Assembly: GCA_016214745.1 (NCBI GenBank)
Contig: JACRNW010000017.1
Span: 1 to 43,589 of the forward strand
DNA length: 43,589 bases
Direction: 5' to 3'
From: Candidatus Falkowiibacteriota bacterium
GTDB taxonomy: Bacteria; Patescibacteriota; Patescibacteriia; XYB2-FULL-38-15
Numbering within the stretch: position 1 is the first letter of the stretch; the number at the start of each line of letters is the position of its first letter. Below, piece after piece: positions 1 through 43,589 of this stretch. The notes under the pieces are model-generated. The model was given only the letters and a program-made list of their open reading frames with translations, ran no database searches and was not told where the DNA came from. Both the position numbers and the translations under genes were made by a program.

Positions 1-2687
1 CATTTTATCAAACTTTCCAAAGATTTTTTGTTCAAATCTTTTGTCTGAACTCTGGTCAAAAAATCTTCTAAATTTTTATACGGCCCGTTTTCTTTTCTTT
101 CATGAATAACGGTTTTAACTATATTTTCTCCGACATTTTTAACGGCCAAAAGTCCAAAACGAATACGCGGGCGGCCTTCAGCGAGGGAGGCGGCAACTAC
201 CGTAAAAGTGGAAAAACTTTCATTAATATCCGGCGGCAAAACTTCTAACTTCATCTGCTTACACTCTTCAACCAAAACGGCGATGCGTTCAATATCACCC
301 TGATCGGAAGTTAAAAGCGAGGCCATAAATTCGGCCGGAAAATTGGCTTTAAAATACGCCGTTTCATAAGCGATGCGGGCGTAACAGGCGGCGTGCGATC
401 TATTAAAACCATAACCGGCGAAAGGTTCAATAAAAGCAAAAACATTTTCCGCCGTTTCTTTACTGATACCGTTTTTAACGCAACCGCTGATAAATTTTTC
501 TTTTTGCTCGCCCAGGAGTTTCGCGATTTTTTTACCGACAGCTTTGCGCAAAATATCTGCTTCACCGAGCGTAAATCCGGCCAAGTCGCGGGCGATTTGT
601 AAAATTTGTTCCTGGTAAACGGCAATGCCATGCGTGGTGGAAAGTATCGGCTCCAATTTCGAATGAAGATATTTTATTTTTTTGTTAGAATTTTTTCCGG
701 CGATGAAGCTCGGTATCCAGTCCATTGGGCCCGGCCGGTACAGCGCGACCATGGCGATGATATCTTCAAAAATTGTCGGTTTCAGTTCGCGCAAATATCT
801 TTTCATCCCCGAAGATTCAAGTTGGAAAACACCGGTTGTGTCCCCTCTTCGCAAAAGCCCAAATGTTTTTTCATCCTGGGGCGGAAGATTTTCTGTATTA
901 ATTTTTTGCCCGTGAATTTTTTCAATAATTCCAATTGTATTTTCCAAAATAGTTAAATTCTTCAAACCCAGAAAGTCCATTTTTAAAAGTCCGAGGTCTT
1001 CAATCGGATGCAGGGAATACTGAGAAACAACAGTTTGGTCGCCGCTTGAAGCAAATTGCAACGGCGTATGATGATCAAGCTGCTCTTTTGTAATAACAAC
1101 ACCGCAAGCGTGAGTTGAGGCGTGACGCGCCACTCCTTCAAGTTTCAACGCCGTGTCAATTAATTTTTTCGCTCCCGGATCTTTATCGTATAATTCTTTA
1201 AATTCCAAAATATTTTTTAATGCTTCATCAAGCGTAAACATCAGAGGAATCAGTTTCGCCACCTGGTCACAAAAACTATAAGGAAAATCCAACACGCGCC
1301 CTACATCGCGAATGGCGGCGCGGGCGGCCATGGTTCCAAAAGTGATGATTTGCGCCACGTGATCACGGCCGTATTTTCCTTCAACGTATTGGATAACTTC
1401 GCCGCGGCGGGTATCGGTAAAATCCAAATCAATATCAGGCATGCTGATTCTTTCCGGATTCAAAAATCTTTCAAAAAGCAAATTATAAGTCAGCGGATCA
1501 ATATTTGTAATGTTTGTTAAATAAGACACGATTGAACCGGCCGCACTGCCGCGGCCTGGGCCGACCACAATGCCGCTTGATTTTGCCCAATTGACAAAAT
1601 CCTGAACAATTAAAAAATATGAAGCAAAACCGGTTTTATCAATCACTGACAATTCGTAATTTAATCTTTCAAGAACTTTTTCCACGCTAACACTATTTTC
1701 TCCGACAACCGTCCCCTCTTTTAATTTAAATCCGCCATCGGACTTTATAATGCCATACCGCTTTTCAAGGCCATTCTGGCACAACTCGCGGAGATAGTCA
1801 TTAGCCGTCTTCCCACCCGGGACTTCAAAATACGGCAACATTATTTTACCAAGTTCTAATTCCACATTGCACATCTCGGCAACTTTTAAAGTATTTGCGA
1901 CTGCCTCCGGCGTCTCGCTAAAATCACGCTCCATCTGCTCCGACGGTCTCATTGAATAATCCTCGCCCAGCATGCACATTCTGTCTTTATCGCTAATCTT
2001 TTTTTTGGTCTGAAGACAAAGCAAAACATCCTGCGCTTCGCCGTCTTCCGAATTTAAATAATGGATGTCGTTTGTCGCGACAAGCGGCACGCCCAACTTT
2101 TTAGAAAAATCTATCAATTCGCGATTTACAATTTTTTGTTCTTCACTTGACGGATGATGTTGCGCTTCCAAATAAAAATTTTCCGGACCAAAAAGATTCT
2201 GATATTTTAAAATTAATTCTTTAGTTTTTCCCAAATCTCCATTCAAAACCGACGCCGGAATTTCTCCTTGAAGACAGGCGGAAAGAGCAATTAATCCTTC
2301 ATGATATTTTTCCAAAACTTCCCAATCAATTCTTGGTTTATAATAAAAACCCTCCAAATGGGCAATAGTGGTTAATTTTATTAAATTTTGATAGCCGGTT
2401 TTATTTTTGGCGAGGAGCACGAGGTGATAAGGCCGTTCGTCAATTCTCGCGCGTTTATTTTGCCGGCCGTTTCTCGCAAGATATGCTTCCACTCCCAAAA
2501 TCGGTTTAATGCCGGCCGCGCGGCATTTTTGATAAAATTCAACAATCCCATACATCACGCCGTGATCGGTTAGGGCTAATGCCGGCATATTGTCTGCTTT
2601 GGCCTTGGCAATCAAATCATCAAGTTTTGCCAGACCGTCGAGCAGAGAATAATGGCTATGTGTGTGGAGATGGACAAATTTACTCAT
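1..2687 (-). CDS. dnaE: DNA polymerase III alpha subunit, 3' end cut by window edge
   Basis: Replicative polymerase catalytic subunit. I translated the minus strand from the ATG at 2687; the frame stays open to base 1, giving about 895 residues with the C-terminus missing. The N-terminus has the PHP-domain signature HLHTHSHYSLLDG. Further in are GPGRGSAAGSIVSYL and PDIDLDFTDTRRGEVIQYV, the catalytic aspartate motif of C-family polymerases, followed by HASTHACGVVI and RPGPMDWIPSFI. These are hallmark DnaE motifs, so the family is certain. The start is well fixed because the PHP motif begins within a few residues of the Met. The first visible part of the helix-hairpin-helix region is near the left edge; the OB-fold tail lies outside. 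It is the last gene seen in the leftward run and follows rmuC by about 40 bases. Confidence 0.96.
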   Translation of the reverse strand, partial: MSKFVHLHTHSHYSLLDGLAKLDDLIAKAKADNMPALALTDHGVMYGIVEFYQKCRAAGIKPILGVEAYLARNGRQNKRARIDERPYHLVLLAKNKTGYQNLIKLTTIAHLEGFYYKPRIDWEVLEKYHEGLIALSACLQGEIPASVLNGDLGKTKELILKYQNLFGPENFYLEAQHHPSSEEQKIVNRELIDFSKKLGVPLVATNDIHYLNSEDGEAQDVLLCLQTKKKISDKDRMCMLGEDYSMRPSEQMERDFSETPEAVANTLKVAEMCNVELELGKIMLPYFEVPGGKTANDYLRELCQNGLEKRYGIIKSDGGFKLKEGTVVGENSVSVEKVLERLNYELSVIDKTGFASYFLIVQDFVNWAKSSGIVVGPGRGSAAGSIVSYLTNITNIDPLTYNLLFERFLNPERISMPDIDLDFTDTRRGEVIQYVEGKYGRDHVAQIITFGTMAARAAIRDVGRVLDFPYSFCDQVAKLIPLMFTLDEALKNILEFKELYDKDPGAKKLIDTALKLEGVARHASTHACGVVITKEQLDHHTPLQFASSGDQTVVSQYSLHPIEDLGLLKMDFLGLKNLTILENTIGIIEKIHGQKINTENLPPQDEKTFGLLRRGDTTGVFQLESSGMKRYLRELKPTIFEDIIAMVALYRPGPMDWIPSFIAGKNSNKKIKYLHSKLEPILSTTHGIAVYQEQILQIARDLAGFTLGEADILRKAVGKKIAKLLGEQKEKFISGCVKNGISKETAENVFAFIEPFAGYGFNRSHAACYARIAYETAYFKANFPAEFMASLLTSDQGDIERIAVLVEECKQMKLEVLPPDINESFSTFTVVAASLAEGRPRIRFGLLAVKNVGENIVKTVIHERKENGPYKNLEDFLTRVQTKDLNKKSLESLIK

Positions 2688-2730
2688 ATAGTTAGACCTT
2701 CGTTGGGATTTTGCAGATTGAAGTACTCTC

Positions 2731-4050
2731 TTAAATTATTGAATTTTCTCTCTCCGAAGTTTCCAATACTACTCTCTCCGCCTCTGCGGCAGGAAGGTCC
2801 TGCACCTTATTTAACTTTTTTTCTATGGTTCTTGTTTTAGCAACTGCGTCTTCAATAGTATTGCCCGTTTCTTGTATTTTCTTTTGAGTTTTTTCCAATA
2901 AATCACCAAATTTTCCAAATTCAGTCTTCACGGCGCCGAGCAATGTCCAAACCTCACTTGATCTTTTTTGAATGGTTAGGGTTCTAAAGCCCATCTGGAG
3001 ACTATTTAAAATCACCTGAGCGGTTGTTGGTCCAGCAATAATAACTTTGTAGTCTCGTCGAATTTGTTCAAATAATCCAGGCCTTCTCAAAACCTCTGCA
3101 TATAGACTTTCTATTGGCACAAATAAAATACCAAAATCTGTTGTATGGGGAGGATCTAAATATTTATCTCGTATATCTTTAGCCTCAGATTTAATTCGTA
3201 CTTCAAGAGATTTACCTAATTCTTCTATCACTAATAAATTGCCTTGCTCCTGAGCCTCAACTAAACGCTGATAATCTTCAAGGGGAAATTTCGCATCTAT
3301 CGGCAACCAAACCTGTTTTACATCATCGTCATTCCCCGGCAATTTAACTGCAAACTCTACGTTTTCTCTACTGGATTTTTTAGTTTTTACATTTTTTTCG
3401 TATTGTTCGGGAGTAAGAATTTCTTCAATCAAATTTCCCAACTGTGCTTCTCCCCAAGTACCTCTAGATTTTACATTGCTTAAAACTTTCTTCAAATCGC
3501 CAACACCTAGGGCAAGTGTCTGCATTTCACCAAGCCCCTTGTGCACTGCGTCAAGGCGATCGCTAACGACTTTAAATGATTCACCAAATCTTTTTTCAAG
3601 GGTAGCGTGTAATTTTTCATCAACAGTCACGCGCATTGCCTCTAGTTTTTCACTGTTATCTTTTTGTAAAGACTCTAATTTTTTTTCTACCACCTCTCTA
3701 ACCTTATCCATCTTTCCGTCATTTTTATCAATCAATTCAGTTAGTTTTACGGAAAATCCTTCAAAATTTTTATTTTGAGCACTAGCTAATTCTGACATTC
3801 TTTTATCAAGCGAATCACCAAATCCTTTAAATAAACCCGATAATTCTTCTCGCAACCTTTTCTCTGAATCTGCAGTCTCCTTTCGACTTAAAGACATTTC
3901 ATTTTTTAATTCTCGCTCGTTTTTTTCGAAAAACAATTCAATCGTCTTGACTATTTTTTCCGTATTGTCTATTTTTCTATTTTTTAAAAATAGGCAAATC
4001 AAAAAAATTATCCCAATAGTATTTAAAATTGAAATAATTACTACTACCAT
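2731..4050 (-). CDS. rmuC: RmuC family DNA recombination protein
   Basis: A 439-residue protein with one N-terminal membrane helix (residues about 2-22), a long heptad-rich coiled coil (about 25-200), then a globular RmuC domain with SRGTWGEAQLGNLIEEILTP, LPIDAKFPLEDYQRL, DPPHTTDFGILFVPIESLYAE and QMGFRTLTIQKRSSEVW. RmuC proteins limit genome rearrangement at repeats; the domain resembles a PD-(D/E)xK nuclease fold, and the DAKFP segment fits that. Length is normal for the family. The gene lies between dnaE and a restriction-modification pair on the same strand. Its codons look more A/T-rich than those of the pheST block, which could mean it travels with the restriction genes (inference). Confidence 0.93.
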   Translation of the reverse strand: MVVVIISILNTIGIIFLICLFLKNRKIDNTEKIVKTIELFFEKNERELKNEMSLSRKETADSEKRLREELSGLFKGFGDSLDKRMSELASAQNKNFEGFSVKLTELIDKNDGKMDKVREVVEKKLESLQKDNSEKLEAMRVTVDEKLHATLEKRFGESFKVVSDRLDAVHKGLGEMQTLALGVGDLKKVLSNVKSRGTWGEAQLGNLIEEILTPEQYEKNVKTKKSSRENVEFAVKLPGNDDDVKQVWLPIDAKFPLEDYQRLVEAQEQGNLLVIEELGKSLEVRIKSEAKDIRDKYLDPPHTTDFGILFVPIESLYAEVLRRPGLFEQIRRDYKVIIAGPTTAQVILNSLQMGFRTLTIQKRSSEVWTLLGAVKTEFGKFGDLLEKTQKKIQETGNTIEDAVAKTRTIEKKLNKVQDLPAAEAERVVLETSERENSII

Positions 4051-4124
4051 GTCAGTTTTATTTTAAATTTTTAATTATTATTGAAAGTAATTTCATGGAA
4101 TTCAAAATCCCTCACAATTATCAA

Positions 4125-4904
4125 CTACCACCTCCCAAATCTTTTAGATGTTGATCCGTACATTAGAACTTTTTCATTAAAATTTTTATCAAAAGGTATT
4201 TCCTTAAACAAAAACTCCATCACTCTAGGCTTTACCATATTAAATCTTATTTCACGATAATGAACAGGACTATCATTTCTCATTTCCACTTCACCAAGAT
4301 TTTTCCCCTTATATCTTAATATAACCTTCTGCTCTGGTGTTTGTCCTTTTGATCTGGCTGATGAATTTAAAACTTCTAATTTCTCACTCATCTTTTCAAT
4401 TACATCTTTATAATAAAAAACATGAAATTTTCCTTCGTGTTTTACCGTTAGATAATCAACTTCGCCTCCATTAAACATCGCTTTATTCATAAAAGCCTTA
4501 AGTCTTATTGGCGTTCTAAGTTTTTCAGCCAACGCACGCATTTGTATCCTTAGTTTTTCTTTAGCGGGTTGTTTTTTTCTTTGATATTTCTCAAATGTAT
4601 CTGGAAATACTTTAATACAATTAATTAAAAGCTGACCCATGCCGTTCATGACTGCGAAGGCTTCGTCTGTTTCAAATCTCCCAAGCCCGTATAAAAATAT
4701 TTGCCATTTTTTCTGGCCACTCTTTACAGAGTGCGCATCCCCCGAAGGATCAATAACATCTTTTTTGGCCTTTACATCATTTTGATAATCCCTTGTTAGG
4801 CCGATCGCTAACGCAAATTCAAGCGCATCGTCATGCCCCTGTTGTCTTACTTTTCTAGCGTCTTCACTATTTAGACCTCGTTTTTTTATTCTGGCAATCG
4901 CCAT
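4125..4904 (-). CDS. Probable type II restriction endonuclease partnered with the adjacent methyltransferase
   Basis: A 259-residue soluble protein I do not recognise by family. It starts 19 bases inside the end of the methyltransferase gene, an overlap typical of a translationally coupled restriction-modification pair, and that is the main basis for the call. Residues 52-65 contain DPSGDAHSVKSGQKK. The spaced Asp (52, 56) and Lys (61, 65) could form a PD-(D/E)xK-type active site, but the match is loose. The rest is basic and rich in aromatic residues, as DNA-binding nucleases often are. No signal peptide or membrane segment is seen. The alternative is an accessory or regulatory protein of the methyltransferase. 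Confidence 0.6.
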   Translation of the reverse strand: MAIARIKKRGLNSEDARKVRQQGHDDALEFALAIGLTRDYQNDVKAKKDVIDPSGDAHSVKSGQKKWQIFLYGLGRFETDEAFAVMNGMGQLLINCIKVFPDTFEKYQRKKQPAKEKLRIQMRALAEKLRTPIRLKAFMNKAMFNGGEVDYLTVKHEGKFHVFYYKDVIEKMSEKLEVLNSSARSKGQTPEQKVILRYKGKNLGEVEMRNDSPVHYREIRFNMVKPRVMEFLFKEIPFDKNFNEKVLMYGSTSKRFGRW

Positions 4905-5851
4905 ATGATTAATTCGTGAGATTTTTTAATATATGAACCGTTATTATTTTTAAGTCTGTTTTCCCCGATTCGAGTGTCACCCTGACTAAAAGTATATTGC
5001 CACGAAGGAGTAATCATATCAAAATCTTTATACCAATCTCTAATCACAGAACAATTATTGTATGACAAAATAAAACCACCCTTATGTGATTTCAAAAAAT
5101 CTCTGAGTTTTTCATGTTTAAATCCCTTATGATGTATTGGAAAATTTCTATGAGGATACAAACCAACAAAAGTTTTACTATCGCCGTCCAGATAGTAAGG
5201 TGGGTCACAATAAATAAAATCATTTTTATGCTTTTCCATAATGTTCTCGAAAGAAGCGCATTTTACCTTCATGTTATTTAGTTCTAGATTTTTCACTTTT
5301 TCGATCATCTTCTGATAACGTTCTTTTTGTAGATATACACTCGAGGGCCACCCCAAAAAATGCGGGCCGTAAGAGGTATTATGATTAAAATAATATAACG
5401 CGGCTAAATCAAACTTATTTTTAATCACCCTTTCCCCTTTCCAGTGTAAATTCATTATATTTTTGACTCTTTTAAATTCTTCTCTCGTCGGTTTAAATTT
5501 TTTTAATCTTTTATATAACTCCTCTGGATTATTTATTTGAACATCCCAATAATTAGTTAAAATATCAAAAATATCATAACCTACAACGGGGATCCCCAAT
5601 TCTTTAGCGCAGGCAATTTCTAAAGATCCTCCACCAAAAAATGGCGAAACCAATCTTTTGATATTTTCCGGCAATAATTCAATTATCAAACCAACTGCGA
5701 GACTTTTTCCCCCCGCATATCTTAAGGGTGAACCAATATATCTTTTATATTTAGTCTTGCCGCTCGGACTTTTATATTTTTCTAAAAATATTTTTTTCCT
5801 ATCAGCTAGTTTCGTTGGCATAGCTATCGTTATCAGTTGGGTCTGCTGCAT
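4886..5851 (-). CDS. D12-class DNA adenine-N6 methyltransferase
   Basis: Transfers a methyl group from SAM to adenine in a specific DNA sequence. Motif order is X-I-IV, as in the alpha (Dam/D12) class: PLRYAGGKS at 42-50, PFFGGGSLEI (FxGxG) at 70-79, and the catalytic DPPY at 216-219. At 321 residues it is a little longer than Dam because of about 35 extra residues before motif X. The reading frame opens with ATG at 5851; a second Met at residue 11 is possible, and neither has a strong Shine-Dalgarno sequence (a weak AGAAAG lies before the first). The probable nuclease gene overlaps its 3' end. Target specificity cannot be read from the sequence. Confidence 0.9.
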   Translation of the reverse strand: MQQTQLITIAMPTKLADRKKIFLEKYKSPSGKTKYKRYIGSPLRYAGGKSLAVGLIIELLPENIKRLVSPFFGGGSLEIACAKELGIPVVGYDIFDILTNYWDVQINNPEELYKRLKKFKPTREEFKRVKNIMNLHWKGERVIKNKFDLAALYYFNHNTSYGPHFLGWPSSVYLQKERYQKMIEKVKNLELNNMKVKCASFENIMEKHKNDFIYCDPPYYLDGDSKTFVGLYPHRNFPIHHKGFKHEKLRDFLKSHKGGFILSYNNCSVIRDWYKDFDMITPSWQYTFSQGDTRIGENRLKNNNGSYIKKSHELIIWRLPE

Positions 5852-5868
5852 ATTAAGTATCTTTCTGA

Positions 5869-5897
5869 TTAATAGTGAAAATTTATCAAAAACTCAA
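5869..5897 (-). promoter_or_regulatory. Possible promoter of the restriction-modification pair
   Basis: On the minus strand TTGAGT (5892-5897) and TATTAA (5869-5874) are spaced by 17 bases and lie just upstream of the methyltransferase start. Each hexamer matches consensus at four to five of six positions. The -35 box abuts one arm of the 14-base inverted repeat at 5897-5953. Confidence 0.35.
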
Positions 5898-5953
5898 AAG
5901 TCAAAATTCCCCCTTGCCCAAATGCGAATATCTTAAATAGGAATTTTGACTTT
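5897..5953. repeat. Perfect 14-base inverted repeat upstream of the methyltransferase
   Basis: AAAGTCAAAATTCC at 5897-5910 is the exact reverse complement of 5940-5953, with 29 bases between. On the minus strand it follows the stop of the small membrane protein gene and is followed by a T-rich stretch, so it could be a long-loop terminator for that gene. It also touches the -35 box of the candidate methyltransferase promoter, so it could be an operator. Confidence 0.7.
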
Positions 5954-5978
5954 AAAACTTTCGTCTTTTATTCTATTT

Positions 5979-6260
5979 CTACTTTCGTGACTTTTTCTTC
6001 CGCTCGCCGACAAATTCAACCATTTTTTCCACGGCTTTGCCGATAAGACCCAAGTACGCCGAAGTATTTTCAAATTTTTCTTTAATTTTGTCTACGGTCT
6101 GACTGATTTTCTCCATTTTTTCCCTAAAACTCGTGATGGCTTTATTCGCCTGCCGCAGCATCATTATAACATAATACAGCATCCAAGAAATAAAAATCGT
6201 CAGCCACAAAACAGAAAAAGCAAGAACTACGTAAAGCAAATCTTTGCTTGTTTCAATCAT
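5979..6260 (-). CDS. Small membrane-anchored coiled-coil protein (DUF948-like)
   Basis: A 93-residue protein with one hydrophobic helix near the N-terminus (about residues 9-34), then a heptad-rich amphipathic segment (about 36-70) and a lysine-rich tail, KKKSRK. This matches the layout of DUF948-like proteins, small membrane-tethered coiled coils of unknown role common in monoderm bacteria. It lies 69 bases downstream of pheT on the same strand and may be co-transcribed. No catalytic motif is visible. Confidence 0.7.
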   Translation of the reverse strand: MIETSKDLLYVVLAFSVLWLTIFISWMLYYVIMMLRQANKAITSFREKMEKISQTVDKIKEKFENTSAYLGLIGKAVEKMVEFVGERKKKSRK

Positions 6261-6329
6261 ATTTCCCTACGGCCGTTGCTCCGCGATTAACAAATTGTGA
6301 ATCGCGATTTCGCGGCCGCTCCCCCTAAA

Positions 6330-8780
6330 TTAGGCACGAAGTTTTGCCCCAAATTTTTGATTTAATTTTTGAATGATTTTTTCTTCAATTTTTTTTGCTT
6401 CTTCAAGTTTCAATGTCCGCTCGTCCGAACGATAAACAATTCTGAAAGCCAAGCTCTTTTTGCCCGGCTCCATTCCCCGACCCTCATAAACATCAAAAAG
6501 TTTAACTTCTTTTACCAATCCCTTTTCCGTCTCAAAAATATTTTTTGCGACATCATCCCAAATGGTTTTTCTTAACACAATTAACGCAAGATCAAGCTCA
6601 ATCGCCGGATATTTTGGAATTGGCCGATAAATAATGTTCTCTGAATATAATTCTACCAGGTTCAGCAAATTAATGCCAAAAACACCAACTCTATGCCGCA
6701 CGCCAAAACTCTGCTGCACTGCCGGCGCGAGTTCGGTGACAATGCCGAGAGTTTTCCCGCCCGCCACGATTCTCGCGGTTCTCGCCGGGTTTGCCCAAAG
6801 AGGCGTGTCTTTCTGCCAAATTTCAAAACCATATTTAATATGCATGGCGTCAAGAATTGCCGCGACCACCTCTTTCGCTTCGTAAAAAGGCGTCTCGTTG
6901 CCTTTTTTCAAAATCATTCCCGCCAAAGATTCATCTTGCTGCGGCAGACGTTCTTTGCCCTGGCCATCTTTTTTTAATTCTCCGGGCCGGCGAAAGAAAA
7001 TTTTTCCCATTTCAAAAATTCTAACTTTTTCGGAAAAATATTGGTTCTCGGCCATATTCACGACCAGTCCCGGGATCAAACTCTGCCGTAAATGGGTCAA
7101 ATTTTTATTAATAGAATTTTTTAATTTAATGTGTTCCGCCGGATTAAATCCAAATTTTCTCAAAACTTTTTCTTCGGCGAAAGAATGGTTGTAAACTTCG
7201 GTCATCCGGAGCCCGCGCGCTAAAATATTTTTAATTACTCGTTCCACTTTTCGCGGTAAATTTTCTTCAGGCGCGGCCATATTCGCCTCCGGCATTCTAG
7301 AAGAAATATTTTCATAACCGTAAATGCGCACTATTTCTTCAACCAAATCATCGGCGATACCAATATCTTTTGTCGCCCGCCAAGTAGGAATTTTAACGCT
7401 AAGAACACCGCCCGCCTTTTTTGCTTCAAACCCCAGATCTTTCAAAATGCTTAAAACTTTCGCCGACGGAATTATCTCGCCGATTTTTTTATTTAAATAA
7501 TCAAAACTTAATTTTATCGGACCTTGATTTAATTTAAAATTTTTGACGTCAATAATTTTTCCATTTACCTTCGCCTCTGGAATAATTTTCGCGATAAGTT
7601 CAAGCGCCCGCGACATCCCGAATTCGGCGAAATTCGGATCCAAACCTTTTTCAAAACGAATTGAAGCTTCGGTCCGGAGCCCAAGCCGCATGGAAGTTTT
7701 TCTGACGCTTATAAAATCAAAATTGGCCGATTCCAAAATAATTGACGTGGTTTTATCATCAATCTCGCTCGTCGCCCCGCCCATCACGCCGGCGATAGCC
7801 ACGGGTTTCAAGGCGTCGGCAATCACAAGCATCGTGCTGTCCAGTTTTCTCTGCACACCATCAATGGTCACGATACTCTCACCATTTTTTGCCTCTCGCA
7901 CAATTATTTCCCGCGTTTTTCCGCGTTTCTTTCCGCGTTCTTCCGCTTCTACTTTTTCAAAATCAAACGCGTGAAGCGGCTGGCCGAATTCAAGCATCAC
8001 ATAATTTGTAATGTCAACAATATTATTGATGGAACGGACGCCGACCGATTCTAATCTGGCGGCAAGCCACGCGGGCGACGGCCCGATTTTTATATTTTCC
8101 ACCACTGCGCCGATATATCGCGGACACAATTTTTTATTTTGAACTTTTATTTCTAAATTAGGCCCGCCTTTTTTAATTTTACTAACTTTACCAACTTTAT
8201 AAACTTTAAATTTCTGTCCAAGAATCGCAGCTACTTCGCGGGCCATGCCGTAATGCCCCCAAAGATCACTTCTGTGCGAAAGCGACTTATTGTCAATTTC
8301 ATAAATCACGTCTTTTGTTGGCAAAATTGTGCTGACTTTCGCGCCGATTTTTGCCGCTGGATTCAAAACCAAAATGCCGGAATGAGACGGGCCAAGGCCT
8401 ATTTCATCCTCCGAGCAGATCATCCCCTCCGACACGATCCCGCGAACTTCCCTGCGTTCTAACGTCAAGCCGTTTGGCAAAGTTACGCCCGGCAGAGCCA
8501 CAACTACTTTTTGTCCGGCCGCGACATTCGGCGCGCCACAGACAATATTTAAAATTTTTCCGCCGCCAATATCAACTTTCGTCACGGAAAGCCGATCGGC
8601 ATTCGGATGTTTCTCGCGAGTTTTTACAAAACCCACAACCAATTTATCCAAAACCTCGCCGCGTTTTTCCATCCCCTCAATTTCCGTTGTCGCGAGCATT
8701 AATTTTGACGCCAACGCTTCCGGCGTAACATTTTTAGGAATACTGACAAAATCTTTTAGCCAATTTAGTGATAATTTCAT
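6330..8780 (-). CDS. pheT: Phenylalanine--tRNA ligase beta subunit
   Basis: Large subunit of the heterotetrameric enzyme that charges tRNA-Phe. It opens with MKLSLNWLKDFV, continues with an EMAP-type tRNA-binding domain (about residues 40-155, with CGAPNVAAGQKV), the B3/B4 editing domain (about 210-390, with NNIVDITNYVMLEFGQPLHAFD and RTEASIRFEKGLDP), the B5 domain, the catalytic-like core (about 490-700) and a C-terminal ferredoxin-fold anticodon-binding domain ending near KLNQKFGAKLRA. At 816 residues it is full length. It lies directly downstream of pheS, the standard order, with an 84-base spacer made of AT-rich repeats. Confidence 0.97.
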   Translation of the reverse strand: MKLSLNWLKDFVSIPKNVTPEALASKLMLATTEIEGMEKRGEVLDKLVVGFVKTREKHPNADRLSVTKVDIGGGKILNIVCGAPNVAAGQKVVVALPGVTLPNGLTLERREVRGIVSEGMICSEDEIGLGPSHSGILVLNPAAKIGAKVSTILPTKDVIYEIDNKSLSHRSDLWGHYGMAREVAAILGQKFKVYKVGKVSKIKKGGPNLEIKVQNKKLCPRYIGAVVENIKIGPSPAWLAARLESVGVRSINNIVDITNYVMLEFGQPLHAFDFEKVEAEERGKKRGKTREIIVREAKNGESIVTIDGVQRKLDSTMLVIADALKPVAIAGVMGGATSEIDDKTTSIILESANFDFISVRKTSMRLGLRTEASIRFEKGLDPNFAEFGMSRALELIAKIIPEAKVNGKIIDVKNFKLNQGPIKLSFDYLNKKIGEIIPSAKVLSILKDLGFEAKKAGGVLSVKIPTWRATKDIGIADDLVEEIVRIYGYENISSRMPEANMAAPEENLPRKVERVIKNILARGLRMTEVYNHSFAEEKVLRKFGFNPAEHIKLKNSINKNLTHLRQSLIPGLVVNMAENQYFSEKVRIFEMGKIFFRRPGELKKDGQGKERLPQQDESLAGMILKKGNETPFYEAKEVVAAILDAMHIKYGFEIWQKDTPLWANPARTARIVAGGKTLGIVTELAPAVQQSFGVRHRVGVFGINLLNLVELYSENIIYRPIPKYPAIELDLALIVLRKTIWDDVAKNIFETEKGLVKEVKLFDVYEGRGMEPGKKSLAFRIVYRSDERTLKLEEAKKIEEKIIQKLNQKFGAKLRA

Positions 8781-8784
8781 ACCT

Positions 8785-8862
8785 TATAACAACTAATTAC
8801 TAAATTACTAATTACTTAATTACACTTTTTATCAACAAGTAATTGAGTAACTGGGTAAATAA
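8785..8862. repeat. Palindromic short-word spacer, AATTAC family
   Basis: The pheS-pheT spacer consists of degenerate copies of an AATTACT-like word on the left and its complement (AGTAATT, AGTAACT) on the right, so the whole tract is an imperfect inverted repeat. A spacer of the same words lies at 13536-13590. Confidence 0.7.
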
Positions 8863-8864
8863 AA

Positions 8865-9890
8865 TCAAAATTGTCCCAAAAACCTAATATCGCCGCCGCA
8901 AAATAGTCTGACGTCGTCAATGCCGTATTTTAACATCGCCAGTCGCGTTAAACCAAACCCGAAAGCAAAACCGCTCCATTTTTCCGGATTAATTCCGCCT
9001 GCCCGCAAAACATTCGGATGAATCATGCCGGCGCCGAAAATCTCCAACCACCCGGTATTTTTGCAAAGCCGGCAGCCTTTACCTTTGCATAAAAAACAAG
9101 TCACTTCTCCGTTTACGCCCGGTTCCACAAAAGGAAAATATTTTGGCCTGAGCCTAACGCGCGTATCTTTTCCGTATAATTTTTGGGCTGTCACTTCAAG
9201 AACCGCTTTTAAATTTGCAAAAGAAATATTTTTATCAATCATAAATCCTTCCAGCTGGTAAAAAGTGTGTTCATGACGAGCGTCGGTCGCCTCATTTCTA
9301 AAACACCGGCCGGGTACGATTGCTCGAAGCGGCGCGCCATATTTTTCCATAGCCCTAACCTGCATCGCCGAAGTCTGCGTCCGCATCAGAAGATTTTCTC
9401 CTTCCACGTAAAAAGTATCCTGCATATCGCGCGCCGGATGCCATGAAGGAATATTCAAAGCTTCAAAATTATAATAATCAGATTCAAGTTCCGGCCCGTC
9501 TAAAACCATAAAACCCATGGAAGAAAAAACGTCTTCCAATTCATATTGAACCGTGGAAACCGGATTCAAATGCCCAAAACCGTCTTTCATTTTTGAAGCG
9601 GTTACATCAATCCATTCTTTTTCCCCCACCCCGCCTTCGCCTTTTTCACCAAACGATTTTTTAACTCTGCCGATTTCGCTCGCGAGTGCCTGCTTAACTT
9701 GGTTTGCAAGATCGCCCGCTCTCCCCCGCTCTTTCGCCGGTAATTCGCCGACTGTCCGCAAAATTTTAGTCAACTCGCCTTTACGGCCGAGGTATCTAAT
9801 TTCTAAATCGCGCAGCTGATTTAAATCGCCGGCTTTTTTAATTTCATCGAGCGCTCGATTTTTTAATTGTTGTAAATTCTCTTGTAACAT
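8865..9890 (-). CDS. pheS: Phenylalanine--tRNA ligase alpha subunit
   Basis: Catalytic subunit of phenylalanyl-tRNA synthetase. At 341 residues it has normal length. It has an N-terminal coiled coil (about 1-85), then the class II core with HPARDMQDTFY, FRNEATDARHEHTFYQLEG (motif 2) and GFAFGFGLTRLAMLKYGIDD (motif 3). A CFLCKGKGCRLCKNTGW segment gives four closely spaced cysteines before the conserved E(I)xGAGMIHPNVL stretch, which suggests a small zinc-binding insertion; some bacterial PheS proteins have one, E. coli PheS does not. It starts the pheS-pheT pair. The upstream spacer is a repeat tract, and no convincing promoter was found in it. Confidence 0.97.
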   Translation of the reverse strand: MLQENLQQLKNRALDEIKKAGDLNQLRDLEIRYLGRKGELTKILRTVGELPAKERGRAGDLANQVKQALASEIGRVKKSFGEKGEGGVGEKEWIDVTASKMKDGFGHLNPVSTVQYELEDVFSSMGFMVLDGPELESDYYNFEALNIPSWHPARDMQDTFYVEGENLLMRTQTSAMQVRAMEKYGAPLRAIVPGRCFRNEATDARHEHTFYQLEGFMIDKNISFANLKAVLEVTAQKLYGKDTRVRLRPKYFPFVEPGVNGEVTCFLCKGKGCRLCKNTGWLEIFGAGMIHPNVLRAGGINPEKWSGFAFGFGLTRLAMLKYGIDDVRLFCGGDIRFLGQF

Positions 9891-9895
9891 ATTAA

Positions 9896-9984
9896 TTTAA
9901 GATTCTTATGATTTTTAGGAGCATTAGGATCTTTAGGATTGACTAATTTTAACCATCTTAAAAATCATAAAAATCTCAACAATC
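9896..9984. repeat. Palindromic short-word spacer, AGGAT/ATCCT family
   Basis: Between pheS and the site-2 protease gene the DNA reads as degenerate words such as TTAGGAT and GATTTTTA, then their complements (AAAAATC, AATCCTA), forming a long imperfect palindrome. The same words recur at 30060-30170 and inside recG at 23331-23382. Confidence 0.65.
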
Positions 9985-11094
9985 CTATTTTATGATTCTA
10001 TCCCACAATCCCACGAATTTGTCGCTGAATTTTATAACATCGCGATAAGTAACGAGCAAAACCAAAAGCATCAAAAGGCCGAATCCAATATTGTGAACCA
10101 AATTTTCTATTTTTTGGCTGACCGGTTTGCGGCGAATTTTTTCAATTATTAAAAATAAAATTCTTCCGCCGTCCAGGGCCGGGAAAGGCAAAAAATTAAT
10201 CACTGCCAAATTTACCGATAACAGCGCGGTGAATTGTAAAAGATAAATTATTCCCATTCTCGCCACCTGGCCGGTCAAAACGGCAATGCCCACCGGACCG
10301 GAAAGATCAACTGAAACCTTTTGCGTAACGATTAAATTTTTAATCAATTCATAAAAAGCGCGAGCGACTTCGCCGGTAAAGAGAACCGCGCTCTCGGCTC
10401 CTTTCCAAAGAGCCAAATACCACGGGTATGAAACAATTCCTGATTTTAGGAGCCCGACGCCAATGCCGCCGCGGCCGGTTTCAATAAGAAAAACCGGGCT
10501 AATTTCTTTATCAATTTTTTGGCCGTCCCTTTCTAATACAAATTTTACCGGTGCATCAATCTTTCCGCTGAGATATTCTTGTATGGCTTCCACATTTTCT
10601 ATTTTTTGGCCGTCAACTTCCAAAACCGCGTCCCCCGGAAGCAACCCGGCTTCCGCGGCCGGCGTGCCTTCCAAAATTTGAACGACCTGAACTTTTGCGT
10701 CCCGAATTCTCGCGTTTCCGTTTTCTCCGTTAATAACCTGCGGCAAACCAATCATAAAACCGATTGATAAAAGCACTGCCGCTAAAATAAAATTCATCAA
10801 AACTCCGGCCGCCAGAATCACGGCACGCCGCCAAATTTTTTTATGGGAAAAACTATCTTCATCTTCTTTATTTTCGCCATCTTCTCCTTTAATTTTTACA
10901 AAACCTCCGAGCGGAATCCAGTTTAATGAATAAGTTGTTTCTCCTTTTTTTATGCCAAAAATCCGCGGCGGAAAACCAAAACCGAATTCTTCCACTTTAA
11001 CTCCATTTTTTCTGGCCGCGACAAAATGGCCCAACTCATGGACAAAAACAAGAAGGCCTAAAATTAATACGAAGACAACGAGGGTAAGTAACAT
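9985..11094 (-). CDS. rseP: RIP metalloprotease (site-2 protease, RseP/RasP type)
   Basis: Intramembrane zinc protease that cleaves membrane-bound regulators or leftover signal peptides. From the ATG at 11094 the protein has 369 residues: a first helix with the zinc motif HELGH (residues 19-23), a PDZ domain (about 105-190, with GTPAAEAGLLPGDAVLEVDG), and late helices carrying FLPFPALDGGR, whose Asp is the third ligand. The frame is open upstream to a TTG at 11169, but that 25-residue stretch is a translation of the neighbouring repeat tract and would precede the normal first helix, so I reject it. No clear Shine-Dalgarno sequence precedes either start. A single PDZ domain is usual for Gram-positive-type members. 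Confidence 0.94.
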   Translation of the reverse strand: MLLTLVVFVLILGLLVFVHELGHFVAARKNGVKVEEFGFGFPPRIFGIKKGETTYSLNWIPLGGFVKIKGEDGENKEDEDSFSHKKIWRRAVILAAGVLMNFILAAVLLSIGFMIGLPQVINGENGNARIRDAKVQVVQILEGTPAAEAGLLPGDAVLEVDGQKIENVEAIQEYLSGKIDAPVKFVLERDGQKIDKEISPVFLIETGRGGIGVGLLKSGIVSYPWYLALWKGAESAVLFTGEVARAFYELIKNLIVTQKVSVDLSGPVGIAVLTGQVARMGIIYLLQFTALLSVNLAVINFLPFPALDGGRILFLIIEKIRRKPVSQKIENLVHNIGFGLLMLLVLLVTYRDVIKFSDKFVGLWDRIIK

Positions 11095-11097
11095 ATA

Positions 11098-11214
11098 AAA
11101 TTTAAAGTTAAAAGTGTAAAGTGCAAAGTTACAGTTTAAAGTCCAAAGTCTGGTTCTAATAACTTTCAACTTTACACTGTAATTTTTAACTTTTAATTTT
11201 GCACTTTTAATTTT
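11098..11214. repeat. Palindromic short-word spacer, AAAGT/ACTTT family
   Basis: The left half is a run of words like TTAAAGT, GTAAAGT and GCAAAGT; the right half is their complements (ACTTTCA, ACTTTTA). The whole is an imperfect inverted repeat of about 115 bases between murI and the protease gene. The words match the tract found in frame inside metK. Confidence 0.75.
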
Positions 11215-12003
11215 CTATCCCACCTCCACCTTCTCCATCTTCACTACTCTCCCCAACAATTTCTCCGCGATTTTCGGAACTTGCGGTGTAAGGTCGGAAA
11301 CATAAAATTTATGACTGCCGTCTTTCCCTAAACTTTTTTCCACGCCGCTGTTTTTTGCCAAAAATTCTTTTAATTCGCGAACAACTTCTTCGGCGGAATC
11401 GACTAAAACTACTTTTTTCCCAATCCGTGATTTAATAATATTTTTCAACACCGGATAATGAGTACAACCTAAAATCAAAGTGTCTATCTGCTGATTTTTA
11501 AGTGGCTGAAGATATTTTCTGACAATTTTTTTTGTTTCCGGCTGATTAAGCCACGCTTCTTCCACAAGGGGTACGAGAAGCGGACAAGGCTGGCTTATTA
11601 CCTGAATACCTTGATTATCCTTTTTTATCATTGTTTCGTAAACGCCGCTCGAAACTGTAGCTCGTGTTCCAATTACGCCGATTTTGCCTTTTTTTGTCGC
11701 AGAAAGTGCCGCCCGGACCGCCGGCATAATCACTTCAAAAACAGGAACGCCCGACTCTTTCCGCAAAATATCCGCCGCCACGGCCGAAGCGGTATTGCAA
11801 GCGATAACAATTATTTTCGCGCCGTGATCCAATAAAAATTTAGCGTCTTCGCGCGCGTATTTTATTATTGTTTCTTTACTTTTTGTGCCATACGGGGTTC
11901 TCGCGGTATCACCGAAATAAATAATTTTGTAATCCGGCAATTTTTTAAAAATTTCCCGAACGACCGTCAGCCCGCCGACACCCGAATCAAAAACACCGAT
12001 CAT
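11215..12003 (-). CDS. murI: Glutamate racemase
   Basis: Makes D-glutamate for peptidoglycan. At 262 residues the length is normal. The N-terminus MIGVFDSGVGGLTV and the following YFGDTARTPYG give the substrate-binding part. The two catalytic cysteines are in ACNTASA (about residue 70) and LGCTHYP (about residue 180). The start ATG leaves only one residue before the conserved GVFDSGVGG, so it is secure. It shows that the organism builds or remodels its own wall, which matters for the wall-active proteins encoded nearby. Confidence 0.97.
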   Translation of the reverse strand: MIGVFDSGVGGLTVVREIFKKLPDYKIIYFGDTARTPYGTKSKETIIKYAREDAKFLLDHGAKIIVIACNTASAVAADILRKESGVPVFEVIMPAVRAALSATKKGKIGVIGTRATVSSGVYETMIKKDNQGIQVISQPCPLLVPLVEEAWLNQPETKKIVRKYLQPLKNQQIDTLILGCTHYPVLKNIIKSRIGKKVVLVDSAEEVVRELKEFLAKNSGVEKSLGKDGSHKFYVSDLTPQVPKIAEKLLGRVVKMEKVEVG

Positions 12004-12070
12004 AATTTAGTTTTCAGTTTATAAGTTACGCTTCGCTTAAGTTTATAAGTTAACTTACCAACTTACAAAC
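12004..12070. repeat. Palindromic short-word spacer, ATAAGTT/AACTTAT family
   Basis: The words TTATAAGTT and TAAGTTTATAAGTT are followed by their complements (AACTTACCAACTTACAAACTT), making an imperfect inverted repeat that fills the gap between murI and the phosphohexomutase gene. Confidence 0.7.
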
Positions 12071-13417
12071 TTATGAACTTAAAAACTCAGTCAACTCTCT
12101 CTTTTTATTCTCCATCAACTCCTTCGTCTTCGCCTCTAGATTCAATCTCAAAAGCGGCTCGGTATTTGAAGGCCTAACATTAAACCACCAATCGTCAAAA
12201 TCCAAACGAATGCCGTCAAGATGCGAGATTTCTTTAACCGTTCCGCCGTATTTTTTTTCCAATTCTTCCATTTTTCCCTTTTTATCATTTACCTCAAAAT
12301 TTATTTCGCCGGAATGATAATAGACTAAAAGAGGTGCGACTATTTCCGAAAAATTTTTCCCGGCTTGGCTTATAATTTCAATGATTTTTAGCATCGTCAG
12401 ATCGCCAGACTCTACATTATAAAAATCACGATAATAAAAATGCGAAGAAAATTCTCCGGCAAAAAGCGCCTTTTCGTCCCACATTTGTTTTTTAATTAAG
12501 GAATGGCCAACCCGGCACATTTCCGCCCGGCCGCCGGCGCGTTCCACAACTTCCCGCACCACCCGGCTTGACCGCACGTCGTAAAGAATCAATTCGCCCG
12601 GCTTTTCTCTTAAAAATTTTTTAGCGATTAAAGCTAAAATTAAATCAGCGCGAACAGTTTGACCTTTTTCATCAACAAATCCGATCCGATCGGCGTCGCC
12701 GTCAATCGCCACTCCAAGATCTGCCTTTTCTTCTAAAACTTTCTTTTTCAAATCTACTAAAGTTTCCTCTTTCAGCGGATTTGCCTCATGATTTGGAAAA
12801 TTTCCGTCCAACTCAAAATATAGAGGGATTAATTGGCACGGTATTTTTTTAAAAATTTCAGGTAGCGGAACCGCGCCGACCGCGTTTCCCGTATCCACCA
12901 CAACTTTTAACGGCTTAACATTGCTCGCCTGAACTAAACTTAAAACTTTTTTCACATACGCGCCTAAAACTTCCTTTTTTTCTAACTTTCCCGGTTTTTC
13001 CTCTCCAAATTTTCCTTCAATGGCTATTTTTTTCAAATCAACCATACCGGTATTTTCGCCGATCGGCAAGGCGTTCTCATAACACAATTTTAAACCATTA
13101 TACTCTTTCGGATTATGCGAGGCAGTCACCATTATGCCGGCTTCATGTTCTTTGTACTCGGCCACGGCAAAATTAAGCATAGGTGTGGTAACAACACCAA
13201 TATCAACCACATTCGCCCCCTGCTCCAAAATTCCTTTTGTAAGCGCTTGGACTAACGAATCTGAGGAAACACGCGCGTCACGGCCAATTACGACCGTTTT
13301 AGCGTGAGTTAAGAGAACCGCGGCCCGGCCCACCCGATAAACGGTTTCTTCGTTTAAATCCTTGGGGTAAATACCGCGAATATCGTAGGCCTTAAAAATT
13401 GAAGGGTTAATCTGCAT
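12071..13417 (-). CDS. manB: Phosphomannomutase/phosphoglucomutase
   Basis: Alpha-D-phosphohexomutase that moves phosphate between C6 and C1 of hexose phosphates, feeding nucleotide-sugar and envelope polysaccharide synthesis. At 448 residues it has all four family motifs: the phosphoserine loop TASHNPKEYNG (about residue 100), the metal loop DGDADRIG (about 240), the sugar loop GEFSSHFYYRD (about 320), and the phosphate-binding RPSNTEP (about 420). The GEFSSHFYYRD form resembles bifunctional PMM/PGM enzymes more than GlmM, but the sugar is not certain. It is the first gene of the leftward run and is divergent from lemA. Confidence 0.93.
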   Translation of the reverse strand: MQINPSIFKAYDIRGIYPKDLNEETVYRVGRAAVLLTHAKTVVIGRDARVSSDSLVQALTKGILEQGANVVDIGVVTTPMLNFAVAEYKEHEAGIMVTASHNPKEYNGLKLCYENALPIGENTGMVDLKKIAIEGKFGEEKPGKLEKKEVLGAYVKKVLSLVQASNVKPLKVVVDTGNAVGAVPLPEIFKKIPCQLIPLYFELDGNFPNHEANPLKEETLVDLKKKVLEEKADLGVAIDGDADRIGFVDEKGQTVRADLILALIAKKFLREKPGELILYDVRSSRVVREVVERAGGRAEMCRVGHSLIKKQMWDEKALFAGEFSSHFYYRDFYNVESGDLTMLKIIEIISQAGKNFSEIVAPLLVYYHSGEINFEVNDKKGKMEELEKKYGGTVKEISHLDGIRLDFDDWWFNVRPSNTEPLLRLNLEAKTKELMENKKRELTEFLSS

Positions 13418-13437
13418 AATTTATGCTTAAGTTTGTT

Positions 13438-13466
13438 TTGACTTTCAGGTTTTTTCATTATATAAT
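13438..13466 (+). promoter_or_regulatory. Sigma70-type promoter of the lemA-htpX run
   Basis: TTGACT (13438-13443), a 17-base spacer and a perfect TATAAT (13461-13466). Transcription would start near 13473 and read through a repeat-filled leader of about 137 bases to lemA. Confidence 0.75.
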
Positions 13467-13535
13467 AATAAAGGAACTAAGACAAATCGTCTTTTCTAAT
13501 TTACTTTAACTATCGTTAGAAACGCTTAATTACCC

Positions 13536-13590
13536 AATTACTATAAATTACTTAATTACAACCAGTAATTAGGTAATTAGGTAAATAAGT
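13536..13590. repeat. Palindromic short-word leader, AATTAC family
   Basis: In the lemA leader, words such as TAATTACCCAATTAC and ACTTAATTAC are followed by their complements GTAATTAGGTAATTAGGTAA. This gives an imperfect hairpin in the mRNA ahead of lemA. The words match the 8785-8862 spacer. Confidence 0.7.
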
Positions 13591-13609
13591 GATTATGCAT
13601 TAAAAAAGT

Positions 13610-14173
13610 ATGATTACTCTCTGGATACTCTTGGGTGCGGTCGGCCTGATTATTGTCTGGCTCATCGCCACCTACAACGGTTTAATTACTCTCCGAAACC
13701 GCACGGATGAAGCTTGGTCTGATATTGATGTCCAGTTAAAACGCCGCTACGATTTAATTCCAAATCTCGTAGAAACGGTCAAAGGTTACGCCGGCCACGA
13801 ACGTGAAGTTTTTGAAAAAGTAACATTAGCTCGCACCGCCGCCATTAACGCCGAAAAGGGCGGAAATTTAGCCGAGATCGCTAAAACTGAAAATATGCTC
13901 GCCGGAACATTAAAAACGCTTTTTGCTGTAGCGGAAAATTATCCGGATTTGAAAGCTTCGCAAAACTTTTTGCAACTTCAGGACGAGTTGTCTGACACGG
14001 AAAATAAAATCCAAGCTTCGAGACGTTTTTACAACGGCAATGTTCGCGACTTCAATACCAAGATGGAAAAATTTCCGGCTAACATGGTTGCTGGTATGTT
14101 AGGTTTTAAGTCCAGAGAATTTTTTGAAATGGAAGAGCCGGCGCAAAGAGAAGCAGTCAAAGTTCAGTTCTAA
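13610..14173 (+). CDS. lemA: LemA family protein
   Basis: A 187-residue protein with one N-terminal membrane helix (about 3-22) followed by a helical bundle. It has the family core [20 protein letters not shown] and [19 protein letters not shown], then a second half with [20 protein letters not shown] and the ending [19 protein letters not shown]. LemA is a conserved envelope protein of unknown mechanism often encoded next to htpX, as here (18 bases apart). The ATG is preceded by a weak purine stretch only. It is the first gene after the promoter at 13438. Confidence 0.95.
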
Positions 14174-14191
14174 AAAGAGGGTCAACAAAAT

Positions 14192-15088
14192 ATGTATAAG
14201 CAGATCACGTCCAATAAACGTAAATCATTTTTGTTAATTGGAATATTTATTATTTTTGTAATTTTTCTGGGCTGGCTTTTTGGCCAATTTACCGGAGATA
14301 GCTATGGAGCATTAGTAGCGGCCGTGGCGATTTCTTTATTTATGGCCGTCACAAGTTTTTATGGTGGTGACAAAGTCGCGCTTTGGACCGCCGGGGCAAA
14401 AGGGCCGATCAGTAAAAATGATAATCCTTACGTTTATCGGCTGGTAGAAAATCTCTGCATCACCGGCGGCGTTCCCCTGCCAAAAATTTATTTAATCCCC
14501 GACCAAGCGCCAAACGCTTTCGCCACCGGCCGCGACCCAAAACACGCCTCAATTGCCCTCACGACCGGAATTATGGAGCGGCTGGAAAATGAAGAATTGG
14601 AAGGAGTTATAGCGCATGAACTTTCCCATGTCAAAAATTATGACACAAGACTCATGATGATTGTCATCGTGCTCGTCGGAATTGTTGCCCTTCTTTCCGA
14701 CTGGCTTTTGCGCTTTAGATTTTTCGGCGGACGACGAAGCGACCGTGAAGAAGGCGGACAACTCGGCGCGATTCTCTTGATCATTGGAATTGTTTTAGCC
14801 ATTCTCTCACCTCTAATCGCCAAACTCATTCAATTGGCGGTTTCCCGGAAAAGAGAATTTTTGGCTGATGCCGACGGCGCGCTCTTGACCCGCTATCCCG
14901 AAGGTCTGGCTAAAGCTCTGGAAAAAATTTCAAATTACAAAGAACCGATGAAGAGAGCAAACGACGCGACGGCGCACCTTTATTTCGCAAACCCTTTCGG
15001 GGCGAAAACTCAAAATTTTTTTCATAAATTATTTTCTACTCATCCTCCGGCCGAAGAAAGAATCAATATTTTACGAAAAATGGTGTAA
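14192..15088 (+). CDS. htpX: Membrane zinc metalloprotease HtpX
   Basis: M48-family membrane protease for quality control of membrane proteins. At 298 residues it has two N-terminal helices (about 13-31 and 36-56), the zinc motif HELSH at 142-146, two further helices (about 153-172 and 190-212), and the third ligand in KREFLADADG (Glu at about 222). The length is normal. The likely ribosome-binding site is AAAGAGGGTC about ten bases before the ATG. It follows lemA directly, a pairing seen in many bacteria. Confidence 0.96.
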   Translation: MYKQITSNKRKSFLLIGIFIIFVIFLGWLFGQFTGDSYGALVAAVAISLFMAVTSFYGGDKVALWTAGAKGPISKNDNPYVYRLVENLCITGGVPLPKIYLIPDQAPNAFATGRDPKHASIALTTGIMERLENEELEGVIAHELSHVKNYDTRLMMIVIVLVGIVALLSDWLLRFRFFGGRRSDREEGGQLGAILLIIGIVLAILSPLIAKLIQLAVSRKREFLADADGALLTRYPEGLAKALEKISNYKEPMKRANDATAHLYFANPFGAKTQNFFHKLFSTHPPAEERINILRKMV

Positions 15089-15132
15089 ACATAAACTATC
15101 AACTAATAACTATTAACTGATAACTAAATAAT
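15089..15132. repeat. Short-word spacer, AACTATTAACT family
   Basis: The gap after htpX consists of repeats of an AACTA/TAACTA word (AACTATCAACTAATAACTATT). Unlike the other spacers it has no opposing half. A similar tract lies at 28087-28140. Confidence 0.5.
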
Positions 15133-16380
15133 ATGGACTGGCGAAAAATTTTAATCGTTGTAGCTTTTGTCGCCGTAACACTCGGCATCGGATTTCTAAT
15201 GTACTATGTTTTTTTCCGACCAACTACTCCGCCCGTCGTCACTCCAATTACTAATGAGGTTGTCACTCCCGGCGGTCTCGGCCGCGCGCTGGAAGGCCCG
15301 CCGACTCCGGTGGAGGTCACCTCTACTCCAACTCAAATTTTAGCGCCCTCGCTCACTCCGCCGCCGCAATTACCCAAAGAAATTTCAAGCGTGGCTAAAG
15401 GCGGCGTAACTTGGGTGGGAACACTCGTAAATAAACCCATAAACAATGCGACTCTCGCGTCAAACGGAAAAGATATCGCTTATTACGACAAAAATGTGGG
15501 TAAATTTTATCGCGTTGACGAAAACGGAAACGTTTCCCAATTATCCGATAAAACCTTTCAAAATGTAGAAAAAGTAACCTGGACCAACGCAACCGACAAA
15601 GCAATTTTGGAATTTCCCGACGGAGCCAATGTAGTGTTTGATTTTACTTCACAAAAACAATTCACTTTGCCAAAACATTGGGAGGGCTTTAGTTTTTCTC
15701 CTGACGGCACAGAGATCGCCGGAAAAAGTATTGGCATTGATCCCGACAATCGCTGGCTTTTTACTTCTAATCCCGACGGCACGGGAGTAAAAGCGATTGA
15801 ACCGTTGGGTGATAACGGAGATAAAGTAGAAGTAAATTGGTCGCCCAATAATCAAATTATTGTCACGTCTCGCACCGGCCAGGCCATGGGTTTTGAACGC
15901 CAACAAATTCTTTTAATCGGTCAAAATCACGAAAATTTTCCGGGTCTCACGGTGGAAGGCCAGGGCTTTCAATCGGAATGGTCAAAAACCGGTGATCGCC
16001 TACTTTATTCTGTTTATAATTCTTCTTCCGAATATAAGCCCGTTCTTTGGGTTACGAGCGCCCAGGGCGACAATATCGGCGCAAACCGCCGCAGTTTGCA
16101 AATCAATACCTGGGCTGATAAATGCTCATTTTCCGACGACACGACTTTATACTGCGCCGTGCCTCAAACCATGGAAACCGGCGCCGGATTTCAGCCGGAT
16201 CTTTTCAGTTCTGTCCCTGACTCGTTTTATAGAGTGGATCTGACAACCGGCCTAAAAAGTTTGGTTGCTGTTCCCTACGGCTCTTTTACCGCCAGTAATG
16301 TCATGGTGTCAGCCGACGGCCGATATCTAACTTTTACCAATAGCCAAACTGGCCGCCTTGAAAGAATTCAAATAAAATAA
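15133..16380 (+). CDS. Membrane-anchored beta-propeller-like protein (TolB/WD40-like)
   Basis: A 415-residue protein with an N-terminal membrane anchor (about residues 5-28), then a Pro/Thr-rich linker (about 30-80). The rest repeats short propeller-like elements: NATLASNGKDIAYYD, GFSFSPDGTEIAGKS, KVEVNWSPNNQIIVTS, QSEWSKTGDRLLYSVY and NVMVSADGRYLTFTN. These W/FSPDG-type repeats are typical of TolB-like six-bladed propellers. It probably sits outside the membrane. It lies 12 bases before the first pilin-like gene, which suggests one operon and perhaps a shared envelope role (inference). No enzymatic motif is visible. Confidence 0.75.
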   Translation: MDWRKILIVVAFVAVTLGIGFLMYYVFFRPTTPPVVTPITNEVVTPGGLGRALEGPPTPVEVTSTPTQILAPSLTPPPQLPKEISSVAKGGVTWVGTLVNKPINNATLASNGKDIAYYDKNVGKFYRVDENGNVSQLSDKTFQNVEKVTWTNATDKAILEFPDGANVVFDFTSQKQFTLPKHWEGFSFSPDGTEIAGKSIGIDPDNRWLFTSNPDGTGVKAIEPLGDNGDKVEVNWSPNNQIIVTSRTGQAMGFERQQILLIGQNHENFPGLTVEGQGFQSEWSKTGDRLLYSVYNSSSEYKPVLWVTSAQGDNIGANRRSLQINTWADKCSFSDDTTLYCAVPQTMETGAGFQPDLFSSVPDSFYRVDLTTGLKSLVAVPYGSFTASNVMVSADGRYLTFTNSQTGRLERIQIK

Positions 16381-16392
16381 TCTTCTAAATTA

Positions 16393-18618
16393 ATGCGTAA
16401 AAATTATTTTTTAAAATTAATCCCGGCGACTGGAGTCTTTTTGGCTATTTTCTTTTTTTCCGCTAAACCGAGCATGGCTATTCAGTGCGAGTACATCCCA
16501 AAAGACAGCAGCCAACGCATTCTTTATTTTGAAGGAAGCGACGCGGACCACCGCCCTTGGCTTAGAGAAAAAAACGAAGAAGACTGCAGCAGCGCTTGCG
16601 CGATTTTAAATTTTTCCTGCCGGGGAGGCGGTCCTATAGCCCAAGACCCCGACGGTTGTGATGCAACTTACCTGAAGTGCGGCGAGGCGGAAACCCCAAC
16701 CTTAACCACCACTTGCAAATTCACTCCAAGAAAAAGCGACGGGTCTGCACTTTCCGGGGCGTGGGAAACATTAACTCCTTCAGAGAGCGAATGCCAAAAT
16801 CTTTGCAACACCGCGGGGCGAGCGCTCTGCTCGTCCTGGTGCGGCACAATCGGATCAGCCCTATGCTGTGATGAAGCGCAAACAACTTGTGAAGCCACAA
16901 CTAACGTCCCCTCTGCTCCGGCACCATACCAATTTGAATCCATCACGCCGCGCCTGGAAATTCCCCTGCCCACCCTGCCGAGTTTTTCTCAATTCACGGG
17001 TGTAACTCCTCAAGGTGAAACGCCAAACAGGTTTCTTTTAATTCCTTGGATTGGTGAGTACATCGCGGCGATTTATAAATATGCGATCGGTATAGTGGGG
17101 ATTTTGTCCGGAATTATGATTGTCGTCGGCGGACTTCTCTGGCTAACAGCCGGCGGGGCGGCAGACAGAGTTTCTACGGCAAAAAGTTTTATTGAAAGTT
17201 CATTAGTTGGTTTGGTTATTGCCCTGACTTCATATTTACTGCTTTACGCGATAAATCCAAAATTGACGGAATTTGAGGGATTGAGAATTAAATATGTTGA
17301 GCAAGTAGCGCCTGAAATGGAAGGCGAAGGCATGGAAGCAAGAGGCGAAATCACGTCAGGCGGCGCGGGATCAGCGCAAACTTTTAGAGCTATCAGCTGC
17401 GATGGATTGGCGGAAAGCGGCGAAGAATTTGACGCCTTTTTCACTTCCTATTACGTTCCTTCGCCTTACGGCAATCCATCTGGTTATACCGGCATTGCTT
17501 CAAATGAAAGTACTGGCGCTTCTTTAAACGATTCCATGAAAGATTTCTTTTGCGCTGTGGCAATGGAATGTTCTTGCCCCAATAGTGAAAAAGATAATTC
17601 TTACAAATGTTACGCAAGAAGCGGCGTGTTCGCCAAGGGAGGCGCCAGAAATGGTTGGTACCCGTGCAAAGAATTTTCTCGAGATACAAATTACTGCGGA
17701 ACAACAGATACCTTGCCGGACGGCCAGCTTCGCCATCGCCCCGGAGAAACAGTCGCGGCAGACTGCAATTGCACCTCTCACCGCTCGGGTGAATGTAAAA
17801 TTGAAGTGACTCTGCGCAACGGCAGCAAAAAAACATTACAAATTACCGATACCGGTTCCGGTATCCGCGGCCGACGATTTGATTATTTCACCACTCTCGA
17901 CGGAGAAAGATTGAGCGGCGTTTTTAAAGTAAAATTTTTGCCTGGCTGTGAACCGGCGGGAGAATACGGCGTCCCTCGCGGCAGCGCCTGCACTTTCGCG
18001 CCTCCCCCTCCGGGTCCTCTCGGTCCTCAACCGGCCGGCACGACAAGTACGCCCGGCGAAGGGAAAATTGCCGTCATCGGCGATTCTATCACGGCTGAAA
18101 CGCCAGGTTATCAAAATTATTTACGCGACCATTGCTCTGGCAAAACCTTGGAATTTTTTGCCTTAAGGGGCCAACAAACTTCTTGGATGCTAGATCAATT
18201 CAGGGATAACGTTAAAGGTAAAGGATTCAATGGCTTAATTATTCTGGGCGGAGTCAATGATTTTTCCAGCGGCAGAACTGCTGCTCAAGCTCAATCTAAT
18301 CTCAATACTCTTTACACGGAGGCTAAGGCTGATGGCATAAAAGTAACGGCTATCACGGTTCTGCCATGGAGTGGATATAGTAGCTGGACTTCCTCAAAAC
18401 AAACTCAAACTACAAATCTTAATAGCTGGATCCTCAGTTCTCCGGCCGATATTAAAGTTAATGCCTACGCCTCTTTTGGAGACGCAAGTGATCCAACAAA
18501 ACTAAAATGCGCATATGATGGCCGTGATGGAACTTGCGACGGAGATCACCTCCATCCTAATGCCGCTGGCGGTCGGGCTTTGGGAGATGCTATTGTTGGC
18601 GCCGGCGCCTGTAGATAA
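16393..18618 (+). CDS. Pilin-like membrane protein with 3D-type and SGNH hydrolase domains
   Basis: A 741-residue multidomain protein. A signal peptide (about 1-29) precedes a Cys-rich extracellular region (30-170, about 18 Cys). Two membrane helices follow (about 223-252 and 265-290, with GIVGILSGIMIVVGGLLWL), which resemble the TrbC/VirB2-like secretion pilin found in Patescibacteria. Residues about 345-520 look like a 3D (Asp-dependent, double-psi barrel) domain: FFTSYYVPSP at the start and ITDTGSGIRGRRFDYF at 484-499 with the conserved aspartates. A Pro-rich linker leads to an SGNH/GDSL hydrolase: GDSIT at 563, GGVND at 618, DHLHP at 718. 3D domains cut glycan strands in known cases, and SGNH enzymes can remove acetyl groups from peptidoglycan; that use here is inference. 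Confidence 0.8.
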   Translation: MRKNYFLKLIPATGVFLAIFFFSAKPSMAIQCEYIPKDSSQRILYFEGSDADHRPWLREKNEEDCSSACAILNFSCRGGGPIAQDPDGCDATYLKCGEAETPTLTTTCKFTPRKSDGSALSGAWETLTPSESECQNLCNTAGRALCSSWCGTIGSALCCDEAQTTCEATTNVPSAPAPYQFESITPRLEIPLPTLPSFSQFTGVTPQGETPNRFLLIPWIGEYIAAIYKYAIGIVGILSGIMIVVGGLLWLTAGGAADRVSTAKSFIESSLVGLVIALTSYLLLYAINPKLTEFEGLRIKYVEQVAPEMEGEGMEARGEITSGGAGSAQTFRAISCDGLAESGEEFDAFFTSYYVPSPYGNPSGYTGIASNESTGASLNDSMKDFFCAVAMECSCPNSEKDNSYKCYARSGVFAKGGARNGWYPCKEFSRDTNYCGTTDTLPDGQLRHRPGETVAADCNCTSHRSGECKIEVTLRNGSKKTLQITDTGSGIRGRRFDYFTTLDGERLSGVFKVKFLPGCEPAGEYGVPRGSACTFAPPPPGPLGPQPAGTTSTPGEGKIAVIGDSITAETPGYQNYLRDHCSGKTLEFFALRGQQTSWMLDQFRDNVKGKGFNGLIILGGVNDFSSGRTAAQAQSNLNTLYTEAKADGIKVTAITVLPWSGYSSWTSSKQTQTTNLNSWILSSPADIKVNAYASFGDASDPTKLKCAYDGRDGTCDGDHLHPNAAGGRALGDAIVGAGACR

Positions 18619-18633
18619 TTGTCTAAAATTACA

Positions 18634-20346
18634 ATGATGACAAGAAAAAATAATAGCCGACATTTTATCTTCGCGCTTCCGGTATTTTTAATACTTATAT
18701 TTTCATTTTTCTCCAAATCGTCTTTAGCAGTAACAACCAAGTGCGAATATATCCCAAAAGACAGCAGCCAGCGCATTCTTTATTTTGAAGGTACTGACGC
18801 CAATCACCGGCCGTGGACCAGAGAAATGGATGATGCCGAATGCAACGCTAAATGCAGTAGTGAATCGCCGACTGGTTTAAAATTCCAATGCGCTGTAAGC
18901 GGCAGCGTCCTTGGCGGCCTTATCCCCCAAAATCCGGAGGGCTGCGATGCGACTTATACAACCTGCGGCGAAGTTAGCTCTCCAACCTTAACAATCAAAT
19001 GTAAATTTACTCCGAAAAGAAGCGATGGAACAACGCTTGATGGGGCATGGGAAACTCTAACCACGTCAGAGAGCGAATGCCAAAGTCTTTGCGACGGCGC
19101 CGCGGGGCGAGGACTTTGTTCATCCTGGTGCGGCACAATCGGATCAGCCCTATGCTGTGACGAAACACAGACAACTTGTGAAAAAACAAATAATGCTCCA
19201 CCTGCCCCGGAAACATACCAATTTGAATCTGTCACGCCAACACTTGAAACTCCCCTACCTACTTTTTCTGGTTTTATGGATGTCGTTCTTCAGGGAGAGG
19301 CGCCAAATCGTTATATTTTAATCCCCTGGCTTGGACAATACATTGCCGCGATTTACAAATATGCGATCGGCATTGTCGGGATTTTGTCCGGAATTATGAT
19401 TATCGTCGGCGGACTTCTCTGGTTAACAGCCGGCGGGGCGGCAGACAGAGTTTCTACGGCAAAAAGTTTTATTGAAAGTTCTCTGGTTGGTTTAGTTATT
19501 GCCCTGACTTCATTTTTGTTGCTTTACGCGATAAATCCAAAATTAACGGAATTTGATTCGCTGAAGGTAAAATATGTTGAGCGCGTAGATCCTTTTATCG
19601 CTGGTTTAAGTACAACAACAACTGATACAAGAGATCTAGCGGGAGATGGCGGGTCGACGGAGCCAACTCCATCATTTACAGAATGCCCCATTTCTCTACC
19701 CGAGTCTTCCGACGAGAATTGGACGACTAATCCCCGCACAAAAGAATTTCTAGATAAAATAGGAACTGTCGTCACGGGATCAACACCAAGGGAAAAAGTA
19801 ATACAAATAGCGGAAGCGGCCGCAAAATGCGGAGTCACCCTTGGCAGTTGCGGGAAGACTAGTGAAAATATCAACAACCTGGCTGGAGTCGGAGGCGGCA
19901 TGAGTAGAGGACGATCAATTCACGAAATTTCCGTAACACAGAGGAAATATCTTTGCACTCTAAACTGCGGAGCTCGTGTTGATGTAAGTCACCCTTGCGA
20001 CCCCGTGCATAAAGAAGGTCGGGAAGACATCCCGTGCCTCCAAGATGCAAGAAATCTCCCCGCCTCTTCCAAAAAAACAGACGTCTATAATAAATTGAAA
20101 AGTGAAATATCAAATTGGCCTGATTCATGGGCAGATGATTTAGAACCCGGTGACTCATTTGTAGTTTTTAACGGTAATAGCGATCCCCCCGGTAATCATA
20201 CGGCGATCTTTATGGGCTGGGCGTCCGAGGGGAGAGCTAAAGTAATACAGGGTGCATATGGGAGGCTCGTTAACGAAAACACTATATGTATTAAAAGCAA
20301 CTGCCCTACTCCTTCGCCCCTTGTAATAATTTTTAAGCCTCAATAA
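18634..20346 (+). CDS. Pilin-like membrane protein with C-terminal CHAP/NlpC-like domain
   Basis: Paralogue of the preceding gene. Its signal peptide, Cys-rich region and paired helices (GIVGILSGIMIIVGGLLWL, then AKSFIESSLVGLVIALTSFL) match closely, and parts are nearly identical at DNA level. The C-terminal third differs: residues about 350-575 (numbered from the TTG at 18619) include AAKCGVTLGSCGKTSENIN (candidate nucleophile Cys 404 or 411) and EPGDSFVVFNG, GNHTAIFMGW (His 527) and KVIQGAYG, a layout like papain-fold CHAP or NlpC/P60 peptidases. The frame opens at a TTG immediately after the previous stop; I prefer the ATG at 18634, since neither has a good Shine-Dalgarno sequence. Amidase activity is inferred. 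Confidence 0.72.
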   Translation: MMTRKNNSRHFIFALPVFLILIFSFFSKSSLAVTTKCEYIPKDSSQRILYFEGTDANHRPWTREMDDAECNAKCSSESPTGLKFQCAVSGSVLGGLIPQNPEGCDATYTTCGEVSSPTLTIKCKFTPKRSDGTTLDGAWETLTTSESECQSLCDGAAGRGLCSSWCGTIGSALCCDETQTTCEKTNNAPPAPETYQFESVTPTLETPLPTFSGFMDVVLQGEAPNRYILIPWLGQYIAAIYKYAIGIVGILSGIMIIVGGLLWLTAGGAADRVSTAKSFIESSLVGLVIALTSFLLLYAINPKLTEFDSLKVKYVERVDPFIAGLSTTTTDTRDLAGDGGSTEPTPSFTECPISLPESSDENWTTNPRTKEFLDKIGTVVTGSTPREKVIQIAEAAAKCGVTLGSCGKTSENINNLAGVGGGMSRGRSIHEISVTQRKYLCTLNCGARVDVSHPCDPVHKEGREDIPCLQDARNLPASSKKTDVYNKLKSEISNWPDSWADDLEPGDSFVVFNGNSDPPGNHTAIFMGWASEGRAKVIQGAYGRLVNENTICIKSNCPTPSPLVIIFKPQ

Positions 20347-20349
20347 ATA

Positions 20350-21732
20350 ATGCTAACGACACAAATAATTTTTGAATGCTCAAAATGCGGAGCTCAGACC
20401 TCAAAGTGGGCTGGGCGGTGTTTGGAATGCGGCGCGTGGGGAACGTTGGGGGAAGTAATAAAATCAGAAAGCCAAAAAATAAAAGAATTTGAAAAAATGC
20501 CAACGGGAAAAATAATAAATTTTAATGAAATTACGAGCAAAGACTTCGCGCGAATTAAAACCGGTATTGGCGAACTGGACCAGGTTTTGGGCGGCGGAAT
20601 TGTCCCCGGATCTCTTGTGCTTTTGGGCGGCGAGCCGGGAATCGGCAAGTCAACGCTCGTGGCGCAAATGGCCGCGGCGGCGAAAAATGGAAATACTCTT
20701 TATGTTTCGGGCGAAGAATCGGCTGAACAAATAAAAATGCGGCTGGACCGGCTGGCGTTAAAAACTAATTCACTCCAATTTTTGGGTGAAACAAACATTG
20801 ATATAATTTGTTCAACGATTGAAAAAATAAAACCGGCCCTCGCCATTATTGATTCTATCCAAACTATGGCTACGGCTGGTTTACCCTCGGAAGCCGGAAG
20901 TGTAAATCAAGTCCGTGCCTGCACCGTAAAACTTCTTGAAGTCGCCAAAAAAAATAATATTCCAATTTTTATTATTGGCCATGTGACAAAAGAAGGCCAA
21001 GTCGCCGGACCGAAAACTTTAGAACATTTAGTTGATACTGTTTTATATCTTGAAGGTGATCGCTTTCACGCCTATCGCCTCTTGCGCACCGTAAAAAATC
21101 GTTTTGGCGGAACTGATGAAGTGGGAATTTTTGAAATGCAGTCGGGCGGTCTCATTGAAGTTAAAAATCCTTCGGCGATTTTTCTTGAAGAACGCGCCGA
21201 AGATATTGCCGGTTCGGCCACAACTTGCGTCGTCGAAGGCTCGCGGCCGTTACTCGTTGAGATTCAGTCGCTTGTTTCCCGCACTTATTTTGGTTATCCC
21301 CAGCGCCGTTCAGCCGGTTTTGATTTGAATCGGCTCCAATTACTTCTCGCGGTTTTGGGAAAAAGAGCCGGCATAAACCTGGGAACGCACGACGTTCATC
21401 TAAACGTAGCCGGCGGTTATAAAATCCAAGAGCCGGCTTGCGATCTGGCAGTAATTTTGGCCGTTGCTTCCGCCTTTAAAAATAAATCTCTACCGCGCGA
21501 TTTAATTATTTTGGGCGAAGTCGGACTGGGCGGCGAAGTGCGCGCTACCGGGCAGCTTGAAAAAAGAATGAATGAAGCGGAAAAAATGGGATTTAAAGAA
21601 ATTTTAGCGCCAAACTTTAAACAACCAGCTAAGGGTCAAATAAAAATTACTAAAATAAAAAATATCGCCGAAGCGATAAAATATCTTCATCTTGAAGGAA
21701 AAAATACCGAAGAAAAAAATGAGGAAAATTAA
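20350..21732 (+). CDS. radA: DNA repair protein RadA
   Basis: RecA-related ATPase that helps branch migration in recombination. At 460 residues it has an N-terminal zinc finger (CSKCG and CLECGAWGTL, residues 10-29), the Walker A GGEPGIGKST (about 93-102), the IDSIQTM Walker B region, the RadA-specific KNRFGGTDEVG (about 254) and a C-terminal Lon-protease-like domain (about 285-445) with RSAGFDLNRLQLLLAVLGKR. All family marks are intact. It starts three bases after the stop of the pilin-like gene, so it is probably read from the same transcript, although no shared function is evident. Confidence 0.97.
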   Translation: MLTTQIIFECSKCGAQTSKWAGRCLECGAWGTLGEVIKSESQKIKEFEKMPTGKIINFNEITSKDFARIKTGIGELDQVLGGGIVPGSLVLLGGEPGIGKSTLVAQMAAAAKNGNTLYVSGEESAEQIKMRLDRLALKTNSLQFLGETNIDIICSTIEKIKPALAIIDSIQTMATAGLPSEAGSVNQVRACTVKLLEVAKKNNIPIFIIGHVTKEGQVAGPKTLEHLVDTVLYLEGDRFHAYRLLRTVKNRFGGTDEVGIFEMQSGGLIEVKNPSAIFLEERAEDIAGSATTCVVEGSRPLLVEIQSLVSRTYFGYPQRRSAGFDLNRLQLLLAVLGKRAGINLGTHDVHLNVAGGYKIQEPACDLAVILAVASAFKNKSLPRDLIILGEVGLGGEVRATGQLEKRMNEAEKMGFKEILAPNFKQPAKGQIKITKIKNIAEAIKYLHLEGKNTEEKNEEN

Positions 21733-22312
21733 AAAAAATTTTTATAATAGAAAAACATTAAAAGTTGCCCAGGAAATCCTGGGTAAATTTTTAGTCAGAA
21801 AAATTGGCAATAAAATAATTGCCGGAAAAATCGTGGAAACCGAAGGTTATGTTGGGCTGAACGACTTAGCTTCGCACGCTTCCCGCGGGAAAACGGCCCG
21901 CACAGCGCCGATGTTTGGTCCGCCAGGACATGCTTACGTCTATTTGGTTTACGGGCTAAATTATTGTTTTAATATTGTTACCGAGAAAAAAAATTATCCG
22001 GCCGCCGTGCTAATTCGCGCCATTGAACCGACTCAAGGCATTAATTTAATGCGCCGTTTTCGCAACGCGCCAAAGGATGAAAAAAATATCACAAATGGCC
22101 CGGGCAAACTATGCCAAGCATTAAAAATTGATAAAAAATTAAATAATATTGATCTCGCAAACGGAACCCTATGGCTTGAAGACCGCGACATTAAAATAAA
22201 ACCGTCTGATATCATCAAAGCCAAAAGAATTGGCGTGGACTACGCCGGTAAATACAAAAATAAACCCTGGAGATTTTATCTCAAGGGTAATCAATTTGTG
22301 TCTAAAAAATAG
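21719..22312 (+). CDS. mpg: 3-methyladenine DNA glycosylase (AAG/MPG family)
   Basis: Removes alkylated purines to start base-excision repair. The family core is intact: KIVETEGYVGLNDLASHASRG (catalytic Glu in VETEGY), RTAPMFGPPGHAYVYLVYGL and NGPGKLCQALKI. From the ATG at 21719 it has 198 residues, normal for bacterial members. The frame is open back to a TTG at 21692, but those nine lysine-rich residues add nothing to the fold. The start overlaps the end of radA by 14 bases, so translation is probably coupled. It converges with recG, leaving only 12 bases between the two stops, and no terminator is seen there. Confidence 0.93.
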   Translation: MRKIKKNFYNRKTLKVAQEILGKFLVRKIGNKIIAGKIVETEGYVGLNDLASHASRGKTARTAPMFGPPGHAYVYLVYGLNYCFNIVTEKKNYPAAVLIRAIEPTQGINLMRRFRNAPKDEKNITNGPGKLCQALKIDKKLNNIDLANGTLWLEDRDIKIKPSDIIKAKRIGVDYAGKYKNKPWRFYLKGNQFVSKK

Positions 22313-22324
22313 CGCTGCGTCGCG

Positions 22325-24430
22325 TCACTCCAGGTGCACTTCTTTTTCAAAATCATCTAATTTTTCTAAAAGATATGGAAGATCCGATAATTCCGGATCT
22401 TTTTTTATCAGTTGCTCGGCCGCTTCTTTGGCTTGTTTGATTATATCGTAATCAGCAAGGGTGGCGATGCGCAAATCCGGCATGCCAGACTGGCGCACTC
22501 CCCAAACTTCCCCCGGACCTCGAAATTCTAAATCTTTTTCCGCTAAAGAAAAACCATCATTGCAAGTCGTCATCACAACTAATCTTTTAGCCGCCTCTTC
22601 GTTTTCGCTTTCAGAAAACAAAAAGCAATAAGACTGAAAAATCGACCTACCCACTCTCCCCCGAAACTGATGAAGCTGAGCCAGACCAAACCGTTCTGCT
22701 CCTTCAATCATCATAATCGTCGCGTTTGGAACATCCACGCCCACTTCAACCACGGACGTGGAAACTAAAATGTTTATTTTATTCTCCAAAAAATCTTTCA
22801 TCACTTTTTCTTTATCTTCCGATTTCATTTTACCGTGCAACAGGCCAATTTTTAATGCCGGAAAAATTTCTTGGCTTAACCTTTTATATTCTTCCTTAGC
22901 TGATTTTACGCCCAGTTTATCCGACAGATCTATCAGAGGACAAATCACAAAAGCTTGCCGGCCATTTTTTATTTCTTTCGCGATAAAATCATAAGCTTTT
23001 GACCTATTCTCCGGGGCAACAACTTTGGTCAAAATCTTTTTTCGCCCCACGGGCATCTCTTTTATAACCGACAAATCAAGATCGCTAAAAAATACAAGAG
23101 ACATTGTTCTCGGAATCGGCGTGGCGGTCATAGACAGAAAATGAGGCATTTCCCCATCGCCCTTTAGAGCCTGCCTCTGTTTTACGCCAAAGCGATGTTG
23201 TTCATCAACAATTGCCAGACCAATATTCTCAATTTTAATTTTTTCTTGAATCAGGGCGTGCGTGCCAATAATAAGATCAATTTTTCCCTCATTAGCTTGC
23301 TTAAGAAAACCAGATTTACTCATCTTGCAATCATCAATATCCTCACGATCATTAAGATCCTTAAGATCTTTAGGATCTTTTACCATTACATTGGTTCTGG
23401 TTAATAAACCGACTACAATTGGAAAATCATTAAACAACCCGCGTAATGTTTCATAATGTTGGCGAGCTAAAATTTCCGTTGGGGCCATAAAAACCGAGCG
23501 ATAACCATTTGAAAAAACATTCAGAGCGGCGATGGCCGCCACAACAGTTTTACCTGATCCAACATCGCCCTCAAGAAGCCGATTCATCGGTTTTCCGGAA
23601 GCCATATCTTTCAAAATTTCCCAGGCGGCCTGGCGCTGACCATCGGTTAATTTAAACGGCAGGGCGCCGGTAAATTTTTTGGTTTCCGCCTCGCGGAAAG
23701 TAATGGCCGGCGCGGTACTTTTTTGTAAATTGGCTTTAAGCAATAAATTATGAATTTGGATTAAAAACAATTCATCAAATTTAAGCCTATGTCTGGCCTC
23801 TTTTAGCACCGACACGCTATCCGGAAAATGAATTTGTTTTAGGGCTTGGCTTAAATTAACTAAATTAAAATCTTTTTTAATCTCCGGGGGCATCCAATCT
23901 CGCACCCGAGCAGCAAGCGGCGCGACTAATTTAACTAAAAATCTTATTTGTTTTGTAGTTAGACTTTCCGTGGTTCGATAAACCGGGACAATTCTTGCGG
24001 TGTGAGTCGCTTCCTCGCCTTTTCGTATTTTTTCGTAAGACGGCGAAGTCAGATGTATTCCGAAACGATCAAAATCTACCCGGCCCGATAAAAAAATCTC
24101 ATCGCCAACTTTTAAAACCTTCGTTAAAAACGGCTGGTTAAACCAGACAACTTTTATTGAACCTGATTTGTCGGAAACTAACGCTTCAGTGATATTTTTT
24201 CTTTTATGAAAACTCCGCGTATTTTTAATCAATTCTACTCTGCCGCGGCAAGTCCCCGCCGATCCATAAGTCAACTGGCTGATCGGCAAAATTTTACTCC
24301 AATCTTCATATCTGAAGGGAAAATAAAAAAGAAGGTCTTCGGCAGTTCGGAGACCTAAATTTTGTAATTTTTTAGCTGTCGCCTTTCCAACCCGAAGCAG
24401 ATTTTCCGCCGGCATTTCCAAGGTAATCAT
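22325..24430 (-). CDS. recG: ATP-dependent DNA helicase RecG
   Basis: Helicase that regresses stalled forks and moves Holliday junctions. At 701 residues it has an N-terminal wedge/OB domain (about 50-150), then a superfamily 2 motor: LEGDVGSGKTVVA (Walker A), APTEILARQHYETL, VDEQHRFGVKQRQAL (DEQH box), LSMTATPIPRTMSL, VSTSVVEVGVDVPNATIM and QLHQFRGRVGR, then LEFRGPGEVWGVRQSG. The start fits the family. Residues about 350-366 contain an acidic/lysine repeat (KDPKDLKDLNDREDIDD) not expected in RecG and matching the AGGAT/ATCCT intergenic word family (see repeat). tRNA-Arg lies 34 bases upstream on the same strand. Confidence 0.96.
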   Translation of the reverse strand: MITLEMPAENLLRVGKATAKKLQNLGLRTAEDLLFYFPFRYEDWSKILPISQLTYGSAGTCRGRVELIKNTRSFHKRKNITEALVSDKSGSIKVVWFNQPFLTKVLKVGDEIFLSGRVDFDRFGIHLTSPSYEKIRKGEEATHTARIVPVYRTTESLTTKQIRFLVKLVAPLAARVRDWMPPEIKKDFNLVNLSQALKQIHFPDSVSVLKEARHRLKFDELFLIQIHNLLLKANLQKSTAPAITFREAETKKFTGALPFKLTDGQRQAAWEILKDMASGKPMNRLLEGDVGSGKTVVAAIAALNVFSNGYRSVFMAPTEILARQHYETLRGLFNDFPIVVGLLTRTNVMVKDPKDLKDLNDREDIDDCKMSKSGFLKQANEGKIDLIIGTHALIQEKIKIENIGLAIVDEQHRFGVKQRQALKGDGEMPHFLSMTATPIPRTMSLVFFSDLDLSVIKEMPVGRKKILTKVVAPENRSKAYDFIAKEIKNGRQAFVICPLIDLSDKLGVKSAKEEYKRLSQEIFPALKIGLLHGKMKSEDKEKVMKDFLENKINILVSTSVVEVGVDVPNATIMMIEGAERFGLAQLHQFRGRVGRSIFQSYCFLFSESENEEAAKRLVVMTTCNDGFSLAEKDLEFRGPGEVWGVRQSGMPDLRIATLADYDIIKQAKEAAEQLIKKDPELSDLPYLLEKLDDFEKEVHLE
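23331..23382. repeat. Intergenic-type short-word repeat inside recG
   Basis: Degenerate words (GATCATTAAGATCC, TTAAGATCTTTAGGATC) lie in frame in recG. They belong to the same word family as the spacers at 9896-9984 and 30060-30170. The encoded stretch falls between the conserved segment after LLTRTN and IDLIIGTHALIQ, a surface-loop position. Confidence 0.65.
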
Positions 24431-24464
24431 TATTTGATAATTCTTTTAATTCAGATTAATTCTC

Positions 24465-24536
24465 TGCGCCCGCGAGGAATCGAACCTCGATCACAAGCTC
24501 CGCAAGCTCGTACTCTATCCGTTGAGCTACGGGCGC
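24465..24536 (-). tRNA. tRNA-Arg (anticodon GCG)
   Basis: I folded the 72 bases by hand. Acceptor GCGCCCG/CGGGCGC, D-stem GCTC/GAGT, anticodon stem CGAGC/GCTTG with loop TTGCGGA, T-stem CGAGG/CCTCG with loop TTCGATT, discriminator A, no encoded CCA. All stems pair (one G-T in the D-stem and one in the anticodon stem). A20 in the D-loop fits arginine identity. Anticodon GCG reads CGC and CGU; bacteria normally use ACG (inosine) for these codons. Confidence 0.93.
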
Positions 24537-24610
24537 AAAGAAACAGTCTGAATTTAAAAATTACCTTTCTTTATTTAAACAAAAAAATGATTTTTTGTCC
24601 AATTAAAGAA

Positions 24611-24627
24611 CGAGCCGCTCGGGCTCG
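24611..24627 (-). terminator. Weak hairpin terminator candidate
   Basis: CGAGCC, a five-base loop and GGCTCG form a 6-pair hairpin 22 bases after the stop of the 24649-25143 gene (minus strand). The following minus-strand bases (TTCTTTAATT) are only partly T-rich, so termination would be weak and read-through to tRNA-Arg is possible. Confidence 0.35.
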
Positions 24628-24648
24628 CCTTTTAAATTTATCAAAAAA

Positions 24649-25143
24649 CTAAATTTTTAAAAATCTTTCGTACTCTTCCGATAGTGGCTCCCTTTCTTCT
24701 TCTAAATCTTCAACTAAGTATTTTAAAAGGACTTCTCTCACTTTGAGCGGATTTTGTTTCAAAAGAGGAATAGAAACTCTGGAACGAAGACCTTTTAAAT
24801 TAAAGTACAGACTTTTTACTTCCGGCGGCTCATAAATTATGTAAAAACGATCAATCTCTTTCCAGCCGTAAAATTTTCTTCCCACGCCAATCCCCTTTTC
24901 TAAAATATTAAAATCAATCTCTATCGGCTCTTCTTTCGCACGAATAAAAATAATTACTGCCGCTAAAACTAAAATAACCGCGAAAAGAAAATCAAGAGTA
25001 TAAATGGCATACAATAAAAGCAGAGCAAAAACTACTCCGGCCCAAAGATACCAATGACGGCCCCTCTCGTGTTTCGTATATTCGGGAATTTTCCATCCGG
25101 ATAATAATTTTCCGCGTTCCTCATTTTTTGCTTCTTCTGCCAT
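24649..25143 (-). CDS. Two-helix membrane protein of unknown function
   Basis: A 164-residue protein. A charged N-terminus (about 1-28) precedes two adjacent hydrophobic helices (about 30-48 and 50-67, HWYLWAGVVFALLLLYAIY then FLFAVILVLAAVIIFI). The C-terminal half looks like a small soluble PH-like or DUF5673-like beta domain with EIDRFYIIYEPPEVKSLYF, then an acidic helix. Proteins of this size and layout are common in Patescibacteria, but I know no function. It has its own promoter at 25176-25203 and lies upstream of tRNA-Arg and recG on the same strand. Confidence 0.78.
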   Translation of the reverse strand: MAEEAKNEERGKLLSGWKIPEYTKHERGRHWYLWAGVVFALLLLYAIYTLDFLFAVILVLAAVIIFIRAKEEPIEIDFNILEKGIGVGRKFYGWKEIDRFYIIYEPPEVKSLYFNLKGLRSRVSIPLLKQNPLKVREVLLKYLVEDLEEEREPLSEEYERFLKI

Positions 25144-25175
25144 AATTTTATCTTATTTATTACCCTACATTTATA

Positions 25176-25203
25176 ATTATACTCTCAAAACGCTTATCGT
25201 CAA
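25176..25203 (-). promoter_or_regulatory. Sigma70-type promoter for the 24649-25143 gene
   Basis: On the minus strand TTGACG (25198-25203), a 16-base spacer and a perfect TATAAT (25176-25181), about 33 bases before the start codon. Confidence 0.7.
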
Positions 25204-25230
25204 GTTTACGAATTGAGTATATTTTTTAAT

Positions 25231-25317
25231 TTATTGACGCCGCCTCGGCCCGAAACAACAAAGAAAAATCGCCGCGGAAATAAAAATAACAAGAAAAATA
25301 GTCGTTTTTTGTTTCAT
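25231..25317 (-). CDS. Possible 28-residue single-helix peptide
   Basis: An ATG at 25317 opens a short frame ending at TAA (25231-25233). The peptide starts MKQKTTIFLVIFISAAIFL and ends in CCFGPRRRQ: one hydrophobic helix, two cysteines and a basic tail, the layout of small membrane peptides. There is no clear ribosome-binding site and no conservation evidence, so it may be chance. It occupies part of the otherwise empty gap between a minus-strand promoter and the tRNA-Ser promoter. Confidence 0.3.
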   Translation of the reverse strand: MKQKTTIFLVIFISAAIFLCCFGPRRRQ

Positions 25318-25338
25318 AAACCAGCTAACACAGTTTGA

Positions 25339-25367
25339 TTGACATTACTGCCCCAAAATATTATAAT
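25339..25367 (+). promoter_or_regulatory. Consensus promoter for the tRNA-Ser cluster
   Basis: Perfect TTGACA (25339-25344), a 17-base spacer and perfect TATAAT (25362-25367). Transcription would start near 25374, 17 bases before the first tRNA. It is the strongest promoter in the window, as expected for stable RNA. Confidence 0.85.
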
Positions 25368-25390
25368 TTGTGAATATACGAAATCATCAT

Positions 25391-25481
25391 GGAGAGGTGG
25401 CCGAGTGGCTTAAGGCAGCGGTTTGCTAAACCGTTATACGGTCGAAAGTCCGTATCGAGGGTTCGAATCCCTCCCTCTCCG
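25391..25481 (+). tRNA. tRNA-Ser (anticodon GCT)
   Basis: 91 bases with acceptor GGAGAGG/CCTCTCC, an anticodon loop TTTGCTAAA giving GCT (codons AGC/AGU), a long variable arm (ATACGGTCGAAAGTCCGTAT) and discriminator G, all diagnostic of tRNA-Ser. The T-arm reads GAGGGTTCGAATCCCTC. No CCA is encoded. Confidence 0.97.
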
Positions 25482-25590
25482 TTTTGTACAAGACTACCAT
25501 TTTTGTGGTAGGCTTGGACAAATTGAGGGTTGGTACGAGAAGCCTCTCACCGCTACGCCTTCGGGACAGCTTCGAATCCCTCCCTCTCCG
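25482..25590 (+). repeat. tRNA-tail repeat unit A (hairpin plus copy of tRNA-Ser(GCT) 3' end)
   Basis: Immediately after tRNA-Ser(GCT). A hairpin (25484-25499 with 25506-25521, 16 positions, two mismatches) opens with TTGTACAA and closes with TTGGACAA. Then comes ATTGAGGGTTGG, a variable region, and TTCGAATCCCTCCCTCTCCG (25571-25590), an exact copy of the last 20 bases of the upstream tRNA. The GAGGG can pair with CCCTC of the tail copy. Confidence 0.85.
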
Positions 25591-25611
25591 TTTTTGAAAA
25601 AAATTTAATTT

Positions 25612-25698
25612 GGAGAGGTGGCAGAGTGGACTATTGCACCGGTCTTGAAAACCGGAGTCCTCGCAAGGGGACCGTGAGTTCGAATCTCACCCTCTCCG
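25612..25698 (+). tRNA. tRNA-Ser (anticodon TGA)
   Basis: 87 bases with the same acceptor pairs as the first (GGAGAGG/CCTCTCC), anticodon stem CCGGT/ACCGG around loop CTTGAAA giving TGA (codons UCA and wobble partners), a long variable arm (GTCCTCGCAAGGGGAC) and discriminator G. The T-arm GTGAG/CTCAC differs from that of tRNA-Ser(GCT). No CCA is encoded. Probably on the same transcript as the first tRNA. Confidence 0.97.
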
Positions 25699-25822
25699 TT
25701 TGTACAAAGCAATCGCTTTGGCGATTGGTTTGTCAAATTGAGGGTTGGCGAGAGGAATCACACACCACAAGTCCGTTGCGGCTGGCTTCGCACCGAGGAG
25801 CTTTCGAATCTCACCCTCTCCG
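25699..25822 (+). repeat. tRNA-tail repeat unit B (hairpin plus copy of tRNA-Ser(TGA) 3' end)
   Basis: Starts right after tRNA-Ser(TGA). The hairpin at 25699-25737 has stem sequence different from unit A but keeps pairing (CAATCGC with GCGATTG) and the TTGTACAA/TGTCAAA ends. Then ATTGAGGGTTGG, a variable region, and TTCGAATCTCACCCTCTCCG (25803-25822), an exact copy of the last 20 bases of tRNA-Ser(TGA). Confidence 0.85.
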
Positions 25823-25948
25823 TTTGTACAAATTTGCCGCTGTTGCGGCAGATTTGGACAATTGAGGGTCTGGAAAGAATCCACACCCCGTAAACCCTTT
25901 GCGGCGCCGAGGATAGCACCGAGGAGTTTTCGAATCTCACCCTCTCCG
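25823..25948 (+). repeat. tRNA-tail repeat unit C (second copy after tRNA-Ser(TGA))
   Basis: Tandem to unit B. The hairpin 25824-25840 with 25845-25861 pairs at 16 of 17 positions (counting one G-T) with yet another stem sequence (TTTGCCGC with GCGGCAGA). ATTGAGGGT follows, and the unit ends with the same TTCGAATCTCACCCTCTCCG at 25929-25948. The stop codon of the convergent gene lies inside this tail copy. Confidence 0.85.
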
Positions 25949-26795
25949 TTTTTCTTCGCTATTTTTAAACAGGCCTCGCTCCGCGCGGAGCCTCTTTTTT
26001 TGCGCTTCTTCCTCTGGCTTACCCAACTCATCTTCCGTGGCAATCGGGACGGGGGTGTCTCCGAAATAAACCTCAAGTTTCTTAATCATATTCGGCTTGC
26101 CTATCGCCTGTTCGATCAAAGGCGTACGGTGCCACTTTAACCAAACTGTTTGTTCTAAAACATCCTCTCCCTTACCGTCAAGATACTCCTTCTCTTTTTT
26201 ACTAAATAATGCCGACATTTTTGTTTTCATGACATCAATTGCCAAATCCAAATTGACCGCATCACTAACTTTCCAATCAGTTTTCAATAACTTTTTAAAG
26301 GTAGATTGCCTTGGTTTTATACTGCTCAACACTCTGCTTGCGCTTTTCTTTATCCTCAGTTCTTTTTTCCTTTTCACCTTGAACTCCCTTCGCCTCCCGA
26401 GCATTATCGCCGGAATCGATAACAATACTTTCCGGAACGTTTTCTCGCCCATTTTCCTCAACCCATTCTTCTTTTTGTTCTTCAAGTTTGAGGCGGCGCT
26501 CTTTAACTTTTTCCAGGTCTTGCGATACTTGCGGCGGCTCACTTTCGGAAGAAAAACCAAGCTTCGCTCGTTCTGCTTCATAATCCTGTAATTGCTGCTC
26601 AAGTTTTCCAACGAGCGCGCTATCAGTCTCTATCTGTTTATCAACGGACATCAGCTGTTCTTGTTTATCTTCAATTGTTTCAACTGTTTCCTTGGTTTCA
26701 TCTTCAGGAATATTTTCCGGCGTCATCTCTTGATTCTCTGATATTTCTTGCTCCGCCTCATGTAATGATCGTAACGCTTCGCTTTCTGTTTCCAT
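25937..26795 (-). pseudogene. Coiled-coil protein gene split by a +1 frame change
   Basis: Two overlapping frames make one plausible protein of about 285 residues. The first part runs from the ATG at 26795 (good ribosome-binding site, ATAGGGGGC) to TAA at 26295-26297: an acidic, Glu/Gln-rich coiled coil (about 165 residues). The second part, one base forward, continues as KKLLKTDWKVSDAVNLDLAI through EVYFGDTPVPIATEDEL to the TGA at 25937-25939 and looks like a real folded domain. The frames meet at CTT TAA A, which resembles the prfB +1 frameshift site but has no well-spaced Shine-Dalgarno element. It may be a mutation, a sequencing error or a programmed shift. No family recognised. It follows comF by 28 bases. 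Confidence 0.6.
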
Positions 26796-26823
26796 ATTTT
26801 TATGCCCCCTATCAAAAATTAAT

Positions 26824-27474
26824 TTATCCTTTTGCCAAAGCCAACCCCAAAACTTCTTTTGCACCCGCGTTCTTTAAAACCTTCGCGCACTCTTCCATCG
26901 TCGCACCGGTCGTCGTAACATCGTCCAACAAGACGATTTTTTTATTTAAAATTTTTAATGAATCAACCACGGAAAAAGCATTGCCGACATTTTCCTTCCG
27001 GCCGGCTTCATCTTGCGATACTTGCGGCGCCGTCGCTCGGGACCGTTTGAGCACTGTATTTTCCACCGGCCATCCAAAATATTCTGAAATTTTTAAAGCG
27101 AGCAATTCAGACTGATTAAATCCTCTCTCCAACAACCTTTTTCTGTGCAACGGAACCGGCACGATAAAATCCGGCTTGCCGATCTGCCCCTCTATCCTTT
27201 TCAATTCTCTTATCAAAAGTGTTCCCAGAGGCGACGCCAGATCTTCCACAAATTTATATTTCAACCCGTGAATTATTTTTTTAAAAAATTCATTATCATA
27301 AGAATAAAAGGTAAAAATTCTGTCCAAAAATTCGCCTCGAAGCGAATGATGGTCTGGTTTTATGTTTTCCCGACACGCGGCGCAGAGCCACTCCCCCTCT
27401 CTCCCGCACCCCAAGCACTCAATTGGAAAAAGCGTGTCAAAAATAAATTTTTTTATGGCAAAAAAGAAACTCAT
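26824..27474 (-). CDS. comF: ComF family phosphoribosyltransferase-like protein
   Basis: A 216-residue protein of the ComF family, linked to DNA uptake in transformable bacteria. An N-terminal zinc finger (CLGCGREGEWLCAAC, residues about 20-34) precedes a phosphoribosyltransferase fold with RGFNQSELLA and the PRPP loop VLLDDVTTTGATMEECA (about 178-194). Length is typical. The start is a leftward ATG 18 bases after the stop of the previous gene, so it is probably part of the long leftward run that carries the secretion genes. A role in DNA import together with the VirB4-like apparatus is possible but only inferred from proximity. Confidence 0.92.
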   Translation of the reverse strand: MSFFFAIKKFIFDTLFPIECLGCGREGEWLCAACRENIKPDHHSLRGEFLDRIFTFYSYDNEFFKKIIHGLKYKFVEDLASPLGTLLIRELKRIEGQIGKPDFIVPVPLHRKRLLERGFNQSELLALKISEYFGWPVENTVLKRSRATAPQVSQDEAGRKENVGNAFSVVDSLKILNKKIVLLDDVTTTGATMEECAKVLKNAGAKEVLGLALAKG

Positions 27475-27492
27475 TACCCTCTGGAATTTTTT

Positions 27493-28086
27493 TTATTTAC
27501 TCCACGTTGCTTCGTCAACAAGCCACTCACCGTTAATTTTCTTAAAAACTAATTCCAAGTTTTCATACTTTATCTCGGAATTAGATGCCATATTTCCGGA
27601 TGCCTCGCGGCGCTGGGTGCTAACCGTAATTCTAGCCGTACCCCCTGCCTCGTTTATTTCCGCCGCAGTAACGGAAAGAGCTTTGGTGGTCACTCCGAAA
27701 TAGACAGAACTGTCGCCCGCGGCTGCCTGGCTTTGTTTTATAAAGTTATCAATCCAGGTTTGCATCTTTACCGTCATTAATGGTTTTAAATCCACGAGAT
27801 TTTCAAAATTTCCCTGATTTGAATAACTCCCAAATCTCTCGGCAAAAGCCGCGGCGATGCGCGAAATGTCCGATTTTAATTTTTCTTCTTCCGACGCTTC
27901 CGGCACAACAGCGCTTACCGTCGTGCTGTTTGGCAAAGTAATCGGAGGAATCGCGACGACATTAACGTTAGTTTTTGACGTAGGCGATTGGGGCGTCAAT
28001 CCTTGTCTTAAAAACAGCCAATAAAACAAAGCTAGGATAACCAAAATACCCACGATGACAATTAAAATTTTTTGTCCACGAGACAT
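27493..28086 (-). CDS. Membrane-anchored protein of unknown function
   Basis: A 197-residue protein with one N-terminal membrane helix (about 6-26, ILIVIVGILVILALFYWLF), a Thr/Pro/Ser linker (about 30-55) and an extracytoplasmic domain (about 65-197) with FAERFGSYSNQGNFENLVDL, several short beta stretches and LELVFKKINGEWLVDEATW at the end. The C-terminal pattern resembles small NTF2-like or lumazine-type folds, but I cannot place it. It lies 60 bases after the VirB4-like gene and 18 bases before comF, so it may belong to the secretion run. A VirB8-like role (NTF2-like periplasmic domain with an N-terminal helix) is an appealing guess only. Confidence 0.7.
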   Translation of the reverse strand: MSRGQKILIVIVGILVILALFYWLFLRQGLTPQSPTSKTNVNVVAIPPITLPNSTTVSAVVPEASEEEKLKSDISRIAAAFAERFGSYSNQGNFENLVDLKPLMTVKMQTWIDNFIKQSQAAAGDSSVYFGVTTKALSVTAAEINEAGGTARITVSTQRREASGNMASNSEIKYENLELVFKKINGEWLVDEATWSK

Positions 28087-28146
28087 AATTTTAACAATTA
28101 ACTATTAACGATTTACAATTAATTTATTAATCAATGTGCCGCCCTA
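28087..28146. repeat. Short-word spacer, AACTATTAAC family
   Basis: An AT-rich spacer with repeated AACAATTAACTATTAAC-type words between the VirB4-like gene and its downstream neighbour. Similar in words to 15089-15132. No terminator is seen. Confidence 0.45.
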
Positions 28147-30051
28147 TTATTTTTCTGCGGCCATTTTTTCATCAAACTCTTTTTTTGCGGCTTCAATTTC
28201 CAAAAGTTGTTTTGGATCGGAAGTAATCAACTGATCTTCAGAATACGAGGCGACTATTTTGATGGCCGCGTGCTTAGCACCGGCGAAGAAAATTCCTTCG
28301 CCAACTCCGCATTCCAACAGCAAATATTTTTCTCCCTGCGTCAATAAAAATGTTTTTTGTATCAAATCAATTGATGCCGGCGACTGTTTCAGGAGCAACT
28401 GCAACGACGAGTTTGTCACGATTGCCTGGCCATACGGAGAAGTCAAAAAATCATTAACATCTTGAGTAATAGTTGTCACTCCTAAATAATATTTGCGGCA
28501 GCGTTTAACCAAAGCAAAAATAAATTTAGCGCTATCTTCGTGCTGCATCAGCCACCAGGCCTCATCAACCACAAGAATTCTCTTTTTCCTTTCCGAGCGA
28601 ACCACATTCCAAATAAAATTAACAACGTTATAAATGGCAATTGGCCGTAATTCATCTTCAAGATCTCGGACGGAAAAAATTACCAAAGGATTACGAACGT
28701 CAATCGTAGTCGGCGAATTAAGCAAACCGGAAAAAGTTCCTTCCGTAAATTTTCTTAAACGCTCCACCAAACTTTCGGCGCCGGTCATACCTTCCAAAAT
28801 ATTTTGTAAATCTTTCATGACAGGCGGCTCTACTCCCATTTTTAAATCTGTATCGGCGGTAATATCTTTTTTAGCGTAAGTTTCAATCAGGGCTCTGTCC
28901 AAAATAGAATCTTCTTCCGGTGAAAAAATAAGTTTTCCGCCCTCGCCCGGCCGAGCAAGCATTAACCGCAAAAGACCTTTCAGAGTAATCACGGCGCTTC
29001 TTATAATGTCTTCGGCATTTATCTCTTCTCCAACCGGCCGCGGCAAATCAAATGGATTAATTTTTGATTCCGAAGCCAGAGAAATATTAACGTAAGCGCC
29101 GCCCGCCGCGTCGGAAAGATGTTTATACTCCATTTCCGGATCAATTACGAGCACTTCCACGCCCATCATCAAAGAACGGAGTACTTCCAGTTTAATAGCA
29201 TAGCTTTTCCCCGCGCCGGAAGTGGCAAAAACCACGGCATTAGCATTTTGCAAAGAAAATCTATCAAACAAAATTAAACTATTATTATGGCGGTTAATGC
29301 CGTAAAGAATTCCGTTATCAGAAGTAAGTTCAGCCGACATAAAAGGAAAAGACGAGGCAATCGGCGACGAATTCATGTTAAAAGTAATCATCAATTCGTC
29401 ATTACCGAGCGGCAAAGTTGAATTAAAGCCCTGCTCGGCCTGGTAAAAAACTCGCTTGGTATAAATCAATTTTGAACCAAAAATAGATTCAATTTCTTCG
29501 GAAACTTTATCCAGCTCTTCCTTGCTCTTCGCGTAAATCGTGACATAAAGAGCAAATTGAAAAAAATGCTCAATTCCCTGCGTCAAGTCGTCGCGCAATT
29601 GTTCAATGTCGCGGAGAGCCGTTTCGCGAAGCGGATCGCGCGGCGCGCCTTTTTCCGCGTCAGCCAAAATTTGCGCCTCAAGTGCTCCGGCTTTCTTTTT
29701 CAATTGTTTCAAAATTACTTCCGCCTTGACCGGATAAAAAAACATTCCAATATCAACTGTTGTGTTCAAATTAATAATCGGCGTGAACCATCCGACACTA
29801 ATGTAGCGTGGATAAGTAATAACAAAAACAGTCCTGACAAATTTATCGCCAAGCAAAACATGAGACGGCTCAACCTTCATTGAGGCCGGGGCAATCAAAT
29901 CCTGGATGGAAACAACGCCTTTGCGGTAAATCCTTTCCTCTTCCAAAACAATCTTCTCTTCCTCTAATCGGCGTTTTGCTTCTTCCGGGGAAATTGGCGC
30001 CGTCGCGGCAGTTTTCTTTTTTTCAATAGCTGCGGCTGGTTTAAAAGCCAT
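28147..30051 (-). CDS. virB4: VirB4-like secretion ATPase
   Basis: The energising ATPase of type IV secretion systems. At 634 residues it has an N-terminal region (about 1-250) typical of VirB4/TraC-like proteins, then a RecA/HerA-type motor: Walker A ATSGAGKS at 276-283, LVIDPEMEYKHL just after 300, and Walker B ILVVDEAWW at 492-500, followed by TTITQDVNDFL (about 530) and a QSPASIDLIQKTF helix. All nucleotide-binding residues are present. It is shorter than classical VirB4 (about 800), and a separate TraC-like protein sits just upstream, so the N-terminal part may be supplied in trans. It is cytoplasmic and would attach to the VirB6-like and PrgI-like membrane proteins. Confidence 0.92.
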   Translation of the reverse strand: MAFKPAAAIEKKKTAATAPISPEEAKRRLEEEKIVLEEERIYRKGVVSIQDLIAPASMKVEPSHVLLGDKFVRTVFVITYPRYISVGWFTPIINLNTTVDIGMFFYPVKAEVILKQLKKKAGALEAQILADAEKGAPRDPLRETALRDIEQLRDDLTQGIEHFFQFALYVTIYAKSKEELDKVSEEIESIFGSKLIYTKRVFYQAEQGFNSTLPLGNDELMITFNMNSSPIASSFPFMSAELTSDNGILYGINRHNNSLILFDRFSLQNANAVVFATSGAGKSYAIKLEVLRSLMMGVEVLVIDPEMEYKHLSDAAGGAYVNISLASESKINPFDLPRPVGEEINAEDIIRSAVITLKGLLRLMLARPGEGGKLIFSPEEDSILDRALIETYAKKDITADTDLKMGVEPPVMKDLQNILEGMTGAESLVERLRKFTEGTFSGLLNSPTTIDVRNPLVIFSVRDLEDELRPIAIYNVVNFIWNVVRSERKKRILVVDEAWWLMQHEDSAKFIFALVKRCRKYYLGVTTITQDVNDFLTSPYGQAIVTNSSLQLLLKQSPASIDLIQKTFLLTQGEKYLLLECGVGEGIFFAGAKHAAIKIVASYSEDQLITSDPKQLLEIEAAKKEFDEKMAAEK

Positions 30052-30059
30052 ACTTTTTC

Positions 30060-30170
30060 CTTAAGATCCTCATGATCCTTAGGATCTTTATAATCTTATC
30101 TTAATGATCTTATCTTAATGATCTTATCTTAATGATCTTAACAATCATAATAATCTTAATAATCCTTCAA
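30060..30170. repeat. Palindromic short-word spacer with a 14-base triple tandem
   Basis: Words such as AAGATCCTCATGATCC and TTAGGATCTTTATAATC, then ATCTTATCTTAATG repeated exactly three times (30093-30134), then related words (AATCATAATAATCTTAATAATCC). It separates the TraC-like and VirB4-like genes in what looks like one operon. Confidence 0.8.
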
Positions 30171-30851
30171 TCATTCTTCAACTCTCAACTTATCTACGTC
30201 AATCATTTTTTCCGTTTCAGCGATTTCGGGATTATAAATATTATAATAAAGTTCAATCAAACTTTGTGTGTCCAAAATTACGGAAGTTAATCCCATGCTT
30301 GAAAGAAGCATCTGAACGTGCTGAACTCTCGCAAACAAATCCCGTCGACGACGTTTAAAGACCTCCCCGCCGAGGCGCAATGCCGCGCCCGGCCGGAGCA
30401 CCTCGCTAAATCTCGACCAAAAACCTTTTCGCTTGTCGGAAAGCGGATCGTACGGAATCGTGACATAAAAACGCTTACTCATTATGTCCCCCATTTCCAC
30501 TAACTCCTTAACATATTCGCGATAATCGGCGATTTGAATTTTCAACAATTCATTTGTCTGCTCTTTCTCCGCTTGTTTTAATTTTTCCAAATAAGCATCA
30601 ATATTTAATTTTCTGGATTGAATTACAATCTGCAGGGGAAATTCAAGCGCGTTTAAAAAAGAAACGTAGGCCGCAATAATCGCGTTCTGCTCGTCCTCGG
30701 ACTTCAGGGCAAAATTAATGCTTGAAACCAAAAGCACGGCTCGCAAAGTTCCGTCTTTCAAAATGACGCTGTCTTCCCTGATTTCGGCGATATCAAGGCG
30801 TACTTTAGTGGCTACGCCCGCCTTTGGTCCGGCAAGTTTTTTAGACTGCAT
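30171..30851 (-). CDS. TraC-like protein (VirB4 N-terminal-type domain)
   Basis: A 226-residue protein without Walker motifs. Its pattern (DSVILKDGTLRAVLLVSSINF at about 28-48, then IAAYVSFLNALEFPLQIVIQ, a helical segment, and MSKRFYVTIPYDP at about 124) matches the N-terminal, membrane-facing domain of TraC/VirB4 proteins. In Patescibacteria this domain is often a separate gene before the VirB4 motor, as here. It ends in an acidic tail. It is 11 bases downstream of the PrgI-like gene, so the two are surely co-transcribed. It probably docks the ATPase to the membrane channel (inference). Confidence 0.75.
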   Translation of the reverse strand: MQSKKLAGPKAGVATKVRLDIAEIREDSVILKDGTLRAVLLVSSINFALKSEDEQNAIIAAYVSFLNALEFPLQIVIQSRKLNIDAYLEKLKQAEKEQTNELLKIQIADYREYVKELVEMGDIMSKRFYVTIPYDPLSDKRKGFWSRFSEVLRPGAALRLGGEVFKRRRRDLFARVQHVQMLLSSMGLTSVILDTQSLIELYYNIYNPEIAETEKMIDVDKLRVEE

Positions 30852-30862
30852 AAAAATTTAAA

Positions 30863-31288
30863 TTATTCGCCCTTATAGACCCCGCCCGTATTAACAATTA
30901 ATGATAATTCCGTCAATTTTGTAGCCGCCATACGTTCTTTAACCGGTCTCGGCGGGATAATCTTCACTTCTTCTTTTTTTAAATAATGCCGCAACTCTTC
31001 CGCGGTTGATTCCTTGTTCCAAACTCTTAATTTCGGCCGCCGCATAGTTTGAATAAGATTCAAAAGAAAAAAGTGAAACGGCTGGCCATTAACTTTAATA
31101 AAGGCTAAAACAATACCCAACCCAAACACGGGAATCCCGAAAACTAAAAAATAAAAAAAGGTAAAAAGTTTATAAGCAATAAATAAAATAATTGTCACGG
31201 CCAAAAGAATAATAAACTGGCGGGTGGTAATTGGCCCGATGATTTTGTCTTCAACATCAATAAATTGAGGAATAACAAACTGCTGCAT
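30863..31288 (-). CDS. PrgI family membrane protein
   Basis: A 141-residue protein. It opens with QQFVIPQFIDVEDKIIGPIT, a signature of PrgI family members, and has two membrane helices (about 22-42 and 45-64, RQFIILLAVTIILFIAYKLF then FYFLVFGIPVFGLGIVLAFI). The segment NGQPFHFFLLNLIQTMRRPK follows, then a soluble tail. PrgI-like proteins (VirB3-like position) precede the VirB4 ATPase in Gram-positive-type secretion loci, and the order here agrees. A TATAAT with an extended TG lies 7 to 13 bases upstream of the ATG; if used, the transcript would be nearly leaderless. Confidence 0.88.
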   Translation of the reverse strand: MQQFVIPQFIDVEDKIIGPITTRQFIILLAVTIILFIAYKLFTFFYFLVFGIPVFGLGIVLAFIKVNGQPFHFFLLNLIQTMRRPKLRVWNKESTAEELRHYLKKEEVKIIPPRPVKERMAATKLTELSLIVNTGGVYKGE

Positions 31289-31300
31289 AAATCTTTCTTA

Positions 31301-31309
31301 ATTATACCA
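31301..31309 (-). promoter_or_regulatory. Extended -10 element before the PrgI-like gene
   Basis: Minus-strand TGGTATAAT fits an extended -10 box with no good -35. It ends about 13 bases before the ATG, which would make the message nearly leaderless. It may be chance in an AT-rich gap. Confidence 0.3.
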
Positions 31310-31317
31310 TATATTCA

Positions 31318-32892
31318 TCAATATCTTAAAGCCCTGTTTAGGTTCATAATCGCCCGATATTCTTCCGCCGAAATCGTAATCTGGCCCGTCTTTTCCCGCT
31401 CCGCAATAATTTTATCAACCGATAAACCCTTTTCCATACTTTCGCGGCCAATTTCAAGATAAAGTTTATTGACTTCCGATTCTTGCCATGCTTTAGTTCC
31501 GGCGATCTTTTTGGCAAAATCCTCCCTTTCCAAAAGGTCTATTTTTTCTTTAACTTTTGCGGCCGCGGCCGCGGGGTTTGCGCCAAGCCGCCTCCAATCA
31601 ATAACTGTCATCTCCCTTAATTCCTCAACTGGGCCGACGAGTTTCGGAACATATTTTACGTCATCAAGCCGCGGACGGTTATCTTGCTGCGGCATGGGTC
31701 TTCGAACCCGTGTTGGAGCTGATGGTTTTAAAATTTGAAGCGGTTTTGGTTTTTCTTCTTCCGGCAAATCAAACGGCGTCTTGGTTCTTGCGGGCAAAGC
31801 GGAAGAAACTCCGCTCTCGCGGCCGGCTGTCTCGGATGAAGTGATTTCTTGCGTAGAGGGCGCTCGCGGCGCAGCAAAAACTTTTGGAGTGATACCAGCC
31901 GCTCCAAGCCGGACTCCAACCGGCGGAGCCATTAATTCTTCCGGTACAGCCATTGGCGAAGCTTCTTTTTTAGTAATTTCCTGCCAACGCGCGTCCATTT
32001 TCGCTTTTACGCCGCCAAAAGTTTTTTCCTCAATTTCCCCGGATTTTGCCTTTTCTTCATCCATGGCAATTTTTATTTTTTGAAGTTCAGTTTTTTTTGT
32101 CCTTTCCTCCAACTTTTGAAATTTATCGCGGGCGATGCCGAGAATTTTTTCCAACTGATCAGGAGTTAAATTAATCCCCTTTGGTCCGACTTCGCCGCTT
32201 AAAGTTTCTCTGGTTTCAAAACCGTCGCGAATATCTTTAAGATGAGTCAATAAAATTCCTTCTAATTTTTTCCGCGCTTCCCCGACTAAAATGATTTTAC
32301 TTTCATCAATAATTTCTTTGACAATTTTTTCCGCCTCGGCTGGTTTTATTCCCGCCATCGTTTTCGGCAATTTCTGTTTTGCCGCCAAAATTTCCGCCTC
32401 ATCAGCTCTAGAAAAAACAAACTCCCGAACTCCCGGAGGCAATTCCGGCGTTTTCGGTTCTGGCGCGGGAGCGGCCTTCGGCTCTGCCTCAGGAATTACG
32501 CCCGCTCTCGGAAGCGGCTTTCGCAGAGATGCGGCTTTCGGCAATTTCTCCGCCTTAACATCTCTAATCAATTTAATAACTAAATCCGCCTGCTCGGGCG
32601 TTAATCCCATGCCGCCCTGGCTCGTTCCTCTCGTAAGAGTGCTTTTTGTTTCAAACCTGTCTCGGACATCTTTTGAATATGCTTCAACTATTTCCGCGAA
32701 CCGTTCTTTTAAATCTTCACTCAAAACTATCCCGCTCTTTTTTAAAACTTCGTCTGTCAATTTTGACGTTGATGCCGCCGTTTGGGGCATAACCCGCGGC
32801 TCCTCAACTAAATCATAAAGTTTACCGCCTCGCAAAACCTTAAAGCGGCCGCTCGAATCTTTAATGAGAATTTCGTCTTCAAATTGGACCAT
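31318..32892 (-). CDS. Ala/Pro-rich protein with a duplicated helical domain
   Basis: A 524-residue soluble protein; family not recognised. Two related segments of about 70 residues are visible: the first (about 43-115) contains YSKDVRDRFETKSTLTRG and GLTPEQADLVIKLI; the second (about 185-260) contains HLKDIRDGFETRETLSGE and NLTPDQLEKILGI. A Pro/Ala/Lys-rich stretch separates them, and a longer disordered region follows (about 320-420). The C-terminus (about 420-524) is helical. No membrane helix or signal peptide is visible. It lies just upstream of the PrgI-like gene within the secretion run, so an adaptor or cytoplasmic scaffold role is possible (inference). Confidence 0.7.
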   Translation of the reverse strand: MVQFEDEILIKDSSGRFKVLRGGKLYDLVEEPRVMPQTAASTSKLTDEVLKKSGIVLSEDLKERFAEIVEAYSKDVRDRFETKSTLTRGTSQGGMGLTPEQADLVIKLIRDVKAEKLPKAASLRKPLPRAGVIPEAEPKAAPAPEPKTPELPPGVREFVFSRADEAEILAAKQKLPKTMAGIKPAEAEKIVKEIIDESKIILVGEARKKLEGILLTHLKDIRDGFETRETLSGEVGPKGINLTPDQLEKILGIARDKFQKLEERTKKTELQKIKIAMDEEKAKSGEIEEKTFGGVKAKMDARWQEITKKEASPMAVPEELMAPPVGVRLGAAGITPKVFAAPRAPSTQEITSSETAGRESGVSSALPARTKTPFDLPEEEKPKPLQILKPSAPTRVRRPMPQQDNRPRLDDVKYVPKLVGPVEELREMTVIDWRRLGANPAAAAAKVKEKIDLLEREDFAKKIAGTKAWQESEVNKLYLEIGRESMEKGLSVDKIIAEREKTGQITISAEEYRAIMNLNRALRY

Positions 32893-32957
32893 TTCAATTT
32901 TTTAGTGTTCAGAAATAATTTTAAAATTACAACTGTATTTTGTCCCGCTAGCGCAGG

Positions 32958-34214
32958 CTAAGTTCCCGCTTGCCACGACGCAAGATAATCTTTTTGCTCG
33001 GGCGTTAATTTGTCTATTGTAACTCCCATGGTCTTAAGTTTCATTTCTGCAATGGCTTCATCAATTTTTTCCGGTACGGTATAAACCCTTTTTTCTAATT
33101 TTTTCCAATTTTTTGCGATAAATTCCGCAGAAAGAGCTTGATTGGAAAAAGACATATCCATCACGGAGGCGGGATGGCCTTCAGCCGCAGTCAAATTGAG
33201 AAGTCTTCCTTTAGCCAAAAGATATATTTTTTTGCCGCTCCGGAGAGTGAACTCGTCAACAAATTCACGCACCGCGCGGACTCTTTTTGTCATTTTTCTT
33301 AAATCCAACAAATTAAGTTCAACGTCAAAGTGCCCCGCGTTTGCAATAACCGCTCCGTCTTTCATTTTTTTAAAATGTTCCCCTCTTATGACGCTTTTAT
33401 CACCGGTCAAAGTTATAAAAATATCACCGCGTCCGGCTGCCTCGGCAATCGGCATTACTTTATAACCTTCAATTTTCGCCTCAAGCGCCCGCAAAGAATC
33501 AACTTCAATAATAATTACTTCAGCACCCATGCCCTTGGCGCGAAGAGCGACTCCCCTGCCGCACCAACCATAACCGCAGATGACTAAAGTTTTTCCGGCT
33601 AAAAGAAAACCTGTCGCCCGGATTAAACCGTCAATTGTTGACTGCCCCGTGCCGTATCGATTATCAAATAAATATTTCGTCCGCGCTTCGTTCACGGCCA
33701 CAACCGGAAATTGGAGCACGCCGGCGCGTTCCATGCTTCTGATGCGCATTACTCCGGTTGTTGTTTCTTCCGCAGAACCCCAAATTTCTTTTGCTTGTTT
33801 TTTTCGCGTACCATGTAAAAAAGAAATTAAATCTGCCCCGTCATCTATGGTTATTTTTGGCCGACGAGCTAAAACCTCCTCAATATGTTTATAATAACTT
33901 CTTGGATCCTCACCCCGCACGGCGAAAACCGGAATTTTGAAATATTTTACGATCGCTGCCGCCGCGTCATCCTGAGTTGACAAGGGATTTGAGGCGCAAA
34001 GAAATACCTCCGCTCCGCCGCTCTTTAGCGTCCGCGCCAAATTCGCCGTCTCGGCAGTAATATGTAGACAAGCTCCTATGCACACGCCTCGAAGCGGCTT
34101 CTCGCGAGAAAATCTTCCTCTAATAAGACGCAACACGTCCATTTGCCGTTCAGCCCACAAAACCCGATCCAACCCCTTCCTGGCGAGTTTTATATCTTTA
34201 ATGTCGTATTTCAT
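32958..34214 (-). CDS. ahcY: Adenosylhomocysteinase (S-adenosyl-L-homocysteine hydrolase)
   Basis: Splits S-adenosylhomocysteine, the product of methyl transfer, into adenosine and homocysteine using bound NAD. At 418 residues it has ACLHITAETANLARTL (about 48-63), DDGADL (124-129), SAEETTTGV (about 147), VNEARTKYLFDNRYGTGQS (174-192) and the NAD-binding GYGWCGRG (214-221). The C-terminus, LTPEQKDYLASW, is the short form seen in archaea and many bacteria, lacking the eukaryotic-type Lys-Tyr tail. It is 11 bases downstream of metK, so the two form a SAM-cycle pair embedded in the secretion run. Confidence 0.96.
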   Translation of the reverse strand: MKYDIKDIKLARKGLDRVLWAERQMDVLRLIRGRFSREKPLRGVCIGACLHITAETANLARTLKSGGAEVFLCASNPLSTQDDAAAAIVKYFKIPVFAVRGEDPRSYYKHIEEVLARRPKITIDDGADLISFLHGTRKKQAKEIWGSAEETTTGVMRIRSMERAGVLQFPVVAVNEARTKYLFDNRYGTGQSTIDGLIRATGFLLAGKTLVICGYGWCGRGVALRAKGMGAEVIIIEVDSLRALEAKIEGYKVMPIAEAAGRGDIFITLTGDKSVIRGEHFKKMKDGAVIANAGHFDVELNLLDLRKMTKRVRAVREFVDEFTLRSGKKIYLLAKGRLLNLTAAEGHPASVMDMSFSNQALSAEFIAKNWKKLEKRVYTVPEKIDEAIAEMKLKTMGVTIDKLTPEQKDYLASWQAGT

Positions 34215-34225
34215 TAAAATTTAAT

Positions 34226-35407
34226 TTATTTGAAAATTTTTCTAAATTCCCGCACCTTATCCAATTTTTCCCAGGGTAAATTAAGATCCGGCCTGCCGAA
34301 ATGACCGTAAGATGCGGTTTGTCTGTAAATCGGCCGGCGCAAATTAAGCGTCTTAATTATTCCGACCGGAGAAAAATCAAAAATCTTTTTAATTGCCGCC
34401 AAAATTTTTTCATCGGCGACGTTTGCCGTCCCAAAAGTATTTAAACTCAAAGCCAGGGGTTCTTCTCCCCCAATGACATAAGCAAGACCAAACTCGCATC
34501 GCTCCGCCAAACCCGCGGCGACCACATTTTTTGCCACATAACGAGCCATATAAGATCCGGCTCGATCAACTTTGGTCGGATCTTTACCGGAATAAGCTCC
34601 TCCGCCATGACTGCCGGCGCCTCCGTAAGTATCAACGATTATTTTTCTCCCGGTACAGCCCGTATCAGCCACCGGTCCGCCAACAACAAACCGACCAGTA
34701 TTGTTTATAAAAAATTTAGTTTTTCCGTCCAGCCACTTTCCGCAAACCGGCTTTATCACTGTTTTTAAAATATCAGCTCTCAACTTTTTTAAATCAACGT
34801 TTGGATCGTGCTGCGCCGCAATTACAACCGCATCAATTCTTTTTGGTTTATAACTTTTCACTTTTAACTTTTCACTTTTAACTTCTTTATATTCAACCGT
34901 AACCTGCGTTTTCCCGTCCGGCCGTAAATATTTTAAAATTCTTTTTTTCCTTACTTCAGTCAAACGTTTTGCCAGGCGATGAGCCAAAGTAATCGGCAAT
35001 GGCATCAATTCTGGCGTTTCACGGCAAGCGAAACCGGACATCATTCCCTGGTCTCCCGCGCCCAATTTTTCCTTTTTTTTCAAAACTCCCAGAGCAATAT
35101 CCGGACTCTGCTCGTGAATTGAATTTAAAATCCCGACGGTACGATAATCAAAACCATATTCGGGCTTGTCATAGCCGACTTCGCTTAGAACTCGCCGAAC
35201 GAGAGAATGAATGTTCACGTAAGTTTTTGTCGTTATCTCTCCGGTCACCACAATAAAACCCATCCCAGCCATCACTTCGCAGGCCACTCTTGATTTTGGG
35301 TCGGTTTTTAAAATTTCATCCAAAACTAAATCTGCGATTTGATCGCATATTTTATCCGGATGGCCTTCGGTGACTGATTCTGAAGTTACAAATTTTTTAT
35401 CCAGCAT
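34226..35407 (-). CDS. metK: S-adenosylmethionine synthetase
   Basis: Makes SAM from methionine and ATP. At 393 residues it has the N-terminal [18 protein letters not shown], the loop [12 protein letters not shown] (ATP-binding GAGDQG, about 117-122), and [20 protein letters not shown] (phosphate-binding, about 270-290). All family motifs are intact. Residues about 171-189 carry [16 protein letters not shown] at the position where homologues have a short turn between VTVEY and the [13 protein letters not shown] strand. This insertion matches the intergenic AAAGT/ACTTT word family (see repeat). It lies downstream of a hypothetical gene and just before ahcY. SAM would serve, among others, the window's own methyltransferase. 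Confidence 0.96.
34851..34886. repeat. Intergenic-type short-word repeat inside metK
   Basis: TAACTTTTCACTTT words repeated two to three times lie in frame in metK. They are the same words as in the spacer at 11098-11214 and encode the Lys/Glu/Val/Ser-rich insertion. Confidence 0.75.
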
Positions 35408-35427
35408 ATTAATTCAAAAAAATTATA

Positions 35428-36876
35428 TTACTTGACCCAACCAAACTCTTTTTTTGCTTCGTCAAAGTAAACGGTGTTATTATATTTTTTATTTCCAGCT
35501 TTCTTTAAAATATTAACAATTTGCATGCCGATTCTCGCCGCCTCGTTTTCCGCGAGGCCGAGCTGCTCTTCAAAAATAAATCTGAGTAGGGCAACAAAAT
35601 ATTGAGGGGCCGTCGGATTAACTTTCAAACCGCCGACATCTTGCTCTCGATTTTCTTTACGAAAATAATCAACCAGTGAATTCTGGAAACGCTTATCTAA
35701 AAGAAGGGCGTCTAATTTTTGTTCGCTTGCGGCAACACGAAGCAGAGCCGTCACTTTTATTTTTTCCGGAGCCTTGCCGGGAGTCTTCGGAAAAATATTT
35801 TCATAAACTAAATTTTTGATTTTTTCTTTATTTTCTCCTATTAATTTTGCTGCTTCCTTTTCCTCTTTTTTTACAGCTTCCTCTTCAACGGGAGATCCTT
35901 GATATATTTTTACAATATCTTCGGGCGTAACCGGGATTTCTTCGGCCTCTTTGGGAATCATTTTCTCCTGCCCAATTTTCCGATAAAAAGTTTTGGTTGC
36001 CTGCACCAGCGCCGGCTGGAACATCAGGTAATCGTAAAAATTTAATAATTTCAAAAGAAAATCTCTGTCTGCCTCTGAAAGTCTTTGGGCATTTTTATCT
36101 TGATTTGCAAAAGTCGCCTCTTCCACCGCGCCGCGCGATCCCGGTTTTTCAAAAAATAATTCGTAATTTCGGAGCCAATTCCTAATAGTCGGGTCTTCCT
36201 TTCCGCCCGCACCTTTTGGCTCTAATGCCCCGCCGCCAATTTTTTCTTCATTTTCCCTTATGGCGCTTATCATTTTTTTTCGCCGTTCTCCGCCAACAAT
36301 ATCATCTGAATAAACCGACAATCTATCAACAATTTTTTCTTTTAAATCAAATTCTCCCGATTCAATCCCAAAACGCAAATTAGTTCGGAGAAGTTCTTCG
36401 GCGTCCTCATCGGGCAAAGTCGAAAAAACAAAATATCTCAAACGCCGAACGATACTCGCGTATTCTACCGCGAGTTCCGGCTCGTCTCTTCCGAGCGTCG
36501 GCAATTTATTCAACATTTCCAAAAGGCGCCGCAGAAGATCAACCGCCTCGCCAACCTCTTTGTCTTTTTCTAATTCAAAAACCAAACTTTTTACCTGTTC
36601 CAGAGTAGTTTGATTTGCCAACTGCGCCGGCGGCAAGGCCAAAAAATCTTCAAGCCGCATTGCGACTGCACTAACCGGAGAAAGCACCACTCCTCTGATT
36701 TTTTCCGCCAGAGAAAGAGCAACTTTTTGCTGCTCATCCATAAGCGAAACCATTTCTCTCAATTCTTCGTTAGTCATTTCCGGCAACAAACCCAGCCACT
36801 TTTTTCGTTCACTTTCCGCGACAAAAGGGCTTAGAAGTAAATTTTTAAATTGTTCTTTTAGTTCTGCTTGAGCCAT
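35428..36876 (-). CDS. Hypothetical helical protein in the secretion locus
   Basis: A 482-residue protein, almost wholly helical and highly charged, with no membrane helix and no signal peptide. The N-terminal segment (about 5-60) has LSPFVAESERKKWLGLLPEM followed by TNEELREMVSLMDEQQKVAL, a motif style I associate with Patescibacteria hypotheticals. The middle (about 100-330) is rich in Glu and Lys. The C-terminus (about 400-482) has VDYFRKENREQDVGGLKVN and FDEAKKEFGWVK. I do not recognise the family. It is between the VirB6-like protein and metK with 11 and 20 bases of spacing, so it is almost surely co-transcribed with the secretion genes; a cytoplasmic partner is possible (inference). Confidence 0.7.
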   Translation of the reverse strand: MAQAELKEQFKNLLLSPFVAESERKKWLGLLPEMTNEELREMVSLMDEQQKVALSLAEKIRGVVLSPVSAVAMRLEDFLALPPAQLANQTTLEQVKSLVFELEKDKEVGEAVDLLRRLLEMLNKLPTLGRDEPELAVEYASIVRRLRYFVFSTLPDEDAEELLRTNLRFGIESGEFDLKEKIVDRLSVYSDDIVGGERRKKMISAIRENEEKIGGGALEPKGAGGKEDPTIRNWLRNYELFFEKPGSRGAVEEATFANQDKNAQRLSEADRDFLLKLLNFYDYLMFQPALVQATKTFYRKIGQEKMIPKEAEEIPVTPEDIVKIYQGSPVEEEAVKKEEKEAAKLIGENKEKIKNLVYENIFPKTPGKAPEKIKVTALLRVAASEQKLDALLLDKRFQNSLVDYFRKENREQDVGGLKVNPTAPQYFVALLRFIFEEQLGLAENEAARIGMQIVNILKKAGNKKYNNTVYFDEAKKEFGWVK

Positions 36877-36887
36877 AAATTAATCTC

Positions 36888-39563
36888 TTATGTTTTCTTT
36901 TTCCGCGACCCGACTTTTTTGCCAATTTCATCCATTCTTCTCTGGTATTCGCCTATTTTGTCAACCGCTACCTGGAAACCGCTGACCGCGCCGCCCAAAG
37001 CGTCGGAAATGGTCGTACTGCCGCGAGTAATTTCTGACGCCGCCTGGCCCAAACCAGTTTTCAGATCGCCCATAGATCGTTTCAAATCGTCAAAATTCAC
37101 TTTACCTGAAAAATTACGCATTTCACCAACAAGATTGTTTATCACCTGCTCAAGAGCAGCTGTATCAATAGTTACCGGCGCGGCTGGAGCAGCGGGTGTG
37201 GGGGGTGTTGGAGCGGGAGGAGCCGCCGGAGGAGCACCACCCGGGGCAGGAGCCGCCGGAGGAACACCACCCGGGGCAGGAGCGGCGCCAGCGGCCGCTG
37301 CCTTTGCTTTCGGCTGCGGCGCACCCTTTCGGGCGGCCCATCCCTGCGCCGTGGCGAGTTTATCAAAACTATCGTAAGTAGTACCATTATAAGTCACTCC
37401 CTGGCCGCCAACTTTGTCAAAAATTGCACCAACTGCCAGTGGGTTTGTCTCCCACTTATGTTTAATACCGCTCATCATTGTGTCAGTAACCGTAAAAGTC
37501 CGGGAGGAAGTATCAAATTTACCAAACATATCCGCCAAACGAGCCGGCGTGTACCTTTGAATTTCTTGAGTGTCAGACATACTGCCATAAATTCTTTCCC
37601 AGTTGCCCTTTTCAAAATCTCCGCCCTCAGCCCAAACATGCGTTTTTAGAGCTGGATCATATCTCAAGGCAGAAAAATTATGTGGATGCATCTTCAATTG
37701 ATCGCGAGTGGGCATTTTATTGATTTCCGAATGGGCATAATCCGAAGATTCTTTGGGATCTTTTCTTTCCGCCCACTCATCTTTGGCAATATCATATTTC
37801 GCTACGCCAGCATATTCGTAATGGTTAATCTTCTTACCCGCCTCTCCAATATCAAATGCGGCTCTTAGTCCTTGCTGGTCTGTACCACAACCATCTTTTA
37901 AGAAACTGTGCACTGTCTCCTGGTCAATCGTATCTCCATACTTTTCTTTAAAAAAATCTGTTGACAAAGCATCATCAATATGCCCCTCAACGGCCATAGA
38001 CATTAATAACGAACGTCTCCTATCCTCATATTCAGAACCTTTTTTACCCCAAATTCTCGACAAAGCCGCCGCCTTTTGTTCTTTATTCATCTTTGAATAA
38101 TCTTTGGCAAACGCGGATTCTTGACTTCGTCGCAAAGCATCTTCATATGGGACTCTTACCTTACCAAACGTCATAATGCGGTCAGCCACGCCTCGGCCTC
38201 TAGCCAGCGCCTGTTCTTGCGCGTCCTTCTTGTCTTCCTCTCTTCTCTTTTTTAAGCCGCGATAAACAGCAACCGGGTTAGCCCAACCTGGCGCCGTCTC
38301 ATTATACTTTTGCCCCAAATATCCAGCGCCGGCTTTGATGCCGCCCACAAACGGAGCTTTACCAACTTTCCACGCCAGGCCCATTCCCTTTCTTACTCCG
38401 CTTGCACCCCATCTAAACGGAGTTGCCCCCGCTCTCCGGAGACCCGATAGTGCCGCGCCGGCCGCTTCAGAACCGACAACTCCCATTTTTTTCGTAAACA
38501 TCAACCCAACCAAAAGCAAAGTAACGCCCACCACGAGCGACGACAAATTATTATATTTTCCAACATCGCCCAGACCGTTCGCGGTATCCAAAGCTGTAGA
38601 ATCAATCCCAAGTTCTGCGCCGGCATTGCCTCCGCCAGCCACAATTAAAGACAGCCAAATGAAAAATGCTAAAATCGGTCCGGTAATAACATTTTTGGTA
38701 AATTCATCCCACCATTGTTTAGCATATGTCTGGCCTTGCGGAAAAGAAGCTAAAAGATAAGCAAGGGGCGAAAGAACAATCAGAGTCCAAAGCACCACAA
38801 CTCTCGCGACGAGCACTACCATTAAAACTCCCACGGTTATGGTGGCAACTAAAACCACAATCATGGCCAAAAGAGCTGTGCCCACCAAATCCCACTGCTG
38901 GCCAGCCGCAGCCGTTCCCTCGGCAAGATTGTCAAAACTGAATAGTTGATTAATGCCCAGCGCCTGAAAAAAATTCGCGCCGGCGGCGGCCTGGAAAGCG
39001 TTTACGAAAGTCAACATTATCACCTGGGCAAAATCAATAATAATGCCGCAGATTGTTTTACTAAAGTTAATTAAAACTGCCATCAACAAAAGTTTTGGCA
39101 GTAATTTTTTGTATGAATAGGCCTCAACCCGCAAAATCGTGGCAATGGAAATGATAAGCAAAATCAGAACAAAAAACATGTTGGCCACGTCGCGGACAAT
39201 CACCCATCCCGTAACTACGGCTGTGGCTTGCAAAAAACTATTATATGCCGCCACGTCCACCAACATTCCCACCACCCAAGTAAAAAGTTTACCCAAAAGT
39301 TTCGCAAAACCGGCAAGTAAATTAACCATTATTGTGTCAAAAGCTGCGATGGCGTTTGAAATCCCCTCAGCAATTTCTACGCCACCCCAAACCGCCAAAG
39401 CGCCCGCCCCAACCCAACCAATGGCTTTAGCGATCGTTCCTCCCTTTACGGCCTCCGCTGGTTTAGCAAAACCAAAAAGTCCAAAGGCCAAAGCGCCCGT
39501 CAGAGCGGCCAATACCAAAATCGCCACCAAGACTTTTCTTTTTGGGCTAAAAAATTCAAACAT
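36888..39563 (-). CDS. VirB6/TrbL-like polytopic membrane protein
   Basis: An 891-residue protein. The first half has about eight hydrophobic helices (from residue 12 to about 365), including VLVAILVLAALTGALAFGLF, MFFVLILLIISIATILRV and GVLMVVLVARVVVLWTLIVL followed by SPLAYLL, the layout of VirB6/TrbL channel proteins of type IV secretion systems. The second half is soluble and charged (about 390-740), then a Pro/Ala/Gly-rich linker (about 760-800, repeats of PAPGGAPPA) and a final helical segment (about 805-870). Long soluble tails after the channel domain are known in VirB6 relatives. A promoter at 39600-39628 lies directly upstream. It probably forms the inner-membrane pore. Confidence 0.82.
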   Translation of the reverse strand: MFEFFSPKRKVLVAILVLAALTGALAFGLFGFAKPAEAVKGGTIAKAIGWVGAGALAVWGGVEIAEGISNAIAAFDTIMVNLLAGFAKLLGKLFTWVVGMLVDVAAYNSFLQATAVVTGWVIVRDVANMFFVLILLIISIATILRVEAYSYKKLLPKLLLMAVLINFSKTICGIIIDFAQVIMLTFVNAFQAAAGANFFQALGINQLFSFDNLAEGTAAAGQQWDLVGTALLAMIVVLVATITVGVLMVVLVARVVVLWTLIVLSPLAYLLASFPQGQTYAKQWWDEFTKNVITGPILAFFIWLSLIVAGGGNAGAELGIDSTALDTANGLGDVGKYNNLSSLVVGVTLLLVGLMFTKKMGVVGSEAAGAALSGLRRAGATPFRWGASGVRKGMGLAWKVGKAPFVGGIKAGAGYLGQKYNETAPGWANPVAVYRGLKKRREEDKKDAQEQALARGRGVADRIMTFGKVRVPYEDALRRSQESAFAKDYSKMNKEQKAAALSRIWGKKGSEYEDRRRSLLMSMAVEGHIDDALSTDFFKEKYGDTIDQETVHSFLKDGCGTDQQGLRAAFDIGEAGKKINHYEYAGVAKYDIAKDEWAERKDPKESSDYAHSEINKMPTRDQLKMHPHNFSALRYDPALKTHVWAEGGDFEKGNWERIYGSMSDTQEIQRYTPARLADMFGKFDTSSRTFTVTDTMMSGIKHKWETNPLAVGAIFDKVGGQGVTYNGTTYDSFDKLATAQGWAARKGAPQPKAKAAAAGAAPAPGGVPPAAPAPGGAPPAAPPAPTPPTPAAPAAPVTIDTAALEQVINNLVGEMRNFSGKVNFDDLKRSMGDLKTGLGQAASEITRGSTTISDALGGAVSGFQVAVDKIGEYQRRMDEIGKKVGSRKKKT

Positions 39564-39599
39564 AATTAATCTGTTTTTCTTTTACTTCGTCTTTGTAAT

Positions 39600-39628
39600 A
39601 TTATACTACAAAAATGGACGCAAGCCAA
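39600..39628 (-). promoter_or_regulatory. Sigma70-type promoter of the VirB6-like gene
   Basis: On the minus strand TTGGCT (39623-39628), a 17-base spacer and perfect TATAAT (39600-39605), 37 bases before the start codon. Confidence 0.6.
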
Positions 39629-39630
39629 AC

Positions 39631-40272
39631 TTAACTTACAAGAAATCCAATAATCATCGCGAGAAAGATAAATCCTGAAAGCAACCCTAAAATTGTGCAG
39701 CCAATATAAATAAACGGTCCGGCGATAAAACTCGCGTATTTTTTCATAGAGCCAGCCGCCTCGCCCGCTTCTTGCACGGCGCCAAGCACTCCTCCTCCCC
39801 CTCCGCCGCCTTCAGTTTTAGCTAATTTCTTTTCTTCTTTTTTAGCTTTTTCCACTATTGTTTCTCCTGCAGTAATCGTCGCCCGCGAAGCCATTGAAGC
39901 AAAGAGTCCAATAATAAGGAAAATCACGCCGATAAGCAAAAGGGGCAAGCCAAAAACTAAACCAATAATAGTTAGTCCTGTGCCGACACCAAAAGAAACA
40001 AGAGTTGTTCCCACTCGTTGAAAAATAAAAGAAGTCGCCTGCCCCATCCGGCCAGCCAATTTTATGCCCTGCCCGGTCTTTTTTTGCGCCGCGAGCCGCG
40101 CCTTTTTTCCCGAGAGCGCGCCTTGGGCCGCCCGCTCTGCTTCCGGCGACTCCAGCGTCTCTGGTTCTTCCGGCGGCGCCTCTTCTTGTGGCTCTTCGGC
40201 CGGCTTGCTCGCCGACGCCGTTTGGGCCTGGCGTAATTCACTTTGAAAATCTTGCTCTTCGTTGTCTGCCAT
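39631..40272 (-). CDS. Small membrane protein at the head of the secretion locus
   Basis: A 213-residue protein. The first 60 residues are acidic and Glu/Pro-rich (SKPAEEPQEEAPPEEPETLE), followed by a basic stretch. Three or four hydrophobic helices follow: about 87-107 and 108-128 (SFGVGTGLTIIGLVFGL, LLLIGVIFLIIGLFASMA), then a Gly-rich linker of eight glycines near residue 155, then about 183-212 (FIYIGCTILGLLSGFIF). No family recognised. It has its own extended -10 promoter at 40326. Its position just before the VirB6-like gene suggests an inner-membrane component (inference). Confidence 0.72.
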   Translation of the reverse strand: MADNEEQDFQSELRQAQTASASKPAEEPQEEAPPEEPETLESPEAERAAQGALSGKKARLAAQKKTGQGIKLAGRMGQATSFIFQRVGTTLVSFGVGTGLTIIGLVFGLPLLLIGVIFLIIGLFASMASRATITAGETIVEKAKKEEKKLAKTEGGGGGGGVLGAVQEAGEAAGSMKKYASFIAGPFIYIGCTILGLLSGFIFLAMIIGFLVS

Positions 40273-40325
40273 TGGAATAACTTAAAATTGTCTGCGCTTT
40301 AATTCGCAAACTTTTTATTTAATTT

Positions 40326-40334
40326 ATTATAACA
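40326..40334 (-). promoter_or_regulatory. Extended -10 promoter for the leftward secretion run
   Basis: On the minus strand TGTTATAAT (perfect TATAAT with the TG extension) lies about 54 bases before the start codon. No good -35 is seen, as is common for extended -10 promoters. Confidence 0.55.
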
Positions 40335-40367
40335 CAAAAAGGTCTGAACCGGGAGATGTCCCCAACC

Positions 40368-40395
40368 TTGACAAAGCCTCAAAATAAGGTAGATT
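40368..40395 (+). promoter_or_regulatory. Probable promoter of the Ig-repeat lipoprotein gene
   Basis: TTGACA (40368-40373), a 16-base spacer and TAGATT (40390-40395). The start point would be near 40402, just before the first leader hairpin. Confidence 0.55.
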
Positions 40396-40408
40396 TAAAG
40401 CAGCAAAA

Positions 40409-40450
40409 GGCGGCGCAAGGTGCGCCGCCAAGAATCCGCCGGAGGGGCGG
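40409..40450 (+). promoter_or_regulatory. Two-hairpin leader of the Ig-repeat lipoprotein gene
   Basis: Hairpin 1: GGCGGCGCA, loop AGG, TGCGCCGCC (40409-40429), a perfect 9-pair stem. Hairpin 2: CCGCC, loop GGAGG, GGCGG (40436-40450). The purine-rich ribosome-binding site (GAGAGG) starts right after. The second lipoprotein gene has the same layout at 42865-42911. Confidence 0.7.
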
Positions 40451-40468
40451 AAAGAGAGAGGTGTTGAG

Positions 40469-42499
40469 ATGGCGAAGTTCTGGATGATGGTGGTTGCAAT
40501 CCTGGCACTCGGTCTCGTCGGTTGCTCCGACGACACGACGTGCACGGACTGCTCGTGCGACCCCGCGCTCTGCGATGGCGGAGACGATGCGGACGCGGAT
40601 TCCGACACAGCGGACGAGACGTCCACGGACGACGGTGGCGCCGACAGTGACGGTTCGACGTGCGACTCCGATGATCCGGTGCCCATAGTCACTTTTATTC
40701 AGCCAACGAATGGCGCGGAAGTGATCGGGGCCCAAACAGTGGAAATCTCGGCTGCCGACCGCTGCGGTCTTCGCGAAATTACCCTAGCCGTGGACGGTGC
40801 ACCTTCAGCAACGTGGACTGCTGAACCGTACACCTGGGCATGGGACACGAGCGGACTCGTAAGCGGCAACCACACTCTCACGGCCAACGCTACGGACGTG
40901 ATCGGCCAAACGGCGTCGGTGACTATTGAAGTTGATGTCCGCGCTGAATGCCTCACCCCAACCGACTGCCCGCCTCGAGTACGCATCGTGTATCCTACGG
41001 CCGGCTCGCGTGTCTGCGGCACACTGAATGTTGAAGCCACAGCGACGGGCGAGGGTGATGTCGTACAAGTGGAATTCCAGGCCGACGACGTCCTGCTTGG
41101 CATCGACAACACCGCTCCATACCAGGCGGAGTGGATTACCACGAGTCTGGCTGACGGGAACCACACCCTCATCGCTACGGCCCGAGACGCGAGCGGACAA
41201 GAAGCATGGCACACAATCAGCGTCATGACGGAAAACACCGGCGGTTCCTGTGACAATTTGCCTACGGCCGTAATCGTGGAGCCCGCGGACGGCAGCTATG
41301 TGCATGGCGATGTGACCGTGCGCGTGAACGCGTCAGACGACATCGGCGTCGTCCGGGTGCGTGTGTTCGTGGACGCTGGCATGATCTGGGAAGATACGAC
41401 GGCTCCGTTTGAAGGCGTCTGGCACACAGGCGACTTCGCGGAAGGTCCTCACCTGCTCCGGGCAGAAGCAACGGACACGGCAGGACAGCAGAGCTCGGAG
41501 GCGTCCATTGAAGTGGACGTTGATCGAACTCCTCCGACGGTCGTGATCACAAGTCCGTTCAACGGCGAGACAGTGTCGGGCACGCGAGTCGTCACGGCCA
41601 ACGCGACCGACAATCTCTCGGTTGCGAGCGTGACGTTTACGGCAACCGGCAGCCTGTCGCGATCGTTCACTGACACCGAGGCACCGTTTGAATGGTCGCT
41701 CACTTTCCCGCCGATGTCGGCGTGCGGCGATTCGGTAGTGCTTGAAGCCGAGGCCAGTGACCGCGCTGGTTGGACTGCGGCCGATACCGTTACGGTAACG
41801 CTCGCACCTCCGGACGAAGTCTGCAACGGCCTGGACGACGACTGCGACGGCGTGTGCGACGACGGGTTTGAATGCTGCGCCGGAGTATCCGACTGTACGG
41901 ACACGTGCATCTTCCCCTGCTTCCCGGAAATGGGAGGTCCGTGCAACGTTGTTTCCCAGTGCGGCTGCGGCGCCGGACAGCGATGCGTTATCGGCGCCTC
42001 ACTCGTGGAGGAGTGCATCGCGGCGGGAACCGATCCTGTCGGCACGCCCTGCGGCAGCACGGACAACTGCGTCCCCCAAGCCCAGTGCTACGAGTCCGGC
42101 TCCGGACGCGAATGCAGGCAATTCTGCTCTTGGGGACTCGACTGCCCGACGAGCTTTTTCTGCTCCTACCTGATCCCTGGGGTAACAAGCTACGGGCTCT
42201 GCGTACCGACGGTCGATTGCGATCCATTCACTGGAGCGGGCTGCGCAGCCGGGGAAGGATGTGCCTTCGTACCTCCGTCGGGCGGGTTCTGTGTGCCCGC
42301 CGGCACCGCTGCACCAGGCGAGGATTGCGGCGCTACGACGCATTGCCGAATAGGCAGTGACTGCTTCAGCTTTGACTCCGGAATCACCTACCGCTGCATC
42401 AAGTATTGCGCGCTAAGGGGAGGTTCCCCAGACTGCTCTGACGTTCCCGGCACAACATGTTTCGACTTCGGACACGTAGTCGTCGGAATCTGCGTGTAG
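40469..42499 (+). CDS. Large Cys-rich lipoprotein with four Ig-like repeats and CNGLDDDCDG motif
   Basis: A 676-residue secreted lipoprotein. The signal peptide MAKFWMMVVAILALGLVGC ends in a lipobox with Cys 19. An Asp-rich, Cys-rich stalk follows (about 20-68). Four bacterial Ig-like (Big_7-like) repeats of about 90 residues each fill about 70-450; typical pieces are VRIVYPTAGSRVCG, DNTAPYQAEW, LADGNHTLIATARDASGQ. Then comes VCNGLDDDCDGVCDDG, a calcium-binding-like motif known mainly from Myxococcota-type surface proteins, and a Cys-rich tail (about 470-676). Base use is strongly GC-rich, unlike all genes to the left. It is likely surface-exposed and adhesive; origin by horizontal transfer is inferred. 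Confidence 0.85.
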   Translation: MAKFWMMVVAILALGLVGCSDDTTCTDCSCDPALCDGGDDADADSDTADETSTDDGGADSDGSTCDSDDPVPIVTFIQPTNGAEVIGAQTVEISAADRCGLREITLAVDGAPSATWTAEPYTWAWDTSGLVSGNHTLTANATDVIGQTASVTIEVDVRAECLTPTDCPPRVRIVYPTAGSRVCGTLNVEATATGEGDVVQVEFQADDVLLGIDNTAPYQAEWITTSLADGNHTLIATARDASGQEAWHTISVMTENTGGSCDNLPTAVIVEPADGSYVHGDVTVRVNASDDIGVVRVRVFVDAGMIWEDTTAPFEGVWHTGDFAEGPHLLRAEATDTAGQQSSEASIEVDVDRTPPTVVITSPFNGETVSGTRVVTANATDNLSVASVTFTATGSLSRSFTDTEAPFEWSLTFPPMSACGDSVVLEAEASDRAGWTAADTVTVTLAPPDEVCNGLDDDCDGVCDDGFECCAGVSDCTDTCIFPCFPEMGGPCNVVSQCGCGAGQRCVIGASLVEECIAAGTDPVGTPCGSTDNCVPQAQCYESGSGRECRQFCSWGLDCPTSFFCSYLIPGVTSYGLCVPTVDCDPFTGAGCAAGEGCAFVPPSGGFCVPAGTAAPGEDCGATTHCRIGSDCFSFDSGITYRCIKYCALRGGSPDCSDVPGTTCFDFGHVVVGICV

Positions 42500-42550
42500 G
42501 GGCGTGACATGAAAGGAGGCTGGCTAGCCGATAGCCAATAGACAACAAAA

Positions 42551-42594
42551 CCCCGCGAAATTTCCGAAGAGGAAAAATCGCGGGGACTTTTTTT
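42551..42594 (+). terminator. Rho-independent terminator
   Basis: CCCCGCGA and TCGCGGGG pair over 8 bases around a loop in which TTTCC and GGAAA can also pair, followed by AC and a run of seven T. It ends the Ig-repeat lipoprotein gene. Confidence 0.9.
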
Positions 42595-42634
42595 ATTTAT
42601 TTTACTTTATCGTTAGGTTATTATCATAATTTTT

Positions 42635-42643
42635 TGATATAAT
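42635..42643 (+). promoter_or_regulatory. Extended -10 promoter candidate upstream of the second lipoprotein
   Basis: TGATATAAT fits an extended -10 box. No matching -35. A second start could use the TTGACA at 42788-42793, but no good -10 follows it. If used, the message has a leader of about 270 bases that includes the inverted repeat and two hairpins. Confidence 0.4.
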
Positions 42644-42677
42644 ATATTTGAAATAAGAAAAAGTCAACGGGTATTGA

Positions 42678-42787
42678 CCCCGTTAGAAGTTCAAAAAAGT
42701 ACATTTTGTAAAGACAAATGCAAGCGAAGTCGGCTTACGCCTCTCTCCGTTAAAATAGATAGAAATTTTCTTAAACTTCTAACGGGG
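42678..42787. repeat. 14-base inverted repeat flanking an 82-base segment
   Basis: CCCCGTTAGAAGTT (42678-42691) is the exact reverse complement of 42774-42787. Outside each arm the sequence also reads toward TTGAC (TATTGA left, TTGACA right). AACGGG at 42666-42671 can pair with CCCGTT at 42679-42684 instead, so two alternative folds exist. The stretch 42600-42860 has no gene that I can support. Confidence 0.7.
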
Positions 42788-42864
42788 TTGACAAAAAGAA
42801 TCGAGAAGCGGATCTCGACAAGCTCGAACAATAATATTTTTTCGCGTGGGCTTCATGCCCTAAT

Positions 42865-42911
42865 CCGCCACGGTGGCGGGTTAAAAAAGGAAAATTCCGC
42901 CCGAGGGGCGG
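42865..42911 (+). promoter_or_regulatory. Two-hairpin leader of the second lipoprotein gene
   Basis: Hairpin 1: CCGCCAC/GTGGCGG (42865-42879). An A-rich spacer follows. Hairpin 2: CCGCCC, loop GAG, GGGCGG (42897-42911), immediately followed by AAGGAGGG, the ribosome-binding site. Same design as 40409-40450. Confidence 0.7.
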
Positions 42912-42923
42912 AAGGAGGGATTG

Positions 42924-43442
42924 ATGATGACGAAGAAGTTCTGGATGGTGACGATGTTCGCGATCCTGTTCGGTCTCACGACGACCGGCTGCCCCGATGG
43001 TGACGACTGCGCTTCCGATCCGTCGCTCTGCGACCCCGACTCCGACACGGACACCGATGTTGGCGCGGACGCCGACGCCGATGCGGACAGCGACACGACC
43101 GAGGACGACGCCGACGCGGACACGACCGAAGACACGGCCTGCCCGACGTGCCCCAATGTGACCGGAGATTGGCAATTGACCTACTACAGCAACGAAACGC
43201 ACGTGCAGTGGATCAATTCGCTCCATCTGGACCAAGACGGCATCAACGTCATCGGCTACGACGAAGACTGCGAGTACACCGGCACCATTTCGGAGGACGG
43301 TACGCTACTCTCCATCACCGGAGATTGCCCTCCTCAGGTTCTCGTTGTGACCGCTGATGCAAGCGCCTACTCCTGGATTGACGGCACTTTCAGTATCGCG
43401 GGCACCAGCGCTACCGGTACCTGGCAAGCCGACCGCCAGTGA
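42924..43442 (+). CDS. Small Asp-rich lipoprotein
   Basis: About 172 residues from the ATG at 42924 (another ATG follows at 42927; GGAGGG at 42914-42919 suits either). The signal peptide, with KKFWMVTMFAILFGLTTTGC, resembles that of the Ig-repeat lipoprotein (KFWMMV, LxGL, GC), with the lipobox Cys at about residue 23. The Asp/Ala/Thr-rich stalk (about 30-70, repeats of DAD and DTD) precedes a globular domain (about 75-172) with VTGDWQLTYYSNE, GYDEDCEYTGTISEDGTLLS and a final FSIAGTSATGTWQADRQ, like a small beta-barrel of the lipocalin or META-like kind. GC-rich like its neighbour. Function unknown. Confidence 0.82.
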   Translation: MMTKKFWMVTMFAILFGLTTTGCPDGDDCASDPSLCDPDSDTDTDVGADADADADSDTTEDDADADTTEDTACPTCPNVTGDWQLTYYSNETHVQWINSLHLDQDGINVIGYDEDCEYTGTISEDGTLLSITGDCPPQVLVVTADASAYSWIDGTFSIAGTSATGTWQADRQ

Positions 43443-43451
43443 AGAACGAAA

Positions 43452-43507
43452 ACCGGCGATGCAAACTTGAACACCTGTTCAGGAATGCATCGCCGGTGTA
43501 TTTTTTA
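43452..43507. terminator. Strong terminator hairpin between convergent genes
   Basis: ACCGGCGATGCA (43452-43463) pairs perfectly with TGCATCGCCGGT (43486-43497); the loop holds a second stem, TGAAC/GTTCA. TATTTTTT follows on the plus strand, and the left side GAACGAAAACC gives a poorer T-run on the minus strand. It ends the small lipoprotein gene and may serve the convergent partial gene too. Confidence 0.85.
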
Positions 43508-43528
43508 TATAAAATATTTTCTAAACTT

Positions 43529-43589
43529 TTACTTTGGCACAACTATCACTTTACCAGCAAAGTACGTCCATGGATCCTGGCCGGATACA
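43529..43589 (-). CDS. C-terminus of an unidentified gene (partial)
   Basis: On the minus strand the frame from the window edge reads SGQDPWTYFAGKVIVVPK and then stops at TAA (43529-43531). An open frame with ordinary residues ending just before the convergent terminator suggests the tail of a real gene, but 19 codons are too few to identify it or to exclude chance. Confidence 0.45.
   Translation of the reverse strand, partial: VSGQDPWTYFAGKVIVVPK

Follow-up and report, generated by a model that had tools for sequence, protein, structure and literature searches.

Short gene-less units behind tRNA genes of a Candidatus Falkowiibacteriota genome as probable integration footprints in the T-loop

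The short repeat units located downstream of tRNA genes in this Candidatus Falkowiibacteriota genome are probably att-type footprints left by small mobile DNA, with recombination taking place in the T-loop of tRNA and tmRNA genes. Site-specific integration is suggested by the fixed 5′ edge in the T-loop, the variable 3′ edge, the regenerated tRNAs, the ancestral tails displaced downstream and the tmRNA gene as a target. The units were noticed in the window, that is, the whole 43,589-nucleotide stretch of contig JACRNW010000017.1, to which all coordinates without a contig label refer. The genomes compared were drafts and, for the most part or entirely, MAGs; they comprised the present genome (G000; 923 kb, 906 kb of which were scanned), its sole congener, Patescibacteria isolate MM_PC_MetaG.mb.12 (G001), so that within the genus the comparison is with a single genome, and a member of another genus of the same family (G002), in which 32 of 47 tRNA hits were readable.

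In the window, a σ70-type promoter (TTGACA-17-TATAAT, 25339–25367) with a 12/12 consensus match precedes a pair of tRNA-Ser genes, and all features described for this pair lie on the + strand. The first gene, tRNA-Ser(GCT) (25390–25482; ARAGORN and Rfam RF00005), has its T54–N73 tail at 25462–25481 and is followed by unit U1 (25482–25590), which consists of hairpin 1 (TTTTGTACAAG...CTTGGACAAA, 25482–25522), a pre-core (TTGAGGGT..., a degenerate tail/T-arm copy) with a short core variant ending in CGCCTTCGGGACAGC (25523–25570), and an exact copy of the Ser-GCT tail (25571–25590), identical to 25462–25481 and part of an identity block that extends to 24 nt. The U1 core variant is also present behind tRNA-Leu(GAG), and a variant behind tRNA-Asn, in G001. 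The second gene, tRNA-Ser(TGA) (25611–25699; ARAGORN and Rfam; tail 25679–25698), is followed by two tandem units. In U2 (25699–25822), a hairpin 1 nearly identical to that of the Asp unit of the same genome (25699–25737) precedes a pre-core and core (...CACAAGTCCGTTGCGGC...GCACCGAGGAGCT, 25738–25802) kept in the Gln, Asp, Trp and other units, whereas in U3 (25823–25948) hairpin 1 (25823–25861) precedes a pre-core and core (...CCCTTTGCGGCGCCGAGGATAGCACCGAGGAGTT, 25862–25928) in the long core form common to other Patescibacteria; their exact tail copies (25803–25822 and 25929–25948) are both identical to 25679–25698. Thus, the layout described in the earlier note, namely units of about 110–125 bases (one after GCT and two after TGA) that end in exact 20-base tail copies, was recovered, with sizes of 109, 124 and 126 bp for U1, U2 and U3 and all three copies identical to tRNA positions 54–73.

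The earlier note had also observed that the three hairpins differ in stem sequence and nevertheless pair. This proved correct, since the stems fold strongly and hairpin 1 covaries across a set of eight homologous sequences from two genomes. In these homologues (62% mean identity), 91% of cells were paired, compared with 74% after shuffling. Compensatory cells numbered 25, spread over 12 of 18 pairs, whereas shuffles reached no more than 16; slid versions were only 33–47% paired. Since hairpin 1 covaries, it may have a role as a folded site or as RNA. Whole-unit folding z-scores were −3.4 for U1, −1.8 for U2 and −3.7 for U3. A second stem between GAGGG(T) and the (A)CCCTC of the tail copy had been proposed as well; it appears when the three Ser units are folded, whereas over 13 units the own tail paired just marginally better than swapped tails (p = 0.08), and the segment is more readily read as a direct, degenerate tail/T-arm copy (p = 0.001).

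A terminator scan of the + strand found the interval between the tRNAs and the units free of terminator-like sites, and it did not recognise hairpin 1 as an intrinsic terminator. The first terminator-like site past the promoter lies at 25978–26005 and is a consensus match only, of a kind about equally frequent by chance. Considering the perfect promoter upstream and the position of this site, tRNA-Ser(GCT), U1, tRNA-Ser(TGA), U2 and U3 may form one transcript, as judged from sequence signals. The units could therefore be a functional structured or spacer RNA of tRNA transcripts, in which hairpin 1 and the tail copy would serve 3′ processing or termination, or would divert tail-binding enzymes as a decoy; the covariation, the arrangement of promoter and terminator-like site and the presence of exact tail copies in most type A units speak for this alternative, which is nonetheless unlikely. 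The lack of a clear pairing preference for the own tail speaks against it, as does the absence of an Rfam family for the units, for which matches were weak or lay on the tRNAs. The analogue in layout named in the earlier note, which called the units unrelated to it in sequence, is the set of repeats downstream of the tRNA in the E. coli tyrT operon; each of them includes a duplicate of the 3′ end of that tRNA, and they are known for rtT RNA. In both cases, each tandem repeat behind the tRNA contains a tail copy and is probably co-transcribed with it. However, tyrT is one operon, whereas here around a quarter of the tRNAs are involved and both empty sites and displaced ancestral tails are found.

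The same short architecture was recognised in about 16 units. Units of type A have the order tRNA tail, hairpin 1, pre-core, core and exact tail. In 11 of 13 type A units, the first position of the identity block is exactly T54, and the 3′ end is variable, for a total of 18–32 nt; the inconstant length and variable 3′ edge distinguish it from the target-site duplication of a transposon, including casposon-like ones. The core of about 41 nt reads CCCCGTTT...CCGAGGnnnGCACCGAGGAGC, and its main form closes with GCACCGAGGAG and two further bases ahead of TTC, while the shorter variant of U1 ends in GGGACAG. The pre-core contains ATTGAGGGT, which is present in U1, U2 and U3, and represents a degenerate direct copy of the local tail/T-arm (p = 0.001 in a permutation test on hand-delimited segments, as used for both unit types). 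Two other origins were considered and rejected. Derivation of the core from a tRNA, with the Val anticodon arm as the leading candidate, did not rise above shuffles (13/200). The unit as a degenerate version of its own tRNA with acceptor stem (5′ similarity, p = 0.014; own-tail duplex, p = 0.08) was dropped because the inverted/direct test favoured a direct tail copy in type A and an inverted one in type B.

As the earlier note had proposed, further tail copies were sought beside other tRNA genes, in a survey that took in nearly all tRNAs. At a threshold of at least 80%, own-tail copies were found downstream of 11 of 41 tRNAs in G000 and 11 of 38 in G001, where a test against unrelated tails gave a chance expectation of about 0.03. 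In the 906 kb of G000, no tail copy of at least 18/20 occurred outside another tRNA or the 400 nt downstream of one. A whole-genome DNA search and a six-unit profile identified homologous units in G000 also behind tRNA-Asp, Gln(CTG), Trp and Asn, and in G001 such units follow Ser(GGA), Ser(GCT), Ser(CGA), Trp, Leu(GAG) and Asn. None of the 32 readable tRNAs of G002 was followed by an own-tail copy, and this complete absence in a relative from another genus is a point against a functional RNA.

Type A is not the only insert at this site, where unrelated type B units and double hairpins also occur. The type B core, of about 100 nt and unrelated to that of type A, is flanked by one inverted and one direct tail copy (p = 0.003) and was found at Lys(TTT), two Gly genes and the tmRNA gene in G000, and at fMet and Tyr in G001. 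At the tmRNA gene (G000:C10:113235–113617), the insert follows within about 250 nt downstream, with inverted and direct tmRNA tail copies that include a 26-nt exact block. Copies of the type B core also lie between palindromes at G000:C5:~2043 and C16:~65360, with no tRNA there. The occurrence of a different core behind tmRNA further weakens the case for an RNA of tRNA transcripts. In addition, an older tRNA half, displaced and interrupted by a double hairpin at TTC|GA, was observed for Cys, Ala-TGC, Gln-TTG, Ser-GGA and Val-CAC (L043, L047, L058 and L007 in G000, L066 in G001); these double-hairpin inserts of about 30–40 nt occupy TTC|GA in the T-loop of the decayed second tRNA copy that lies behind the intact tRNA. 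In G351 (L155, ~1500), a tRNA-Met is followed by 99-bp tandem repeats, all of which contain a tRNA 3′ half with a small palindrome in the anticodon-loop region. The type B arrangement could result from snap-back synthesis, and together with the plain G351 repeats and their fMet tails it is compatible with a model in which local duplication in tandem, or errors of replication through template switching at hairpins, generated the copies without a dedicated recombinase. This model is very improbable, given that one core recurs at different tRNAs and in different genomes, that the 5′ edge is fixed at T54 and that displaced tails are ancestral at several loci.

The congeners differ in the presence of units at Asp, Ser-TGA, Ser-CGA and Leu-GAG, which argues against the RNA alternative. 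The Asp locus is filled in G000 and empty at the orthologous locus of G001, orthology being indicated by a downstream protein 47% identical (E = 6e-116) and by upstream DNA 78% identical, and the junction of the empty site, CCCG|CCATTAA, is identical to the distal junction found at the filled one. Similarly, a type B insert at Tyr in G001 corresponds to a clean empty site in G000, the same tRNA coming next in both, and the type B insert at Lys in G000 corresponds to a clean empty site in G001; at Ser(TGA), G000 carries two units and G001 none. Additionally, at seven loci in four genomes, the displaced tail was closer to the intact tRNA of a relative (17/18 to 21/21) than to the current tRNA. 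Since the displaced tail equals or nearly equals the intact tail of the relative and the current tRNA carries another, these alignments indicate that at the seven loci the tail is exchanged rather than merely duplicated. On the basis of the T54 start, the variable 3′ end, the clean empty sites and the ancestral tails, site-specific T-loop recombination fits better than an RNA gene.

The att sites attL and attR of tRNA-integrating islands are accompanied by partial tRNA genes (PMC9897764, which cites Williams 2002). The units share several features with such footprints, namely a fixed crossover edge with a variable far edge, empty orthologous sites (Asp, Tyr, Lys and Ser-TGA) and an incoming tail that replaces the resident one (seven loci); an element-encoded integrase beside the site is absent, the units being without genes. 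As at the attL/attR of islands, an intact tRNA is accompanied by a partial 3′ copy, the incoming DNA restores the 3′ end and the crossover side is fixed (PMC9897764). In contrast to those islands, here there is a footprint only, with a common 41-nt core and a covarying hairpin, several times per genome. Likewise, the ssrA islands of Dehalococcoides show tandem 20-bp repeats of the ssrA 3′ end, a conserved 15-bp motif just upstream and insertion in the T-loop (PMC3146451), and the present units resemble them in the tandem 3′-end repeats of a tRNA-like gene, the upstream motif and the T-loop insertion. However, the Dehalococcoides islands measure kilobases, come with a CcrB-like serine recombinase and target one gene, whereas the inserts described here are gene-less, measure about 110–150 bp and occur at many tRNAs and tmRNA. 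Partial tRNA genes originating from integration are common in prokaryotes (PMC9897764), and the displaced 3′ halves of Cys, Val, Leu and Ala, which start at the anticodon loop or T-loop, resemble classic att remnants. Such observations would agree with the units being internal-deletion remnants of large tRNA-integrating islands, from which kilobases were lost and attL and attR left close together. This origin is improbable, considering that about 16 units share one short architecture and that no large tail-bounded island and no distant tail copies were found in the 906 kb of G000.

Recurrence in relatives, on which the earlier note had made its reading depend, was observed, with units in G001 and G383 and core plus tail in other Patescibacteria. 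A strict core pattern was scanned across 84,980 species, with GCACCGAGGAG counts compared with reversed controls. The core occurs in several copies in five more Patescibacteria-like genomes (G381–G385), the count of five in G384 being modestly above its three reversed-control matches, and core plus tail are also present in G261, from another family of the same class, which was the one real extra core case in a class-wide model search that mainly returned weak tRNA-tail matches. In these at least six further Patescibacteria, the core often lies immediately before a displaced tRNA tail (directly in G261 and G381–G384, with a double hairpin between in G385), and the displaced tails after the core are exact at Ser(CGA) and Tyr in G383 and at Leu(CAG) in G261. 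In one locus of G383 (L250:1650–1992), a group I intron lies upstream of a tRNA 3′ half, which is followed by a hairpin, the core and an exact tail copy. Other strict-pattern matches came for the most part from unrelated genomes, chiefly of high GC content, and the few of these inspected were without tRNA association. The core was also found away from tRNAs, in REP-like repeats (mostly in G381) and at gene ends, where long inverted repeats specific to each locus flank it (G382), which again disfavours an RNA belonging to tRNA transcripts. In G381 and G385 (L239, L247, L259, L264, L268–L271 and others), it substitutes part of one arm of the REP-like GTCATTCCCGCG.AGGC...AATCCAG, and such repeats are often paired with a nearby intact inverted copy. 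In E14_metabat.bin.105 (L173, L177, L203 and L214), the core is likewise found at gene ends between long, locus-specific inverted repeats of about 25 bp, and a T/A-rich hairpin lies inside.

REP/BIME palindromes are moved by RAYT (Y1) transposases. The units resemble them as small palindromes in many copies, and the core of G381 sits in REP-like repeats. G000 encodes two RAYT-like Y1 proteins (C10:92051–92389 and C10:32345–32668), and REP-like palindromes (GGAG...CGCCCTTTAGGGCG) lie on both sides of the first gene. However, RAYT mobilisation was rejected, as the palindromes by both RAYT-like genes differ from the unit hairpins, and a search of G001 gave no Y1 transposase match. Three Xer/XerA-like tyrosine recombinases are encoded in G000, on other contigs; G001 has equally many footprints, yet one PF00589 match only. 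No link was found between the units and the tyrosine recombinases or RAYT-like proteins of G000, and neither the recombinase nor a mobile form of the units came to light. Hairpin 1 resembles an integron attC site in being a folded hairpin of variable sequence and conserved pairing, but it is accompanied by neither an integron integrase nor a cassette array: the G000 recombinases fell far below the integron-integrase cut-offs, and the units contain no cassette genes. No carrier of core plus tail was found in viral, phage and plasmid collections, where the viral pattern matches turned out to be coding DNA or ordinary tRNA-Trp.

In the proposed mechanism, a site-specific recombinase would act at T54, and the crossover would keep the tRNA whole because the incoming DNA provides positions 54–73. 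The former 3′ end, displaced downstream of the insert, would constitute the tail copy, the insert would comprise hairpin 1, the degenerate tail copy and the core, and the junction core|TTCGANTCC would correspond to attR. Successive events would generate tandem units, such as those behind Ser-TGA; an identical incoming tail would leave an exact copy, whereas a different one would leave the ancestral tail displaced. The units of about 110 bp would move as such and in trans, not as shrunken remnants, and the hairpin would be part of the recognised site. Several points stand against integration footprints. Large islands that shrank at random would not leave so uniform an architecture of about 110–125 bp; a 125-bp circle is an unusual substrate; the pairing of hairpin 1 is kept despite sequence change, which a dead footprint would not require; there is no recombinase gene in any unit and no carrier record, and the core is also present in REP-like repeats and at gene ends. 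What is unusual here is the small size without genes, the number per genome and the common hairpin and core. As a tentative and rather doubtful extension, the units may be gene-less mobile elements of Patescibacteria, of about 110–125 bp, whose covarying hairpin is a folded recombination site and which are moved in trans into any tRNA or tmRNA T-loop, so that tails are exchanged and acceptor and T-stems repeatedly replaced.

The earlier note had left three options, a structured non-coding RNA, a processing decoy and minimal elements spreading by recombination at the tRNA tail. The last is the best supported, through the empty sites, the ancestral tails, the T54 edge, the unrelated inserts and the tmRNA target; the structured RNA retains the covarying hairpin and the location of the units between a promoter and a terminator-like site, but the core off tRNAs and the missing Rfam match count against it. 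These findings advise caution before such units are annotated as pseudo-tRNAs or as novel families of RNA. To our knowledge, mobile elements in Patescibacteria are poorly known, and in two ultra-small genomes roughly one tRNA gene in four, together with the tmRNA gene of one of them, is scarred at one precise spot. If confirmed, site-specific integration in the T-loop would represent a mechanism by which reduced genomes have the acceptor stems and 3′ ends of their tRNAs replaced, and possibly a minimal, att-only class of mobile DNA, for which core|TTCGANTCC would provide a simple tracing signature across Patescibacteria.
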